This document shows positions 1-55,826 of a stretch of 55,826 nt of DNA, piece after piece. A program made the translations under genes and the position numbers. The notes beneath the pieces are model-generated. The model saw only the letters and a list, made by a program, of their open reading frames with translations, was not told where the DNA came from and searched no databases. This DNA is from Dehalococcoidia bacterium (GTDB lineage: Bacteria; Chloroflexota; Dehalococcoidia; GIF9; UBA5629): positions 27,929 through 83,754 of the forward strand of contig PLME01000013.1 of assembly GCA_003142375.1 (NCBI GenBank), given 5' to 3'. Position 1 is the first letter of the stretch, and every line of letters starts with the position of its first letter.

Positions 1-104
1 TTGGTGAACTCCTCGTCGATGTGGCCGCGGATATAGGCGCCGTCCACCGACCAGACTGCGAAATCGCCGCGCTCATCGAGCTTCTTTATGTAGGGAGCTT
101 TCAT
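1..104 (-). CDS. Conserved hypothetical protein, N-terminal fragment (cut by window edge)
   Basis: Only the first 34 or so codons are in the window. The reading begins MKAPYIKKLDERGDF and continues through VWSVDGAYIRGHIDEEFTN. An ATG at 104 is preceded, about 7 bases away, by a strong ribosome site (GGAGGG), so this is a genuine gene start rather than a chance frame. It lies 39 bases downstream of the phosphate transporter on the same strand and may be co-transcribed with it. The VDG-x-Y-[IV]-R ... DEEFTN pattern resembles small conserved proteins of unknown function; I cannot assign a role from the fragment. Confidence 0.6.
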   Translation of the reverse strand, partial: MKAPYIKKLDERGDFAVWSVDGAYIRGHIDEEFT

Positions 105-143
105 ACCTTACCCTCCATTCACTATTATAGCCTGTAAAGTAAA

Positions 144-1142
144 CTAAAAGTGAAACAGGCTCAGGAGAAAATAGATGGTGCCGGAGATGATGGCGGCTCC
201 GGGGATGGTTAGAAGCCAGGCCCAGACTATACGCAGGGTCACACCCCAGTTGACTGCCGTCCAGCGGTTGGCAGTGCCTACACCGGATACAGCCCCGGTG
301 ATTACGTGCGTGGTGCTGACCGGGACGCCCAGGTGAGTGGCCAGGAAAATGGCCCCGGCGCCGCCGGTCTCAGCGCAGAAACCGTCGATCGGCCTCAGCC
401 GTGTTATCTTTTGACCCATGGTCTTGACGATGCGCCAGCCTCCCGTCAGAGTCCCTATAGCGATAGCGGTATAGGCCAGCAGGACTACCCACAAAGGTAT
501 ATGGAACTCGTGTATATAACCTGCTGTCAGGAGGAGGCTGGTAACAACACCCATGGTCTTCTGTGCATCATTGCCGCCGTGGCCCAGGCTGTAGAGGGCG
601 GCGGAAAAAAGCTGCATAACACGCGACCATTTATTGACATTGCCAGGGCTTTGCTTGTGAAAGAGCCACGATGTGATGATCTTGAGCACAAAGCCCAGGG
701 CCAGCCCGATGGCCGGCGCCAGTATAATGAACATCAGAGTCAGGTACCAACCGGACGGGATGATTGCGCCGAAGCCACTTTTGACGATGGCCGCCCCGGC
801 ATATCCTCCGATCAGGGCGTGAGAGGAGCTGCTGGGCAGTCCCAAATACCAGGTGATCAAATTCCAGCATATAGCGCCGATCAACGCCGCCAAGATCACA
901 GTCTCGTTGATGGCGGAGATGTTAATCATACCCTTGCCGATTGTCTCAGCCACGGCAGTGCCGAATATCAGGAAGGCGGCAAAATTGAAAAAAGCCGCCC
1001 ATATGACGGCGAACCTGGGCGGGAGGACGCGGGTTGAGACGATGGTGGCTATGGAGTTGGCGGCATCGTGCATGCCGTTGGTGAAATCAAAAACGAGGGC
1101 GATGAGGATGATGAAGCCAATAAAAATTAGGTGTAAATCCAT
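144..1142 (-). CDS. pit: PiT-family inorganic phosphate transporter
   Basis: Predicted low-affinity inorganic phosphate permease of the inner membrane; the family co-transports phosphate with a cation (H+ or Na+). The 332-residue protein is almost wholly hydrophobic and shows the duplicated family signature: GMHDAANSIATIVSTR near residue 23 and GHGGNDAQKTMGVV near residue 190, the two halves of the PiT repeat. The length fits bacterial members. A DUF47/PhoU-like partner often accompanies pit, but none is seen here; the gene downstream on the same strand is an unknown small protein. It is divergent from the MFS gene at 1310, sharing a 167-base intergenic region. The family is secure; the ion used is not visible. 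Confidence 0.93.
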   Translation of the reverse strand: MDLHLIFIGFIILIALVFDFTNGMHDAANSIATIVSTRVLPPRFAVIWAAFFNFAAFLIFGTAVAETIGKGMINISAINETVILAALIGAICWNLITWYLGLPSSSSHALIGGYAGAAIVKSGFGAIIPSGWYLTLMFIILAPAIGLALGFVLKIITSWLFHKQSPGNVNKWSRVMQLFSAALYSLGHGGNDAQKTMGVVTSLLLTAGYIHEFHIPLWVVLLAYTAIAIGTLTGGWRIVKTMGQKITRLRPIDGFCAETGGAGAIFLATHLGVPVSTTHVITGAVSGVGTANRWTAVNWGVTLRIVWAWLLTIPGAAIISGTIYFLLSLFHF

Positions 1143-1309
1143 CAGGCGGCTATAAAATCAACGTATATTCCCGGGGACTAATTATATATTTTCCCACCCA
1201 AAAAGTATTATAATAGCTCGTTTCAATTTGCACAGCTATGAAGTGGCTGGCTTCAAAAGTGGGTTTATCCTTGTGAGCGGGGACATCGAATCGTAAAAGG
1301 AGGTTGACC

Positions 1310-2527
1310 GTGGAGCAGCAATACAAGGTTTACAGCTACCGCTGGGTTGTCCTGGGCATCTATATGTACGTGGCGGCGCTGACACAGCTATACTGGCTCA
1401 ATTTTGCCGCTATCGACACCTATATCGAAGACCTGCTCAAGATACCTGCCAGCGACGTTCAATGGTTCACCCTGATTTTCCCGCTGGTGCAGGTGATACT
1501 CACCATCCCGGCCGGGATCATCATCGATAAGATCGGCTTTAAATGGGGCGTCGGCATAGGCGCAATCTTCACCGGCCTGTTCGCTCTGCTGCGGGTGATC
1601 AACCCGTCATCGTTCGTGATGCTGCTGATCGCACAGGGCGGCATTTCCATCGGCCAACCCTTCATCCTCAATGGCGTAACCAAGCTGGCAACCGTCTGGT
1701 TCTCGCCCAAAGAGGAGGCAACCGCCGTGGGGCTGGGTTCGCTGGCCCTCTTCGTAGGCATGATGGTGGCCCTGGGATTGACCCCTTCGCTGGTGCAGGA
1801 TATGGGGTTCAGTCCGATGCTGTGGATCTACGGTATAGCGGGCCTGATTGGCGCTCTGGCATTTATATTCTTGATCAAGCCGCATCCGCTGACGCCTGCG
1901 CGGGCGCCGGAGCAGGACCAGTCGGAGGTTAAATGGGGCGGCATGGGGGTCATCCTGAGGAACAGGAATTTCCTCCTGTTGGGGTTTGTCGCTTTGATCG
2001 GCATAGGTGTTTTCAACGGCCTGGCAACCTGGCTGGAGAAGATACTACACGATATGCACGGCATCGCCCTGACCGATGCGGGCAACGTATCGGCGTTGCT
2101 GATTTTCGGCGGTTTGATAGGCTGCTTTGTTGTTCCCCTGATCTCGGACAAGATCGGACGCAGGAAGCCCTTCCTGTTGCTGGCGCCGCTGGTCGGGGCT
2201 ATATGTATTACAGCCCTTATATTTATCCGGGGCTATACGGCCAATATGATCAACGGCATAGTGATGGGGTTCTTCCTTATCTCCGCTCTGCCCATCATGC
2301 TCACCATGTCGGCCGAGATGACCGGGCCCAAGTATGCCGGCGTATCGGTCGGCTACCTGCAGCTTTTGGGCAATATAGCCGCGGTGATACTGGTGCCTAC
2401 CATGGAGGGGCTGAACTCAGCCACAGGCCAGTTTACCCTACCGCTGGTCATGCTGGTCGTATTGCTGCTGATATCCTTCACTATTGCTTTCTGGATACGC
2501 GATACCCATCCCGGAGCTGCTGCTTAG
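1310..2527 (+). CDS. MFS transporter, FLVCR-like
   Basis: Major facilitator superfamily permease of 405 residues with about 12 membrane segments. The opening YRWVVLGIYMYV, followed by QLYWLNFAAI, and the later block QPFILNGVTKLATVWF with an ExATAVG stretch, resembles the FLVCR group of the superfamily. Eukaryotic FLVCR proteins move haem or choline; the substrate of bacterial members is not established, so none is assigned. The start is taken as GTG at 1310 because AAAGGAGG at 1295-1302 is then 7 bases away; the in-frame TTG at 1304 would be too close. A central hydrophilic loop lies around residues 195-210, as usual in MFS proteins. It converges on the membrane protein ending at 2547. Confidence 0.85.
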   Translation: MEQQYKVYSYRWVVLGIYMYVAALTQLYWLNFAAIDTYIEDLLKIPASDVQWFTLIFPLVQVILTIPAGIIIDKIGFKWGVGIGAIFTGLFALLRVINPSSFVMLLIAQGGISIGQPFILNGVTKLATVWFSPKEEATAVGLGSLALFVGMMVALGLTPSLVQDMGFSPMLWIYGIAGLIGALAFIFLIKPHPLTPARAPEQDQSEVKWGGMGVILRNRNFLLLGFVALIGIGVFNGLATWLEKILHDMHGIALTDAGNVSALLIFGGLIGCFVVPLISDKIGRRKPFLLLAPLVGAICITALIFIRGYTANMINGIVMGFFLISALPIMLTMSAEMTGPKYAGVSVGYLQLLGNIAAVILVPTMEGLNSATGQFTLPLVMLVVLLLISFTIAFWIRDTHPGAAA

Positions 2528-2546
2528 ATACGGCGCCGGGTCTTCG

Positions 2547-3026
2547 CTAAGACTGCAGCTGCTTTTTGGACATTCCGAGCAGCAGGCATCCGGTGATGCC
2601 CAGTGCTAGTGCTACTATCAGCATAAAGCCACCCGCGCCCTCGGCGATGGTGGTCACGCCCAGTCCCAGCACACCCATATACAAGTAGTTTTCAAGGTTT
2701 AAGGCCTGTGCGTATTTCAGATGCTCCGGGTTGGTGGGATCATATTTCCCTCCCGCCATCAAGGCGCCATATGAAGGGGATATCAAATGCCGGTGGCCCC
2801 GGACGGTATCGGCGGCGATCTGCGCCGTCTCGGCGTTTTGTATCACCAGTCCCGAGTTGGGTCCCGTGATGCCCAGTGCAGAAAGGGTGATATTCTCCGT
2901 GCGCATGGCGCTCTCGATAAACAGCTGCTTGCTGAATCCCTCGTATAAAAATGCCGCCCCCATGGATAGGGCGGCTACTGCCAGTAAAATCAATATAATG
3001 CCGGAAACCCGCAATTTCATGCTCAT
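2547..3026 (-). CDS. Hypothetical membrane protein with two terminal transmembrane segments
   Basis: A 159-residue protein with one hydrophobic segment at residues 7-29 and another around 122-148, ending in a short basic tail. The roughly 90 residues between are polar and probably face outside the membrane (IQNAETAQIAADTVRGHRHL and a YAQALNLENYLYMG stretch). AGGAGG sits 7 bases before the ATG, supporting this start. I recognise no family with confidence; proteins of this layout are often called hypothetical or mis-labelled as dioxygenase subunits. It stands alone between a convergent MFS gene and the terminator of the next minus-strand gene. Confidence 0.7.
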   Translation of the reverse strand: MSMKLRVSGIILILLAVAALSMGAAFLYEGFSKQLFIESAMRTENITLSALGITGPNSGLVIQNAETAQIAADTVRGHRHLISPSYGALMAGGKYDPTNPEHLKYAQALNLENYLYMGVLGLGVTTIAEGAGGFMLIVALALGITGCLLLGMSKKQLQS

Positions 3027-3103
3027 TTTATGCCTCCTGGTTTAATTATAGTGGGGATAAGGGCGGGCGGGTAAATCGCATTGGTCTGCCGGTCAGGATA
3101 TGG

Positions 3104-3150
3104 AAAAGGCCAGGAGCGATTTACAGCATTTCTGTAAATCACTCCTGGCC
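3104..3150 (-). terminator. Rho-independent terminator after the Ig-repeat lipoprotein gene
   Basis: A 19-bp inverted repeat (arms 3108-3126 and 3132-3150, 5-base loop) with a single non-Watson-Crick position that becomes a G-U pair in the minus-strand RNA. On the minus strand the stem is followed directly by TTTT. It lies about 60 bases beyond the stop of the minus-strand gene at 3211, the expected place for its terminator. Confidence 0.85.
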
Positions 3151-3210
3151 AACATAGTGATCGAAAACTTCTACTTCGAACTGGAGCTGTTCAAGCCCCG
3201 GTATAACCGC

Positions 3211-4644
3211 TTATTGTGGAAGCGAATAGGTTACCTTGAGTACGGCAGTTGCCATACAGACCTGATCGACTATGCCGTCCCAGTTGGTTTGTGTGAAAAA
3301 CTTCAATTTAAACTGACAGCGACCTTGTCCGTTCGATAGCAATCGGTGGACAATATTGTTCCCTGCACTGTCCAGAGTGACATCCAACTGAAGAGGGGAA
3401 CCAGATAAATCGTTCACTCTCATACTCCCCACCATTGCAGTAGGGAAGCCATAGCTCAATGCGCCCATATTGGCTGAAGGACCGTACTGGGTCTGGTATA
3501 CTTCCAATGCACCCATATTTCCATAGCCTGAAACAGTGTAAGAAGGGTTGCCCGATATCGAATAACCGCCTAAATCCAGCACTACATTTTCAATAATAGC
3601 GTTGGCCGGTATCGATGATATATCGAAGCTGAGGAAGGCACTGCTGGGGAGATTCTGTGCGGTATCGCCAGCGCAGACGTTGCTGGACTCGGTGTATGTC
3701 TGACCGTTCTTAACCAGGGAGCCACTTTCTGAAGGTGACAGCGACAGGACCACAGGCTGCCCACCCTGTGATGGTTGAGTCTGCCCCACAACAACTACTA
3801 ATGTCTGTATCACCCAGTTGCCACTCGAATCCATGGCCTTGAGTGTATAATTTGTCGTCGATGCAGGCGATACAACACTGGTGCCTGAGCTGTTCACAGT
3901 AGTGTTGTTAAGCGAAACCTGCTGTGCGCCGCCGACATTCCAGCTAAGCGTTGTCGACCCGCCTGATGAGATCACGTCCGGGCTGGCTAAAAATGAATTA
4001 ATCCAGGGTGAACCTGACTGAGTAGGGCTGCCCGGTACCGCAACCGTAGCTGAAGCAGTAGTACTGCCTGCTGCGTTGCTTGCAGTGAGAATAAATGCGG
4101 TAGTTACGTTTCCCATGGTCATAACGCCCGAACCGCTAACTGGATCGACACTGCCTATATAGGGATAGATCGATACAGAGGAAGCGTTCGATATATTCCA
4201 GCTAAGAGTCGATGCTCCACCTGAAGACACACTTGTGGGAGATGCCGTAAAGGAGTTTACCACGGGGAGTACGGACGCCGGAGCTGTGCCGGAGATATTT
4301 ACCTTTGCTGTGGCGATGGTCTGACCGAATGGATTGGTGGCGGTCATGGTGTAGGTAGTCGTGGATGAAGGTGTGGATGAAGGGATAACCCAGCGGGAAC
4401 CGCTCGTAGCCACAGAACCTTCACCGTTATCTATGGTAGCGGACATTGCGCCGACCGCCGACCAGCTTAACAGGGTCCTCTGGCCTGCAGCGACCGTATT
4501 CGGGTTGGCGCTGAAATTAGTGATAACGGGAAGCGGCCCCGTGACAGTCACTGAAGAAGTGGGAGAAGTGGGAGAAGACGGTATGTAAATGCAACCGGAC
4601 AAAACTATGAGTAAGAGTAATAGTATTGATGAGAACCTTTTCAT
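3211..4644 (-). CDS. Secreted lipoprotein with three Ig-like repeats
   Basis: A 477-residue predicted lipoprotein. The signal peptide ends in the lipobox LSGC, with Cys18 as the lipidated residue. A Ser/Thr/Pro-rich linker is followed by three related beta-sandwich repeats (about residues 36-118, 127-205 and 213-290), each of the form NSFxAxPxxxxxGxxxxLSWxxxxAxxxxI and ending in a TTYTLxAxN-like strand. The C-terminal 180 residues are a different, Ser/Gly-rich beta domain containing LSFDISSIPANAIIENVVLDL, reminiscent of carbohydrate-binding or stalk domains. GGAGGT precedes the ATG by 6 bases. A strong terminator follows. The repeat is shared with the lipoprotein at 52046. Likely displayed on the cell surface; ligand unknown. 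Confidence 0.85.
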   Translation of the reverse strand: MKRFSSILLLLLIVLSGCIYIPSSPTSPTSSVTVTGPLPVITNFSANPNTVAAGQRTLLSWSAVGAMSATIDNGEGSVATSGSRWVIPSSTPSSTTTYTMTATNPFGQTIATAKVNISGTAPASVLPVVNSFTASPTSVSSGGASTLSWNISNASSVSIYPYIGSVDPVSGSGVMTMGNVTTAFILTASNAAGSTTASATVAVPGSPTQSGSPWINSFLASPDVISSGGSTTLSWNVGGAQQVSLNNTTVNSSGTSVVSPASTTNYTLKAMDSSGNWVIQTLVVVVGQTQPSQGGQPVVLSLSPSESGSLVKNGQTYTESSNVCAGDTAQNLPSSAFLSFDISSIPANAIIENVVLDLGGYSISGNPSYTVSGYGNMGALEVYQTQYGPSANMGALSYGFPTAMVGSMRVNDLSGSPLQLDVTLDSAGNNIVHRLLSNGQGRCQFKLKFFTQTNWDGIVDQVCMATAVLKVTYSLPQ

Positions 4645-4752
4645 TTGTGTACCTCCACTTTAAATTAATTTAAACGTATGTTGTCTACCATTTTCGCGAC
4701 CTGACATTATCCTTCTTTGGCTAGGGTAAAACCTATATCAGGGATTTGCTGA

Positions 4753-4911
4753 CTAAAAAAGATGAAAAACTCTGCGTAGCAGCCATATAATGACGAGAAT
4801 AACACCTATAACAAGTGCTATATAGATCAGAGAGCCTAGAGAAGGGAGGGCGAATAAACCCAGCAACCATAATACCAGTAGAATGATGCCAATAATTAGT
4901 AAGATATCTAT
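4753..4911 (-). CDS. Small hydrophobic protein, lmo0937-like, with an apparent AUA start
   Basis: A 52-residue reading frame of two membrane segments (DILLIIGIILLVLWLLGLF, then IYIALVIGVILVIIWLL) ending in RRVFHLF. Layout and composition match the widespread lmo0937-type small membrane proteins, whose function is unknown. AAAGGAGG lies 6 bases before the first codon, but that codon is ATA rather than ATG, GTG or TTG. The frame is closed upstream by a TAA five codons earlier, and the next conventional start (TTG) is about 15 codons in. Either AUA is used as start, or an ATG has mutated. The gene is isolated between the lipoprotein and the AlkD-like gene. Confidence 0.6.
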   Translation of the reverse strand: MDILLIIGIILLVLWLLGLFALPSLGSLIYIALVIGVILVIIWLLRRVFHLF

Positions 4912-5247
4912 GCTACACCTCCTTTACCCTTGAATATTTTAGTTTTCAAATATGATAACGATAGCGGCGTTTTCTTTTCCGTTAGCAATCTTCCAATAAA
5001 GCTCCACCCGCCATATCTTAGATGGGCTTTCCCACATCAACCTGCGGTGACTTGATTTCAGGGCGGACCATCTTTTAATTAATTTTAAGGCCGCAAGCAT
5101 TGCGAAGTTATAGACTTAGTAGGATAAAAGTTAAGAAGTTATGACATTTTGAGCAAAAGAACCTGCACAGTCTTGGGCTTTTGGTAATAGCATGCTCATC
5201 GGAAACGCCTGATGAAATTATTTACGCGGAAGAATTCTACCCGCAGC
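4912..5247. other. Intergenic stretch without a recognisable gene
   Basis: About 335 bases between the small membrane protein and the AlkD-like gene. It is moderately AT-rich. I see no coding frame with a ribosome site, no RNA gene and no long inverted repeat. It probably includes the promoter of the minus-strand small protein near 4930-5000, but no convincing -35/-10 pair stands out. Confidence 0.4.
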
Positions 5248-5925
5248 TCAATATTTCAGCCGGGCCAGTATCTTCTCGTCCGTCAGCTCCCGCAGGGCGT
5301 CGGAAGCTATCCAGAGGGCGCTTTTGGAGTCCTGTTTTCGGATACGCTCCGCTGCTTCTACAGCCAGTTTATTTAAACGGCGGTTGCGTTTGCCAATTTG
5401 CCGCAGCGCCCAGTTGACTGCCTTTTTGACATAATTGCGTTCGTCTCCTGATTCGCGCTCGATCGCCCGCATAAATACTTCGAACCGCTCATCGGGCGCC
5501 TGCTTATCGCCAACAGTCAGGCAGGCCATGAGGGCAAAGCCCGCCCGTTTGACGAACTCCTCGGGACGGACGGACCATTCCAGTGCCTTATCAAAAGCGA
5601 TGGAAGTCTTAGAGAACAGATTGAGACAGACCTGGTCGCAAACGTCCCACGAGTCGAAGTCCTTCACCCAGCTATCCGTCTGCTTTGAGGTGACCAGCCC
5701 GGGATCGTCTACCATGCCAGCCAGTATGCGGGCCTCGTGTATGCCGGAGTCCCACAGTTCCAGTGCGAGGGCGTGGTCCTTGCCGGACTGCCTGGCCAGC
5801 CTGCGCAGATTGGGAATGGAGACGCCTAACGCGTTATGCGGGTTGATGCCGTACCTGGCCATGCCCTTGACGTTCTCGGGCCTGTACAGGGCTCTCAGGG
5901 TGTCGAGGACCTCGTTCAAATCCAT
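5248..5925 (-). CDS. AlkD-like DNA alkylation repair protein
   Basis: A 225-residue member of the AlkC/AlkD HEAT-like-repeat DNA glycosylase superfamily, which removes alkylated bases while wrapping the duplex. Supporting blocks are MARYGINPHNALGVSIPNLR near the N-terminus, ELWDSGIHEARILAGMV, and DSWDVCDQVC, whose Trp-Asp pair corresponds to the conserved catalytic region. They are followed by EEFVKRAGFALMACL and YVKKAVNWALRQIGKRN. I start at ATG 5925 (MDLNEVLDTLRAL), which gives the family's usual N-terminus; an upstream in-frame TTG at 5970 would add 15 residues. Neither start has a clear ribosome site. Divergent from the serpin gene. Confidence 0.88.
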   Translation of the reverse strand: MDLNEVLDTLRALYRPENVKGMARYGINPHNALGVSIPNLRRLARQSGKDHALALELWDSGIHEARILAGMVDDPGLVTSKQTDSWVKDFDSWDVCDQVCLNLFSKTSIAFDKALEWSVRPEEFVKRAGFALMACLTVGDKQAPDERFEVFMRAIERESGDERNYVKKAVNWALRQIGKRNRRLNKLAVEAAERIRKQDSKSALWIASDALRELTDEKILARLKY

Positions 5926-6108
5926 ATGTACAGACGACAAAATCCAGTTAATTTCGGGCGATTGTAACAACCGTTGAGATATATGTCAACGAAGGTGTAT
6001 GATAGTTAATGGCGGGTGATGAATTCAGGGCGGCGGTCTAAAACAGCTAAACTTTTGATTTATGCATCCGTTATCTATATTGTGAATGAAGCTTACAGGA
6101 GTGGGGTA

Positions 6109-7392
6109 ATGAAAACGAAGTTGCTTTCTGTGTTAGGCCTATGCATTATCCTGCTGGCAGTGCTACCGGCTTGCCAGCCTCCGGTCGCATCCGGAGATGT
6201 AGCGACATCCGACAAGCCCAGGGAGACCGTGGCAGCGGTGAACCAGGCCGACCTCTCGGCCCTGGTGGACGGCAATAATAAATTCGCCGTAGGACTTTAC
6301 CAGATGTTAAAGAACGGTGAAGGCAACCTTTTCTACTCCCCCTATAGCATATCCATGGCGCTGGCCATGACCTATGCCGGCGCAAAGGGGACCACAGCTC
6401 AGCAAATGGGGGATACACTGCATTTTACCCTGCCTCAGGACAGTCTGCATACCACTTTCAACGGTCTCGACCAGCTACTTGCGAGCCGGGGGCAGGGCGC
6501 CAAGGATAAGGAAGGGAAAAGCTTTAAGCTGAATATAGTCAACGCTATTTGGGGTCAGAAAGGCTACCAGTTCCTCTCGCAGTACCTCGATCTGCTGGCG
6601 CAGAACTATGGGGCCGGCATGAGGCTGCTGGACTTCCGCAACGCGCCGGACGCCTCACGCCTGACCATAAATAAATGGGTCGCCGATCAGACCAAGGATA
6701 AAATCCAGGACCTTATCCCTCCCGGCGCCATCGACCAATTGACCAGGCTGGTGCTTACGAACGCCATCTATTTCAATGCCGCCTGGGACAGTCCCTTCGA
6801 AAAAGGCGCCACGCAGGACGGCAAATTCTATCTTAACGATGGCAGCAGCGTGACCGTGCCCATGATGAGCCAGACGGAGAGCCTGGGCTATGCCGCCGGG
6901 AACGGCTATAAAGCCGTCGAGCTGCCTTACGACGGGCGTGAGCTTTCGATGGTGATAATTCTCCCCGACAGTGGAACCTTCAGCCAGTTTGAAAACGCGC
7001 TGACCGCCGACAAATACGGCAGCATCGTTCAAGGCCTGACCGCAAAGCAAATCGCCCTCAGCCTGCCGCGCTTCAAGTTCGATTCATCCTTCAGCCTGAA
7101 TAAGGCACTGTCGACCATGGGGATGCCGCTGGCCTTCACCGACCAGGCCGATTTCTCCGGCATGACAGGAAACCGCGACCTTTCAATCTCCGATGTTATC
7201 CACAAGGCCTTCGTCGCGGTGGATGAGTCGGGCACCGAGGCCGCCGCCGCCACCGCAGTGATAATGCGAGTCACCTCCATGCCCCTGTCGCCAACCGAAG
7301 TCAAAGTCGATCACCCCTTCATTTTCATCATACGCGATATCAAGACGGGGACGGTGCTGTTCATAGGAAGAGTGCTCAATCCGGCAAGCTAA
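6109..7392 (+). CDS. Lipoprotein serpin (serine protease inhibitor)
   Basis: A 427-residue serpin carrying a lipoprotein signal (lipobox LPAC, Cys22), so it should be anchored outside the cytoplasmic membrane. The serpin fold is complete: FYSPYSISMALAMTYAGAKG, LTNAIYFNAAWDSPF, the ELPYDGRELSMVIILP strand and the C-terminal DHPFIFIIRDIKTGTVLFIGR. The hinge GTEAAAATA is rich in small residues, as required for inhibitory serpins that insert their loop. Counting from the hinge Gly as P15 puts P1-P1 prime at Thr-Ser in RVTSM. The distal loop is about three residues longer than in antitrypsin, so this position is uncertain. ATG 6109 is chosen because it begins the signal peptide and follows an AGGAG-like site; the longer in-frame extension has no support. 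Confidence 0.94.
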   Translation: MKTKLLSVLGLCIILLAVLPACQPPVASGDVATSDKPRETVAAVNQADLSALVDGNNKFAVGLYQMLKNGEGNLFYSPYSISMALAMTYAGAKGTTAQQMGDTLHFTLPQDSLHTTFNGLDQLLASRGQGAKDKEGKSFKLNIVNAIWGQKGYQFLSQYLDLLAQNYGAGMRLLDFRNAPDASRLTINKWVADQTKDKIQDLIPPGAIDQLTRLVLTNAIYFNAAWDSPFEKGATQDGKFYLNDGSSVTVPMMSQTESLGYAAGNGYKAVELPYDGRELSMVIILPDSGTFSQFENALTADKYGSIVQGLTAKQIALSLPRFKFDSSFSLNKALSTMGMPLAFTDQADFSGMTGNRDLSISDVIHKAFVAVDESGTEAAAATAVIMRVTSMPLSPTEVKVDHPFIFIIRDIKTGTVLFIGRVLNPAS

Positions 7393-7405
7393 ATGCTAAG
7401 CTTAG

Positions 7406-7482
7406 ATCCCTCACCCCTGCCCCTCTCCCCAGGAGAGGGGATTTCTTTTTTCCAAAGAGGGGACAGGTTCCCTCTTCAACGC
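7406..7482. repeat. Dispersed palindromic repeat, family A (copy 1)
   Basis: About 77 bases built of two palindromes: a CCCCTCTCC/GGAGAGGGG hairpin and a GAGGGGACAGGTTCCCTCTT hairpin ending in CAACGC. It matches 45870-45948 in the opposite orientation and parts of 51846-52001 and 53389-53625. It lies just after the serpin stop codon, where it could also act as a transcript-end hairpin. Confidence 0.8.
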
Positions 7483-7641
7483 TTTCCCGTTCGTAATTGT
7501 TGTGAGTGTAGGCGTGTCCCATGCCACACATTTTTTCAAATAGCCCTTCATCATATACAATTGAGTTAACACGGCTGGTCAAGAGGCGGCAGTCAGAACA
7601 TCCGACTAAACAACCGGCTTAAGCGGTTTAAAGGAGATATT

Positions 7642-9228
7642 ATGTGGCAAAAAGGATGGCGCGAGAAGGTCTGGTCCGGGATCGATCAAGAATGGGACCT
7701 TGTTATCATAGGCGGAGGCATAACAGGGGCCGGGATTTTGCGTCATGCGGTGGCCACCGGGCTTAAAACGCTATTGGTCGAAGCTGGTGACTTCTCCTCC
7801 GGGACGTCCAGCCGTTCCTCCAAGCTGATACACGGCGGGCTACGCTATATACTCAATAAGCAGTTCAAGGTCACCCAGGAATCGGTCAGGGAAAGGGAGC
7901 GCATGATGAAAGAGGCTCCGCACCTGGTCACCAAGCTGGGCTTTTTATTCCCCAACTACCAGCGCTACCACATCAAAACCGGGCAAATCGGCGAGTTAAT
8001 CGCCATCTACGATTTGCTGGCTCCCAAGTGGGACCACCGCAAGTTCAGCCGGGAGAGGATGCTCAAAGATTGCTCCTATTTGAATAAAGAAGGCCTGCTG
8101 GGCGGCTACCTGTATTACGATGCCGCCATGGACGACTGCCGCATTGTCATCCGGGTGTTGAGGGAAGCCGTTAGAGACGGCGGAACCGCCCTCAACTATG
8201 CCAGGGTAGAAAACCTGCTGCGCGATAAAAACCAGCAGGTCTGCGGCATTGTCCTGAAAGACGTTGCCTCACCCGACGGCAAAACTATGGAGATAAAGGC
8301 CAAAGTTGTGGTAAATGCCGCCGGCCCCTGGGCCGACCAGATACGCATGCAAATCGCCGGGACGCCCCGGCTACGCCGCGTGCGCGGCAGCCACCTTATA
8401 CTCCCGCGTACAAAGGTACCGGTGGATAAGGCCATCACGCTGCTGCATCCAAAGGATAACCGCGCCACCTTCGTTATTCCCTGGGAAGGCACGATAATCC
8501 TGGGCACGACCGAGGTGGATCAGGACCCTGCCCTGGATATGAAGTACGCCGAGCCCTTCGCCAGCCACGATGAGATAACCTACATACTGGACGCTGCCGC
8601 CTACCTGTTCCCGGAACTAGGCATTACAGCAGCCGACATTATCTCCTCTTTTTCAGGGCTGCGCCCCATCGTGCGCGGCGGCGCAGACTCGGCTTCCAAA
8701 GAGTCGCGGGCGCACTCTATGTGGGAAGAGGACGGCATGATAACCATTACGGGCGGAAAATATACCACCTTCCGCATCATGGCCCGCCAGACCCTGGCGG
8801 CCGTGCTGCAAAAGCTGGGAAGGCCGCCGACGATTAAATTGAAGCGTGTCTTTACGAAATTGCCGGATATACAGGCGCGCAATATAGATCCGGCCACGCT
8901 GGGTTACCTGGCTGGACGGCACGGCGGAGATACCGCGGGATTGATCACCGCTGCAGGCGCCGGCGAGCTGGAGCGCATCAGTAACCTGCCCAATGTATGG
9001 GCCGAGCTGCGCTGGGCCGCCAGAGAGGAAGGCGCCGTCCACCTGGATGATATTTTATTGCGGCGTGTGAGGCTGGGTATGCTGCTGCCGGGTGGAGCCA
9101 AAGAGCACATGGAACACATACGCACCTTGACTCAGGCCGAGCTCGGCTGGAGCGATGAACGCTGGCAGCAGGAAGCCGGCAATTACTTAAACACCTGGCA
9201 AAAATATTACAGTCCTACGCCCGGCTGA
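7642..9228 (+). CDS. FAD-dependent glycerol-3-phosphate dehydrogenase
   Basis: Predicted to oxidise sn-glycerol 3-phosphate to dihydroxyacetone phosphate and pass electrons to quinone or another carrier. The 528-residue protein opens with the FAD Rossmann motif VIIGGGITGAGILRHAV near residue 20, followed by SSRSSKLIHGGLRYI, the family signature. GTTEVD, SFSGLRPIVRGG and TGGKYTTFRIMA follow in the expected order, with a C-terminal helical domain. The length is that of the GlpD/GlpA class. An AAAGGAG ribosome site precedes the ATG. It is the first gene of a three-gene run with the AGPS-like flavoprotein (54-base gap) and FGGY kinase (18-base gap after that). This suggests a shared glycerol-phosphate or ether-lipid role rather than plain glycerol use. 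Confidence 0.93.
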   Translation: MWQKGWREKVWSGIDQEWDLVIIGGGITGAGILRHAVATGLKTLLVEAGDFSSGTSSRSSKLIHGGLRYILNKQFKVTQESVRERERMMKEAPHLVTKLGFLFPNYQRYHIKTGQIGELIAIYDLLAPKWDHRKFSRERMLKDCSYLNKEGLLGGYLYYDAAMDDCRIVIRVLREAVRDGGTALNYARVENLLRDKNQQVCGIVLKDVASPDGKTMEIKAKVVVNAAGPWADQIRMQIAGTPRLRRVRGSHLILPRTKVPVDKAITLLHPKDNRATFVIPWEGTIILGTTEVDQDPALDMKYAEPFASHDEITYILDAAAYLFPELGITAADIISSFSGLRPIVRGGADSASKESRAHSMWEEDGMITITGGKYTTFRIMARQTLAAVLQKLGRPPTIKLKRVFTKLPDIQARNIDPATLGYLAGRHGGDTAGLITAAGAGELERISNLPNVWAELRWAAREEGAVHLDDILLRRVRLGMLLPGGAKEHMEHIRTLTQAELGWSDERWQQEAGNYLNTWQKYYSPTPG

Positions 9229-9282
9229 GGGCAGCCGGGGTGCTCATAGGGCACTTGTAGAGTTTTCCGGAGGAGGTCTATT

Positions 9283-11016
9283 ATGGCGGCCAAAGATGAA
9301 TTCGTCCCGGCATGGTGCGAACAGGTAGCGCCCCCGCATTCATTCCGCAGCCTTATCAAATACGGCGATCCCGCCGGATTCAAACATCCCAATGCCGGCA
9401 TGTTCCACTTATTGAAAGAGACCTTCGGCATGACGGACGAGGACTTCAGGAAGCCGGAGCTGTCCATGGAGGAGTTTGATATTGATATATCCTCCAAAAT
9501 GCCGCAGGCACAGATCGACGCGCTCAAGAATATAGTCGGCCTGGAAAACGTTCACATCGACACCTACAACCGTACGCGCGTCTCCTACGGGGCGGGCATG
9601 ATCGACGCATTGCGCCTGCGCCACCGGGTAGTGGAAAATCTGCCGGACGTCATTATCGATCCCCGCGATCAAAAGGACATCGAGGCTGTCGTGAAGTTCT
9701 GCGACGAGAACCGCATACCGTTGTATGTGGCGGCGGGCAACTCCAGCGTGACGCGCGGCAAAGAGGCGGTCAAGGGCGGCATATGCCTGGATATGTGCGT
9801 CCATATGAAAAAAGTCCTGGCGCTAAATGAGACCAACCAGACCGTGACGGTTCAGCCCGGCATCATGGGCCCCGAGCTTGAAAGGATATTGAATAACGCC
9901 CGCAGCACGCTGAAGGCCAAACGCGGCTACACGGTGGGCCATTTCCCTCAGTCTTTCGAGCATTCGTGCGTGGGTGGCTGGGTGGTGACGAGGGGTGCGG
10001 GACAGAACTCGACCTATTACGGCAAGATCGAGGACATGGTGATAGCCCAGGAATATGTTACGCCTATCGGCAATTTCAAGACGCCGGAGTTCCCGCGCTC
10101 GGCAACCGGGCCGGATTTCGACCAGATTATGATCGGCAGCGAAGGCACCTTCGGCATACTGACCAGCGTTACCCTGCGGCTGTGCCGTTACATGCCCGAA
10201 AATACCCGCCGTTTCTCGTATCTTTTCAAGACCTGGGAGGATGCTCTAAGCGCCTACCGCGAGGTCATGCAGGGAGAGTTTGGCCTGCCCTCGGTCTTCC
10301 GCCTCTCCGACCCGGAGGAGACGGATGTAGCCATGCGCATGTACCATGTGCAAGGCACGATTGCCGACACCCTGCTGCGCGCCATGGGTTACCTTCCCAT
10401 GAAGCGCTGCATATTGCTGGGCACGGTGGATGGGGACGGTTCTTTCACCCGGCTGGTCCACAAGAAGATCAAGATGGTCTTCAAGAGATACCGGCCTTTC
10501 AACCTGAGCCCGGCAGGCGTAACCCGGGCCTGGGAGAAAAGCCGCTACACCGATCCCTTCATGCGCGAGGATTTGATGGATTTCGGCGTTCTCATAGATA
10601 CGCTGGAATGCGCCGTCAACTGGGAGAACTTGCCAAAGGTGCACGAGCAGGTGAGGGCCTTTATCAAGTCCCGCCCGAAAACCATCTGTATGACGCACCT
10701 GTCGCACGCCTATCCGCAGGGAGGCAACCTGTATTTTATTTTCGCAGCCCGAATGAGGGATATCAATGAGTACCTGGAGCTGCAGTACGGCATACTGGAC
10801 GCCGTTTTGAAGGCGGGCGCAGCAATGAGCCATCACCACGGCATCGGCAAGCAGACGGGGCCGTGGCTGGTGCAGCAAATAGGGCAGCAACAGATGGATG
10901 TGATACGCGTCCTGCGCGACCATTTCGATCCGCACCACGTTATGAATCCCGGCGGCACGCTGGGGCTGGATATGTCCGAGGAGCAGAAGGCGAAGCGCTG
11001 GGGATTTCAGAAGTAA
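9283..11016 (+). CDS. FAD-linked oxidase of the alkylglycerone-phosphate synthase family
   Basis: A 577-residue PCMH-type FAD protein. It resembles alkyldihydroxyacetone-phosphate synthase (AGPS), which in animals swaps the acyl chain of acyl-DHAP for a fatty alcohol and so makes the first ether bond of ether lipids. Shared blocks are DVIIDPRDQKDIEAVVKFC, VQPGIMGPELERIL, VGGWVVTRGAGQ with YGKIEDMVI, MIGSEGTFGILTSVTLR, and the C-terminal SHHHGIGKQ with its His cluster. The family also includes D-lactate and glycolate dehydrogenases, but the VGGW-x-x-TR-x-[AG]-G and IED blocks favour AGPS. A GGAGGAGG site precedes the ATG. Its neighbour makes DHAP, the backbone such an enzyme would use. Whether ether-bond synthesis is the true reaction in bacteria is inference. 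Confidence 0.82.
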   Translation: MAAKDEFVPAWCEQVAPPHSFRSLIKYGDPAGFKHPNAGMFHLLKETFGMTDEDFRKPELSMEEFDIDISSKMPQAQIDALKNIVGLENVHIDTYNRTRVSYGAGMIDALRLRHRVVENLPDVIIDPRDQKDIEAVVKFCDENRIPLYVAAGNSSVTRGKEAVKGGICLDMCVHMKKVLALNETNQTVTVQPGIMGPELERILNNARSTLKAKRGYTVGHFPQSFEHSCVGGWVVTRGAGQNSTYYGKIEDMVIAQEYVTPIGNFKTPEFPRSATGPDFDQIMIGSEGTFGILTSVTLRLCRYMPENTRRFSYLFKTWEDALSAYREVMQGEFGLPSVFRLSDPEETDVAMRMYHVQGTIADTLLRAMGYLPMKRCILLGTVDGDGSFTRLVHKKIKMVFKRYRPFNLSPAGVTRAWEKSRYTDPFMREDLMDFGVLIDTLECAVNWENLPKVHEQVRAFIKSRPKTICMTHLSHAYPQGGNLYFIFAARMRDINEYLELQYGILDAVLKAGAAMSHHHGIGKQTGPWLVQQIGQQQMDVIRVLRDHFDPHHVMNPGGTLGLDMSEEQKAKRWGFQK

Positions 11017-11034
11017 AAATAGAGGAGGCCCACC

Positions 11035-12597
11035 ATGGCTGAGAACCTGCTTTCAATCGATGTTGGTACGCAGAGCGTACGTGCCCTGATTTTCGATCCG
11101 CGGGGCACCCTGATTGCCAAACAGCGTGTGCCCTACGAACCCTACTATTCGGATGCGCCGGGGCTGGCAGAGCAGAAGCCGCAGGTATACTGGAATGCCA
11201 TCTGCCAGGCCTGCCGCGGGCTGTGGCAAAAGGCAGAGGTAAAAAAAGAGGGCATCGCCGCCGTGGCGCTCACTACTCAGAGGGCCACGGTGGTCAATGT
11301 AGATGAGGCGGGAGAGCCGCTGCGGCCCGCTATCATATGGCTCGACCAGCGCCGCACGGAAGGCCTGCCGGCACTGGGGGGCGTGTGGGGCATTCTTTTT
11401 GCCCTGGCCGGCGCCAGTAAAACCGTAGCCTACCTTCGGGCCGAAGCGGAGGCCAACTGGATAATCAAGAATCAACCCGAAATATGGAAGAAAACACATA
11501 AGTACCTTCTGCTTTCAGGCTACCTTACCCATCAGCTGACCGGCCGGTTCGTGGATTCCGTCGGGTGCCAGGTGGGCTATATACCTTTCGACTACAAAAG
11601 CCAGAACTGGGAACCCAAATCAGGCTGGAAGTGGCAGGCGATACCCGTAGAACCGGGGATGCTGCCTGAGCTTGTCCGGCAGGCGCAGCCGCTGGGAGAG
11701 ATAACCGCCGGGGCGGCGGAAGCCACAGGCATCCCGGCCGGCCTGCCGCTGATCGCCGCAGCGGCCGACAAAGCCTGCGAAGTGCTGGGCGCAGGGGCGA
11801 TGGATCCGCACGTTGCCTGCCTGAGCTACGGCACCACGGCCACAATCGACACCACGCATGATAAGTACGTGGAGGTCGTCCCGCTATTGCCTCCCTATCC
11901 GGCGGCGGTGCCCATGCTCTACAGTTTCGAGATAGAAATATTCCGCGGTTACTGGATGGTAAGCTGGTTCAAGAACGAGTTCGGCCTGCGGGAGCAGCGC
12001 ATATCCGCTGAGAAAGGCATTGAACCGGAGGTGCTGTTCGATGAGCTGGTGAGGTCAGTGCCGCCCGGTTCGCAGGGATTGGTATTGCAGCCCTACTGGT
12101 CGCCGGGACTGCTCTTCCCCGGGCCTGAGGCACGCGGCGCCATCATTGGGTTCAGCGATGTGCATACCAGGGCGCATATTTACCGTGCCATCCTGGAGGG
12201 GCTGGCCTATGCTCTGCGGGAAGGCAAGGACCGCACCGAGAAGCGCAGCGGTGTCAAGATCACCGACCTGCGCATTGCCGGGGGTGGAAGCCAGAGCGAT
12301 GCCGCCATGCAGTTGACCGCTGACATATTCGGCCTGCCCGCCTCACGTCCGCATGTGTATGAGGCCTCGGGGCTGGGGGCAGCCATGGACGCTGCAGTGG
12401 GGATAAAACTGCACCCCGATTTCACGTCGGCCGTGAAGGAGATGACGCATTTAGGAAAGAGCTTTAACCCGCGTCCCGAGACGCAACAAACTTACGACAG
12501 GCTGTACAACGAGGTCTACCTGAAGATGTATGATAGGCTGAAACCGTTTTACCGCACTATCATGGAGATATCAGGCCGAATTCAGGCCGGTAAATAA
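11035..12597 (+). CDS. FGGY-family carbohydrate kinase (glycerol/xylulose kinase-like)
   Basis: A 520-residue ATP-dependent sugar or polyol kinase. The N-terminal phosphate loop is [15 protein letters not shown]. It is followed by [40 protein letters not shown], and the C-terminal FGGY signature region [20 protein letters not shown] with EASGLGAAM. The neighbouring glycerol-3-phosphate dehydrogenase suggests glycerol or a related three-carbon compound as substrate, but FGGY substrates cannot be read from sequence alone. GAGGAGG stands 7 bases before the ATG. It is the last gene of the three-gene run; its 3 prime end overlaps the convergent SCP2-fusion gene by 27 bases. Confidence 0.9.
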
Positions 12598-13641
12598 CAA
12601 GATCAGCAGCACTACGGACAGGGCCAGGCCGATATAGGCCCATACCTGCATGGTGCGTAAAGTTTCATCTATATCGCGGAAGCGGCGTGTAGCCGCGCCT
12701 TTTTGATATAAGGAGGTAAATATAAAGGCAGGCACCAGGGTCAGCAAGCGCACGCCCAGCAGGGGCAAAAACAGCCACACTACCGTTTTGCCAACTACAG
12801 CCAGGGCTGCCGAAATGACAAACTGCCAGCCCCAGACCAGACATATGGCCATATTGGGCTGGATAAACATACTGTTCGTCCATAATCCCTGAACGTAGCG
12901 CCATTTGGAATACTCCGCTGTTAAGGGCAGTTTGAAGGGTGGTACCATCGATCCCAGCCACATCAGTCCCAAGACTAGCAGTGCGATAGTCGAACCCCAT
13001 TTTACAATTAGATCTACCTCTATAATCGCACAGAGTATACCCACCGCTATAAAAAAGACCAGGCTGACTATCTCGGTCCACAGGGGGCGGTTGAAGATGA
13101 GGCGGTAAATAACTACCAATAAGACCAGGATGGTGGGTGGGGCAAAGGTGGTCCAGTAGTCCAGAGGGAAAAGATCATACAGTAAAAATAGCCAGGTCCA
13201 GGATACGAAGAGGATGGTCATCCAGGCCATGCCGCTTAAAGGCAGCGGGCCGGCCGGCCTCTGGCCTTTCGCCTCTATAGTGAAATTGTCCGGCCTCTTA
13301 AAAAGCTGCTGCATCTGTGCCAGCAGATTGGCGTCGCCGTCGACAGTGTAAAGGCCCTTGACCAGTGCGTCGAGGCCCGAAAGTTCCCCGGTGTTGATTT
13401 TGAGCCAGACGTCGGAAGGCGTACGGATGGTGAGAGTCGGCTGTTTGGCGGGCCCTGTGTGAAAACTGCATTTGCCCGACTCTATGCACAGATGGTACTT
13501 GCCTGGCTCGGGTCCGCTGGCTTCGAACTGAATGGTAGCCTTCATGTCCCCGGCCGCCGCGGCGTCGAAAACCAGCGGCATGCCTTCTATGGTCTGCCTG
13601 AAATTCAGTCCCTGGATGTCCATGTTTCCCAGTCGTGTCAT
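12571..13641 (-). CDS. SCP2 sterol-carrier-like domain fused to a polytopic membrane domain
   Basis: A 356-residue protein. Residues 1-115 look like an SCP2/sterol-binding domain: [38 protein letters not shown], then [20 protein letters not shown] and a [11 protein letters not shown] helix. SCP2 domains bind lipids or acyl-CoA in a hydrophobic tunnel. Residues 130-356 contain about seven hydrophobic segments with few charges. Soluble stand-alone SCP2 is the usual form; attachment to a multi-pass domain is less common. It converges on the FGGY kinase of the G3P/AGPS-like operon, so a lipid role for the neighbourhood is attractive but unproven. GGAGG precedes the ATG by about 11 bases; a second ATG six codons in (13623) is possible. 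Confidence 0.75.
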
Positions 13642-13690
13642 TTAACCGCAAACCTCCTTCAATCTATCAGGCTCATTTGCTGTCCCTGGC

Positions 13691-14158
13691 TCAAGCGATA
13701 TCCTTTGTAAAGACAACACGGTCTTTCCCAGGGCCGGCATAGTTCCGCACTGCCGGTACCTGGGCATCTGCAGCGTCTCCCGAAAGTTTCATACCAATGC
13801 TCTTATGAAAAGAGATGGAAAGCTTATTCATCGGGCTGGTTATGGCCTTCAACTGTTTGCATCCATGGGCCCTGGCAAATTGGGTGAAATGCTCGTACAA
13901 CGTGCCGGCAAGTCCCTGCCTGCGGTAACCCTGTCTGACCGCCAGTAGCTGCACATAGCCCACCGGGGCGGTTTGCGAAAGGAAGCCGAAAAGGTAGGCA
14001 ACCACCTTGTCCCCCTCTTTTATTACAAATGCCGAGTTGCCGAACTCATTAACGAGTGTAGGGTGGTGCAGGGCCAATGTGCGCTCATGGTCCCAGAATT
14101 CATTAAAATGGGTTAATATACTGTCGAAATCCTCTTTGGTACATGTAGTAATTTGCAT
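13691..14158 (-). CDS. GNAT-family N-acetyltransferase
   Basis: A 155-residue acetyltransferase. The acetyl-CoA binding motif A is visible as VRQGYRRQGLAGTLYEHF (the R/Q-x-x-G-x-G/A type) around residue 75, preceded by the beta strand VGYVQLLAV and followed by AITSPMNKLSISFHKSIGMKL. The last block is the usual motif B region with the Phe-x-x-x-Gly-Met ending. The size is normal for a single GNAT domain. Substrate unknown. It lies 49 bases upstream of the SCP2-fusion gene on the same strand. The ribosome site is weak. Confidence 0.87.
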   Translation of the reverse strand: MQITTCTKEDFDSILTHFNEFWDHERTLALHHPTLVNEFGNSAFVIKEGDKVVAYLFGFLSQTAPVGYVQLLAVRQGYRRQGLAGTLYEHFTQFARAHGCKQLKAITSPMNKLSISFHKSIGMKLSGDAADAQVPAVRNYAGPGKDRVVFTKDIA

Positions 14159-14271
14159 ATCGCCTGTTTTTCTGGAGCAAGCGCCCTAGAAAAACAAGTA
14201 TACCTGATTATGGCTGATAACGGAATATATGTTGATAATAAACCCTTCGGGCAAATGTGGGAAGACTGATT

Positions 14272-14300
14272 TTGCAAGGTTCCATGCGACCTATTAAACT
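14272..14300 (+). promoter_or_regulatory. Candidate promoter for the P-type ATPase gene
   Basis: TTGCAA at 14272-14277 and TAAACT at 14295-14300, separated by 17 bases, about 25 bases upstream of the ATG at 14325. The matches to consensus are partial. Confidence 0.35.
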
Positions 14301-14324
14301 TAATCTAAATGGTTATGAGAGCAT

Positions 14325-16883
14325 ATGCCCCTCAGGCTGCGGTTGGTTAACGTTGTGAAAGAGAAGTTGGAATCGTTCTGGGCGGCGCCGGCCGCCGATC
14401 TGATGCGAGGATTGGAGACCACGCAGAAGGGGCTGACAGCCGGTGAGGCTCAGGCCAGGCTGGTGCGCTTCGGCCCCAATTCCCTTGGGCCGGAAAAACG
14501 TTTGACCTCACTCTCGCTTTTACTGGGGCAGTTCAAGAGCCCCATCATAATCATCCTTCTGTTTGCCACCGTGCTGGCCTTTTTCCTTGGCGACTCTTTG
14601 GATGCAGCCATCATACTGGTGATCATTCTAGCCAGTGGATTGCTGGGGTTCTGGCAGGAAAGGGGTGCAACCAATGCTGTGGCCAAGCTGCTGGCTATCG
14701 TTCAAATTAAATCTACAGTGCTGCGCGACGGCCAACCGATCAATGTGAGGGTGGAGGCTATCGTCCCCGGGGACATCGTGCTGTTGGATGCGGGAGATGT
14801 GATTCCCGGCGATTGCCTGGCGCTCGATTCGAGGGACCTGTTTGTCGATGAGGCGTCACTTACGGGCGAGACATTTCCGGTGGAAAAGAAAGAAGGTATC
14901 CTCCCGGCTGAAATACCTTTGAGCCAGCGCAGCAATGCATTATATATGGGGACACATGTCGTAAGCGGCACTGCTACGGCGGTGGTGGTGAAAACCGGGA
15001 CTTCCACGGAGTTCGGGAAGATATCTGACAGGCTGAAGCTGCGGCCACCTGAGACCGAGTTCGAACGCGGCGTCAGGCGCTTCGGCTATTTGCTGCTTGA
15101 GGTAACTCTTGTACTTGTCATGGCCATCTTTGCCATAAACGTCTTCTTCAATCGGCCGGTGCTGGAGGCATTCCTGTTCGCTCTGGCGCTGGCGGTTGGC
15201 CTTACTCCACAATTGTTGCCTGCCATCATCAGCATCAACCTCTCGCATGGCGCCAGCAGGATGGCTCAAAAAAAAGTCATCGTTAAACGGCTGGCCTCCA
15301 TCGAAAACTTCGGAAGCATGAATATTCTTTGCTCGGATAAGACGGGAACCCTGACCGAAGGCACCATACATCTGCACGGCGCCATCGACATTAGCGGCAA
15401 AGACAGCGAAAGGGTGCTGCTGCTGGCATATCTTAACTCCGCATTTGAAATGGGCTTTAACAACCCCATAGACGAAGCAATACGCGCCGTCCACAACCAG
15501 GATATAACAGGGTACAGCAAGCTGGACGAAGTGCCCTACGATTTCAACCGCAAACGCCTGTCCATAATGGTGAGCAAAGCGGGTGTCTCCACAATGATTA
15601 CCAAAGGCGCTGTCGAGAACATCCTGGATATCTGCTCTACAGTGGAGAACGTAAAAGGTGAGGTACAGGATATCGGGCCGGTGCTGGATGATCTAAAACG
15701 CCGTTATCAGGAGCTCAGTACTACCGGCTACCGGACCCTCGGCCTGGCTTACAAACCGGCTGATGGATCTGCAGTTATCAACCAGGGTGACGAGAAGGAC
15801 ATGACCTTCCTCGGCTTCCTGGTTTTCCATGACCCGTTGAAAGAATCAATTGCCCAAACGGTGGACGAATTGAAGCGGGTGGGGGTGACACTCAAAATCA
15901 TAACTGGTGACAACCGCTATGTGGCCGCCCACGCAGGCCAGGAAGTCGGTTTCTCAGCCTCCCGCATGCTGACCGGGCCTGAGATATCCCGTATGAGCCA
16001 TGAAGCGCTCATCAGGAGGGTCAATGACATCGATATCTTTGCTCAGATCGAACCCAGCCAGAAGGAATATATAGTCTCGTCTCTGAAAATGGCGGGGAAT
16101 GTCGTGGGTTTTATAGGGGATGGCATCAATGATGCCTCGGCCCTGCACGCCGCCGACGTCAGCATCTCGGTGGAAGGTGCCGTGGACGTGGCCAAGCAGG
16201 CCGCCGATATAGTGCTTCTGGAAAAAGACCTGAGCGTGCTTCGGGATGGCGTGCGCGAGGGCAGGAAAACCTTTGCCAACACACTGAAATACGTTTTTAT
16301 GGCCACCAGCGCCAACTTCGGCAATATGTTCAGCATGGCTGGAGCATCTTTATTGATGTCCTTTCTGCCTCTGCTGCCCAAGCAGATACTGTTGACCAAC
16401 TTCCTCACCGACCTGCCTGAGATGACTATAGCCAATGACAATGTAGATGAGGAGCTGATCGAATGGCCGAGGAAGTGGGACCTGGGGTTTATTCGCAATT
16501 TCATGATCACCTTCGGGCTGCTCAGCTCGGTATTCGATTTTGCCACGTTCGGGGTATTGCTGATCCTGCTAAAGGCCACACCCGAACAATTCCGCGCCGG
16601 TTGGTTTGTTGAGTCCGTAGTGTCGGCTGCGCTGATAGTGATGGTGGTCAGGACACGCAGGTTTTTCCTGAAGAGCAGGCCGGGCAGGGCCCTGTTGATC
16701 ACAACCATTCTGGTGGTTTTGGCAGTTTTTATCCTGCCCTATACCGGGCTGGGCCTGCTGTTCGGGTTTGCGCCGCTACCCCTGTATTTTTTGGCCTTTG
16801 TGGGCCTGATCGTGATCGTATACGCCGGGTCGGCGGAAATAGCCAAGCGCATATTTTATCGCAAACTGGGTTTGGTGAAATGA
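14325..16883 (+). CDS. P-type ATPase, MgtA-like (P3B, magnesium import)
   Basis: An 852-residue P-type cation pump. Visible in order are an N-terminal cation-ATPase domain (TTQKGLTAGEAQARLVRFGPN), a first membrane pair, the actuator with DEASLTGETFPVEK, and the phosphorylation site SDKTGTLTEG with the catalytic Asp. A nucleotide-binding domain (YDFNRKRLSIMV, TKGAVENILDIC), the hinge GDGINDASALHAADV, and a C-terminal membrane bundle follow. The run KKVIVKRLASIENFGSMNILC before the catalytic Asp is like that of MgtA/MgtB, which import Mg2+. Calcium P2 pumps share the overall plan, so ion choice rests on family resemblance. No magnesium-sensing leader is evident upstream. Only a weak ribosome site precedes the ATG; a GTG ten codons in is an alternative. 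Confidence 0.88.
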   Translation: MPLRLRLVNVVKEKLESFWAAPAADLMRGLETTQKGLTAGEAQARLVRFGPNSLGPEKRLTSLSLLLGQFKSPIIIILLFATVLAFFLGDSLDAAIILVIILASGLLGFWQERGATNAVAKLLAIVQIKSTVLRDGQPINVRVEAIVPGDIVLLDAGDVIPGDCLALDSRDLFVDEASLTGETFPVEKKEGILPAEIPLSQRSNALYMGTHVVSGTATAVVVKTGTSTEFGKISDRLKLRPPETEFERGVRRFGYLLLEVTLVLVMAIFAINVFFNRPVLEAFLFALALAVGLTPQLLPAIISINLSHGASRMAQKKVIVKRLASIENFGSMNILCSDKTGTLTEGTIHLHGAIDISGKDSERVLLLAYLNSAFEMGFNNPIDEAIRAVHNQDITGYSKLDEVPYDFNRKRLSIMVSKAGVSTMITKGAVENILDICSTVENVKGEVQDIGPVLDDLKRRYQELSTTGYRTLGLAYKPADGSAVINQGDEKDMTFLGFLVFHDPLKESIAQTVDELKRVGVTLKIITGDNRYVAAHAGQEVGFSASRMLTGPEISRMSHEALIRRVNDIDIFAQIEPSQKEYIVSSLKMAGNVVGFIGDGINDASALHAADVSISVEGAVDVAKQAADIVLLEKDLSVLRDGVREGRKTFANTLKYVFMATSANFGNMFSMAGASLLMSFLPLLPKQILLTNFLTDLPEMTIANDNVDEELIEWPRKWDLGFIRNFMITFGLLSSVFDFATFGVLLILLKATPEQFRAGWFVESVVSAALIVMVVRTRRFFLKSRPGRALLITTILVVLAVFILPYTGLGLLFGFAPLPLYFLAFVGLIVIVYAGSAEIAKRIFYRKLGLVK

Positions 16884-16901
16884 TGAAGCTTGCCCGTTGT
16901 A

Positions 16902-19900
16902 TCAGGACTGGCTGATATCCAGTTGATCGCTGGTGGTAAAGACTTTGTACTGCATGCCCCCGTGCCGCTTGGAAAAATACATGGCGGCGTCTGATTTGCG
17001 CATCAGGGTATCCATGTCTTCGCCGTTGTCGGGATAAATGGCGATGCCTATACTGGTCGATATGTGCAGTTCAAAGCCGTTTACGCGTAGCGGTTCCTTG
17101 CAGGAATCGACTATTTTCTCTGCTATCAGGGTGGCGTCCTCGGGATAATGGATCTCCTGAAGCAAAAGCAGGAACTCGTCGCCGCCCAGGCGCGCAACGG
17201 TGTCACTGGAGCGGAGTATATCGGATAACCTGGTTCCCGCAGCCTTAAGCAATTGATCTCCCACGGCGTGCCCCATAGTATCGTTGACTTCCTTGAAATG
17301 GTCCAGGTCCAGCGACATAATTCCCAGCTTATAGTTATTGCGGTTAGCCTGCGCCAGCGCCACCTGAAAACGGTCGTTAAGCAAGATCCTGTTGGGCAAC
17401 CCGGTCAGGTAATCGTGGGTTGCCATATCGGCCAGCTTCTGCTCCAGCATTTTACGCTCTGTAACGTCCCTGCTGACACAGCGGAAACCTACTGTTGCAC
17501 CAGTTTTATCTTTCGAGACTGATATGGCTGCCTCGACGTAGCCGACGGTCCCATCCTTTTTTACCATGCGGTGTGCGTAGCCTTTGTTGGCTTCCCCGGA
17601 CCTGTATACATTATTGAAGGCGGTAAACACCGGGTTGATGTCTTCCTCATAGGTAACCTGACGGAAATTCATCTGGGTAAGCTCTTCCATCGAATAGCCG
17701 GTATGTCGGGAGGTCGATTCATTAACGAACTGAAAATTGCCTGAGAGGTCTACTTCGTAGTAGGCATCCTCCATCTCCTCGAGTATGCTCCGGTACTTTT
17801 CCTCGGAAAGGAGCAGTGCCTCTTCAAGCATTTTACGCTCGGTCACATCCCGGGCGACCGACTTGAAGCCAATCACCTCGCCGCGCTCATTTCTACGCAC
17901 ATCGACGGAGCTTTCACACAAAATTGACTGGCCGTCTTTAATTGTTATCTTATGAGCGAAGCCGGTATTAGGTATCCCGCTTTTAAAAACCTCGTTGTAA
18001 GCCTGGAAAACCCGGTCGATCTCATCCGGAGGTGTAACTGCATGGTAATTTGTTCCAATTAATTGTTCCTTTGGGACGCCCAGGATATTGGCTGCCGCAG
18101 TATTGGCAAAGGTGTAGTTGCCCAGCAGGTCTACCTCGTAATAGCCGTCCTGCATTTGCTCGAGCATGGTCCGGTATTGTTCCTCGGAGCGCTGCACTTC
18201 CTGTTCAAGCCGGGTGCGCTCGGTGACATCACGGGAGAAACAGCTGAAGCCCCTGGCCTTTCCGTCTTCGTTCTTAAGCAAACGTATCGACGTTTCGATA
18301 TATTTTCCGGTGCCATCCTTGGCAACAAACCTAGAGGAAAAGCCTCTATTGATCTGCCCCGTTCTGAAAACCTCGTTGAATTTTTTATAGATAGAATCCT
18401 GCAGCGCCGGATCGACGATCCGGCGGAAATTGCTCTTTAGGAGCTCTTCCTCCGAGTATCCGCCGAACTCGCAGTAGGCCTTATTGACATAGGTATAGCT
18501 TCCCTTGAGGTCGACCTCATAGTACAGGTCGGGCATCTGCTCCAGTACACTTCTGTATCTTTCCTCCGAGCGCCTGACGTCATCTTCCAGCTTTTTGCGT
18601 TCTGACACGTCGCGGCCCAGGCAGGAGAAGCCGATGGGGTGACCCTGCTTATCCTGTAACAGGCCGATGGACGATTCTCCAAACCCGATGGCGCGGTCCT
18701 TGCGTATGATTCTATGGGAGAAACCTGTATTCGGCTCGCCGGTCTCATATACGTGGTGGAAGGCGCTGAAAACCCTGTCGATCTCGTCTTCAGGCATGAT
18801 AACCCGGTAATTCTTGCCGTCCAGCTCACCCTTCTCGTAGCCCAGGTTCTGGCAGGTAGCAGCATTCAGGAAGGTAAAATTGCCGGCCAGATCGACCTCG
18901 TAATAAGAATCGAGCATGCGGTCCAGCATGCTGCGGTATCGCTCTTCCGATACAGCCAGCGCCTCTTCCAGCGCCCTACGCTCAGTAATATCACGGCCCA
19001 CGCAAAGAAAGCCATACGGTTCACCGCCGGGGCTTTTGAGCAATGAAATCGACGATTCCATGTAGAAGACTCTACCGTCTTTGCGGGTAACCTGGCTGAC
19101 GGTATTGGTCTTGGATTTGCCTGTCCGCAAGACCTCAACGAATTCCTTCTTGCGGGCCTTGCGGTTTTCTTCAGAAAGAAACATGCTGGCGTTTTTACCG
19201 ATAAGCTCCTCACGGGTGTATCCCAAGTCGCGGCATACCCCCTCATTGACAAAAATGTAGTTGCCATCCAGGTCGAGGCCGTAGCAGCCGTCGTGCATCT
19301 GTTCTAGTATGGTCCGGTAGCGCTCTTCGGAGGCGGCCAGCGCTTCCTCAAGAGCCTTGCGCTCGGTCATATTGCGCGCAACGCAAAGAAAGCCATAGGG
19401 TTGACCGCTCTGGGTTTTCATAAGGGAAACGGACTGTTCGACCCAACCCACTACTCCGTCTTTACGCCTTACCCTGTGAACGAGGCCGATACAGGGCTTG
19501 CCTGTCTGGAAAACCTCCAGGAATTTCTGGCGTGCCATCGCATTGTCTTCTTCAGGCACGAGCAGACTGGTGTTTTGTCCCAACAGTTCATCGGGCGAAT
19601 ATTGCATGCCGCGGCACATGGCATCATTAACAAAGATGTAGTTGCCTTTCAGGTCGACTTCGTAGCAGCCATCCTGCATCTGATCCAGTATGGCGCGGTG
19701 CCACTCTTCCGATTTGGCCAGCGCCTCCTCCAGCACCTTGCGCTGGTTGATATCCATGAAGCTGCCCATGGCCGCCCGCTGGCCCATGTATTCCATGGAA
19801 GTGATACGCTCCAGCACCCACACCACTTCACCGTTCTTTTTCAGGAACCTGTACTCGTAGGTATTGGCCTTGCTTTTTTTCTTTAATATCTTGCTGACTT

Positions 19901-20147
19901 TTTTCCTGATCATTTCCCGGTCGTCGGGGTGGATCAGGTTGAGGGACGGGGTGCCTACCAGCTCCTGCATGGTATAGCCGGACAGCTCCTCAAAAAATGG
20001 ATTGACATAAATGAAATTTTTATCCTGAACCATGTAGATGCCGGCGCCTGTGTTATTGAGAAGCGCCTCGATAAGTGATGCCAGCCCGGAAAGATCGGAC
20101 TGATAGTTTTTTAATTCTTCCCCCAGCGGGTCCGGTTGTATGGTCAT
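16902..20147 (-). CDS. Diguanylate cyclase with seven tandem PAS domains
   Basis: A 1081-residue soluble signalling protein. Seven PAS-PAC units occupy residues 20 to about 900. Each ends in a D-[IVM]-[TNS]-[EQ]-R-[KRT] motif followed by a short coiled linker of the form LEEALxxSEExYRxxL. The C-terminal domain (about 905-1070) is a GGDEF cyclase with DYLTGLPNR, DLDHFKEVNDTMGH and an intact active site GGDEF at 988-992, so it should make cyclic di-GMP. RSSD at 979-982, five residues before GGDEF, is a canonical inhibitory site, implying product feedback. No EAL domain, signal peptide or membrane segment is seen. PAS units 2 to 7 are strikingly alike (EQMxDxYYEVDLxGNYxFVN), pointing to recent internal duplication. 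The ligands sensed are unknown. Confidence 0.93.
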   Translation of the reverse strand: MTIQPDPLGEELKNYQSDLSGLASLIEALLNNTGAGIYMVQDKNFIYVNPFFEELSGYTMQELVGTPSLNLIHPDDREMIRKKVSKILKKKSKANTYEYRFLKKNGEVVWVLERITSMEYMGQRAAMGSFMDINQRKVLEEALAKSEEWHRAILDQMQDGCYEVDLKGNYIFVNDAMCRGMQYSPDELLGQNTSLLVPEEDNAMARQKFLEVFQTGKPCIGLVHRVRRKDGVVGWVEQSVSLMKTQSGQPYGFLCVARNMTERKALEEALAASEERYRTILEQMHDGCYGLDLDGNYIFVNEGVCRDLGYTREELIGKNASMFLSEENRKARKKEFVEVLRTGKSKTNTVSQVTRKDGRVFYMESSISLLKSPGGEPYGFLCVGRDITERRALEEALAVSEERYRSMLDRMLDSYYEVDLAGNFTFLNAATCQNLGYEKGELDGKNYRVIMPEDEIDRVFSAFHHVYETGEPNTGFSHRIIRKDRAIGFGESSIGLLQDKQGHPIGFSCLGRDVSERKKLEDDVRRSEERYRSVLEQMPDLYYEVDLKGSYTYVNKAYCEFGGYSEEELLKSNFRRIVDPALQDSIYKKFNEVFRTGQINRGFSSRFVAKDGTGKYIETSIRLLKNEDGKARGFSCFSRDVTERTRLEQEVQRSEEQYRTMLEQMQDGYYEVDLLGNYTFANTAAANILGVPKEQLIGTNYHAVTPPDEIDRVFQAYNEVFKSGIPNTGFAHKITIKDGQSILCESSVDVRRNERGEVIGFKSVARDVTERKMLEEALLLSEEKYRSILEEMEDAYYEVDLSGNFQFVNESTSRHTGYSMEELTQMNFRQVTYEEDINPVFTAFNNVYRSGEANKGYAHRMVKKDGTVGYVEAAISVSKDKTGATVGFRCVSRDVTERKMLEQKLADMATHDYLTGLPNRILLNDRFQVALAQANRNNYKLGIMSLDLDHFKEVNDTMGHAVGDQLLKAAGTRLSDILRSSDTVARLGGDEFLLLLQEIHYPEDATLIAEKIVDSCKEPLRVNGFELHISTSIGIAIYPDNGEDMDTLMRKSDAAMYFSKRHGGMQYKVFTTSDQLDISQS

Positions 20148-20358
20148 GCCCTAAATACCTTGACTATCCCCCGAGTCTAATAATTGTATAAACCCCAAAA
20201 CTGCGCCATAGATTGAACGGTCGGTCATTGCTCATCTATTTTATCATGCAGTCTCAGATTATACCATAGCCGTCAAGCTAAATAATAGTAGCCAGTTGAC
20301 TTTAATTATATAATTAACAGCGCGTTTGAAGGGCTATATTTGAAATCAGGAGGATTAC

Positions 20359-21957
20359 ATGAACCTTGGAAGCCTGTCAGAAGACGGAATCAGGAAATTC
20401 GGCGAATTCCAGAGCTGCTATTTCGAGGGTAGGTGGTATACCAATGTCGAGATCAACTGCATGTCCAACCGGCTGGCCAACGCACTGAAGTCTCTGGGAA
20501 TTGGCAAGGGCGACCGTGTGGTCACACAGCTTCCCAACTGCGTGGAAATATTTGCCGTGTTTAATGCCGTTTTTAAGATAGGGGCGGTCATTGTGCCGAT
20601 GAACCCTATATTGCGGCCCGACCAGATGTCCTATATTTATAAAGATTGCGGTGCCAAGGCCACCGTTACCAGCTCCGATTACCTGCCCTGGATAGAGGCG
20701 GCACAACGGGAAGCTCCCCAACTAAAAAACATCATACTGGTGGATAAAGACGACGTTAAGGGCACCATTTATTTCAAGAAGCTGGTCTCCGATAATGCCG
20801 AAGGGCTGGAAATTTTGGATATGGATAACGACGACCTGGCGGCGCTGATCTATACTTCGGGCACTACGGGGAATCCCAAGGGCGTCATGCATACTCATTA
20901 CTCCCTGTGGATAAATGCCGTTTCCTTTGCGGATTTCATATTTTTATCATCCCCGGTTACGTTAACCAATGTAAGGCGGGCCTTCAATGAGAAAAACTAT
21001 CAAATAGAGGAGACCAGGGAGGTGGTAACCAGCGTGGATCGCAGCACCATGTTCCTGGCCGTATTGCCTCTGTCGCATTCCTACGGGTTGTCCTTTATGA
21101 GCCTGGGTGCACTGGTGGGGGGCAGGTCGGTGTTGTTGAAGTGGTGGAACCCGGTCGAGGCCCTTAAAACGATCCAGGATTTCCGCATAAAATATATGGC
21201 CCTGGTGCCGACCATGTTTGTTCAACTGCTGGACCATCCTGATTTCGATAAGTATGATATTTCGTCGCTGAAGTATTGTAATTCCGGGGCGGCGGCGCTG
21301 GATCGGGAGATTGCCGCCAAGTGGAAGGAGAGGACGGGCATATCCATTCACGAAGGCTGGGGTCTGACCGAATCAGGAGCCACCACAGCCGGCAATCCCA
21401 CGACCCGCCAGCCAAAGATCGGCTCCATCGGCGTAAACATGCTCAGATGTAACCGCATGAAGGTTTTTGATATGGAAGACAGGGAATTACCCGCCGGTCA
21501 GATCGGCGAGATAGTGATAAAAGGCCCGGCCGTTATGCAAGGCTACTGGAACCTGCCCGAGGAGACAGCGGAGGCGCTGAAAAACGGCTGGCTGCATACA
21601 GGCGATATCGGATATATGGATGAAGATGGGTATTTCTATATAACCGATCGCAAAAAAGACCTCATTATCCGTGGCGGGGAGAACATATCTCCTAAAGAAG
21701 TCGAGTTAGCTATATGCGAGCATCCCAAAGTATTGGAAGCAGGCTGCGTAGGGGTTAAGGACAGGGTATACGGAGAGGAAGTCAGGGCCTTCGTGGTGCT
21801 CAAACAGGGGGAAAGGTGCAGCGAGGAGGAGATCATACAGCACTGTAAAAAACTCCTTCCAACTTTTAAGACCCCCAAACAAGTGCGCTTCGTCGACTCT
21901 CTGCCCAAAAACATACTGGGCAAATTACTGCGCATGGAACTGAGGAAAATGGAATAA
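20359..21957 (+). CDS. AMP-binding acyl-CoA synthetase (fatty acid-CoA ligase-like)
   Basis: A 532-residue adenylate-forming ligase, predicted to activate a carboxylic acid with ATP and transfer it to CoA. The phosphate loop YTSGTTGNPKGVMHTH is at residues 165-180. WGLTESGATTAGNP, GWLHTGDIGYMDEDGYFYITDRKKDLIIRGG and the C-terminal lysine motif (NILGKLLRMELR) are all intact. The acyl pocket cannot be read by eye, so chain length is open. AGGAGG stands about 7 bases before the ATG. The DUF4239 gene follows after 13 bases and is probably in the same transcript. Confidence 0.92.
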   Translation: MNLGSLSEDGIRKFGEFQSCYFEGRWYTNVEINCMSNRLANALKSLGIGKGDRVVTQLPNCVEIFAVFNAVFKIGAVIVPMNPILRPDQMSYIYKDCGAKATVTSSDYLPWIEAAQREAPQLKNIILVDKDDVKGTIYFKKLVSDNAEGLEILDMDNDDLAALIYTSGTTGNPKGVMHTHYSLWINAVSFADFIFLSSPVTLTNVRRAFNEKNYQIEETREVVTSVDRSTMFLAVLPLSHSYGLSFMSLGALVGGRSVLLKWWNPVEALKTIQDFRIKYMALVPTMFVQLLDHPDFDKYDISSLKYCNSGAAALDREIAAKWKERTGISIHEGWGLTESGATTAGNPTTRQPKIGSIGVNMLRCNRMKVFDMEDRELPAGQIGEIVIKGPAVMQGYWNLPEETAEALKNGWLHTGDIGYMDEDGYFYITDRKKDLIIRGGENISPKEVELAICEHPKVLEAGCVGVKDRVYGEEVRAFVVLKQGERCSEEEIIQHCKKLLPTFKTPKQVRFVDSLPKNILGKLLRMELRKME

Positions 21958-21970
21958 AAGGGAGGTGAAT

Positions 21971-22759
21971 ATGCCTTTTCAACAGTGGATATTGATTTAC
22001 GTGCCCACCTGGTTGATCGGCACTATCATGGTTGCGGTGGCGGTTGGGATGGCGGTGGGCGGCGTATTGCTGGTGCACCGTTTTGTGAAAGTAAACACGC
22101 TTAAAAGCCATCACGATATCGCAGGGCCGATCTTTGCCACCATAGGCGTTGTTTATGCTGTTATGCTCTCCTACGTCCTAATTATCGTATGGCAAAATTT
22201 CGACAAGACTAACAACAATGTGGTGAAGGAAGCCAACCTGTACGCAGATATCTACCGCGACAGCAACGGGCTATCGGAGCCATTCAGGAGCCAGTTTATG
22301 GCCGCCAATACTAAATATATAGATGCCATCATTAACGATGAGTGGAAATTAATGGACCTCGGTCAGCGCAGCCTCGAAGTTCAGAAGGACTCCGACGAGG
22401 TCTGGAAGCTGGCCGGCAGCTTCCAGCCTAAGAACGAGACGGAGAAAATATTCTTTTCCGAGATTTTATCCAGGATGAACGATGCGGGTGAGTTAAGGAG
22501 GCAGCGCATACTGGATGCCCAGACCGGCATACATCCCATGCTCTGGTTCATTTTGCTGTTCGGAGGCATTATAACGGTTGTCTTCGCTTTCTTTTTCGGC
22601 TCCGAGAACCTGGTGGCCCAGCTTATTATGACCACGCTGCTGGCGGTATTAATCGTGCTGATCTTGTTCACTATCCTGATTATGGATTTCCCCTTCAGCG
22701 GGGATATGGCTGTTTCAGCCGATTCGCTTAAACAGGTGCTGCTGTATCTGAAGAACTAG
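21971..22759 (+). CDS. DUF4239 (bestrophin-like) membrane protein
   Basis: A 262-residue protein with two N-terminal hydrophobic segments (about residues 5-37 and 55-77), a polar helical middle (about 80-190) and two C-terminal segments (about 190-245). The block HHDIAGPIFATIGVVYAVMLSYVL and the later ARTxxxR-like helix followed by HPMLWFILLFGGIITVVFAFFFG are typical of DUF4239, a family distantly likened to bestrophin channels. The biochemical role is unknown. I start at ATG 21971 because GGAGG at 21961-21965 is then 5 bases away; the in-frame GTG at 21965 overlaps that site. It follows the acyl-CoA synthetase closely. Confidence 0.8.
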   Translation: MPFQQWILIYVPTWLIGTIMVAVAVGMAVGGVLLVHRFVKVNTLKSHHDIAGPIFATIGVVYAVMLSYVLIIVWQNFDKTNNNVVKEANLYADIYRDSNGLSEPFRSQFMAANTKYIDAIINDEWKLMDLGQRSLEVQKDSDEVWKLAGSFQPKNETEKIFFSEILSRMNDAGELRRQRILDAQTGIHPMLWFILLFGGIITVVFAFFFGSENLVAQLIMTTLLAVLIVLILFTILIMDFPFSGDMAVSADSLKQVLLYLKN

Positions 22760-22893
22760 TACCCCTTGTGGCTGGCTCGGGAACCGGCATATAAAAGCAG
22801 TCGGCGGTCATTTGCTATCTGCTGTGACAACGCCTAAAATATTTGATTGTGCGGCCGGCGGAAAAAACGCCGGTTCGAAGCTTATTAATAATC

Positions 22894-23133
22894 GTGTCAG
22901 ATAAACAGAGTACTGCCAAAATAGTCAGGGGAGCTATAGTCATATCCCGTGAGCTATGCAAGGGATGCGAGCTCTGCATAAGCTTCTGCCCTAAAAAGGT
23001 TATATCTCAGTCCGACAAATTGAACGCTGCCGGTTATCTCAGTGCAGTTTTCTCGGATAACGGCCAGTGCACCGGCTGTGCCATATGCGCTATTGTGTGT
23101 CCCGAGGTGGCCATCGAGGTATACCGTGAGTAA
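22894..23133 (+). CDS. korD: 2-oxoacid:ferredoxin oxidoreductase, delta (2x[4Fe-4S]) subunit
   Basis: A small ferredoxin-like subunit with two classical cluster motifs, CKGCELCISFCP and CTGCAICAIVCP, each followed by a conserved Pro. It should carry electrons from the catalytic subunits to free ferredoxin. It is the first gene of a four-gene operon in the order delta-alpha-beta-gamma; its last codons overlap the alpha gene. The start is uncertain: GTG at 22894 gives about 79 residues beginning MSDKQSTAKIV, while an in-frame TTG at 22843 would add 17 residues. Neither has a good ribosome site. Confidence 0.85.
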   Translation: MSDKQSTAKIVRGAIVISRELCKGCELCISFCPKKVISQSDKLNAAGYLSAVFSDNGQCTGCAICAIVCPEVAIEVYRE

Positions 23134-24193
23134 AGTCTTCATGGACGGCAACAGCGCCATCGGCGAAGCCGCCATACGCGCAGGCTGCAGGTGCTATTTT
23201 GGCTATCCCATAACGCCCCAAAACGAGTTGACCGAATATATGGCCATGCACCTGAGCCGTAAAAAGGGTTGTGCCTTTGTGCAGGCGGAGAGCGAGCTGG
23301 CTGCCATCAATATGGTCTACGGGGCCAGCCTGGTAGGGGCCAGGGCCATGACCTCATCTTCCAGCCCGGGCATCAGCCTCAAGCAGGAGGGCATATCTTA
23401 TCTGGCTGCCTGCGAACTGCCTGCCGTTATTGTCAACATGCAGCGTGGGGGTCCGGGGTTGGGCAGTATATCTGCTGCACAGTCGGACTATTTTCAGGCC
23501 ACCAGAGGTGGCGGACACGGCGACTACCGCACCATCGTCCTGGGGCCGTCATCTGTTCAGGAATTGGCCGACCTGACCATGCGGGCCTTCGAGCTTGCCG
23601 ATAAATATAAAATTCCAGTCATTATTTTAGGAGACGGGGTGTTGGGCCAGATGATGGAGCCGGTTGAATTCAAGAAGGAAGCGCCGGCCGAGCTTCCCAT
23701 CAGGGAAAACTCGTTGCGCGGCGCTACAGGCAGGCCCAGCAAGATAGTAAAAACTTTCACGTCCAACCCCTCGGAGCTCGAGGAAATCAACTGGAGCCTG
23801 TTCAGGCGTTACACCCTGATAAAGAAACAGGAGACAACCTGCGAAACTTTTATGGTGGATGACGCCAGGCTGGTTGTCATTGCCTTCGGCATCGCTGCCA
23901 GGATAGCTAAAGGCGCCATCAAGACTGCGCGTGCCGAGGGTTTGAAGATCGGTCTGCTCAGGCCGATCACGCTGTGGCCGTTTCCCGAGGAGCAGGTTAA
24001 AGAAGTGGCTAAAACCACCGGGCAATTCCTGGTATTCGAGATGAATATGGGCCAGATGATCGAGGATGTGCAACTTGCACTGGCAGGCCAGGGCGAGGTC
24101 GCCTTCTACGGAAGGCCGGGCGGAGTGATACCGGCGCCCAGCGAAGTGGCGCGGGTGATTACCAGGCTGTATTACCAGAAAGGTTTGAAATAA
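23126..24193 (+). CDS. korA: 2-oxoacid:ferredoxin oxidoreductase, alpha subunit
   Basis: Alpha subunit of a thiamine-diphosphate-dependent, CoA-acylating oxidoreductase that converts a 2-oxoacid (2-oxoglutarate or a branched-chain 2-oxoacid) to acyl-CoA, CO2 and reduced ferredoxin. The 355-residue protein begins MSKVFMDGNSAIGEAAIRAG and shows YFGYPITPQNELTEYMA and FVQAESELAAINMVYGASL, then TSSSSPGISLKQEGISYLA, all family hallmarks. GTG 23126 is chosen over the longer frame because GAGG lies 6 bases before it and the N-terminus then matches the family. It overlaps the delta gene by 8 bases and the beta gene by one, implying translational coupling. Kor and Vor types cannot be told apart by eye. 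Confidence 0.92.
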   Translation: MSKVFMDGNSAIGEAAIRAGCRCYFGYPITPQNELTEYMAMHLSRKKGCAFVQAESELAAINMVYGASLVGARAMTSSSSPGISLKQEGISYLAACELPAVIVNMQRGGPGLGSISAAQSDYFQATRGGGHGDYRTIVLGPSSVQELADLTMRAFELADKYKIPVIILGDGVLGQMMEPVEFKKEAPAELPIRENSLRGATGRPSKIVKTFTSNPSELEEINWSLFRRYTLIKKQETTCETFMVDDARLVVIAFGIAARIAKGAIKTARAEGLKIGLLRPITLWPFPEEQVKEVAKTTGQFLVFEMNMGQMIEDVQLALAGQGEVAFYGRPGGVIPAPSEVARVITRLYYQKGLK

Positions 24194-24948
24194 TGAAGCT
24201 CATTTACTCGCGGCCCAAATCCTTGAAAAAGGCTGTATTTCATTACTGCCCCGGCTGCGGGCACTCGGTGGCCCACCGGCTGATCTGCGAAGTCATCGAT
24301 GAGATGGGTTTGCAGGAGAAGACCCTGGGGATACCGCCGCCCGGCTGTTCGGTCTTTGCTTATAACTATTTTGACGTGGATATGGCGGAATCGGCGCATG
24401 GCAGGGGAGCGGCGGTAGCGACCGGCGTCAAACGCGCTTACCCCGAGATAGTTGTCTTTACGTATCAGGGCGATGGCGACCTGGCCGGGATAGGGACGGC
24501 CGAAACCATCCATGCGGCCAACCGCGGCGAGAATATTACTACTATTTTTATCAATAACGCTGTATACGGCATGACCGGCGGGCAAATGGCGCCGACCACG
24601 CTGTGCGGCATGAAAACCACAACCACCCCCTACGGACGTGATCATCTGCTGGAAGGGCATCCTATCAAGATGAGCGAGATACTGGCTCTTCTGGAAGGTG
24701 TGGCATATATTGAAAGGGTGGCGGTGAACTCCCCTTCCAATATCCGGAAAACAAAAAAAGCCATCGCCAAGGCTTTTCAAATGCAGTTGGACAAGCGGGG
24801 ATTTTCCATGGTGGAGATACTTTCACCCTGCCCGACCAACTGGAAAATGAGCTCTGTGCAGGCCTGGAAATGGGTTGATGAGGAGATGGCCAAAGTTTTT
24901 CCTCTGGGAGTCTTTAAAGATGTGACGGAGAAAAAGGATGCTGATTAA
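24193..24948 (+). CDS. korB: 2-oxoacid:ferredoxin oxidoreductase, beta subunit (TPP-binding)
   Basis: The thiamine-diphosphate-binding subunit, 251 residues. The N-terminal YCPGCGHSVAHRLICEV includes the conserved CPGCGH signature. The TPP/Mg site appears as GDGDLAGIGTAETIHAANR followed by INNAVYGMTGGQMAPTT. The ATG overlaps the alpha stop codon by one base, and the C-terminus overlaps the gamma start by 11 bases. Together with alpha, gamma and delta this gives a complete complex. Confidence 0.93.
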   Translation: MKLIYSRPKSLKKAVFHYCPGCGHSVAHRLICEVIDEMGLQEKTLGIPPPGCSVFAYNYFDVDMAESAHGRGAAVATGVKRAYPEIVVFTYQGDGDLAGIGTAETIHAANRGENITTIFINNAVYGMTGGQMAPTTLCGMKTTTTPYGRDHLLEGHPIKMSEILALLEGVAYIERVAVNSPSNIRKTKKAIAKAFQMQLDKRGFSMVEILSPCPTNWKMSSVQAWKWVDEEMAKVFPLGVFKDVTEKKDAD

Positions 24949-25468
24949 GACGCTGATCGCCGGTTTCGGCGGCCAGGGGGTGTTGTCCATGGGGCTGAAC
25001 CTGGCTGAGGCGGCCATGCTCGAGGGGAAAAATGTTACCTATCTGCCTGCCTATGGGGCGGAGGTGCGTGGAGGCACTGCCAACTGTACGGTTGCCATCT
25101 CCGATGATGAAATAGCTTCTCCCGTAGCATCGTCACCCGAGTTTGTAGTCGCCATGAACCAGCCGTCGGCTGTTAAATTCCAGCACCATATCCAGTCGGG
25201 CGGGCTCTTCTTCCTGAACTCTTCCCTGGTGGAAGTTGAGATACTCAGAGGCGATATCGAGATCGTGCGGGTAGCCGCCAATAAGATCGCAGAGGAGCTG
25301 GGCAGCCCCAAAGCAGCCAATATGGTTATGCTGGGCGCCCTTACCAGGAAAAGCGGGCTGGTGGAACTGGCAAGCATGATCGAGACCCTGAAGCGCATTA
25401 TGGGCGCCAAGAAGAAGCTGGTAGATGTAAATGAAAAGGCCCTGAAGACAGGGTATGACTTATTTTGA
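24938..25468 (+). CDS. korC: 2-oxoacid:ferredoxin oxidoreductase, gamma subunit
   Basis: Gamma subunit, 176 residues, with the diagnostic N-terminus LIAGFGGQGVLSMGLNLAEAA and the AYGAEVRGGTANCTVAISD block. This domain packs on the catalytic pair and helps bind CoA. An AAAAAGG ribosome site lies within the beta gene before the ATG at 24938. It closes the delta-alpha-beta-gamma order, and the tandem-ACT gene follows after only 20 bases. Confidence 0.92.
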   Translation: MLIKTLIAGFGGQGVLSMGLNLAEAAMLEGKNVTYLPAYGAEVRGGTANCTVAISDDEIASPVASSPEFVVAMNQPSAVKFQHHIQSGGLFFLNSSLVEVEILRGDIEIVRVAANKIAEELGSPKAANMVMLGALTRKSGLVELASMIETLKRIMGAKKKLVDVNEKALKTGYDLF

Positions 25469-25488
25469 TTTGTTTTTAGGGGGTAACC

Positions 25489-25920
25489 ATGTGCGTAAAA
25501 CAAGTATCCGTAATTCTGGAAAACGTACCTGGTGCGTTTCTGTCGGTCGGTGAGTGCCTTGCGAGGGAAAATATCAATATACGCGCCATTTCGGTGGCCG
25601 ATACTTCTCAGACCAGTACGGTCAGGTTTGTGACTGACAACCCCCAGAAAACATTGAGTGTCCTGAAAAGCAACGGTTATAACACACTGGAAAATGATGT
25701 TATCGCCGTAGAGATCCCGGACCACCCCGGCGCTCTGCGCGCTGTCCTCAAGCCGCTTAAGGAGTTGAATATCAATGTGCTTTACTTCTATACCTATCTC
25801 GGACGTGGAGAAAGCGGCCAACCGATTGTAATCATAGGAGTGGACAGGACGGGAGATGCCGTCGAGGCCTTGAAAAAGAACTGGGTACATACCTTCGGCA
25901 ATGAGATATATTCGCTGTAG
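25489..25920 (+). CDS. Tandem ACT-domain protein
   Basis: A 143-residue protein made of two ACT modules. The first (residues 4-70) begins QVSVILENVPGAFLSVGECLARENINIRAISV. The second (71-140) begins VIAVEIPDHPGALRAVLKPLKELNINVLYFY. Stand-alone tandem ACT proteins bind amino acids and probably act as sensors. The position directly after the 2-oxoacid oxidoreductase subunits suggests that it senses an amino acid related to the 2-oxoacid metabolised, perhaps branched-chain or aromatic. AGGGGGT precedes the ATG. The ligand is inferred only from context. Confidence 0.88.
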   Translation: MCVKQVSVILENVPGAFLSVGECLARENINIRAISVADTSQTSTVRFVTDNPQKTLSVLKSNGYNTLENDVIAVEIPDHPGALRAVLKPLKELNINVLYFYTYLGRGESGQPIVIIGVDRTGDAVEALKKNWVHTFGNEIYSL

Positions 25921-25932
25921 AGGAGGGGTGTT

Positions 25933-26344
25933 ATGAATGAATTGGTAAATATGCTGGTCAGTCAACTGGGGGGTAAGTGAGGGGCAGGCGCAGGGTGGGG
26001 CCGGCTGGATTCTTAACCTTGCCAAGCAACAGCTTGGCCACGCCGATTTTGCTAAGATTGCGCAATCTACGCCGGGAGTCGGCGACCTGATTAAAGCTGC
26101 TCCCCAGCAGGAAAGTGGTGGTGGGGGCCTAATGGGCATGGTAGGGAGCTTGGCTTCATCGCTGGGTGGGGGCAATTCCGAGCTGGGCCAGCTTGCCGGG
26201 CTGGTGGGCGGATTTGAAAAACTGGGACTGAAACCGGAGATGCTCAGACAATTCTTTCCCATCATTTTGACCTTCGTCGAGAATAAAGGTGGGGGAGAGG
26301 CGGTGGATTTGCTCAAGAAAGTTTTGGGCGGTGCACAGCAGTAG
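25933..26344 (+). pseudogene. DUF2780-type protein gene interrupted by a +1 frameshift in a G6 run
   Basis: The ATG at 25933, with AGGAGGGG before it, opens MNELVNMLVSQLGGK and hits TGA at 25978. Removing one G from the GGGGGG run just before this gives a continuous frame: LGVSEGQAQGGAGWILNLAK, then IAQSTPGVGDLIKAAP, LASSLGGG, and EMLRQFFPIILTFVENKGGG, ending at 26344. This restored protein of about 136 residues matches the DUF2780 layout throughout. The break could be real decay, a phase-variable tract or a homopolymer sequencing error. It is the last gene of the korDABC-ACT run, 12 bases after the ACT gene. Function unknown. Confidence 0.8.
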
Positions 26345-26367
26345 CTTTAAAACTCAGCTAATTTATA

Positions 26368-28311
26368 TTAAATAGCTGTCGAATTGACGCCGGGGGATTT
26401 GAGAAGCACGGCGCCCAGAGGGGGCAGTGTCAGGTTAAGCGAATTCGGCCTGCCGTGAAATGGAATCGCTTCGGCCTCCAGTCCGCCCAGATTGCCATAA
26501 CCGCTTCCGCCATAATCATGGGCATCGCTGTTCAATACTTCTTGCCAGTAGCCGCCCCGCGGAACGCCTATACGGTAACCAATATGCGGCGCCGGAGTGA
26601 AATTGCAAACGATCAGCATGACATCACCGCTAAAACGGCCTCTGCGCAGATAGCTGACTACGCTGTGCAGCGAATCATTGCAGTCGATCCATTCGAAGCC
26701 GCTTGATTCGAAATCCAGCTCATAAAGCGCCGGTTCATTTCGATATAAGCGCGCCAGGTCCTGTATCAGTTTCTGTAAGCCGCTGTGCGGCCTGTATTGA
26801 AGCAGGTGCCAGTCGAGGCTGGTCTCATGGTTCCACTCATTCCATTGCCCTATTTCATCGCCCATGAACAACAGCTTCTTACCGGGCTGAGTGAACATAT
26901 AGGAGAAGAGCAGGCGGAGGTTGGCGAATTTTTGCCATGAGTCCCCAGGCATTTTGCCTGTCAACGAGCTCTTGCCGTGAACAACCTCATCGTGAGACAG
27001 TGAGAGCACAAAGTTCTCGGTGAAGGCGTAAAGCATGCGGAAGGTGAGACGGTCGTGATGAAATTTCCGGTGAATGGGGTTTTTGCTCATATAGTCCAGC
27101 ATGTCGTGCATCCAACCCATATCCCATTTCATGCCGAAGCCCAGCCCGCCCAGGTAAGTGGGGCGGCTGACCATCGGCCAGTCTGTAGATTCCTCAGCAA
27201 TAGTCTGAACCTCGGGGTAGTTCCGATAAACCTCTTCATTGAAGCGGCGCAGCAGGGAAATAGCCTGCAGGTTTTCGCGTCCGCCGAACTCGTTCGGCAC
27301 CCATTCGCCTTTTTTGCGTGAGTAATCTAGATACAGCATCGAGGCGACCCCATCGACGCGTAGGCCGTCCAGGTGGTATTTATCCAGCCAGAATATGGCG
27401 CTGCTGAGCAGGAAGCTGCGTACTTCATGGCGACCGTAATTGAAGATATAGCTCTTCCAGTCGGGGTGGAACCCCTTTCTGGCATCCTCATGTTCATACA
27501 GGTGGGTACCATCGAAGAAGCCCAGCCCGTGCTCGTCGGCAGGGAAGTGGGAAGGCACCCAGTCAAGTATGACGCCGATATTATGCTGATGCAGATAGTC
27601 GATGAGGTACATAAAGTCCTGAGGCGTGCCGTAGCGGCTGGTCGGTGCAAAGTACCCGGTGACCTGGTAACCCCAGGACCCGTAGAAGGGATGCTCCATG
27701 ACCGGCATAATCTCAATATGCGTGAATTCCATGTTGTTGACATAATCAGCCAGTTTGTGCGCCATTTCCCGGTAGGTTAGCCAGCGGTTGTTATCCTCGG
27801 GCACCCTCATCCACGAACCGAGGTGGACCTCGTATATGCTTATGGGCCCGGTTAGCGCATTCCGGCTTTTGCGCTCGTTCATCCAGGAAGAGTCATCCCA
27901 ATCATAGGAGAGATCCCAGATGACGGAAGCTGTTTTAGGCGGCAGTTCGCTGTGGAAGGCGAAGGGGTCGGCCTTGTTCACCTCGAACCGGCCAACATTC
28001 GAAGCGATATGATATTTGTAAAGCATGCCGCTAAGTACGCCGGGGATAAAACCTTCCCATATACCGGAGCCCTGGCGGGGCTTTAGTTCGACACCCCGTT
28101 TATCCCAGCCGTTGAAATCGCCGGACACGCTTACGCGGCGGGCATTGGGCGCCCATACGGCAAAATAAGTGCCGGCCTGCCCGTCGATTGAGAGAGGATG
28201 CGCGCCCAGCCTTTCATACAGGCGGATATGGCTGCCTTCGTTGAAAAGGTACAGGTCATCGTCACTTAGCAGGCTGAAGTTGTCCCGGTTTGTATCCGCC
28301 ATCTGCATCAT
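26368..28311 (-). CDS. glgB: 1,4-alpha-glucan (glycogen) branching enzyme
   Basis: A 647-residue GH13 enzyme that makes alpha-1,6 branches in glycogen. The N-terminal CBM48-like domain (FAVWAPNARRVSVSGDFNGWD) precedes the catalytic barrel. The four conserved regions are present: DWVPSHFP, GLRVDGVASML (nucleophile Asp320), IAEESTDWP (acid/base Glu373) and LSHDEVVHGK. GDEIGQWNEWNHETSLDW and the C-terminal beta domain complete it. The start overlaps the stop of the upstream HD-GYP gene by 4 bases (ATGA-type), implying translational coupling; two further in-frame ATGs lie within the next three codons. No glgA, glgC or glgP is seen nearby. The length is in the normal range for the shorter GlgB type. 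Confidence 0.95.
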   Translation of the reverse strand: MMQMADTNRDNFSLLSDDDLYLFNEGSHIRLYERLGAHPLSIDGQAGTYFAVWAPNARRVSVSGDFNGWDKRGVELKPRQGSGIWEGFIPGVLSGMLYKYHIASNVGRFEVNKADPFAFHSELPPKTASVIWDLSYDWDDSSWMNERKSRNALTGPISIYEVHLGSWMRVPEDNNRWLTYREMAHKLADYVNNMEFTHIEIMPVMEHPFYGSWGYQVTGYFAPTSRYGTPQDFMYLIDYLHQHNIGVILDWVPSHFPADEHGLGFFDGTHLYEHEDARKGFHPDWKSYIFNYGRHEVRSFLLSSAIFWLDKYHLDGLRVDGVASMLYLDYSRKKGEWVPNEFGGRENLQAISLLRRFNEEVYRNYPEVQTIAEESTDWPMVSRPTYLGGLGFGMKWDMGWMHDMLDYMSKNPIHRKFHHDRLTFRMLYAFTENFVLSLSHDEVVHGKSSLTGKMPGDSWQKFANLRLLFSYMFTQPGKKLLFMGDEIGQWNEWNHETSLDWHLLQYRPHSGLQKLIQDLARLYRNEPALYELDFESSGFEWIDCNDSLHSVVSYLRRGRFSGDVMLIVCNFTPAPHIGYRIGVPRGGYWQEVLNSDAHDYGGSGYGNLGGLEAEAIPFHGRPNSLNLTLPPLGAVLLKSPGVNSTAI

Positions 28312-31300
28312 TCAGGGAATCTGAAGCCGCGCTCTTTGAAAAGGGTGACGCAGGCATCAACCACCTTTTCGTCGTACAGGACTCCCCTGTTCATGGTTAT
28401 TTCTTCGAGGGCTTTATCGACTCCCAGGGCAGGCCGGTAAGGCCGGTGGGATGTCATAGCCTCAACCACATCGGCGACAGCCAGTATCCTTGCCTCGGGT
28501 ATAATCTCGTCACCCTTGATGCCCTTGGGGTAGCCGGAGCCATCCAGCCTCTCGTGGTGCTGGATGATGATGCGGCAGACAGGCCAGGGGAACTTAATGG
28601 CCTTAACGATATCATAGCTGGCGGAGGCGTGGGTTTTAGCCAGGCCCCTTTCCAGTTCCGACAGCTTGCCCGGCTTGCTCAATATTTCGGACGGCACATA
28701 TACCTTACCAACATCATGCAGCAGGCCGGCCACCCGCAGCGCCTTTATCTGGTCTTCGGCCAGTCCCAGCTCGACTGCTATAGCGATGGCCAACTGGGTA
28801 ACCATCTTCTGATGGCCCGCAGTATAGGGGTCACGCAGTTCGCTCATCATGGCGATCGCTTCTATGGTGCCTTCAAGGGTGGAGTTGATCTTTTCCAGCG
28901 CTCTGTTGCGCTCGGTGACATCTTCAGCAACACTATAAACGCCGACTATATTTTTATTCACTACCACCGACAAATTGGAAACGTTCAGATTACGTTTTTC
29001 ACCGCTTTTAGTAATGATAGTGACTTCATAGTTCTGCGATTCTCCCGCCGCGGCCTTGATAAAATGGGCCCGTGCTCTTTTTAAGTCCTCAGCGACAATG
29101 AACTGCTCCGGCCGCATGGCAAGCATATCTTCCTTGGTATAGCCGGTCAGTTTACAGGTAGCATCGTTTACGCTGATAAAAGCCCCGTTCAAATCCTGCA
29201 GGTAGACTGCAACGGGATTATATTCGAAGAGGGAGCGGTAGCGCTGTTCGCTGTCCTGCATTGCCGCCTCAGCCTTTTTACGCTCCGTAATATCATGTTC
29301 AACGCTGAGAAGTAGCTCCTCCCCCTCGAACTCAATTATTCTGGTATTCACTTCTATGTTCATGATTGAGCCGTCTTTGCGGTATTGGGCGCCCTCGAAA
29401 ATTGCCCACCCCTTCTCCCTGATTTCCTGTTTGCGCTGCTCTAACAGACCGGCATATTCAGGGATCACGAGATCGTCAAGTTTCATTGCCATCAGCTCTT
29501 CCTTGGTGTAGCCCTTGGTCTTATAGGCCGCTTCGTTGACATATTTGAAATTGCCATTGAAATCGTGCATAAAAATGGAATCGGTGGAGGTGTCCAGAAG
29601 TAGGGCTCTGAGCTTCAATTCCTCCTGGGCTTTTCTGTGTAGGGTGACGTCGCGGCTTATCCCGCGGAATCCGGTGACTTCACCCAGGCTATTTTTTATG
29701 GGGTAGACGGAGTCCTCGACATAGACACGGGAGCCGTCCTTTCTGATATTTGTAAGGGGCAGCCACAATACAGGCTGGCCTGTCCGGTAGATTTCGATGA
29801 ATGTTTCGCGAACCCTGGATTGATCTTCAGCCGGTGTGTATTGCTTGTAGCTCAGGTCCTTTAGTTCCTCCCTGGTATAGCCCAACTGGCGGCAGAGGGC
29901 ATCATTAAAAAACACATAGTTGCCCTTTAAATCCAGCTCATAATAGACCTCATCCATTTCTTCCAGGATTGTGCGGTATTTCTCCTCGCTCTCTCTCAGC
30001 GCATCCTCGCTTTCCTTGCGGCCTGTGACATCACGGATTATGCCCCGCAGCCCGATGATCTCACCCTTATCATTTTTTAGTGGATATATCGAATCCTCGA
30101 CATAAATCCTTGTTCCATCCTTTCTTATAAAGGTCAGGGGTTGCCATGGCTGCGGGTTGCCCGTCCGGAAGACTTCCGAAAATACGGCAACGGTATTGCC
30201 AAGTTCCTCGGGGGCGACATATGCCTTATAATTCAGGCCCAATAGCTCTTCCCTGCTGTAACCCAGACGCCCCAGGGCTTCGTTAAAAAAGGTGAAATTG
30301 CCTTTTGAGTCTACCTCATAGTAAGCTTCCTCCATTCCCTCCAGGATAGTGCGGTATTTTTCCTCGCTTTGCCGCAGCGCATCCTCGGCCAGCTTGCGGG
30401 CGGTGACGTCGCTGGAGAAATATAAGAAAGCGGGCTGGTTTTCCCATGTGATGGCGACGCCGCTGGTCTCTATCCAGACTATGCGTCCGTCCTCCATCAT
30501 AAATCTGAATTGATAGGTGCCCTGGACCGGTTCGCCGCGCACCCGTTGCCGGTAACGGTCGAGAGTAGCTTCTAAATCTTCAGAATATATCAATTCCTTG
30601 ACATGCTTGCCAATCAGTTTTTCAACAGGTGTGCCCATGATTTCAGCAAATTTGGGATTGGTGAATTTAATGATTCCGTCCTGAAGTACATGTATGCCTT
30701 CATTGGCGCTTTCAATCAGCAGCCTGTACTTCTCCTCGCTTTCCTGAAGGGCCTCCTCAGCCAGCCTGCGGGAAGTAATATCGTTGGCAAAATACAGGAA
30801 GGCCGGCCGGCCTTCCCACTCGATCGGAACAGCGCTTAGCTCCACCCAGATCAGGCGGTTGTCTTTGGTGGCAAACCTGTAAGATGCGATGTCGTTGAGC
30901 AACTCCCCGCTCATCCTGCGTTGATGGCGCTCTTCCATCAGTTCCCTGTCCAGGGCGTGCACCAGCTCATATGCAGGTTTGCCTATAAGCTCGGCAACCG
31001 AATAGCCCGTGATTTCCGCAAACCTCTTGTTGGTATACTTAATTATCCTGTCCTGGACGACATGTATGCCTTCCAGGGCGCTTTCAACCAGCTGCCTATA
31101 CTTCTCCTCGCTCTGCCGCAGGGCATCTTCAGCCAGTTTGCGCTCAGTTATATTGTTTACGAAGTTGAGCGTGGCGGGCTTGCCTTCCCACTCAATCACG
31201 ACGCCCCTCAGTTGCGCCCATATTACCTTTCCTTCCTTGGTAAGGACCCTGAAGGAATAATCTTCCACCGGTTCTCCCCTCAGCCGGCGTGCATATCTTT

Positions 31301-33161
31301 CAGCCACCATTGGCCTGTCGTCGGGATGAATGATATCCAGGATGGGAATCTCGAAAAGTTCTTCCCTGGTATAACCCAATTCGCCGGCTGACAGGCGGTT
31401 GGTGAATTTTACCTTCCCGTCCTGGAGTATGATTACGGCTTCGACGGCATTCTCCACCACCGTCCTGTACTTTTGCTCGCTTTCTTTGAGAGCAGATTCG
31501 AGGCTCACGCGGTCTGTAATATCGGTCTGCAATGTAAGCGAAGCCGGCCTGCCCTCCCAGGTAATATCGGTTGAATGTGCTTCAACCCACCGGATATTCC
31601 CTGCTTTGTCGATCGCCCGGAAAATATCTTCACCGCGGACGTCTTCTCCATGCATCCTGGCCAGGTGTTTCTCCAGCAGTATTTGGAGGTCGTCAGTGTG
31701 GACCAACTCCGCCATCGATTTGCCGATCATTTCATCTCTGTGGTACCCGGTTGCCCTGGATATGCCCTCCTTGGCAAATTTACAGATTCCGTCTTGAAAT
31801 ACATAAATTTCCTCGGCTGCATTATCCACGAGCATGCGGTAGCGTTCCTCGCTTTGCTCCAGGGCTTTTTCCGCCTTATTTTGCAGCGTCATATCCCTGC
31901 CGAAGAAGGAGACGCCGGTTATCTGACCGGAGGGTGAGGATATGGGATTGACGGAAATCTGCAGGTCGACAGGCCCGTTTTCCAACTCGTAGTGCCGCTC
32001 GAAAGTAAAGTGCTGGCCCTGAAAACCCTGCCTGGAAATATCCACCCATGATTCCCGGCTTTCCTCCGGGATGCCGGCAAATATCTGCTCACCCTCCCTT
32101 AAATCGACGCCATAGGCGATTAGAAACAGCTCCCTGGCCGCATTATTGGCAGTTATCAGGCGGAAGGAGGCGTCCACCGACCAGATTGAGTCCCGGGTAT
32201 TTTCCATTATGGCCGTGATACGCGATTCGCTTTCCTGTATGGCTTTATAGGATAGAAAACGATCGGTTATATCGTCGAAGGTCGTGAAAACCCGGTAGGG
32301 TTTATCCTCATTTTCCTTGAACTGGGGCTCGGCGCTGATATTAGTCCAGTGGAAGATATCGTCAACCGGGTTAAAAACACCGATGACCACTTCCTGTACC
32401 GTTTTGCCGGTTTTTAGCGCCACTGTTGCCGGATGCATATCACCCGGTAGATCAGTACCATCCTCGCGGATATACTTCCAACCCGGATCGTAAGCTGTCC
32501 TGCCGATCATCTGTTCCCTGCTGAGCCCGAGGATCCGTTCGGCAGCCGGGTTGGCGGATATTACCAATCCCCGGGCGTCGTAATAGATCACGCCCTGAGC
32601 CATCGTCTCGAATAATAAGCGGTATTGCTCTTCGCTGTTGCGCAGGGCTTCCTCGGTCTTCTTGCGCTCTATAATCTCTTCCTCTAGGTCCACCATTTTG
32701 GCCTCGAGTTTTTGCATAAGGTTGACGCTGACCAGCTTTTCGGCGTCACCGTTTTTCCTCTCCTTTGGCGGCCTGCCCCTCTTTTTGGGTGCGGGCTTGC
32801 GGCTTAATATTTCTTCAAGTATCTTGACAAAATCATCGGGTTGGACCGGTTTACGTATGAAGGCCTGCACCCCCAGCTTTAAAGCTAGCTCCTCGTCTTT
32901 GGCATCCAGAAAGGCCCCGGTAACGAAAGCAAAGGGGATGTTGCGCAGTTTGATGTCAGACTTGCATTCCTGAAGAAGGTGAAAGCCATCCATAACAGGC
33001 ATAAGTATATCAGAAACGATGATATCTACAGGGTCGCCGTGCAGCTTATGCAGGGCATCCTGACCGTTCTCAGCGGTAATGACCTGGAACCCCTTGCGTT
33101 CCAGGATAATCTTGAAGAGGTTCAGGTTATTGGAGTTGTCATCTACTATCAGGGCTTTCAT
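28308..33161 (-). CDS. REC, ten-PAS, HD-GYP cyclic-di-GMP phosphodiesterase
   Basis: A 1617-residue cytoplasmic protein. Residues 1-120 are a response-regulator receiver with phospho-acceptor Asp51 in IIVSDILMPVMDG. A basic linker follows with KKRGRPPK at 126-133, an AT-hook-like RGRPP core. Ten PAS-PAC units then fill about residues 170-1420, each ending in a D-[IV]-T-x-R type motif and a coiled linker. The C-terminal HD-GYP domain has HDVGK at 1482 and HHERLDGSGYP at 1535, the complete signature, so cyclic di-GMP hydrolysis is expected. No membrane segment is seen. A partner histidine kinase is not adjacent. With the 7-PAS cyclase at 16902 it gives opposite activities within 10 kb. The downstream glgB overlaps it by 4 bases. 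Confidence 0.93.
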   Translation of the reverse strand: MKALIVDDNSNNLNLFKIILERKGFQVITAENGQDALHKLHGDPVDIIVSDILMPVMDGFHLLQECKSDIKLRNIPFAFVTGAFLDAKDEELALKLGVQAFIRKPVQPDDFVKILEEILSRKPAPKKRGRPPKERKNGDAEKLVSVNLMQKLEAKMVDLEEEIIERKKTEEALRNSEEQYRLLFETMAQGVIYYDARGLVISANPAAERILGLSREQMIGRTAYDPGWKYIREDGTDLPGDMHPATVALKTGKTVQEVVIGVFNPVDDIFHWTNISAEPQFKENEDKPYRVFTTFDDITDRFLSYKAIQESESRITAIMENTRDSIWSVDASFRLITANNAARELFLIAYGVDLREGEQIFAGIPEESRESWVDISRQGFQGQHFTFERHYELENGPVDLQISVNPISSPSGQITGVSFFGRDMTLQNKAEKALEQSEERYRMLVDNAAEEIYVFQDGICKFAKEGISRATGYHRDEMIGKSMAELVHTDDLQILLEKHLARMHGEDVRGEDIFRAIDKAGNIRWVEAHSTDITWEGRPASLTLQTDITDRVSLESALKESEQKYRTVVENAVEAVIILQDGKVKFTNRLSAGELGYTREELFEIPILDIIHPDDRPMVAERYARRLRGEPVEDYSFRVLTKEGKVIWAQLRGVVIEWEGKPATLNFVNNITERKLAEDALRQSEEKYRQLVESALEGIHVVQDRIIKYTNKRFAEITGYSVAELIGKPAYELVHALDRELMEERHQRRMSGELLNDIASYRFATKDNRLIWVELSAVPIEWEGRPAFLYFANDITSRRLAEEALQESEEKYRLLIESANEGIHVLQDGIIKFTNPKFAEIMGTPVEKLIGKHVKELIYSEDLEATLDRYRQRVRGEPVQGTYQFRFMMEDGRIVWIETSGVAITWENQPAFLYFSSDVTARKLAEDALRQSEEKYRTILEGMEEAYYEVDSKGNFTFFNEALGRLGYSREELLGLNYKAYVAPEELGNTVAVFSEVFRTGNPQPWQPLTFIRKDGTRIYVEDSIYPLKNDKGEIIGLRGIIRDVTGRKESEDALRESEEKYRTILEEMDEVYYELDLKGNYVFFNDALCRQLGYTREELKDLSYKQYTPAEDQSRVRETFIEIYRTGQPVLWLPLTNIRKDGSRVYVEDSVYPIKNSLGEVTGFRGISRDVTLHRKAQEELKLRALLLDTSTDSIFMHDFNGNFKYVNEAAYKTKGYTKEELMAMKLDDLVIPEYAGLLEQRKQEIREKGWAIFEGAQYRKDGSIMNIEVNTRIIEFEGEELLLSVEHDITERKKAEAAMQDSEQRYRSLFEYNPVAVYLQDLNGAFISVNDATCKLTGYTKEDMLAMRPEQFIVAEDLKRARAHFIKAAAGESQNYEVTIITKSGEKRNLNVSNLSVVVNKNIVGVYSVAEDVTERNRALEKINSTLEGTIEAIAMMSELRDPYTAGHQKMVTQLAIAIAVELGLAEDQIKALRVAGLLHDVGKVYVPSEILSKPGKLSELERGLAKTHASASYDIVKAIKFPWPVCRIIIQHHERLDGSGYPKGIKGDEIIPEARILAVADVVEAMTSHRPYRPALGVDKALEEITMNRGVLYDEKVVDACVTLFKERGFRFPE

Positions 33162-33344
33162 AGTATCAATCTCGTACAGCGCGTCATAGGAGCGGGTAAA
33201 TCAGCTCATCCATATTTCAACAACAATTGAACGCATCGAATATATTCTTCAATTTATTATGTAGCGTGTCAAGTTACCGACAATATCAGATTTTTGAAAC
33301 TAAAGGATAATAATTGGGGTGTTTCCGGTGGCAGAGTTACGTTG

Positions 33345-33353
33345 TGTTATAAT
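33345..33353 (+). promoter_or_regulatory. Candidate extended -10 promoter for the first PAC2 gene
   Basis: TGTTATAAT at 33345-33353 combines the extended TGn element with a perfect TATAAT. No good -35 is seen. Transcription would begin near 33360, about 15 bases before the ATG at 33375, leaving no room for a normal Shine-Dalgarno sequence. Confidence 0.5.
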
Positions 33354-33374
33354 TGTTCTGCACGTAACTTAGCT

Positions 33375-34286
33375 ATGAAAATAAGGTACCTCAGTGAACC
33401 TGATTTGGTCAACCCGGTGATGATCGCCAGCTGGCCCGGCATCGGCAATATCGGCCTGATTGCTGTCGACACCCTGCGGCGCTCCCTGAATACCGAACAG
33501 TTTGCCTATATAGAACCCTGGGACTTTTTCTATCCCAATAAGGCTGTTATCCGCGACGGGCAGTTGTTGGATTTAACGTTCCCGTCGAGCGCCTTCTATT
33601 TTAAAAAGACAGGCCGTAATGACCTGATATTCTTCATCGGCGAGGAACAGCCTGCCGATGGCGGCCGCGTGTATGCAGAGGGAAACAAAGCCTATGCCAT
33701 GGCCAATCTGGTGCTGAACGTTGCCCAGAGGTTTGACTGTCATCGTATCTACACTTCGGGAGCAGCGGTTGCGCCCATCCACCATACGATGAGGTCCGGG
33801 GTGTGGGCCGTACCCAACTCGGACAATATTCTGGACGAATTGAAAAAGTACAGCAATGTATTGCTGATGTCGGATGTCGAGGGCAGGGAGGGAAGCGGTA
33901 ACATCACGGGTTTGAACGGACTGTTGTTGGGAGTGGCCAACAGGCGGGGTATTGAAGCTGTCTGCCTGATGGGTGAAATACCCATTTATCTTCAGGGTTT
34001 TCCTTTCCCGTATCCTAAGGCCTCAAAATCCGTTATAGAGGTGCTGTCTGCGGCTCTCAATATTACAGCAGAAATGGATACAATCAACCAGTTGTCTCTC
34101 CAAAGTGAACAGGAGCTATCTGACCTTTACGAGAAGTTACCGGCTGAGATAAGGGATCAGCTCGACCGTCTTAAACAGGTCAGCGCCTCTGTTTCAGAAG
34201 GTATGGGCGCCATTACCGAAGAGGATAAGAAAAAAATACTCGAAGATATAGACAAGTTTTTCAAACGTGGTGGGGAGCAGCATTGA
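33375..34286 (+). CDS. PAC2-family protein (first of a tandem pair)
   Basis: A 303-residue member of the PAC2 (proteasome assembly chaperone 2-like, PF09754) family. The N-terminus MKIRYLSEPDLVNPVMIASW leads into PGIGNIGLIAVDTL. FIGEEQP, IYTSGAAVAPIHHT and GLNGLLLGVANRRGIEAVCLMGEIP follow, matching the family core, and a predicted helical C-terminus (residues 240-303) ends it. Archaeal and actinobacterial relatives are studied mainly for their fold; a bacterial role is not established. ATG 33375 is chosen because upstream codons lack family similarity and the promoter-like TATAAT at 33348-33353 would lie inside a longer version. It overlaps the next PAC2 gene by 4 bases. Confidence 0.85.
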   Translation: MKIRYLSEPDLVNPVMIASWPGIGNIGLIAVDTLRRSLNTEQFAYIEPWDFFYPNKAVIRDGQLLDLTFPSSAFYFKKTGRNDLIFFIGEEQPADGGRVYAEGNKAYAMANLVLNVAQRFDCHRIYTSGAAVAPIHHTMRSGVWAVPNSDNILDELKKYSNVLLMSDVEGREGSGNITGLNGLLLGVANRRGIEAVCLMGEIPIYLQGFPFPYPKASKSVIEVLSAALNITAEMDTINQLSLQSEQELSDLYEKLPAEIRDQLDRLKQVSASVSEGMGAITEEDKKKILEDIDKFFKRGGEQH

Positions 34287-35128
34287 GTATGGAACCGGTT
34301 TACAGGATATACGGTGAGCCCGGCCTTAAGAAGTCTGTTTTAATAGCAGGTTGGGCCGAGGACGCGGGTCATTTGGGTGTGCAAACCCTGGACTATATTA
34401 TGCATGATTTGGGTAGCAGGGAATTTGGTGAGATAAGGCCGGAAGACTTTTTTACTATGGCCGGCGTCAATGTGGAAGATGATGTGGCAGTATTTCCCTG
34501 CAGCAAATTTTATGTCACCGGCGACCGCAAGCTGGTTATCTTTAAAAGCAGCATGCCGCGCGGCGACTGGTATAGGTTTCTAAACGCCGTGCTGGATATC
34601 GCACAAAAGCACTGCGGGGTGAAGGAAATATATACGGTCGGCGCCATGCTGTCATCCGCTGCACACACTATGCCGCGGCTGCTTATGCCGATCGTCAACT
34701 CTAAACCAATGAAGGCGGAGCTGGCGCCGTTCAATGTGGTGGATAATACGGATTATGAAACTCCCATCGGTCAGAAGCCGACCCTCAGCTCCTACCTGTC
34801 ATGGCTGGCCGGACAGCGGGGGATAAATGCCGCCAACCTGTGGGTGCCCGTCCCGTTTTATCTCCTCACACTGGATGATCCGCGGGCGGTTAAGCGACTG
34901 GTCTATTTTTTTAACAGCAAATTCGACCTGGGCATCAACTTCACCGCACTGGATGCGGAGATAGCCGAACAGAACCGCAGGATCGCCCAATTGTTCAACG
35001 AGAAGCCCGAGATAGAAGGCTTCATGCGCAAGTTGGAGGTAGGGGAAGGGCTGGATACGGATGAAGCCGAAAAGCTGACGCAGACAGTGGCTGAGGTTTT
35101 CAGGAGAAAGCCGGGGCCGCAGCAGTAA
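34283..35128 (+). CDS. PAC2-family protein (second of a tandem pair)
   Basis: A 281-residue paralogue of the preceding gene, with KKSVLIAGWAEDAGHLGVQTLDYIM in place of its IASWPGIGNIG segment, IYTVGAMLSSAAHTMPRLLMPI, and SYLSWLAGQRGINAANLWVPVPFYL. It shares the same layout, including a helical C-terminal tail, but is clearly diverged. This suggests that the two form a heteromeric pair, as PAC1-PAC2 do in eukaryotes (an analogy). A TTG start at 34283 overlaps the previous stop by 4 bases with GGGGAG 5 bases upstream; ATG 34289 is the alternative. No proteasome gene is in the window. Confidence 0.83.
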   Translation: MSMEPVYRIYGEPGLKKSVLIAGWAEDAGHLGVQTLDYIMHDLGSREFGEIRPEDFFTMAGVNVEDDVAVFPCSKFYVTGDRKLVIFKSSMPRGDWYRFLNAVLDIAQKHCGVKEIYTVGAMLSSAAHTMPRLLMPIVNSKPMKAELAPFNVVDNTDYETPIGQKPTLSSYLSWLAGQRGINAANLWVPVPFYLLTLDDPRAVKRLVYFFNSKFDLGINFTALDAEIAEQNRRIAQLFNEKPEIEGFMRKLEVGEGLDTDEAEKLTQTVAEVFRRKPGPQQ

Positions 35129-35178
35129 TTCTGGTATAATCAGATGCTTATCCCAACAACCTTAAAGGAGGTTTTCCT

Positions 35179-35949
35179 ATGGCCCTCGGTTATATAAAAG
35201 AAGGCAAAATAGCTGTAATAACCCTCAACCGCCCTGAAGCGCTCAATTCATTCGATCCCGAACAGTTAGACCAGTTCAATAAGGCCCTTTATGACTTCAA
35301 TGAGGATGAGAACCTGTGGGTCGCCATTGTGACAGCCGCAGGCGAGAGGGCTTTTTCCGTTGGCGCAGATATCAAAACAACGCTCCCCAGGATCCAGAAC
35401 AGCGCCCAACGCGGTGAGATGCCGGCACCTGCCATCTGCGAGGATATGCAGATATGGAAACCGATAATCGCCGCCATTAACGGCGCCTGCCTGGGAGGCG
35501 GTTTCGAGGTAGCCCTGGCCTGTGATATCAGGATAGCAGCCGAGAATGCCACCTTCGGCTTCCCCGAGATCAACCTGGGTCTTATACCCGGCTGGGGCGG
35601 CACTCAAAGACTGCCGCGTGCCATCCCGCTGGCCAAAGCTGCTGAGATGCTGACATCCGGACGACCGATAGACGCCAACGAGGCTTACCGCATCGGGCTT
35701 GTCAATAAGGTTGTCCCGGCCGCCGAGCTGATGGCCGAGGCGAGAAAAATGGCCGAAACCCTGCTTAAGCCCGCGCCGCTTGCGGCCAGGGCAGCTAAAC
35801 AGGCCATGATGCAAGGCCTGAATACCACCCTGCTTAACGGGCTGGAGATCGAATACCAGCTGGAAAAATATGTCACTAAATCCGAGGATTTCAAAGAGGG
35901 CCGGCAGGCTTTCATCGAAAAACGCAAAGCGGATTTTAAAGCAAAATAA
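35179..35949 (+). CDS. Enoyl-CoA hydratase/isomerase (crotonase family)
   Basis: A 256-residue crotonase-fold enzyme. AAINGACLGGGFEVALACDIRIA forms the oxyanion hole and carries the first catalytic Glu, and TFGFPEINLGLIPGWGGTQRLPR carries the second. Both glutamates used by true hydratases are therefore present, supporting hydration of trans-2-enoyl-CoA. AAAGGAGG precedes the ATG. The 3-hydroxyacyl-CoA dehydrogenase follows after 21 bases, so the two probably catalyse consecutive steps of beta-oxidation or butyrate-type metabolism. Confidence 0.93.
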   Translation: MALGYIKEGKIAVITLNRPEALNSFDPEQLDQFNKALYDFNEDENLWVAIVTAAGERAFSVGADIKTTLPRIQNSAQRGEMPAPAICEDMQIWKPIIAAINGACLGGGFEVALACDIRIAAENATFGFPEINLGLIPGWGGTQRLPRAIPLAKAAEMLTSGRPIDANEAYRIGLVNKVVPAAELMAEARKMAETLLKPAPLAARAAKQAMMQGLNTTLLNGLEIEYQLEKYVTKSEDFKEGRQAFIEKRKADFKAK

Positions 35950-35970
35950 AATTTATTAAGGAGAAAAGCC

Positions 35971-36822
35971 ATGGCATTTAAGAAGATCGGCGTAGTCGGC
36001 TGCGGCCTGATGGGCAGGGGCATAGTCGAGGTGAGCGCAAAGACGGGGTATGACGTGGTGGTCTCAGAAATAAATAAAGAGCTGCTGGACAAGGGTATGG
36101 CGGCTATCAATCAATCGGTTGCCAAAGCCGTTGAGAAGGGCAAGATGACCGAGGATGATAAAAATAAAGCCTTGAGCAAAATCAGGGGCACCACAGATAT
36201 GAAGGACTTCAAGGACTGCGATCTGGTGGTTGAAGCTGCCATCGAGAACCTTGAGCTGAAAAAGAAGATATTCCTGGACCTGGACAGGATCTGCCGTCCC
36301 GACGCCGTTTTAAGCACCAATACCTCCTGCCTGTCGGTAATGGACGTTGCGGCCGTGACCAAGAGGCCTGATAAGGTCCTGGGCTGCCACTTCTTCAATC
36401 CGGTGCCCGTCATGAAGCTGCTCGAGCTTGTAAAGACCATAACTACGGCCAAAGAGACTCTGGACGCCGCCGTCGAATGGGGCAAATCGCTGGGGAAGAC
36501 CGTGATAGTTGCCCCCGACCGGCCGGGATTCATCGTCAACCGCTCTTTTATGCCTTATATGATTGAAGCCTTCGAAATGTATGAGCAGGGGGTTGCCAGC
36601 CGCGAGGATATCGATACCGGCGTACAATTGGGGTTGAACCATCCCATGGGGCCGCTGACCCTGGCGGATATGGTCGGCCTGGACACGCTGCTCTTTGTAA
36701 CTGATGCGATTTATGCCGAGACCAAGAACCCCAAGTTTATCGCCCCGGTGCTCTTACGCAAGATGGTCACGGCCGGACATCTGGGCCGCAAGACAGGCAA
36801 GGGATTTTACGACTATAAATAA
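35971..36822 (+). CDS. 3-hydroxyacyl-CoA (3-hydroxybutyryl-CoA) dehydrogenase
   Basis: A 283-residue NAD(P)-dependent enzyme interconverting 3-hydroxyacyl-CoA and 3-oxoacyl-CoA. The N-terminal Rossmann motif is GVVGCGLMGRGI. The catalytic His lies in LGCHFFNPVPVMKLLELV, with NTSCLSV before it. GFIVNRSFMPYMIEAFEMYEQG and LNHPMGPLTLADMVGLD form the C-terminal helical domain. The length is that of the short, single-function type (Hbd/PaaH). AAGGAG stands upstream. It is coupled with the hydratase before it and ends in a hairpin. Confidence 0.94.
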   Translation: MAFKKIGVVGCGLMGRGIVEVSAKTGYDVVVSEINKELLDKGMAAINQSVAKAVEKGKMTEDDKNKALSKIRGTTDMKDFKDCDLVVEAAIENLELKKKIFLDLDRICRPDAVLSTNTSCLSVMDVAAVTKRPDKVLGCHFFNPVPVMKLLELVKTITTAKETLDAAVEWGKSLGKTVIVAPDRPGFIVNRSFMPYMIEAFEMYEQGVASREDIDTGVQLGLNHPMGPLTLADMVGLDTLLFVTDAIYAETKNPKFIAPVLLRKMVTAGHLGRKTGKGFYDYK

Positions 36823-36837
36823 GGGCTTTTCGCCCTT
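36821..36837. terminator. Hairpin between convergent genes, probable bidirectional terminator
   Basis: AAGGGC at 36821-36826, loop TTTTC, GCCCTT at 36832-36837, extending with A-T pairs on both sides. It overlaps the stop codon of the dehydrogenase and precedes the end of the convergent hydrolase gene at 36853. The U-tract on each strand is short. Confidence 0.5.
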
Positions 36838-36852
36838 TATATTCAGCCCGGT

Positions 36853-37830
36853 TTAGCCCTTACCTGTAAACAGGTTCCTGGGGTTATCTACCATCATGGT
36901 CTTGATCTGGCCGTCGCTGACCCCACTCTGCTTAAGCGCGGGCACAATATCCCTTGAAACGTGGTCTATCCGCCAGTCCTTGAATAGTTCCATGGCTTGC
37001 TCTGGAACATCCATTGGGCGTCCCAGCCAGAAGTTTACCGTGTCATGCGAAAGCATGATCTTGGAGGCGTAGCCCTCCTTGCAGAGGGCGGCGATATTCT
37101 GGACGTGTATTTCATCAGGGATGCCGTACAGGATGGAGAGCCCCAGCCGGTCGAAGCCGATGCTGACGCCTTTAGCCAGGATGGCTTTCAAATAGCCGAT
37201 CTCTTTGGAGTTGCTGACATGACCGATCAGGACCTTTTTCGGGTCTGCTCCCTGGCTGAGGAGGAATTCGGCCTGCTCCGGCCCTCCGGTCGGCCCCTCG
37301 GTGTGAGTGATGATAGGAACTCCTGTAGCTTTCTGCGCGGCGGCTGCCGCCTTGTGGACATCCTTCTCATAATCGGTCATAACCGGGCTGGAGCCCACCT
37401 TGATGGCCCCGGCCTTGACGCCGGTCACGCCTATGCCCTCAGAAATCTCCTTGATAAAAAGGTCGGCCATCATGCGCGAGATATCCGTGCCCCATACCTT
37501 CCTGCCCGCCCAGTATACGGGCGACCCTTCTTTCTCGGTGTAGAGGCCTGTTGTGCAGATTATGTTGATGCCGGTCCTGCTGGAAAGTTCTTTATATAAC
37601 AGAGGGTCGCGTCCGCCTGTGTCATTAGGAGTGGGATCTATAACGGTCTGGACGCCGATCTCTTTCAGGGTGGCGCAGGCGGCCAGGCCGGCCTGCAGGA
37701 CTGCTTCGGGGTCATACGGGGCTATCGTAACGTCGGCAAACCAACCCGGGTACGCGAAGCAGAAATGCTCGTGGACAAGGGTAGTGCCCATTTTATCTGG
37801 AGAGAGCGGTCCCATTGCTGAATTGATCAT
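36853..37830 (-). CDS. Phosphotriesterase-family metal-dependent hydrolase
   Basis: A 325-residue amidohydrolase-fold protein of the phosphotriesterase/lactonase-like group. The metal ligands are visible as HEH (His20, His22) in TTLVHEHFCF, the candidate carboxylated Lys in GVKAGAIKVGSS, His in PIITHTEG and IGHVSNS, and Asp in IMLSHDTVN. Relatives act on lactones, organophosphates or unknown substrates; which applies here cannot be told. It is divergent from a TetR-type regulator across 309 bases with a near-consensus promoter and a palindrome just downstream of it, so it is probably the regulator's target. GGAGG is about 11 bases before the ATG. Confidence 0.87.
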   Translation of the reverse strand: MINSAMGPLSPDKMGTTLVHEHFCFAYPGWFADVTIAPYDPEAVLQAGLAACATLKEIGVQTVIDPTPNDTGGRDPLLYKELSSRTGINIICTTGLYTEKEGSPVYWAGRKVWGTDISRMMADLFIKEISEGIGVTGVKAGAIKVGSSPVMTDYEKDVHKAAAAAQKATGVPIITHTEGPTGGPEQAEFLLSQGADPKKVLIGHVSNSKEIGYLKAILAKGVSIGFDRLGLSILYGIPDEIHVQNIAALCKEGYASKIMLSHDTVNFWLGRPMDVPEQAMELFKDWRIDHVSRDIVPALKQSGVSDGQIKTMMVDNPRNLFTGKG

Positions 37831-37981
37831 TTGTTTGATGACCTCCTGGAGAATTAATTGATCTTCTTACTGCCTTCTCTGCGAAACACTTGCCGGCCTA
37901 TGCCGCCAACCGTGTCCGCACAGGGGATGCATACTTAATGTCTATTTATATTGTTCTTTACAGAAGCGGTTTCTGTAGATC

Positions 37982-37993
37982 GAACGGTTGTTC
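37982..37993. promoter_or_regulatory. Candidate operator palindrome for the TetR-family regulator
   Basis: GAACGGTTGTTC is a 12-base dyad (GAAC-4-GTTC). It lies about 8-19 bases downstream of the predicted start of the minus-strand promoter, a position where a bound repressor would block transcription of the hydrolase gene. It resembles GAACG-type operators of some TetR proteins. Inference from position and symmetry only. Confidence 0.4.
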
Positions 37994-38007
37994 TAAATGT
38001 AAAGCTC

Positions 38008-38036
38008 AATATATCACTAGAATATTTGTTTGTCAA
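38008..38036 (-). promoter_or_regulatory. Promoter of the phosphotriesterase-like gene
   Basis: On the minus strand: TTGACA (38031-38036), 17-base spacer, TATATT (38008-38013). Transcription would start near 38001 and run into the hydrolase gene after a leader of about 170 bases. Confidence 0.7.
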
Positions 38037-38139
38037 CAGGAATTTTGAGCTAAAAATACAAATGTAACCGGAGGTTAATGTATAATAGGGATGACATAAC
38101 ATAATGGCAATTAAATCAGGTCATTTCCGAGGTAAGTAA

Positions 38140-38796
38140 ATGGGAGATAAACCACAAAAGTCCCGCAAGAAAAATGCGGCCCCCGGTTTGAGCGTGAAGC
38201 GCATAGCCAAAATCGCTGCTTCGTTATTTTTCGAAAAAGGTTATTCGCAGACCACCATGCGTGAGATCGGCAGGGCCTGCAATATAAGTCCGGGTCATCT
38301 TTATTACTATATTAAATCGAAGGAAGAGTTCCCTATTCTCTTCGGTGAGATACGCTTGACCGATATAGCGCAGTGGGAAAAGAAGGTCCGTGCAGCTATG
38401 CCGGATTTGGAACCGGAGGAGTGCTTGCGCAAGGCTGTCAGGGAATATGTCTACTCGGTGCACAAACGGCGCAAGATGATGCTTTTCTGGTACAGCGTCG
38501 CCCGCTATTTGAAAAGGGAGCAGTTGACCGGGATGTATGAGATAGAGAACAGGGTGATAAACGTATTCAGGGAAATAATAGAAAAAGGCTGCCGCAAAGG
38601 CGAGTTCAACGCCAGCGACCCTTTTTTAACTGCGTTTCATGTCGAGCTGGTGTGTCAGACATGGGCGCTGAAACGCTATTATCTTTATAAGCGCTATACC
38701 ATAGATCAGTTTGCAGATATTTGTGAGCAGCAGGCTATTTTAATGGCGCGCGGCTATCCTTCTACAAAACGGCGCAGCAGCACAAAATCGCTATAA
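38140..38796 (+). CDS. TetR/AcrR-family transcriptional regulator
   Basis: A 218-residue one-component regulator. After a basic N-terminal tail (KSRKKNAAPG), residues 18-65 form the TetR DNA-binding domain: RIAKIAASLFFEKGYSQTTM, REIGRACNISPGHLYYYIKSKEE. The rest is a helical ligand-binding domain. It is divergent from the phosphotriesterase-like gene and probably represses it and itself. A TATAAT at 38081-38086 is a candidate -10 for its own transcript. ispH begins 10 bases after its stop, so read-through into ispH is possible. Confidence 0.92.
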   Translation: MGDKPQKSRKKNAAPGLSVKRIAKIAASLFFEKGYSQTTMREIGRACNISPGHLYYYIKSKEEFPILFGEIRLTDIAQWEKKVRAAMPDLEPEECLRKAVREYVYSVHKRRKMMLFWYSVARYLKREQLTGMYEIENRVINVFREIIEKGCRKGEFNASDPFLTAFHVELVCQTWALKRYYLYKRYTIDQFADICEQQAILMARGYPSTKRRSSTKSL

Positions 38797-38806
38797 TTTC
38801 TACAGC

Positions 38807-39655
38807 ATGAAAATACAGAAGGCACGTGAGCTGGGATTTTGTTTCGGTGTGCGGCGCGCCCTCAGGATAATCGAGGGCTCGGCGGATGGAAAGGTCAAGA
38901 TCAGCACCCTCGGTCCGATAGTGCATAATAAAACCGTAGTGGCGCGTCTCAAGGGACTGGGTGTGGATGCCGTGGATAGTGTGGAGGACCTTAAGGGAGG
39001 GGTAATCGCCATATCGTCTCACGGCGTTTCACCGGAGGTACAGGAAAAAATCCAGGCCAGGGGCGCCGCTGTAATAGATACCACCTGCCCTATCGTGCGC
39101 AGCGCACAAAAGGCAGCCCAGCGCCTGGCCAGGGCCGGCTTCGGCGTCATTATCTACGGCGAAGCCAAACACCCCGAGGTGAGGGGTTTGCTGGGATGGG
39201 CTGGTGAGAAGGCTGTAGCCTCGATGGATGCCGATGCAATCCCCCTTGAGGGATTGCCGGGGCGCATTGGCATACTGGCCCAGACCACCCAGAGCCGTGC
39301 CGAATTCACGGAGTTTCTGAGCAAATTGACCGGCAGGCTGCTGCCCCAGACCAAGGAGATCAGGGTGATCAACACGCTGTGCCAGGAGACGCAGAAAAGG
39401 CAGTCCGCCGCCGAGGATATCGCAGGGACCAGTGACCTGATGATTGTGGTCGGCGGGCATAACAGCGCCAATACGCGCAGGCTGGCGAATGTTTGCTCCC
39501 GCATCGTCGAAACGCACCACATTGAGAATGCCGATGAAATAAACACCGTATGGTTGAAGGGTAAAAAGGCAGTGGGTATTACGGCAGGCGCCTCGACTCC
39601 TGATGAGGCCATCGAGCAGGTCATCGTAAAAATACGTTCCGTTATTGCCGGTTAA
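38807..39655 (+). CDS. ispH: 4-hydroxy-3-methylbut-2-enyl diphosphate reductase
   Basis: Last enzyme of the MEP isoprenoid pathway, reducing HMBPP to IPP and DMAPP with a [4Fe-4S] cluster. The 282-residue protein has the three cluster cysteines Cys12 (ELGFCFGVRRA), Cys94 (DTTCPIV) and Cys192 (NTLCQET). Substrate histidines lie in GPIVHN, SSHGV and KHPEV, with the C-terminal GITAGASTP. There is no ribosome site before the ATG; a TATAAT at 38792-38797, overlapping the end of the tetR gene, would place a transcript start within a few bases of the ATG. Confidence 0.97.
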   Translation: MKIQKARELGFCFGVRRALRIIEGSADGKVKISTLGPIVHNKTVVARLKGLGVDAVDSVEDLKGGVIAISSHGVSPEVQEKIQARGAAVIDTTCPIVRSAQKAAQRLARAGFGVIIYGEAKHPEVRGLLGWAGEKAVASMDADAIPLEGLPGRIGILAQTTQSRAEFTEFLSKLTGRLLPQTKEIRVINTLCQETQKRQSAAEDIAGTSDLMIVVGGHNSANTRRLANVCSRIVETHHIENADEINTVWLKGKKAVGITAGASTPDEAIEQVIVKIRSVIAG

Positions 39656-39682
39656 GCTGGCAACCTCCCCGCCCTTTGTGAC

Positions 39683-39711
39683 CTGACTAAATCAGGCCGC
39701 CGCATTATAAT
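39683..39711 (+). promoter_or_regulatory. Promoter of the TPR lipoprotein gene
   Basis: CTGACT (39683-39688), 17-base spacer, TATAAT (39706-39711). The predicted start near 39718 is only about 5 bases before the ATG at 39723, so the message would be nearly leaderless; no Shine-Dalgarno sequence is present. Confidence 0.6.
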
Positions 39712-39722
39712 CAAAGTGTAAG

Positions 39723-40829
39723 ATGAAAAAGGTTTCATCGTTTGGCCGCGTCTTAATTATTTGTGTGCCGGTGCTGGTGGCTGTTGCGCTGGCGTTTTCC
39801 TGTTCCGGGCCGCGGCCAGAGGCAACGGAAAACAGCACCTATACCATTAACATTAACTCGGAAAGCGTTGGGACCCAGTTCGGGCCTGCTCAGTACCAGA
39901 TCGGGCTGGCCTATTTAAGCCAGGGCAACTACCAGGAAGCTCTCAAGGCCTTCAACTCTGCAATCAATAATGGTTATTCCGCAGGCGACGTGCATTTCGC
40001 CCGCGCCCAGGCCTATGCCGGGTTGGGGCTTTACTCCGGCGCCATCGGCGACGCCAGCATCTGCATAGATATTGACCCCAACCTTGCGGCGGCCTATGAA
40101 CTGCGTGGTGTCTCTTATCTGAACAGCGGTGAATACGCAAAGGCGATAACGGATTTCACCAAGGTATTAGCGCTCGATTCATCGTCGAAAGAGGCATATT
40201 TCAACCGGGGCATGGCTTTGAGAAGCATGGGCGAGTTCGATAATGCCATCATCGATTTTAAAAGGGCTATTGGCCTGGACCCGGCATATTTAACGGCCGT
40301 TATGTGGCTGGGCAGGACTTATTCTGCGCTGACCGATTATTCATCGGCCATCGAGCAATTTTCCCGTGCTATAGATCTCGACCCGGTCGAAGCGGCTGTC
40401 GCCTATAATGACCGGGCGGTATGCGAGGGCAGGAACGGCCGGCTGGATGACGCCCTGGCCGATCTTAGTATCCTGGCCGGGTTACATCCCTCTTTCTATA
40501 TGGCTTTCTACAATCGTGGCGCGGTATACATGAAAATGAATAAGTCCGGTCCGTCTATCGTGGACCTGGATACCTATCTCTGCCTGGACATCACGGATAA
40601 ATTCGGATGCCGGGACCTGGCGGATAACTGGCGCGGCTATTACCCTGGGTACTATATCAACAACGATGAGAATAAAGCTTTAAACGATCTGGCCACAGGT
40701 ATATGCAACGGCATATTGGCGCAAAACGTCGTTCAAAAGGACCTTTCCTTTACCGCGGGTGCGCTTTATTTTCCGGGAGAGCGCTCTGATTTTGGCGGTG
40801 CAGCTTTTCGCATGCATCGCCGGTGGTGA
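39723..40829 (+). CDS. TPR-repeat protein, probably exported lipoprotein
   Basis: A 368-residue protein. The N-terminus is a signal sequence with a marginal lipobox (LAFSC, Cys27). Six to seven tetratricopeptide repeats occupy about residues 55-290, each with the G/A-x-x-Y-x-x-A/G-I-x-D/x-F-x-x-A-I-x-x-D/N-P pattern (for example GEFDNAIIDFKRAIGLDP). The C-terminal 80 residues are not TPR. Such proteins act as scaffolds for other proteins; partners are unknown. It stops one base before the convergent HIT gene. Confidence 0.88.
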   Translation: MKKVSSFGRVLIICVPVLVAVALAFSCSGPRPEATENSTYTININSESVGTQFGPAQYQIGLAYLSQGNYQEALKAFNSAINNGYSAGDVHFARAQAYAGLGLYSGAIGDASICIDIDPNLAAAYELRGVSYLNSGEYAKAITDFTKVLALDSSSKEAYFNRGMALRSMGEFDNAIIDFKRAIGLDPAYLTAVMWLGRTYSALTDYSSAIEQFSRAIDLDPVEAAVAYNDRAVCEGRNGRLDDALADLSILAGLHPSFYMAFYNRGAVYMKMNKSGPSIVDLDTYLCLDITDKFGCRDLADNWRGYYPGYYINNDENKALNDLATGICNGILAQNVVQKDLSFTAGALYFPGERSDFGGAAFRMHRRW

Positions 40830-40830
40830 A

Positions 40831-41172
40831 TCAGCCGAGCTGACCGGAGAGCAGGCGTCCGCCGACGATATGAAGGTGGATGTGGGGAATTTCCTGCGTG
40901 CCGTCCGGGCCGCAGTTTATGGCCAGCCGGTAACCCTTCACAGCAATCCCCTCCTTTTCAGCAATCTGTTTGGCTATCAACAGCATCTTGCCGGCCAGAG
41001 CCCTGTCAGCTTCCGTCAGGTCGTTTACTGACGGTATATGTTTTCTGGTGATGATGACATCATGTACCGGTGCCTGGGGATGTATGTCGCGGAACGCCAC
41101 AAATTCATCGTCTTTATATACGATATCCGCGGGTATCGAACCGGCAGCAATCTTGCAGAAAATGCAGTCCAT
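40831..41172 (-). CDS. HIT-family (HINT-like) nucleotide hydrolase
   Basis: A 113-residue histidine-triad protein. The active-site motif HIHLHIVGG lies near the C-terminus. The N-terminus has CIFCKI with a zinc-type CxxC, and FRDIHPQAPVHDVIITRKHI matches HINT proteins, which hydrolyse purine phosphoramidates. It is the last gene of a three-gene minus-strand run (CoA-transferase, RAM protein, HIT) with gaps of 25 and 21 bases. No ribosome site is apparent, so translation may depend on the upstream gene. Confidence 0.93.
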   Translation of the reverse strand: MDCIFCKIAAGSIPADIVYKDDEFVAFRDIHPQAPVHDVIITRKHIPSVNDLTEADRALAGKMLLIAKQIAEKEGIAVKGYRLAINCGPDGTQEIPHIHLHIVGGRLLSGQLG

Positions 41173-41193
41173 GGAACTAAAATATCAGGTATA

Positions 41194-41433
41194 TCAGGCA
41201 ATCCTGATGGTCTGGCAGGTGGTAGTGCGCTCTATTCCGCTTATCTTATGGAATTGCTCCGTAATCAGCTTGCCGACGTTATCAACGGACTCTCCCTCTA
41301 CGACGGCTATTATATCGTAAGGCCCCATGACCGCATCCACCGATTTTATCCCATCGAGCTTCTTTAGTCCCGTAAGAACTGCTTTAGTCTGCCCCACCGA
41401 AGTTGTAATAAGTACGAATGCTTTGGCTGCCAT
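41194..41433 (-). CDS. Stand-alone Lrp/AsnC ligand-binding (RAM) domain protein
   Basis: A 79-residue protein corresponding to the C-terminal effector domain of Lrp/AsnC regulators: AFVLITTSVGQTKAVLTGLKK, SVDAVMGPYDIIAVVEG, then SGIERTTTCQTIRI. There is no helix-turn-helix, so it cannot bind DNA by itself. Stand-alone RAM proteins are thought to bind amino acids and may assemble with full-length Lrp proteins; none is in the window. GGAGGTGGG precedes the ATG. Confidence 0.88.
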   Translation of the reverse strand: MAAKAFVLITTSVGQTKAVLTGLKKLDGIKSVDAVMGPYDIIAVVEGESVDNVGKLITEQFHKISGIERTTTCQTIRIA

Positions 41434-41458
41434 AATCCCACCTCCATGTCCTAGAATT

Positions 41459-42667
41459 TTAGCCTATCGCCTTAGATTTGCGCAAGCTTGCTAAATCAGC
41501 TTCAGAATATCCCGAAGATTTCAGCACTTCGTCGGTGTGCTCGCCCGGGTAAGGCGCCAAGCTCCTCACCTCGCCCGGTGTTCCGGACAGCTTGATGGCG
41601 ATGCCGGGTTGTTTGACCTTGCCGAGCCCGGGATGATCGAATTCCAGCAGCATACGGCGGTGCAGGAGCTGCGGATCGCTGAAGATCTCATCTATGGAAT
41701 ACACCTTTCCAACCGGGACATCGGACTTGATGAGCAGGTCGAACCACTCATCGCGCGTTTTGGTCAGGAAGATTTTCTTCAACTCCTCCTCCGCCGCTTT
41801 CCATTTATCATCCTGCGGCTGGTGCGCCAGGTGGTCTAAATCGAAGCTCAAGCCTTTAAGGTCCTCTCTGCCGACGGCCCCGCAGAAATTTTCCCAGAAC
41901 CACGGCTCGATGCATCCCAGGCTGATCAGCTTCCCGTCTTTGGCCTGGTAGGTCTTATAGTAAGGATAGCCGCCGGCCAGTGCCCATGCGCCCCGCGGGA
42001 AATTGTAACCGGCAGCGAAATGCTGCTGCAGGAAGAAAGTCATCAGGGTGATAACGCTGTCGGTATAAGAGATATCAATGTACTGGCCCTTACCCGTCCT
42101 CTCACGGGCGAAGAGGGCTGTCAGTATGCCTACCGCCCCATGCATGGAAGCCCCGGCAAAATCGCCCAGCAAGTTAAGAGGGATGGCCGGGGGCCCACCG
42201 GGCCAGCCTATCAGGTTGAGCGCACCGGCAATGGATATATAGTTGATATCGTGTCCCGGATACTGGCTATAGGGGCCGTCCTGCCCGTAGCCGCTGAGGG
42301 AGCAATAGATGATGCGGGGATTCAGCTTGCCTACCGTCTCATAATCCACGCCCATACGCTTCACGACGCCCGGACGGAAGCCTTCGACGATGACGTCGGC
42401 GTCCGCGGCCAGCCTGTGAAAGACTGCTTTGCCCTGGTCGGACTTTAAATTGAGGCGGATGCTCTTTTTATTGCGGTTGAGGGCGTTGAAGGCCTGGAGA
42501 GTTTTCAAAGCCTCGGCATCGTGCGAATCCGGCGCCGGCGAGCTATCCGGCGTAAACGCCTCGACTTTGACAACGTCAGCACCCATGTCGCCCAGTATCA
42601 TCGTGCAAAGCTCACCCGGCGGCATGTGAACGAGCTCCAGTATTTTGATGCCTTCTAGTGCCAGCAT
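41459..42667 (-). CDS. Family III CoA-transferase (CaiB/BaiF type)
   Basis: A 402-residue protein of the CoA-transferase III / alpha-methylacyl-CoA racemase family. The N-terminus GIKILELVHMPPGELCTMIL with LGDMGADVVKVEAF is diagnostic. RNKKSIRLNLKS, GFRPGVVKRMGVDYE and SLSGYGQDGPY follow, and the catalytic Asp is expected in NLLGDFAGASMHGAVGIL. It moves CoA between carboxylic acids without free intermediates, or epimerises 2-methylacyl-CoA; the two activities are not separable here. It is the first gene of the three-gene minus-strand run. Confidence 0.92.
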   Translation of the reverse strand: MLALEGIKILELVHMPPGELCTMILGDMGADVVKVEAFTPDSSPAPDSHDAEALKTLQAFNALNRNKKSIRLNLKSDQGKAVFHRLAADADVIVEGFRPGVVKRMGVDYETVGKLNPRIIYCSLSGYGQDGPYSQYPGHDINYISIAGALNLIGWPGGPPAIPLNLLGDFAGASMHGAVGILTALFARERTGKGQYIDISYTDSVITLMTFFLQQHFAAGYNFPRGAWALAGGYPYYKTYQAKDGKLISLGCIEPWFWENFCGAVGREDLKGLSFDLDHLAHQPQDDKWKAAEEELKKIFLTKTRDEWFDLLIKSDVPVGKVYSIDEIFSDPQLLHRRMLLEFDHPGLGKVKQPGIAIKLSGTPGEVRSLAPYPGEHTDEVLKSSGYSEADLASLRKSKAIG

Positions 42668-42874
42668 GTACCCTCTTTCCCCGTCAAACTCATGGATTCA
42701 GTATCTTACAATCGGCAGGAGCAAGAGTCAATAATGATAGAAATTCATGGCTCATTCGGGGAAATTCAAGACATAAACCCTTGAGTTTAGAATTCAAAAA
42801 ATTGTTTGGAGCTTGGACAGGTGAGAAGAAGCTGTTACTGGTAATGGTACGGGCCCATTTAAATGTGACTATGT

Positions 42875-43189
42875 CTAACTGATTCTCTCGCTCTCGTTGC
42901 ACCGTGGTAGCCCGGCATGAGTGTTTAAATATTCAGTTTGTTCTTTCTTTTGACGAGTTATTGGATCATTACAAAGCTCTCTCTTGTAATGAGTAGCATT
43001 TTTAGTGCCACTGCCTTCATCTCCACGTTTGTGTGCCTGCAGCCGTTTTCTGATCGTACTACCCTGGCCAGGAGCTCGCCCAATATAGATTATTGTGTCT
43101 CCATCGTATAGTTGATATACCCCCATAGATTCGGGTGACTTGTCCACATTATCCTGTGAAAATGTGTATTTCTTACCTGAAAAAGCCAT
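42875..43189 (-). CDS. Stand-alone GIY-YIG nuclease-domain protein
   Basis: A 104-residue protein with the GIY-YIG core: GVYQLYDGDTIIYIGRAPGQG at residues 23-43, the conserved Arg region in TIRKRLQAHKRG, and a Glu in EQTEYLN. The domain cuts DNA in homing endonucleases and UvrC; alone, at this size, the role is unknown. AGGAGG is 7 bases before the ATG. Base composition is lower in GC than in its neighbours, hinting at acquisition. It is flanked by the CoA-transferase operon and metF. Confidence 0.75.
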   Translation of the reverse strand: MAFSGKKYTFSQDNVDKSPESMGVYQLYDGDTIIYIGRAPGQGSTIRKRLQAHKRGDEGSGTKNATHYKRELCNDPITRQKKEQTEYLNTHAGLPRCNESERIS

Positions 43190-43210
43190 ATCAACGCCTC
43201 CTAAACGATG

Positions 43211-43237
43211 ATTATATAATTATAACAGTGTAGTCAA
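43211..43237 (-). promoter_or_regulatory. Candidate promoter of the GIY-YIG gene
   Basis: Minus strand: TTGACT (43232-43237), 15-base spacer, TATAAT (43211-43216), about 20 bases before the ATG at 43189. The spacer is short for a sigma-70 promoter. Confidence 0.45.
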
Positions 43238-43376
43238 TCGTGAATAAAGCACAGCGGGCATCAGTATTGCTGTGATAAGCGGAGAGGGTGAGGATATGCA
43301 GCCTATTTGATTTTACGCATTGGCGAATGTATGATTAACACGATTTTGCCGTTAAAAGGGGCAGGTTGTTGGAAAT

Positions 43377-44261
43377 ATGAAGATCAGTGACATCATCAAA
43401 AGCAGCGGGAAAAGCCTTTCATTCGAGTTCTTTCCACCCGTAACTCCCATAGGTGAGGACCGTCTGCTCGAGCGCATCAACCGGCTGAAAGCCTTCGCTC
43501 CTTCGTTTATCTCGGTAACACAGCATGCCGGGCGCAATACGCTGGAAAAGACCAAGCACATCGTTAAAAAGATACATGCCGAGATGGATGTTACCGTTAT
43601 GCCGCACGTGACCTGCGCCGATCCCCGCAGGGCCGAGCTGGAGCCGGTAATAAACTACTATAAAGAGCTTGGAACCGAGAATATACTGGCGCTCCGTGGG
43701 GACCCTGAGGAGTACGAGCCCGGTGTTTTTGACGGCGAGACTCACTTTCGCTACGCGTCTGACCTCGTTCGGTTCCTGAAAACGTATAATAACTTCTGTA
43801 TAGGTGTGGCAGTATATCCTGAAGGGCACATCGACTCTCCCAACCTGGGAATCGATACCGCCTTTACCAAGCAAAAGATAGATCAGGGGGCGGAGTTCGG
43901 CATAACCCAGATGTTCTTCGAGAACTTCTATTATTACCAGATGATGGAGCGTTTTCAGCAGGACCGCATAAACGTCCCCATTATAGCGGGCATCATGCCC
44001 ATTACGGATTTCCAGAAGGCGGAACGTTTCAGCGATATCAGCGGGGTTGAAATACCCATACCTCTCTTCACCAAATTCGAAGAGATGGATAGTTCCGAAG
44101 ACGTAATTAAAGCAGGCATCGACCTCGCAAGCGAGCAGTGCCTGGACCTCTGGGAGAATGGCGTGCGTTATTTCCATTTCTATACGCTCAACAGGGATGA
44201 GGCCGTCATTCAGATCCTCAATAACCTTGCTTCCCAATTCGATTTACCCTGGACTAAATAA
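43377..44261 (+). CDS. metF: Methylenetetrahydrofolate reductase
   Basis: A 294-residue FAD-dependent reductase converting 5,10-methylene-THF to 5-methyl-THF for methionine synthesis or, in some anaerobes, the methyl branch of the Wood-Ljungdahl pathway. SLSFEFFPPVTPIGE carries the conserved Glu of FEFFPP. PSFISVTQHAG, MPHVTCAD, ILALRGDPEE and GVAVYPEGHIDS follow the family order. The C-terminal GVRYFHFYTLNRDEAVIQIL completes it. The ribosome site is weak. No folate or methionine gene adjoins it. Confidence 0.95.
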   Translation: MKISDIIKSSGKSLSFEFFPPVTPIGEDRLLERINRLKAFAPSFISVTQHAGRNTLEKTKHIVKKIHAEMDVTVMPHVTCADPRRAELEPVINYYKELGTENILALRGDPEEYEPGVFDGETHFRYASDLVRFLKTYNNFCIGVAVYPEGHIDSPNLGIDTAFTKQKIDQGAEFGITQMFFENFYYYQMMERFQQDRINVPIIAGIMPITDFQKAERFSDISGVEIPIPLFTKFEEMDSSEDVIKAGIDLASEQCLDLWENGVRYFHFYTLNRDEAVIQILNNLASQFDLPWTK

Positions 44262-44275
44262 ATTCTAAATACTAA

Positions 44276-44468
44276 GCTCCATCCCGATGCTATTGGGACC
44301 AAGCTCCAAATAAATTCCAATTTAAAAATTTTAAAGATTAAAATTTGTTTGGATTTTGGTTGAGAGATTGCTTCGCTTCCGCTCGCAATGACCGGTTTCC
44401 TGAATTGTCATTGCGAGGCACATCGTGCCGTGGCAATCCTGTAATCGAAGGCTGAAGCCCCGTTTTGG
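44276..44468. repeat. Intergenic palindromic repeats, family B (copy 1) with associated hairpins
   Basis: Three units lie between metF and the kinase: a CCCGATGCTATTGGG hairpin near 44283, a palindrome containing GATTGCTTCGC and GCTCGCAATGA (44365-44391), and a 64-base unit at 44405-44468 running from GTCATTGCGAGGCAC to CTGAAGCCCCGTTTTGG. The last unit and the first hairpin recur in reverse orientation at 53312-53374 and about 53295. Elements of this kind are typical non-autonomous intergenic repeats. Confidence 0.8.
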
Positions 44469-44492
44469 AATTTTCACTACGGTTGGTATATT
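44465..44492 (+). promoter_or_regulatory. Candidate promoter of the histidine kinase/response regulator operon
   Basis: TTGGAA (44465-44470), 16-base spacer, TATATT (44487-44492). The predicted start near 44499 is about 5 bases before the ATG at 44504. The -35 begins within the end of the family B repeat. Confidence 0.45.
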
Positions 44493-44503
44493 ATGTTGAC
44501 CTT

Positions 44504-45169
44504 ATGGAAGATGCACTGTCGACGGCACGGGCGCTGGTTGGGATCGAAGAGGGTGAACGGCGCGCCATAGCCCGTGAATTACACGACCGGCTGGGACAAT
44601 CGCTGGCCGTTTTGAAACTGCTGCTGGGCGAAGCCGCCAACTCCCCTCCCGACAAGCTGCGCTACACGCTGGGCGAAGCCCAATCGCTGGTCAATGAGAT
44701 GATGTCCCTGACGCGCGACCTCTCGCTGGAATTACGTCCCAAGATGCTGGACGACCTGGGACTGCTCCCTGCCATGCTTTACCTCTTTGAAAGCTACACC
44801 TCGCGCACACATATCAGCGTTAAATTCGAGCACGTGGGGCTGCACAAGGAATTCCTCCCTGAGATCGGTTTGACCGCTTATCGTATTGTCCAGGAAGCCT
44901 TGAACAATGTGGCCAAACATTCTGGCGCCGGTGAGGCCAAGGTCATGGCCTGGTCGGACCGGAAGCTGCTGAGCGTTCGTGTCGAGGATAGGGGAGCCGG
45001 GTTCGAACCTGAAAAACTGCCGGATAACTATCATGGGGGGATAATGGGAATGAAGGGGCGTACCCTGATAGCAGGCGGCAGGTTTACGCTCTCATCCACT
45101 CCAGGAGCGGGCACGGTAGTTACCGCTGAACTGCCGCTGCCGGTGAAGTCCAGGAAGGAGCAGGCTTAA
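44504..45169 (+). CDS. NarL-type sensor histidine kinase lacking a sensor domain
   Basis: A 221-residue kinase of the HisKA_3 class. The phospho-acceptor is His27 in ARELHDRLGQSLAVLKLLLG. The ATP-binding domain shows YRIVQEALNNVAKHSGA (N box), VEDRGAGFEP (G1) and GGIMGMKGR (G2). There is no membrane segment, PAS or GAF domain, so the signal must arrive through a partner protein, or the N-terminus has been lost. An in-frame extension to 44465 would run into the repeat and is not favoured. The response regulator starts 3 bases after the stop. Confidence 0.9.
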   Translation: MEDALSTARALVGIEEGERRAIARELHDRLGQSLAVLKLLLGEAANSPPDKLRYTLGEAQSLVNEMMSLTRDLSLELRPKMLDDLGLLPAMLYLFESYTSRTHISVKFEHVGLHKEFLPEIGLTAYRIVQEALNNVAKHSGAGEAKVMAWSDRKLLSVRVEDRGAGFEPEKLPDNYHGGIMGMKGRTLIAGGRFTLSSTPGAGTVVTAELPLPVKSRKEQA

Positions 45170-45172
45170 AAG

Positions 45173-45826
45173 ATGATTAAAGTGTTTTTGGCCGACGACC
45201 ATCATGTTGTGCGGCGGGGTATAAAAGCCCTGCTGGAGGCCGAGCCTGATCTAGAGGTTATCGGCGAGGCCAGCAGCGGCGTGGATGCCGCCCAGCAGGC
45301 TCAGCGGCTAAAGCCCGATGTGCTGGTGGTGGATCTAATGTTGGCTGATATGAGTGGGCTGGGGGTCATCCGGCAGGTCAGGAAACGCTCGCCCCACACC
45401 GTTGCCGTGGTGCTATCCATGTACGGCAATGATTGTTATGTGGTCGAAGCGCTGCAGGCCGGCGCCATGGCCTATGTATTGAAAGATTCTTCCCCTGAAG
45501 AGCTGCTCAGGGCTGTGCGTGAGGCGGCAGCCGGCCGCCGTTACCTGGCTCCGCCGCTTTCAGACCGTGCTATCGAAGCCTACTTGCAAAGGTCCAAGGA
45601 AAGCAAGCTCGACCCCTATGATATGCTGACATCGCGTGAAAGGGAAGTATTGCACCTGGCGGCCCAGGGGCTGACCGGCCCGGAGGTAGCCAACCGGCTG
45701 TGCATCAGCCCGCGTACCGTGGAAGTGCACAGGGCACGCGTCATGCATAAATTGGGGCTGCGCAACCGCATGGAGCTCATCCACTATGCAGTCAGGCGCG
45801 GCATCTTGCCCAAGCAAGACCAATAG
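45173..45826 (+). CDS. NarL/FixJ-family response regulator
   Basis: A 217-residue two-domain regulator. The receiver has acidic residues in LADDHH and phospho-acceptor Asp54 in VLVVDLMLADMSG; the conserved Lys is in AYVLKDSSPEE. The LuxR-type helix-turn-helix is at about 150-205: LTSREREVLHLAAQGLTGPE, then CISPRTVEVHRARVMHKLG. It is directly downstream of the HisKA_3 kinase, its evident partner. Target genes are unknown; the acyl-CoA synthetase at 46117 is the next gene on the same strand, beyond a repeat. Confidence 0.95.
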   Translation: MIKVFLADDHHVVRRGIKALLEAEPDLEVIGEASSGVDAAQQAQRLKPDVLVVDLMLADMSGLGVIRQVRKRSPHTVAVVLSMYGNDCYVVEALQAGAMAYVLKDSSPEELLRAVREAAAGRRYLAPPLSDRAIEAYLQRSKESKLDPYDMLTSREREVLHLAAQGLTGPEVANRLCISPRTVEVHRARVMHKLGLRNRMELIHYAVRRGILPKQDQ

Positions 45827-45869
45827 AAAAGCTCCAAGCAAATTCAAAATCAAGAAATTCGAGAAAAAG

Positions 45870-45948
45870 GCGTTGAAGAGGGAACCTGTTCCCTCTTAAG
45901 AAAAAGGAAATCCCATCTCCCAAGGGAGAGGGGCAGGGGTGAGGGGAT
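45870..45948. repeat. Dispersed palindromic repeat, family A (copy 2)
   Basis: About 79 bases, the reverse complement (roughly 85 percent alike by eye) of 7406-7482: GCGTTGAAGAGGGAACCTG followed by TTCCCTCTT and a CTCCCAAGGGAGAGGGG hairpin, ending GGGGTGAGGGGAT. It lies in the 290-base gap between the response regulator and the second acyl-CoA synthetase; the remainder of that gap is AT-rich with no gene. Confidence 0.8.
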
Positions 45949-46116
45949 ACAAAACTTAGAGCTTGGAGTTTTCTAAAAATACGTGTTTTACACCCATCCC
46001 TATTGGGGAAATTACGTATATCGCTATCGCAAGCAGTCGCCTATAATTCCCTGTGACGCTCGACACACTTATATGTGTGTTAGAGGCGCGTTCTAATTCT
46101 CAGAGGAGTAATTCGA

Positions 46117-47805
46117 ATGGAACAATATTCATGGTTTAAGAGCTATGACCCCGGCATGCCCCATACCCTGCAGCCTTACGAGCCTAAAACGCTGCTGGAC
46201 TGTTTTGACGAAGCTTTGAAAGCCCGGCCGGAAGCGGCCATGCTGTTATTCAAGGGTACGAAGGTCTCGTATCGACAGATAGAGTCGTTGAGCAATGCCC
46301 TGGCAGCAGCGCTGACTGATGCCGGGGTTAAGAGAGGCGACCGCATCGCACTGGTGGTGCCCAATTGCCCGCAGGTTGTATTCTGCCATTTCGGCATCTG
46401 GAAGGCAGGGGCCATTGCCGCCCCCATCAACCCACTTTACACCGGCCAAGAGCTGGAGCGCTCCCTCAATGAATGCGGAGCGGATGTGGTGATCTGCCTG
46501 AGTACATTTTACAAAACGGTGAAGAAAATACAGCCGCAGACCGGGGTACGGCTGGTGATCGTAACCGGCATTCAAGAGTTCCTGCCGACGCTGGCTAAGG
46601 TTGCCTTCACGCTTTTCCTGGAGAAGAAGGGCGGGCACAGGGTAAGGGTGCAGAAAGGAGACCTATGCCTTCAGGACATGCTGTATAAACACCGCGGCGC
46701 GGCCAGGCCCGAGTATAAAATAAAGCCCGAAGACATAGCGCTGCTGCTGTTCAGCGGGGGCACTACCGGCACTACCGAAGCTGCTGTGGGCACGCACCAT
46801 GCTCTCTACATGGCGGGACATCAACTGCGGACCTGGTTCAGTTCCCTGCTGTGCGAGTGGGACGATATCATACTGGCTACCATTCCAACTTTTCACGTGT
46901 TCGGCAACGTGGCGCTGATGGGCACGGCCATCGTTAACCACAACCCGCTGGCGTTGATACCCAATCCCAGGGACATCAACGACCTGGTGGCCACCATCAA
47001 GAAATTGAAGCCCGCCTTCATACCGGGCGTCCCCACGCTTTTCGTGGCTTTGCTCAACCATCCGGCGGTCAAGTCCGGCAAGGTCAGCTTCAAATGCGCC
47101 AAGCTATGCGTTTCGGGAGGCGCTCCTCTACTGGCCGAACTGAAGCACCGCTTCGAGTCGCTCACCGGCGGGCGTATGGTGGAAGGCTATGCCCTCACCG
47201 AGTCCATGCTGGCCTGCGTAGCGACACCTATAATGGGGCGCTTCAAGGAAGGCGCTGTGGGCCTGCCGTTGCCGGACGTGATTCTAAAGATTGTCGATGC
47301 GGAGACCGGCGCCAGGGAGATGCCTGCCAACGAACCGGGCGAGATAATCATGAAGGCCCCGGAGATAATGCAGTGTTACTGGCAGAGGCCCGCTGAAACG
47401 GCCGGTATGATCCGGGACGGCTGGTTGTTTACGGGCGATATTGGCTATCTGGATGAGGACGGCTACCTTTATATACAGAGCCGTAAAAAGCTCATGATCA
47501 AATGCGGAGGTTTCCAGGTGTGGCCCAGGCAGGTGGAAGAGGTGCTCGGCTCGCATAAGGCGGTGGTTGACGTGATCGTGGCAGGCGTGCCCGACCCCTA
47601 TCAGGGAGAATCGGTCAAAGCCTGGGTAGTGCTCGACGGCCTTCCCTGCACGGTGGAGGAGTTGAGGGCCTATTGCAAAGAGAGGCTGACGGCCTATAAG
47701 GTGCCGCGGCAGATTGAATTCAGGGAGAGCCTGCCCAAATCGGCCATCGGCAAACCGCTGGCCAGGATACTCCTTGACGAAGAACTAGCAAAAAAGCAAC
47801 AATGA
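46117..47805 (+). CDS. AMP-binding acyl-CoA synthetase with an altered phosphate loop
   Basis: A 562-residue adenylate-forming ligase of the long-chain fatty acid-CoA ligase type. Conserved blocks include KGTKVSYRQIESLSNALA, FHVFGNVALMGTAI, EGYALTESMLACVATPI, GWLFTGDIGYLDEDGYLYIQ and the C-terminal lysine motif PKSAIGKPLARILL. The phosphate loop is unusual: FSGGTTGTTEAAVGTHHAL, where most relatives have GGTTG-x-(P/S)-KG. Thus the Lys-Gly after the glycine-threonine run is absent. Activity may be reduced or altered. GAGGAG precedes the ATG. It is paralogous to, but clearly distinct from, the synthetase at 20359. DegV follows after 28 bases. Confidence 0.9.
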   Translation: MEQYSWFKSYDPGMPHTLQPYEPKTLLDCFDEALKARPEAAMLLFKGTKVSYRQIESLSNALAAALTDAGVKRGDRIALVVPNCPQVVFCHFGIWKAGAIAAPINPLYTGQELERSLNECGADVVICLSTFYKTVKKIQPQTGVRLVIVTGIQEFLPTLAKVAFTLFLEKKGGHRVRVQKGDLCLQDMLYKHRGAARPEYKIKPEDIALLLFSGGTTGTTEAAVGTHHALYMAGHQLRTWFSSLLCEWDDIILATIPTFHVFGNVALMGTAIVNHNPLALIPNPRDINDLVATIKKLKPAFIPGVPTLFVALLNHPAVKSGKVSFKCAKLCVSGGAPLLAELKHRFESLTGGRMVEGYALTESMLACVATPIMGRFKEGAVGLPLPDVILKIVDAETGAREMPANEPGEIIMKAPEIMQCYWQRPAETAGMIRDGWLFTGDIGYLDEDGYLYIQSRKKLMIKCGGFQVWPRQVEEVLGSHKAVVDVIVAGVPDPYQGESVKAWVVLDGLPCTVEELRAYCKERLTAYKVPRQIEFRESLPKSAIGKPLARILLDEELAKKQQ

Positions 47806-47833
47806 ATAACTTTGGAGGCAAGAGGATAACATA

Positions 47834-48667
47834 ATGGTAAAAGTAATATGCGACAGCACCGGCGACATACGCGATCTAGCTAAAGAATACGACATCAGCC
47901 TGATACCGCTGAATGTGCTTTTCGGACAGGACAGCTACGGAGACGGCGCAACTATTACTCCCGAGGAATTTTATAAGAAGCTGGTGACGGACAGCCGGCA
48001 TCCGACCACTTCGGCGCCCGCGCCCGGCCAGTTCGTTGAGCTTTATAAGAAGCTGGCCAAGGAGACGGACGAGATCGTGGTCCTGACCATATCGGCTGGG
48101 CTGAGCGCAACTTATGAGAGCGCCCTGCAGGCCAAAGAGCTGATCGGCAACCTGTGCAAGGTTGAAATTGTCGATTCCAAGATGACCTGCGGCGGGCTGG
48201 GGTTGCCTGCGCTGAAGGCGGCCAGGGCTGCCAAGAAGGGTGACAGCCTGAAAGATATCGTAGCCATGCTCAACGATGCAGTGCCGCGCATCCGCGCCTA
48301 TATGATCTTCGATACCCTGGAATACCTTTTGAAAGGCGGGCGCATCGGCAAGGCCCAGGCTATGCTGGGCGGGCTGCTGAAGGTCAACCCCATTATCACG
48401 CTCAAAGACGGCCTGATCATGCCCGTGGCCCGGGCCCGCAACCGCTCCAAGGCCAAAGACATGCTGGTTGAGCTGGTCAAAGATATCCCCGATGTCGAAG
48501 AGATGTTCATCGAGGATGCCACCACAGCCGATGAGCGTGAGGAATTGGAGGGCCGCATAGCCTCTTTCTTCCCCAGGGAGAAAATGCACGCTACCAAGGT
48601 CAGCCCGGTTATCGGGGTGCACTGCGGCCCCAACGTGCTGGCCGTCTGCACTATTTCTTCCAAGTAG
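47834..48667 (+). CDS. DegV-family fatty-acid-binding protein
   Basis: A 277-residue DegV protein. The N-terminus VKVICDSTGDIRDLAKEYDI, SLIPLNVLFG, TSAPAPGQFVELYKKLA, VLTISAGLSATYESALQAKE and LEYLLKGGRIGKAQAMLGGLL follow the family closely. DegV (FakB-like) proteins bind a fatty acid and, with FakA kinase, present it for phosphorylation. No FakA is in the window, so the acyl-CoA synthetase just upstream is a tempting functional neighbour. It stops one base before the convergent SDR gene. Confidence 0.94.
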   Translation: MVKVICDSTGDIRDLAKEYDISLIPLNVLFGQDSYGDGATITPEEFYKKLVTDSRHPTTSAPAPGQFVELYKKLAKETDEIVVLTISAGLSATYESALQAKELIGNLCKVEIVDSKMTCGGLGLPALKAARAAKKGDSLKDIVAMLNDAVPRIRAYMIFDTLEYLLKGGRIGKAQAMLGGLLKVNPIITLKDGLIMPVARARNRSKAKDMLVELVKDIPDVEEMFIEDATTADEREELEGRIASFFPREKMHATKVSPVIGVHCGPNVLAVCTISSK

Positions 48668-48668
48668 A

Positions 48669-49445
48669 TTAGCGTCGTTCTGCTTCGAAGGCGCCCACAT
48701 CCCGGTAATAATGCTGCACGATCTCGTAAGAGGCCGGGTTGGTATACAGCTCGGGCGCAGGATTTTCTATCAGGCCGGCCATCAAATTGGCCACCTCTTC
48801 AGGCGATTGGACGGTTTCCGAAGTACGCAGAGGGACATTTCCGGGTGGCGGCATGGCCTGCCCCAGGATGTTGCGGTGGAAATCGGTGGCTACTATGCTC
48901 GGCATGACCAGCGAGACATGGATGCCGGGGTAACTTTCCCTTAAATCCATGCGCAGGTTGGCAGTCAGCGCATTGACCGCGCTCTTGGCCGCATTATAGG
49001 CCGATCTGAAGGAAACTAGAGGCACCCTGCCCAGGAAGGATGAGACGTTGATCAGGTGCCCCATTCCCCTCTGCTGGAAATGCGGCACGATGGCCTGCAT
49101 GCCGTAGAGGACGGATTTCATATTGACTTTGAATATTTCGTCCAGGTCTTCGTCGGTCAGCTCCATCACTTTTTTGCCGATGCCGCGTCCGGCATTATTT
49201 ATCCAGACATCCACATGGCCGAATTCTTTTATGGCCGCATCACGCAGGCGTTCAACGTCCTTGCGGCGTGTAACGTCGGTCACCACGGCAATAGCCTTGG
49301 GGCCGGCCTGTTTGGCCACTGCTTTGAGCTCTTTCTCACGGCGGGCGGCCAGGACCAGGCTGTGTCCCCCGGCGCCGAGTTTGACGGCCAGGGCGGTGCC
49401 GATCCCGCCGCTGGCGCCGGTGATTACTACAACTTTACTTTCCAT
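48669..49445 (-). CDS. Short-chain dehydrogenase/reductase (SDR)
   Basis: A 258-residue NAD(P)-dependent oxidoreductase. The cofactor motif TGASGGIGTALAVKLG is at the N-terminus, with NNAGRG, the catalytic Ser in LINVSSFLGRVP and the Tyr-x-x-x-Lys pair in SAYNAAKSAVNAL. The basic residues AARREKEL after the first beta-alpha unit favour NADP. Substrate unknown. ATG 49445 is used because GAGGAG lies 7 bases away; the longer frame starting at TTG 49460 would include this ribosome site. Confidence 0.93.
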   Translation of the reverse strand: MESKVVVITGASGGIGTALAVKLGAGGHSLVLAARREKELKAVAKQAGPKAIAVVTDVTRRKDVERLRDAAIKEFGHVDVWINNAGRGIGKKVMELTDEDLDEIFKVNMKSVLYGMQAIVPHFQQRGMGHLINVSSFLGRVPLVSFRSAYNAAKSAVNALTANLRMDLRESYPGIHVSLVMPSIVATDFHRNILGQAMPPPGNVPLRTSETVQSPEEVANLMAGLIENPAPELYTNPASYEIVQHYYRDVGAFEAERR

Positions 49446-49518
49446 CCTGCAACTCCTCAATACATATACCCATTAATAATAAAACACACCAACCCCTTTG
49501 GGAAAACCCTAAGCTCTA

Positions 49519-49526
49519 AATATTAA
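49519..49526. repeat. Target-site duplication, left copy
   Basis: AATATTAA directly outside the left inverted repeat, identical to 51784-51791. Eight bases is the usual duplication for IS1595-family elements. Confidence 0.9.
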
Positions 49527-49553
49527 GGTAAGTATCCCCTTATACCACGTGTT
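49527..49553. repeat. Left terminal inverted repeat
   Basis: Begins GGTAAGTATCCCC and includes ACCACGTGTT. It matches the reverse complement of 51757-51783 at 23 of 27 positions without gaps; similarity continues weakly inward (ATGGTA in both). Confidence 0.9.
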
Positions 49554-49570
49554 ACAAGCTATGGTAGAAT
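49540..49570 (+). promoter_or_regulatory. Inward promoter in the left inverted repeat
   Basis: TTATAC (49540-49545), 19-base spacer, then TGG-TAGAAT with TAGAAT at 49565-49570, an extended -10. The expected start is at about 49577, which is the A of the passenger ATG, implying a leaderless transcript. Confidence 0.55.
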
Positions 49571-49576
49571 TGTAGT

Positions 49577-50755
49577 ATGGCTTCTGACCAAGTCCCTGGG
49601 TTGTGGATTGGCATTTCGCTGGCTGTTCTCCCCATCATTCTGCTTGGCCTCCAATACTACGGGGGGCATCTAGTGAAAAATGTACCTCCCTGGATACATG
49701 CTGTCATAATTTCAATTCTTATAGCGGGCTTCCTTTATTTCATATGTAATATTGCGTCTATAGCATTTACAAACAAATGGATACATTACGGCTATCTGAT
49801 TGGAGCAGCTATTGTGAGTGCTATTGTTTTTGCGATTCTCATTAAAACAGGCTTGCATAAAAAGCTTCTCAATATTGAAGTTGAACAGCAAAACAAGAAA
49901 TCACATCAAGGAATTCTTACAACGCAGCCAAATGATGGTGAAAAGAAGCACTCCAATAGATTGTCAGCAATAACGTTTGAAATTCTTGATAAGTTAGCAT
50001 CTCAAGCAGAAGCCATAGAAAAAACTATAACAATCAGAAAACTAGATACTAAAGAACTATTGAGTATAAACCAGCTATATCAACAATATGGGAATAATCT
50101 CGTAAGTAAATATAATTTCTATGTAGTCCTAATAATAAGAATGGACGATTTGCAATTAGGAATTGCTGAACTTTTTGATGGTTCTGATTGGCAAGTATCA
50201 ATAAAAAGGCTAGACAAGATCAAGAGAGCGTTGGCGAACAATGCGATAAACGAACTTATCGACGAATATGTGCTATTTGTAAAAGCAAGGATATACGATA
50301 ACTTATTTCAACGCTATCAGGGATGGGGTACGCAGGTATCCAACGAAGTAAGAAATAAATTCCTAAGTCAAATTCAAGTGAAATTAACTAGGGAGCTTAA
50401 TAAACAAGGGGATCGCCAAATTGATGGAATAACAACAGATAACACAACTAAAACCAATGACAAAGAAAAGGCACAAACCATAAAAATACAGCTAGGTAAT
50501 TTATTGCTTAATGGTGAAATTATATTAGAAAAAATATCAACTACTGATAGAAAAGGAACAACAAAAGATGATAGCAATAGGTTAACTAGTTTAGTAAATG
50601 ATTGGATAGGAGAAACCATTGAACTTCTTAATAAAGAAAAAGAAGAATATGCGAGTTATTTTCTAAGTAACTTTGGATTAGAAGTACCAGATACATTGCA
50701 ACGGGTAATGTGTAATAGAATGACTAGGCTCAAAGCAATTTTTGAAAAATTATAA
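49577..50755 (+). CDS. Transposon passenger 1: membrane-anchored protein of unknown function
   Basis: A 392-residue protein I do not recognise. Three hydrophobic segments lie at about residues 8-30, 36-60 and 70-93 (GISLAVLPIILLGLQYYGG; AVIISILIAGFLYFICNIA; YLIGAAIVSAIVFAILI). The remaining 300 residues are hydrophilic, rich in Lys, Asn, Asp and Ile, and mostly helical, including KTITIRKLDTKELLSINQLY and MDDLQLGIAELFDGSDW. No nuclease, ATPase or toxin motif is visible. Codon use is very AT-rich compared with flanking host genes. There is no ribosome site before the ATG, which sits where the left-end promoter should start transcription. Passenger 2 follows after 9 bases. It could serve transposition, defence or the host; nothing in the sequence decides. 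Confidence 0.8.
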   Translation: MASDQVPGLWIGISLAVLPIILLGLQYYGGHLVKNVPPWIHAVIISILIAGFLYFICNIASIAFTNKWIHYGYLIGAAIVSAIVFAILIKTGLHKKLLNIEVEQQNKKSHQGILTTQPNDGEKKHSNRLSAITFEILDKLASQAEAIEKTITIRKLDTKELLSINQLYQQYGNNLVSKYNFYVVLIIRMDDLQLGIAELFDGSDWQVSIKRLDKIKRALANNAINELIDEYVLFVKARIYDNLFQRYQGWGTQVSNEVRNKFLSQIQVKLTRELNKQGDRQIDGITTDNTTKTNDKEKAQTIKIQLGNLLLNGEIILEKISTTDRKGTTKDDSNRLTSLVNDWIGETIELLNKEKEEYASYFLSNFGLEVPDTLQRVMCNRMTRLKAIFEKL

Positions 50756-50764
50756 GGTCTCATT

Positions 50765-50956
50765 ATGCCAGAACGACACATAACTAAGCGAGACATAACT
50801 AGAGACCAATTCCACGCCTTAATTAAGAAAGCGGCTCAACCTATCGAGCCTAGCGAATCTGATTTAGAACAGTCTGGAACATTGGAGCAGAATCAAGACG
50901 ATGGTTGTAGCGGAATTGATATTCATTCAGATATGACTGAAGATACTTCGGACTGA
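50765..50956 (+). CDS. Transposon passenger 2: small acidic protein
   Basis: A 63-residue protein. The N-terminal half is basic and probably helical (KRDITRDQFHALIKKAAQPIE); the C-terminal half is very acidic and probably disordered (many Asp, Glu and Ser). I recall short open frames of the ITRDxFHxLLKKA type beside other IS1595 transposases, but cannot verify this here. It starts 9 bases after passenger 1 and its last 107 bases overlap, on the opposite strand, the 3 prime end of the transposase gene. Function unknown; a transposase partner or regulator is possible. Confidence 0.65.
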   Translation: MPERHITKRDITRDQFHALIKKAAQPIEPSESDLEQSGTLEQNQDDGCSGIDIHSDMTEDTSD

Positions 50957-51722
50957 CAGCATGATAAACGCCACCTATTCCACGCTTTACAAGGCTCCAG
51001 AAGCCCTCGATGGTGTTAGTGTGGGCATTCCCAATGACATACTGCCCATTGGCATGATTGCACTTAATATGATCGAATCCCATATCGTCAAGCGTGTTGT
51101 AAACCGAGTATTCATCCGTATAGATGATCGTTTTGCGCTCAACATTCTTAGCAATAAGAGGCATAACAGTAGAGCGTTTGACGTTAGCGACCGCTTTGAC
51201 ACTGACCTTACCCTCACGCTCTGCAATTCCGATCACGGGAATCTTGTGGGAACCTTCGGCTGGCCTGCCCTGGTTGTCGCCACGCCTTTTGCCGCCGATG
51301 TAAGTTTCATCAATTTCCACTTCATTCTTGAACATACCCTCATTCTCATCAAGAAGTGTGCGGATTTGTTTGAACATTCGCCAAGCCGTCTTATAGGTTA
51401 CTCCCGTTCTGCGTTGCAATTCTTTAGCGGAATGACCACTTCGGGTAGTTGCCATCCAAAACATAGCCTCGAACCAAACCTTGAGCGGAGTGCTGGACTT
51501 GTGGAAGATTGTTCCGGCAGTCGGGTAGACCTCATGGCCGCAGAGATCGCACTTGTAGCATGGCCTTTTGGCTATTTTGTAATGCTTCGTGACCTTTTTA
51601 CAGGTCGAACATTCTATGCCATCGGGGAAGCGGTAATTCTTGAGCCATTCAAGGCAGGCATCGTCGCTGGCAAATTCCTTCTCGAAATGTTTGGCTGTGT
51701 ATTTGGCTTGTTTCGTCTTCAT
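50850..51722 (-). CDS. IS1595-family transposase (ISXO2-like, DDE)
   Basis: A 290-residue transposase. The N-terminal zinc ribbon has CSTC and CDLC pairs with GHEVYPTAGTIFHKSSTPLKVW between it and the core. The catalytic domain shows Asp in EVEIDETYIGGKRRG, Asp in IIYTDEYSVYN and Glu in TNTIEGFWSLVKRGIGG, with a Lys seven residues after the Glu, the DDE-K pattern of this family. ATG 51722 is chosen because AGAGGAT lies just before it and the promoter in the right inverted repeat would lie inside a longer version. All catalytic residues are present, so it should be active. Confidence 0.95.
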   Translation of the reverse strand: MKTKQAKYTAKHFEKEFASDDACLEWLKNYRFPDGIECSTCKKVTKHYKIAKRPCYKCDLCGHEVYPTAGTIFHKSSTPLKVWFEAMFWMATTRSGHSAKELQRRTGVTYKTAWRMFKQIRTLLDENEGMFKNEVEIDETYIGGKRRGDNQGRPAEGSHKIPVIGIAEREGKVSVKAVANVKRSTVMPLIAKNVERKTIIYTDEYSVYNTLDDMGFDHIKCNHANGQYVIGNAHTNTIEGFWSLVKRGIGGVYHAVSPKYLQSYLNEYQFRYNHRLDSAPMFQTVLNQIR

Positions 51723-51742
51723 TTTTCTATCCTCTTGAACGT

Positions 51743-51771
51743 AGTATACCATATAAAACACGTGGTGTCAA
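51743..51771 (-). promoter_or_regulatory. Near-consensus transposase promoter in the right inverted repeat
   Basis: Minus strand: TTGACA (51766-51771), 17-base spacer, TATACT (51743-51748), about 20 bases before the transposase ATG, with an SD-like AGAGGAT between. The -35 lies within the terminal inverted repeat, so transposase binding at the end could repress its own gene. Confidence 0.85.
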
Positions 51772-51783
51772 GGGATACTCACC
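51757..51783. repeat. Right terminal inverted repeat
   Basis: Read on the minus strand it begins GGTGAGTATCCC and includes ACCACGTGTT, pairing with 49527-49553. Confidence 0.9.
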
Positions 51784-51791
51784 AATATTAA
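51784..51791. repeat. Target-site duplication, right copy
   Basis: AATATTAA directly outside the right inverted repeat, identical to 49519-49526. Confidence 0.9.
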
Positions 51792-51845
51792 ATACTAAAT
51801 AAATACAAAAAACCTAAATGATAAAAATGAAAGAAGGGGAGGAAG

Positions 51846-52001
51846 GCGTTGAAGAGCAAACAGGCTCCTCTTCGTATCCAGCGACGCGGGAAATGTGTTC
51901 TAACGATAGGATCGTACCGGGCACAGGGCGTTGAAGAGGGGCTTTAGCCCCTCTTATAAACATAATCCCCTCTCTTTTGGAGAGGGGCGGGGGAGAGGGA
52001 T
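51846..52001. repeat. Dispersed palindromic repeats, family A (copies 3a and 3b)
   Basis: Two consecutive units. The first (51846-51927) starts GCGTTGAAGAG and contains CCAGCGACGCGGGA. The second (51927-52001) has the GAAGAGGGGCTTTAGCCCCT hairpin and a CCCCTCTC/GAGAGGGG hairpin. The same two units occur in the same order at 53389-53531. They fill most of the 254-base gap between the transposon and the next gene. Confidence 0.8.
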
Positions 52002-52009
52002 AAAATACT

Positions 52010-52039
52010 TTGGTATTTAGAATTTAAAAATTATATACT
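52010..52039 (+). promoter_or_regulatory. Candidate promoter of the CARDB lipoprotein gene
   Basis: TTGGTA (52010-52015), 18-base spacer, TATACT (52034-52039). The ATG at 52046 is 7 bases after the -10, so the transcript would be leaderless; no Shine-Dalgarno sequence is present. Confidence 0.5.
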
Positions 52040-52045
52040 TAAAAT

Positions 52046-53254
52046 ATGTTGAAGGCGTTGGGATTGGTCACGGCGGTGCTGGCAGGCGGTTTGCTACTCT
52101 TGGGCTCATGCATAGCTTCTCAACCTGTCCCCGCCCAAACGCAGAGCGAAAATACGACCTCGCCAGTGGAGCAGAAAAGCCCCTGGCCGCATATTAACTC
52201 TTTCTCGGCCAGCAACGACAATATCACGCCCGGCGAAAACGTTACCCTGCGCTGGGATACGTCTGATGCCTATTTGGTATCCATAGATCCGGGTATAGGG
52301 AAAATCGGAGCTTCGGGTTCGCTGGAGGTGGCGCCCCAAGTGACGACCAGGTATACCCTAACGGCCGCAACCGCCATGGGAGAGGCTACGGGTTGGGTGA
52401 CGGTGCAGGTTGCATCTAAAAGCACCATCATGCCCGACCTGCTGATAACCGGCGTGACCTATAACAGCGGATTGCTTTACTATACGATCAAGAACGCCGG
52501 CGCTGTAGCGGCCGGACAGAGCTACACCTACCTCTATGACCTGAGCCATATGCAGCGGGACATGAGCTGGGTAGAGGGCCTGGCTCCGGGCCAGGAGAGG
52601 ACCCTGCCTTTCACCAACTTTAACTATGATGGCAGACAGATTACCGTGTGTGCCGACGGCGGCCATGACGTGGTTGAAGCGGATGAGGATAATAATTGCT
52701 ACGTACCCGTCTTCGGTTTCAAATATAACTACGATTTTGCGCAGTATGCTACGCGGGCGATCTGGAGGAATACCTTTGGAGGCGTGAATTTCGGCGAGGT
52801 GGGTGACAGCAACAGCGGGATGGCAACAAAAATTAACCAGGCGGTTGCCGAAGATAATCAGACCTATAATAACGTAATCGAGATGGTCCCGCCCGGCTCA
52901 TCCCACCAGTGGATAGAGGGGCATTTCGGCGACTGGCAGGAGCAGTGGAACGTGGGCGGGTCCATGGTCCCCATTCAACTGCCGCCTGGCACGCATTTCA
53001 CCTCATGGGTCGGCCTTTCTTCTGCGGCCCAGGGTGGCAGCGGCGTCACCTTCATTTTCGGCCTGCAGGATGCCGGCGGGGCCGTGAACTGGTGGCCGGG
53101 CCTGGAAGTTGCCTATGACGGCAAGCTCAAGTCCATAGATATCGACCTGTCGGCCTATGCCGACAAGCAGGTTATGGCCATCTTACGTGTAGAGGCGCCG
53201 ACCGGCCCCGACAAATGCTATGGACTGTGGATCGGTCCGAAGCTGTCGCAATAA
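52046..53254 (+). CDS. Secreted lipoprotein with Ig-like repeat and CARDB-like domain
   Basis: A 402-residue predicted lipoprotein; lipobox LLGSC with Cys22. Residues 48-127 are one Ig-like repeat (INSFSASNDNITPGENVTLRW, then TSDAYLVSIDPGIG) of the type seen three times in the lipoprotein at 3211. Residues 133-230 resemble a CARDB domain, starting PDLLITGVTYNSGLLYYTI and ending VEADEDNNCYV. The last 170 residues form a Trp- and Gly-rich beta domain (SHQWIEGHFGDWQEQW). Probably a surface adhesion or binding protein; ligand unknown. Confidence 0.85.
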   Translation: MLKALGLVTAVLAGGLLLLGSCIASQPVPAQTQSENTTSPVEQKSPWPHINSFSASNDNITPGENVTLRWDTSDAYLVSIDPGIGKIGASGSLEVAPQVTTRYTLTAATAMGEATGWVTVQVASKSTIMPDLLITGVTYNSGLLYYTIKNAGAVAAGQSYTYLYDLSHMQRDMSWVEGLAPGQERTLPFTNFNYDGRQITVCADGGHDVVEADEDNNCYVPVFGFKYNYDFAQYATRAIWRNTFGGVNFGEVGDSNSGMATKINQAVAEDNQTYNNVIEMVPPGSSHQWIEGHFGDWQEQWNVGGSMVPIQLPPGTHFTSWVGLSSAAQGGSGVTFIFGLQDAGGAVNWWPGLEVAYDGKLKSIDIDLSAYADKQVMAILRVEAPTGPDKCYGLWIGPKLSQ

Positions 53255-53311
53255 ATTCCAATACACTGCGGAAAACAACAAATTCCAAGCTATATCCCGA
53301 TGCCATCGGGA

Positions 53312-53374
53312 CCAAAACGGGGCTTCAGCCTCCGATTACAGGGATTGCCACGGCACTTTGTGCCTCGCAGTGAC
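53312..53374. repeat. Dispersed repeat, family B (copy 2, inverted)
   Basis: CCAAAACGGGGCTTCAGCC through GATTACAGG, GATTGCCACGGCAC and GTGCCTCGCAGTGAC; the reverse complement of 44405-44468 with a few differences. The preceding CCCGATGCCATCGGG hairpin near 53296 also pairs with one beside copy 1. Confidence 0.8.
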
Positions 53375-53388
53375 GGGAAAGGAAAGGG

Positions 53389-53625
53389 GCCGTCGAAGAG
53401 GCGATACAAATCCTCTGCTATCCACCGACGCGGGACGTGTACTCTCACGGAGAGACCATCCGGGTAAGGGGCGTTGAAGAGGGGCTTTAGCCCCTCTTAT
53501 AAACATAAACCCCTCTCCATGGGAGAGGGATAAATATAAGGAGAAAAGGCGTTGAAGAGGGAACCCGTTCCCTCTTAGAAAAAAGAAAACCACTCTCCAC
53601 TGGAGAGGGGTCAGGGGAGAGGGAT
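53389..53625. repeat. Dispersed palindromic repeats, family A (copies 4a, 4b, 4c)
   Basis: Three units in a row: 53389-53470 (like 51846-51927), 53470-53531 (like 51927-52001) and 53549-53625 (like 45870-45948). Together with the family B copy they fill the gap after the CARDB lipoprotein; no gene is seen here. Confidence 0.8.
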
Positions 53626-53672
53626 ATAAGTCAAACTTATCCTAATTGCCCCCTTGACATAAATGATATAAT

Positions 53673-53831
53673 ATGCACATAAAGCACAGGACGCACGTGT
53701 TGGATGTCCATGCTGTGCCGGATGAAAGTGACATGTTGGAAACACCGGAAAGACTGGATATAGTGGATGGGATGGAAGGTACCACAATACGCAGATTTCT
53801 GCGGAAAATGGAGGTAAAAATACATGCCTGA
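53673..53831 (+). CDS. Short open frame of uncertain reality upstream of the RHH-like gene
   Basis: A 52-codon frame (MHIKHRTHVLDVHAVPDESD, then MLETPERLDIVDGMEG and RRFLRKMEVKIHA) that overlaps the next start by 8 bases. It has no ribosome site. An extended -10 element (TGATATAAT, 53664-53672) abuts its ATG, so transcripts would begin slightly inside it. It may be untranslated leader, a short regulatory frame or noise. Confidence 0.25.
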   Translation: MHIKHRTHVLDVHAVPDESDMLETPERLDIVDGMEGTTIRRFLRKMEVKIHA

Positions 53832-53991
53832 AATCAGAGCCGCGGTTACGGTAGAGGTGCATCGTAAACTCAAGGAAGAGGCGGCGCGCAGCGGTAAGCA
53901 CCTGAAAGAGCTGGTCGCCGAGGTGCTGGTGGCACATATCAAGAACGGCGCAGGAGGTGTAAAAGGCAGGGCCGCCAGAAGGGGCGGCTAA
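53824..53991 (+). CDS. Small ribbon-helix-helix-like protein
   Basis: A 55-residue protein too short for most gene finders. IRAAVTVEVHRKLKEEAARS followed by GKHLKELVAEVLVAHIKNG has the beta-strand, helix, helix pattern of Arc/MetJ ribbon-helix-helix DNA-binding proteins, with a basic Gly/Arg tail (KGRAARRGG). GGAGGT lies about 9 bases before the ATG. Such proteins are commonly antitoxins or repressors; no toxin partner is adjacent, so a free-standing regulator is more likely. Confidence 0.65.
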   Translation: MPEIRAAVTVEVHRKLKEEAARSGKHLKELVAEVLVAHIKNGAGGVKGRAARRGG

Positions 53992-54208
53992 ACCTTATGC
54001 CATGAAATTTCGTTTTACTAAGATGTCGAACTATAATCTTAATAATTCATTGAGCAGGGAGGTATATTACCTTAATAGTTGCTTAACAGTCGCCATATAT
54101 GATTTCAAGAACAAAAGCCCCGCAGAGGAGGTATGAAAATGTCATGAAGAGCGGCCCAAAACTGCTTAATCATTTTTTTAATCTAAATGGAGGTAAAATC
54201 AAATCAAA
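53992..54208. other. Leader region before the fibronectin-like secreted protein
   Basis: About 217 bases. It contains a TATAAT at 54032-54037 without a good -35, and an AGGAGGT followed by a four-codon frame (MKMS, stop) near 54133. A second GGAGG at 54190-54194 is 14 bases before the main ATG, an unusually long spacing. No RNA gene is recognised. Confidence 0.35.
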
Positions 54209-55825
54209 ATGAAAATCGCAATAGCAAGAATCAGTCCTTTAGTCACTTTATTACTCATACTAGCTATCTTGATACCCGTGGGCATCACTGTCGCACCCGC
54301 TTCTCGCGTGACAGCGGTGGCCACCGGTATAACAAGTATTACGCCTTCCTCTGTCTCGCCCGCTTATGCAAGCGTTGGCGGAACTGTGACCGTGGGCTTT
54401 ACAGTCGCATTCAATGATACAACCCCGGCAGAGGGATACATTTATCTGCAGAAAAGCGGTGTGAACAGGGGGTCAGGCGTCTATTTTTCTTTTGCATCGC
54501 CATCGGTCAGCCAGGCTGCTAGCTATCCGATCACGATCCCTGCCGGAACGGAAAACGGCACCTTTGATTTATTCATAGAAGCACGGCAACCGCAGGGCAG
54601 TGGCACATGGGCGACCGCCCTTTCTTCAAGCAGCGTTATAGTGAGCACGGGCAATTTTGTTGTTGCGCCTACTCTTTCTTCGCCGGCCAGCGGGGTATGC
54701 ACCAATGATAATACTCCCACATTCATTTGGAACACCGTTCCACCAAGCACTAATCTATATACCATTCAATGGACTATAGACCCAACCTTCACCACCTATT
54801 CCACATTTACAACTGCAGCAAATGCTAGCAGTTATACCACCGGTACACTTTCGGATGGGCTTTACTACTGGCGTGTACGGACCCAGGACCAATATGGCAA
54901 TGTCAGCTTATGGTCCAGCGCATGGACCCTCTGCGTTGATACCGCTGCTTCCTTATCTACACCCGTTAACGCCACTCCCAGTAATGGTGCCTTACAGTCA
55001 GCTTCCTACAACCCGACCTATACCTGGTCGGCGAGCACCGGCGACAGCTCAAGCTGCGGCACACTTCAATACATTGTCGAGACATACAATAATTCCGGCA
55101 TGACCCCAACCTATCTTGTGGATAACGCTACGGTCGGAGCAACCTCCTACACCAGCAACACATTATTCCTGGCTAACACTACTTATTACTGGCGTGTGAT
55201 GGCCTTCAACTGCGCTGGCCGTCACAGCTCCTGGAGTACCTCGACGTCCTTTAGCATGGGGCTAAGCGGTAATACTTATACTATCCCGCTGAGCGCCGGA
55301 TGGAACCTGATATCACTGCCGCTGGTGCCTACCAGCACCACGCTTACAACGGTCATGGCACCTATCCTGCCATACTTGCAGGAGATCGCCTACTTCAGCT
55401 ATTCGACGACAACTCCAAACTATATATGGTGGCTACCAGGGGCGGGGGCACTGACCACAATTGAAGCCGGCAAGGCGTACTGGGTGCTGGTCTCTCAATC
55501 CTGCACACTAACCGGCACCGGCACACCTTGTGCTGGCATGGGAACGTCCACTGCGGCGCCCTCACTGCCGCTATACCCGCTGTACACCAGCACCAATTAT
55601 CCGGATGGCTGGAACATGATCGGGTTCAAATCTACTCAACCCTTGCTGGCAGGAGATGCCACGCACGCGGGGTACTTCTCCGGCGTAGCGAGCAAGTTCA
55701 GTTACCCTCTCTACCGCTGGGCCGGCGGATGGGCGCTGGTCGCGTCTACTGAAAATTTGACGCCCGGCACCGGCTACTTTATGCAGGTGAATACGGCCGG
55801 CAATTTAGTGGCGCCGTGCCAGTAA
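54209..55825 (+). CDS. Secreted repeat protein with fibronectin-type-III-like domains
   Basis: A 538-residue exported protein that ends one base before the window edge. The signal peptide spans about residues 1-31 (LVTLLLILAILIPVGITVAPAS) with no lipobox. After an N-terminal beta domain (residues 40-150), two FN3-like modules follow. Each ends in YYWRVR-TQDQYGNVSLWS or YYWRVMAFNCAGRHSSWS, the aromatic-rich strand of domains seen in surface-layer and adhesion proteins. The last 190 residues contain two GWNLISLPL / GWNMIGFKS-type units, each with a KAYWVLV or GYFMQV strand, a repeat common in secreted proteins of Chloroflexota and relatives. Ser/Thr content is very high. Role unknown. Confidence 0.82.
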   Translation: MKIAIARISPLVTLLLILAILIPVGITVAPASRVTAVATGITSITPSSVSPAYASVGGTVTVGFTVAFNDTTPAEGYIYLQKSGVNRGSGVYFSFASPSVSQAASYPITIPAGTENGTFDLFIEARQPQGSGTWATALSSSSVIVSTGNFVVAPTLSSPASGVCTNDNTPTFIWNTVPPSTNLYTIQWTIDPTFTTYSTFTTAANASSYTTGTLSDGLYYWRVRTQDQYGNVSLWSSAWTLCVDTAASLSTPVNATPSNGALQSASYNPTYTWSASTGDSSSCGTLQYIVETYNNSGMTPTYLVDNATVGATSYTSNTLFLANTTYYWRVMAFNCAGRHSSWSTSTSFSMGLSGNTYTIPLSAGWNLISLPLVPTSTTLTTVMAPILPYLQEIAYFSYSTTTPNYIWWLPGAGALTTIEAGKAYWVLVSQSCTLTGTGTPCAGMGTSTAAPSLPLYPLYTSTNYPDGWNMIGFKSTQPLLAGDATHAGYFSGVASKFSYPLYRWAGGWALVASTENLTPGTGYFMQVNTAGNLVAPCQ

Positions 55826-55826
55826 C

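Follow-up and report, generated by a model that had tools for sequence, protein, structure and literature searches.

A conserved operon joining an AGPS-family flavoprotein to an FGGY kinase and a GlpD-type dehydrogenase: a candidate oxygen-independent route for alkylglycerol use

Features of the locus

The window, the whole stretch of 55,826 nucleotides that was analysed, contains one operon of three genes (7642-12597, + strand), which encode a GlpD-type dehydrogenase, an AGPS-type flavoprotein and an FGGY kinase. The genes are separated by gaps of 54 and 18 bp, and the description of a short-gap operon with an AGPS-like protein, made earlier in the sequence-only reading, was accurate in both the positions of the frames and their spacing. 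The host of the trio is a sediment bacterium. The features are:

7420-7449, + strand: terminator-like hairpin ending in a T-rich stretch, in the spacer that separates the operon from the serpin gene (consensus scan; pattern match only)
7533-7561, + strand: sigma-70-like promoter TTTTCA-17-TACAAT, 5' of the operon (consensus scan, 9/12, near chance level)
7612-7628, no strand: imperfect palindrome AACCGGCTTAAGCGGTT, 5' of the start codon, a weak candidate operator (present in the window and in locus L004)
7630-7637, + strand: ribosome-binding site AAAGGAGA, preceding the ATG at 7642 (read from the sequence)
7642-9228, + strand: FAD-dependent glycerol-3-phosphate (G3P) dehydrogenase-like protein of the GlpD/GlpO type, 528 aa (Pfam DAO and DAO_C)
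9283-11016, + strand: AGPS-family flavoprotein, 577 aa (Pfam FAD_binding_4 and FAD-oxidase_C)
11035-12597, + strand: FGGY kinase of a separate subfamily, 520 aa (Pfam FGGY_N and FGGY_C)
12571-13641, - strand: convergent gene for a membrane protein with an SCP2 domain followed by a hydrophobic C-terminal part, 356 aa (Pfam SCP2)

The facing SCP2 gene had been counted as part of the locus. The trio itself is kept as a block in other genomes, recurring in Chloroflexota, Bacillota and Spirochaetota; the SCP2 gene adjoins it at just three loci (the window, L004 and L010) and was dropped as a conserved partner.

Family membership of the three proteins

In a sequence search of the PDB, the closest solved relative of the 577-residue protein was Dictyostelium ADPS (4e-69), followed by mammalian AGPS (1.5e-46), while the match to D-lactate dehydrogenase was far weaker (1e-23). 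An AlphaFold model (pLDDT 81.9) was compared with the PDB using Foldseek, and the top 37 matches were all AGPS chains (TM 0.66-0.79 of the query). The residues H220, R340, R428, Y484 and H517-H519 align with AGPS H300, R419, R515, Y578 and H615-H617, are all identical to them and are invariant in the window-type relatives, so that the active-site Tyr, His and Arg whose inspection had been suggested are in place. Sequence comparison, predicted fold, tree and catalytic residues all assign the protein to the AGPS family, and through this membership the proposed link of the locus to ether-lipid or glycerol-phosphate chemistry is well supported.

The protein could be a D-lactate, glycolate or other 2-hydroxyacid dehydrogenase misread as AGPS, since these enzymes have the FAD_binding_4 and FAD-oxidase_C domains in common and its top NCBIfam match is GlcD, albeit far below the GlcD cut-off. 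However, the tree separated 62 AGPS-type rows from an LDH/GlcD clade with a support of 100, a comparison that the sequence-only reading had proposed, and grouped the window type, the tier 2 sequences and eukaryotic AGPS together with a support of 99. AGPS chains outrank LDHD in the PDB by both fold and sequence, and the GlcD of the same genome lacks the AGPS residues, carrying SGEHG where the AGPS type has SHHHG. We regard the dehydrogenase identity as refuted at the family level and give it almost no credence.

The window protein thus shares with eukaryotic AGPS/ADPS (EC 2.5.1.26; PDB 2uuu, 4bby) the fold, the FAD domain, the HHH motif, the catalytic Tyr, both Arg, the H300 equivalent and a supported clade, but it is bacterial rather than peroxisomal and is encoded with a kinase and a GlpD-type dehydrogenase. 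Bacterial AGPS is already known from Myxococcus and from Black Sea MAGs (PMC9131029, PMC11868695), and an AGPS-type route in bacteria, which the sequence-only reading had expected to be notable, is therefore not new in itself. The unexpected part is the gene company, a kinase and a G3P dehydrogenase alongside AGPS. The Myxococcus xanthus MXAN_1676 operon also contains an AGPS-family protein, but there it is accompanied by a FAR/GNPAT fusion protein and an NAD epimerase/dehydratase (PMC9131029), whereas in the window it is accompanied by the kinase and the dehydrogenase, joined in many relatives by FadR. A Pfam scan of the operon found no FAR/GNPAT-type fatty-acyl reductase or acyltransferase, so the pairing of such an acyltransferase with AGPS that marks a Myxococcus-type ether-lipid biosynthesis operon is missing. 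Myxobacterial matches were considered as a biosynthetic control and set aside, as they apparently belong to another branch (R515 is replaced) and have no recurring FAR/GNPAT-like neighbours.

The operon kinase has a glycerol-kinase-like fold but falls under all curated FGGY family cut-offs in NCBIfam, scoring 169.6 against the GlpK model (cut-off 590). It retains GlpK R83, the Trp and D245, while E84 is changed to A, Y135 to L, F270 to T and Q246 to K; the pocket roles of these positions are assumed from the structure of GlpK. With its low score, the E84, Y135 and F270 changes and a tree in which the operon kinases form their own clade apart from that of GlpK, it was rejected as a member of the GlpK family.

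The GlpD-type protein likewise scores under every NCBIfam GlpD/GlpO cut-off, although its DAO and DAO_C domains and G3P-binding residues place it in the GlpD/GlpO family. The E. coli GlpD residues R54, Y55, H233, R317, R332, K354 and T356 are retained in all 33 operon copies (33/33), and no alignment columns were found that separate these from canonical GlpD. Contig C12 of the same genome encodes its paralogue, a canonical GlpD, next to a canonical GlpK (700.9 bits, cut-off 590). Since this canonical pair is present elsewhere, the operon kinase and dehydrogenase probably serve another substrate. As in glp glycerol catabolism (GlpK-GlpD), an FGGY kinase would be followed in series by an FAD-dependent G3P dehydrogenase, but the trio adds AGPS and its kinase is of a separate clade with an altered pocket.

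Conservation of the operon and its link to FadR

A GlpD-type neighbour was found in 28 of the 30 AGPS loci retrieved from an unselected Chloroflexota sample. The window-type AGPS occurs in only 5/301 Chloroflexota, a sparse distribution that fits an accessory pathway. The kinase subfamily adjoins two AGPS types that are only about 30% identical to each other. In Clostridia and Spirochaetes the block consists of a GlpA-type protein, an oxidoreductase, a DUF1667 protein, the kinase and AGPS. Longilinea and genome G306 have no adjacent kinase, yet encode it elsewhere (72 and 63%, respectively). We did not find a kinase-GlpD-AGPS operon, or anaerobic alkylglycerol cleavage, described in the open-access literature.

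A true FadR, scoring over the NCBIfam cut-off, lies upstream of the operon in many Chloroflexota. An E. coli-type FadR box was present at most about 50 bp from the fadR start in 14/14 operons with 0-1 mismatch, a level at which at most about 0.2 matches per locus are expected by chance. In a genome-wide scan of seven genomes the operon carried the box in all seven, the box was almost absent outside it, and all five perfect matches sat at the operon. Having both the protein over its cut-off and the operator at the operon, these relatives belong to the FadR-regulated group, and their FadR is predicted to be a local regulator of this operon alone. FadR can be an activator as well as a repressor. 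The Chloroflexota operon FadRs resemble that of E. coli in retaining R35, T44, R45, T47 and R49 and mostly S219 and W223, and differ in T46P and G216M. Their box, AACTGGTCAGACCACTT, is similar to the sites at fadL and fadBA, and FadR had previously been termed exclusive to gammaproteobacteria (PMC4259882).

This regulation does not extend to the operon in the window. Its own genome has no FadR_C protein, and in the window the FadR box is matched only with 3 mismatches and never upstream of the operon, so that FadR control of this copy was ruled out; the palindrome at 7612-7628 is not a FadR box. Nor was a box found within 1.5 kb of the kinase genes that Longilinea and G306 carry away from AGPS. 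In Clostridia and Spirochaetes, HutC-type and GntR/FCD-type regulators take the place of FadR.

A possible breakdown route and competing readings

Taken together, the gene content suggests an oxygen-independent route for the use of 1-O-alkylglycerols, remnants of ether lipids, a prediction that we hold at about even chances. The FGGY kinase, a proposed 1-O-alkylglycerol kinase, would turn 1-O-alkylglycerol into 1-O-alkyl-sn-glycerol-3-phosphate, and the GlpD-type flavoprotein, a proposed alkyl-G3P dehydrogenase, would oxidize C2 to give alkyl-DHAP. The latter, the proposed substrate of the AGPS-family protein, would enter the flavin-DHAP intermediate with expulsion of the fatty alcohol, and addition of water would then release DHAP, or addition of a fatty acid would give acyl-DHAP. 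The DHAP could pass to glycolysis and the alcohol, via acyl-CoA, to beta-oxidation. In many relatives the FadR-type regulator, probably a sensor of long-chain acyl-CoA, would switch the operon. We know of no gene assigned to alkylglycerol kinase activity (EC 2.7.1.93) and, to our knowledge, AGPS is known only to synthesize ether bonds; its cleavage of alkyl-DHAP is inferred by extrapolation from the ping-pong mechanism.

This order is favoured because each enzyme suits the product of the preceding one: a kinase with an altered pocket, a dehydrogenase with an intact G3P site and an AGPS whose membership rests on PDB relatives, fold, tree and seven invariant active-site residues. A kinase and an FAD-type G3P dehydrogenase that are paralogues of the canonical GlpK-GlpD pair also fit catabolic steps, and the linkage of the three genes, FadR and its box in Chloroflexota and the sparse distribution point the same way. 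Counting against breakdown, the operon holds no gene for the released alcohol, deltaproteobacterial AGPS copies (L024-L026, L028, L039) have no kinase or GlpD alongside, and the kinase subfamily is missing from two Spirochaete genomes (G304, G305). The same holds for the absence of FadR_C and of an operator at the operon in the window's own genome, for the lack of a box near the detached kinases and for the capacity of FadR to activate; in addition, an NADH-linked GlpA variant could act as an alkyl-DHAP reductase.

The synthesis direction, suggested in the sequence-only reading, is the known one for AGPS: the enzyme would join acyl-DHAP and a fatty alcohol to alkyl-DHAP destined for ether lipids in the membrane of the cell itself, with the kinase and GlpD-type protein supplying or interconverting the glycerol-phosphate backbone, or salvaging alkylglycerol. 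AGPS makes a small contribution to Myxococcus ether lipids (PMC9131029), and bacterial agps homologues have been interpreted as synthesis genes in published surveys (PMC11868695). The residues for synthesis are all retained, in the Chloroflexota locus L124 a short-chain dehydrogenase accompanies GlpD and AGPS, and FadR could link the operon to acyl-CoA supply. However, a search of the genome (92% complete) for acyl-DHAP synthase and fatty acyl reductase genes found no PF01553 acyltransferase, which favours breakdown, and only weak PF07993 matches resembling ordinary NAD epimerases. No counterpart of the Myxococcus FAR/GNPAT protein is encoded in the operon, the usual direction of FAD-linked GlpD is towards DHAP, and a dedicated kinase and patchy distribution are hard to reconcile with synthesis, which we consider the main rival, though unlikely.

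Another glycerol-like substrate, for instance a substituted glycerol or a polyol like erythritol, might be handled by the kinase and a polyol-phosphate dehydrogenase, the AGPS-fold enzyme having a new reaction. Erythritol catabolism uses the same logic of an FGGY kinase and a GlpD-type dehydrogenase, the operon kinase belongs to no curated family, and the regulators in Clostridia and Spirochaetes are not FadR. This is improbable given that the AGPS active site and the G3P site of GlpD are intact and that FadR and its box indicate lipids in Chloroflexota. Less probable still is an acyl rather than alkyl glycerol, with a monoacylglycerol kinase, an acyl-G3P dehydrogenase and an AGPS-type enzyme that frees the fatty acid of acyl-DHAP. 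The first AGPS half-reaction does cleave acyl-DHAP (PMC3509576), and fatty acid release suits FadR logic, but lipases cut esters directly, making three dedicated enzymes, including the AGPS flavin site, needless.

If alkylglycerol breakdown is correct, the trio would share its end, cleavage of the alkyl-glycerol ether, with alkylglycerol monooxygenase (AGMO, EC 1.14.16.5). AGMO requires O2 and tetrahydrobiopterin, yields an aldehyde and has been called the only known alkylglycerol ether cleaver (PMC7911779), whereas the AGPS-type route would proceed without O2. The PlsA/Ger route to plasmalogens and alkyl ethers is likewise anaerobic ether-lipid metabolism, but its enzymes are unrelated to the trio; the one PF09989 protein in the genome may be PlsA/Ger or a dehydratase activase. 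The full proposal, to which we give somewhat less than even chances, is that this is the first O2-independent alkyl-ether cleavage, by an alkylglycerol kinase, an alkyl-G3P dehydrogenase and AGPS as an ether lyase or hydrolase, dispersed by gene transfer in anaerobes as well as other bacteria and, in Chloroflexota, placed under a local FadR.

Should synthesis turn out to be the direction, the conserved kinase-dehydrogenase-AGPS-FadR set would still be a clear unit, open to testing. If breakdown is right, the operon would provide a candidate gene for the alkylglycerol kinase activity, counting bacterial agps as evidence of ether-lipid producers, as surveys do, would be unsafe (PMC11868695), and there would be a bearing on AGPS in early-membrane reconstructions (PMC11383801). 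Ether lipids are thought hard to degrade, and the sole named ether-cutting enzyme depends on oxygen (PMC7911779); AGPS running backwards in anaerobes would help to account for the recycling of ether lipids in sediments.

Operon layout and AGPS-family membership

The G3P dehydrogenase-like, AGPS-like and FGGY kinase genes, proposed by the sequence-only reading to form a short-gap operon, lie on one strand at 7642-12597, separated by gaps of 54 and 18 bp. The operon and its surroundings are as follows.

6016-7392: serpin gene, directly upstream of the operon
Upstream side, between serpin gene and operon: terminator-like hairpin
Ahead of the operon's first ATG: AAAGGAGA site
7642-9228, + strand: GlpD-type dehydrogenase (528 aa), domains DAO and DAO_C
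9283-11016, + strand: AGPS-type protein (577 aa), domains FAD_binding_4 and FAD-oxidase_C
11035-12597, + strand: FGGY kinase (520 aa), domains FGGY_N and FGGY_C
12571-13641, convergent: SCP2-domain and membrane protein gene, sharing 27 bp with the kinase 3' end
16902-20147: protein of 1081 aa that bears repeated PAS-like sensor units and ends in a GGDEF-like C-terminal part (from translation)

NCBIfam equivalog cut-offs were reached by none of the three operon proteins. The source genome is 2.14 Mb and 92% complete, and its nearest relatives in the genome contig collection are Dehalococcoidia MAGs (AGPS identity 94% in locus L004). A serpin gene also lies near the operon in the Dehalococcoidia loci L004, L007, L010, L014 and L035, and the convergent SCP2 gene recurs in L004 and L010.

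The top solved relatives of the 577-aa protein were Dictyostelium ADPS (4e-69) and guinea-pig AGPS (1.5e-46), compared with 1e-23 for mitochondrial D-lactate dehydrogenase. AGPS residues H300, R419, R515, Y578 and H615-H617 align with H220, R340, R428, Y484 and H517-H519, which are invariant in 27 relatives from several phyla; the AGPS residues are absent from the genome's own GlcD-like protein. The predicted structure (pLDDT 81.9) matched 37 AGPS chains ahead of the first LDHD. In a quick-method tree with flagged long branches, eukaryotic AGPS grouped with the window type (close relatives of the 577-aa protein) and more distant, second-tier Chloroflexota copies at support 99, and the LDH/GlcD proteins separated at support 100. 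Thus the phylogeny and the active-site Tyr, His and Arg, which the sequence-only reading had singled out, agree with the solved relatives and predicted structure in placing the protein firmly in the AGPS family, its AGPS activity being putative.

Dehydrogenase, kinase and operon distribution

Seven residues taken to form the G3P site of E. coli GlpD are kept in 33/33 operon dehydrogenases, which probably act on a G3P-like substrate. On contig C12 of the window's genome, a canonical GlpK (700.9 bits, cut-off 590) adjoins GlpD, so the window pair would not be needed for plain glycerol. The operon kinases (28 members, plus three unlinked) form a clade apart from GlpK at support 100. They keep GlpK R83, W103 and D245, lose Y135 and F270, and carry K for Q246; E84 becomes A, S, N or G in Chloroflexota and D in Clostridia and Spirochaetes. 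In GlpK, E84, Y135 and F270 line the glycerol site, and we infer that the operon kinase may have a wider substrate pocket. Its model resembles FGGY kinases generally, with GlpK not singled out.

The operon is patchily distributed. An even sample of 301 Chloroflexota genomes held an AGPS-family protein in 33 and the window type in 5, with a GlpD-type gene within ∼1.5 kb of AGPS at 28 of 30 fetched loci. Among related loci, Chloroflexota have GlpD-AGPS-FGGY; Clostridia and Spirochaetes have a GlpA-type dehydrogenase, an NAD(P)/FAD oxidoreductase, a DUF1667 protein, mostly a kinase, and then AGPS. This replacement of GlpD (L020-L022, L029-L031, L041) may mean that electrons from this step travel by an NAD(P)-linked route. 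Wider fetches gave complete FadR-AGPS-GlpD-FGGY or FadR-GlpD-AGPS-FGGY operons (L115, L118, L119, L126). Kinases in the wider-fetched Chloroflexota operons are 58-72% identical to the window kinase while several of the AGPS copies are merely ∼30% identical to the window AGPS, so one kinase serves with two AGPS types. Longilinea and genome G306 encode the kinase unlinked (72 and 63% identity). In Bacillota, the phylum to which Oceanirhabdus belongs (299 genomes), 7/7 window-type copies adjoin a kinase or oxidoreductase/DUF1667 genes, and GlpD accompanies 5/9 second-tier copies. The operon of L013, from a MAG labelled Syntrophaceae, has 71% AGPS identity and clusters in the tree next to those of Dehalococcoidia, reflecting either recent transfer or a misbinned contig.

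Proposed FadR control in Chloroflexota relatives

FadR is the first operon gene in Anaerolineae and other Chloroflexota, scoring 200-215 bits against an NCBIfam cut-off of 189. Of the key E. coli residues (PMC4259882), R35, T44, R45, T47 and R49 are kept in Chloroflexota FadR, and S219 and W223 usually. The box AACTGGTNNGACCNCTT, with 0-1 mismatch, lies no more than ∼50 bp from where fadR is annotated to start in 14/14 FadR-led operons, where chance would give at most ∼0.2 per locus at 2 mismatches; a lone AGPS gene (L023) has one 49 bp upstream. Across seven whole genomes every operon carries the box (five perfect, two one-mismatch), and the four matches elsewhere, all one-mismatch, do not exceed a reversed control pattern. 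The window's own genome has neither a FadR_C protein nor a box at the operon. True FadR with E. coli-like operators is found in Chloroflexota and one Bacillota genome (L016:5614-6348; similarly L015, L017-L019, L032, L038, L111, L112, L115, L117-L119 and L126; also L161), whereas an earlier account confined FadR to gammaproteobacteria (PMC4259882). In the open-access literature we found neither the operon nor its regulation by FadR described, although such an account may exist.

Breakdown or synthesis of ether lipids

AGPS acts by a ping-pong mechanism via a flavin-bound DHAP intermediate (PMC3509576). The kinase would convert alkylglycerol to alkyl-G3P, the dehydrogenase would oxidize this to alkyl-DHAP, and the AGPS-type enzyme would release DHAP and fatty alcohol, each product being the next substrate. 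We rate the chance that the operon serves such ether-lipid (alkylglycerol) breakdown as about even. We rate synthesis by the AGPS-type enzyme as less likely. In its favour, AGPS is known solely as a synthase, bacterial homologues, including those of Chloroflexota and Desulfobacterota, have been interpreted as ether-lipid synthesis genes (PMC11868695), and an NADH-linked GlpA variant could work towards synthesis by reducing alkyl-DHAP. Some deltaproteobacterial AGPS copies also stand without kinase or GlpD, and two Spirochaete genomes lack the kinase, which count against breakdown. However, the 92% complete genome contains no PF01553 (PlsC/PlsB/GNPAT) acyltransferase and the operon no FAR/GNPAT, unlike the Myxococcus AGPS operon (PMC9131029), and these missing partners support breakdown. 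Of the ether-lipid or glycerol-phosphate locus first proposed, the AGPS-family member stands, but a synthetic direction is not well supported.

Beside its lack of PF01553, the genome has five PlsY (PF02660) paralogues (L068-L072); sn-2 acylation of its phospholipids would have to be carried out by one of these PlsY copies or by an enzyme encoded on a contig absent from the assembly. A PF09989 protein in a 1400-aa open frame (C18:42089-42730, L150) is an ether-lipid enzyme of PlsA/Ger type or else an activase of 2-hydroxyacyl-CoA dehydratase.

AGMO, termed the sole known alkylglycerol breakdown enzyme, requires O2 (PMC7911779), whereas the proposed kinase-dehydrogenase-AGPS chain would be oxygen-independent and would yield DHAP together with an acyl-CoA precursor, acyl-CoAs being the class of ligand that FadR binds.
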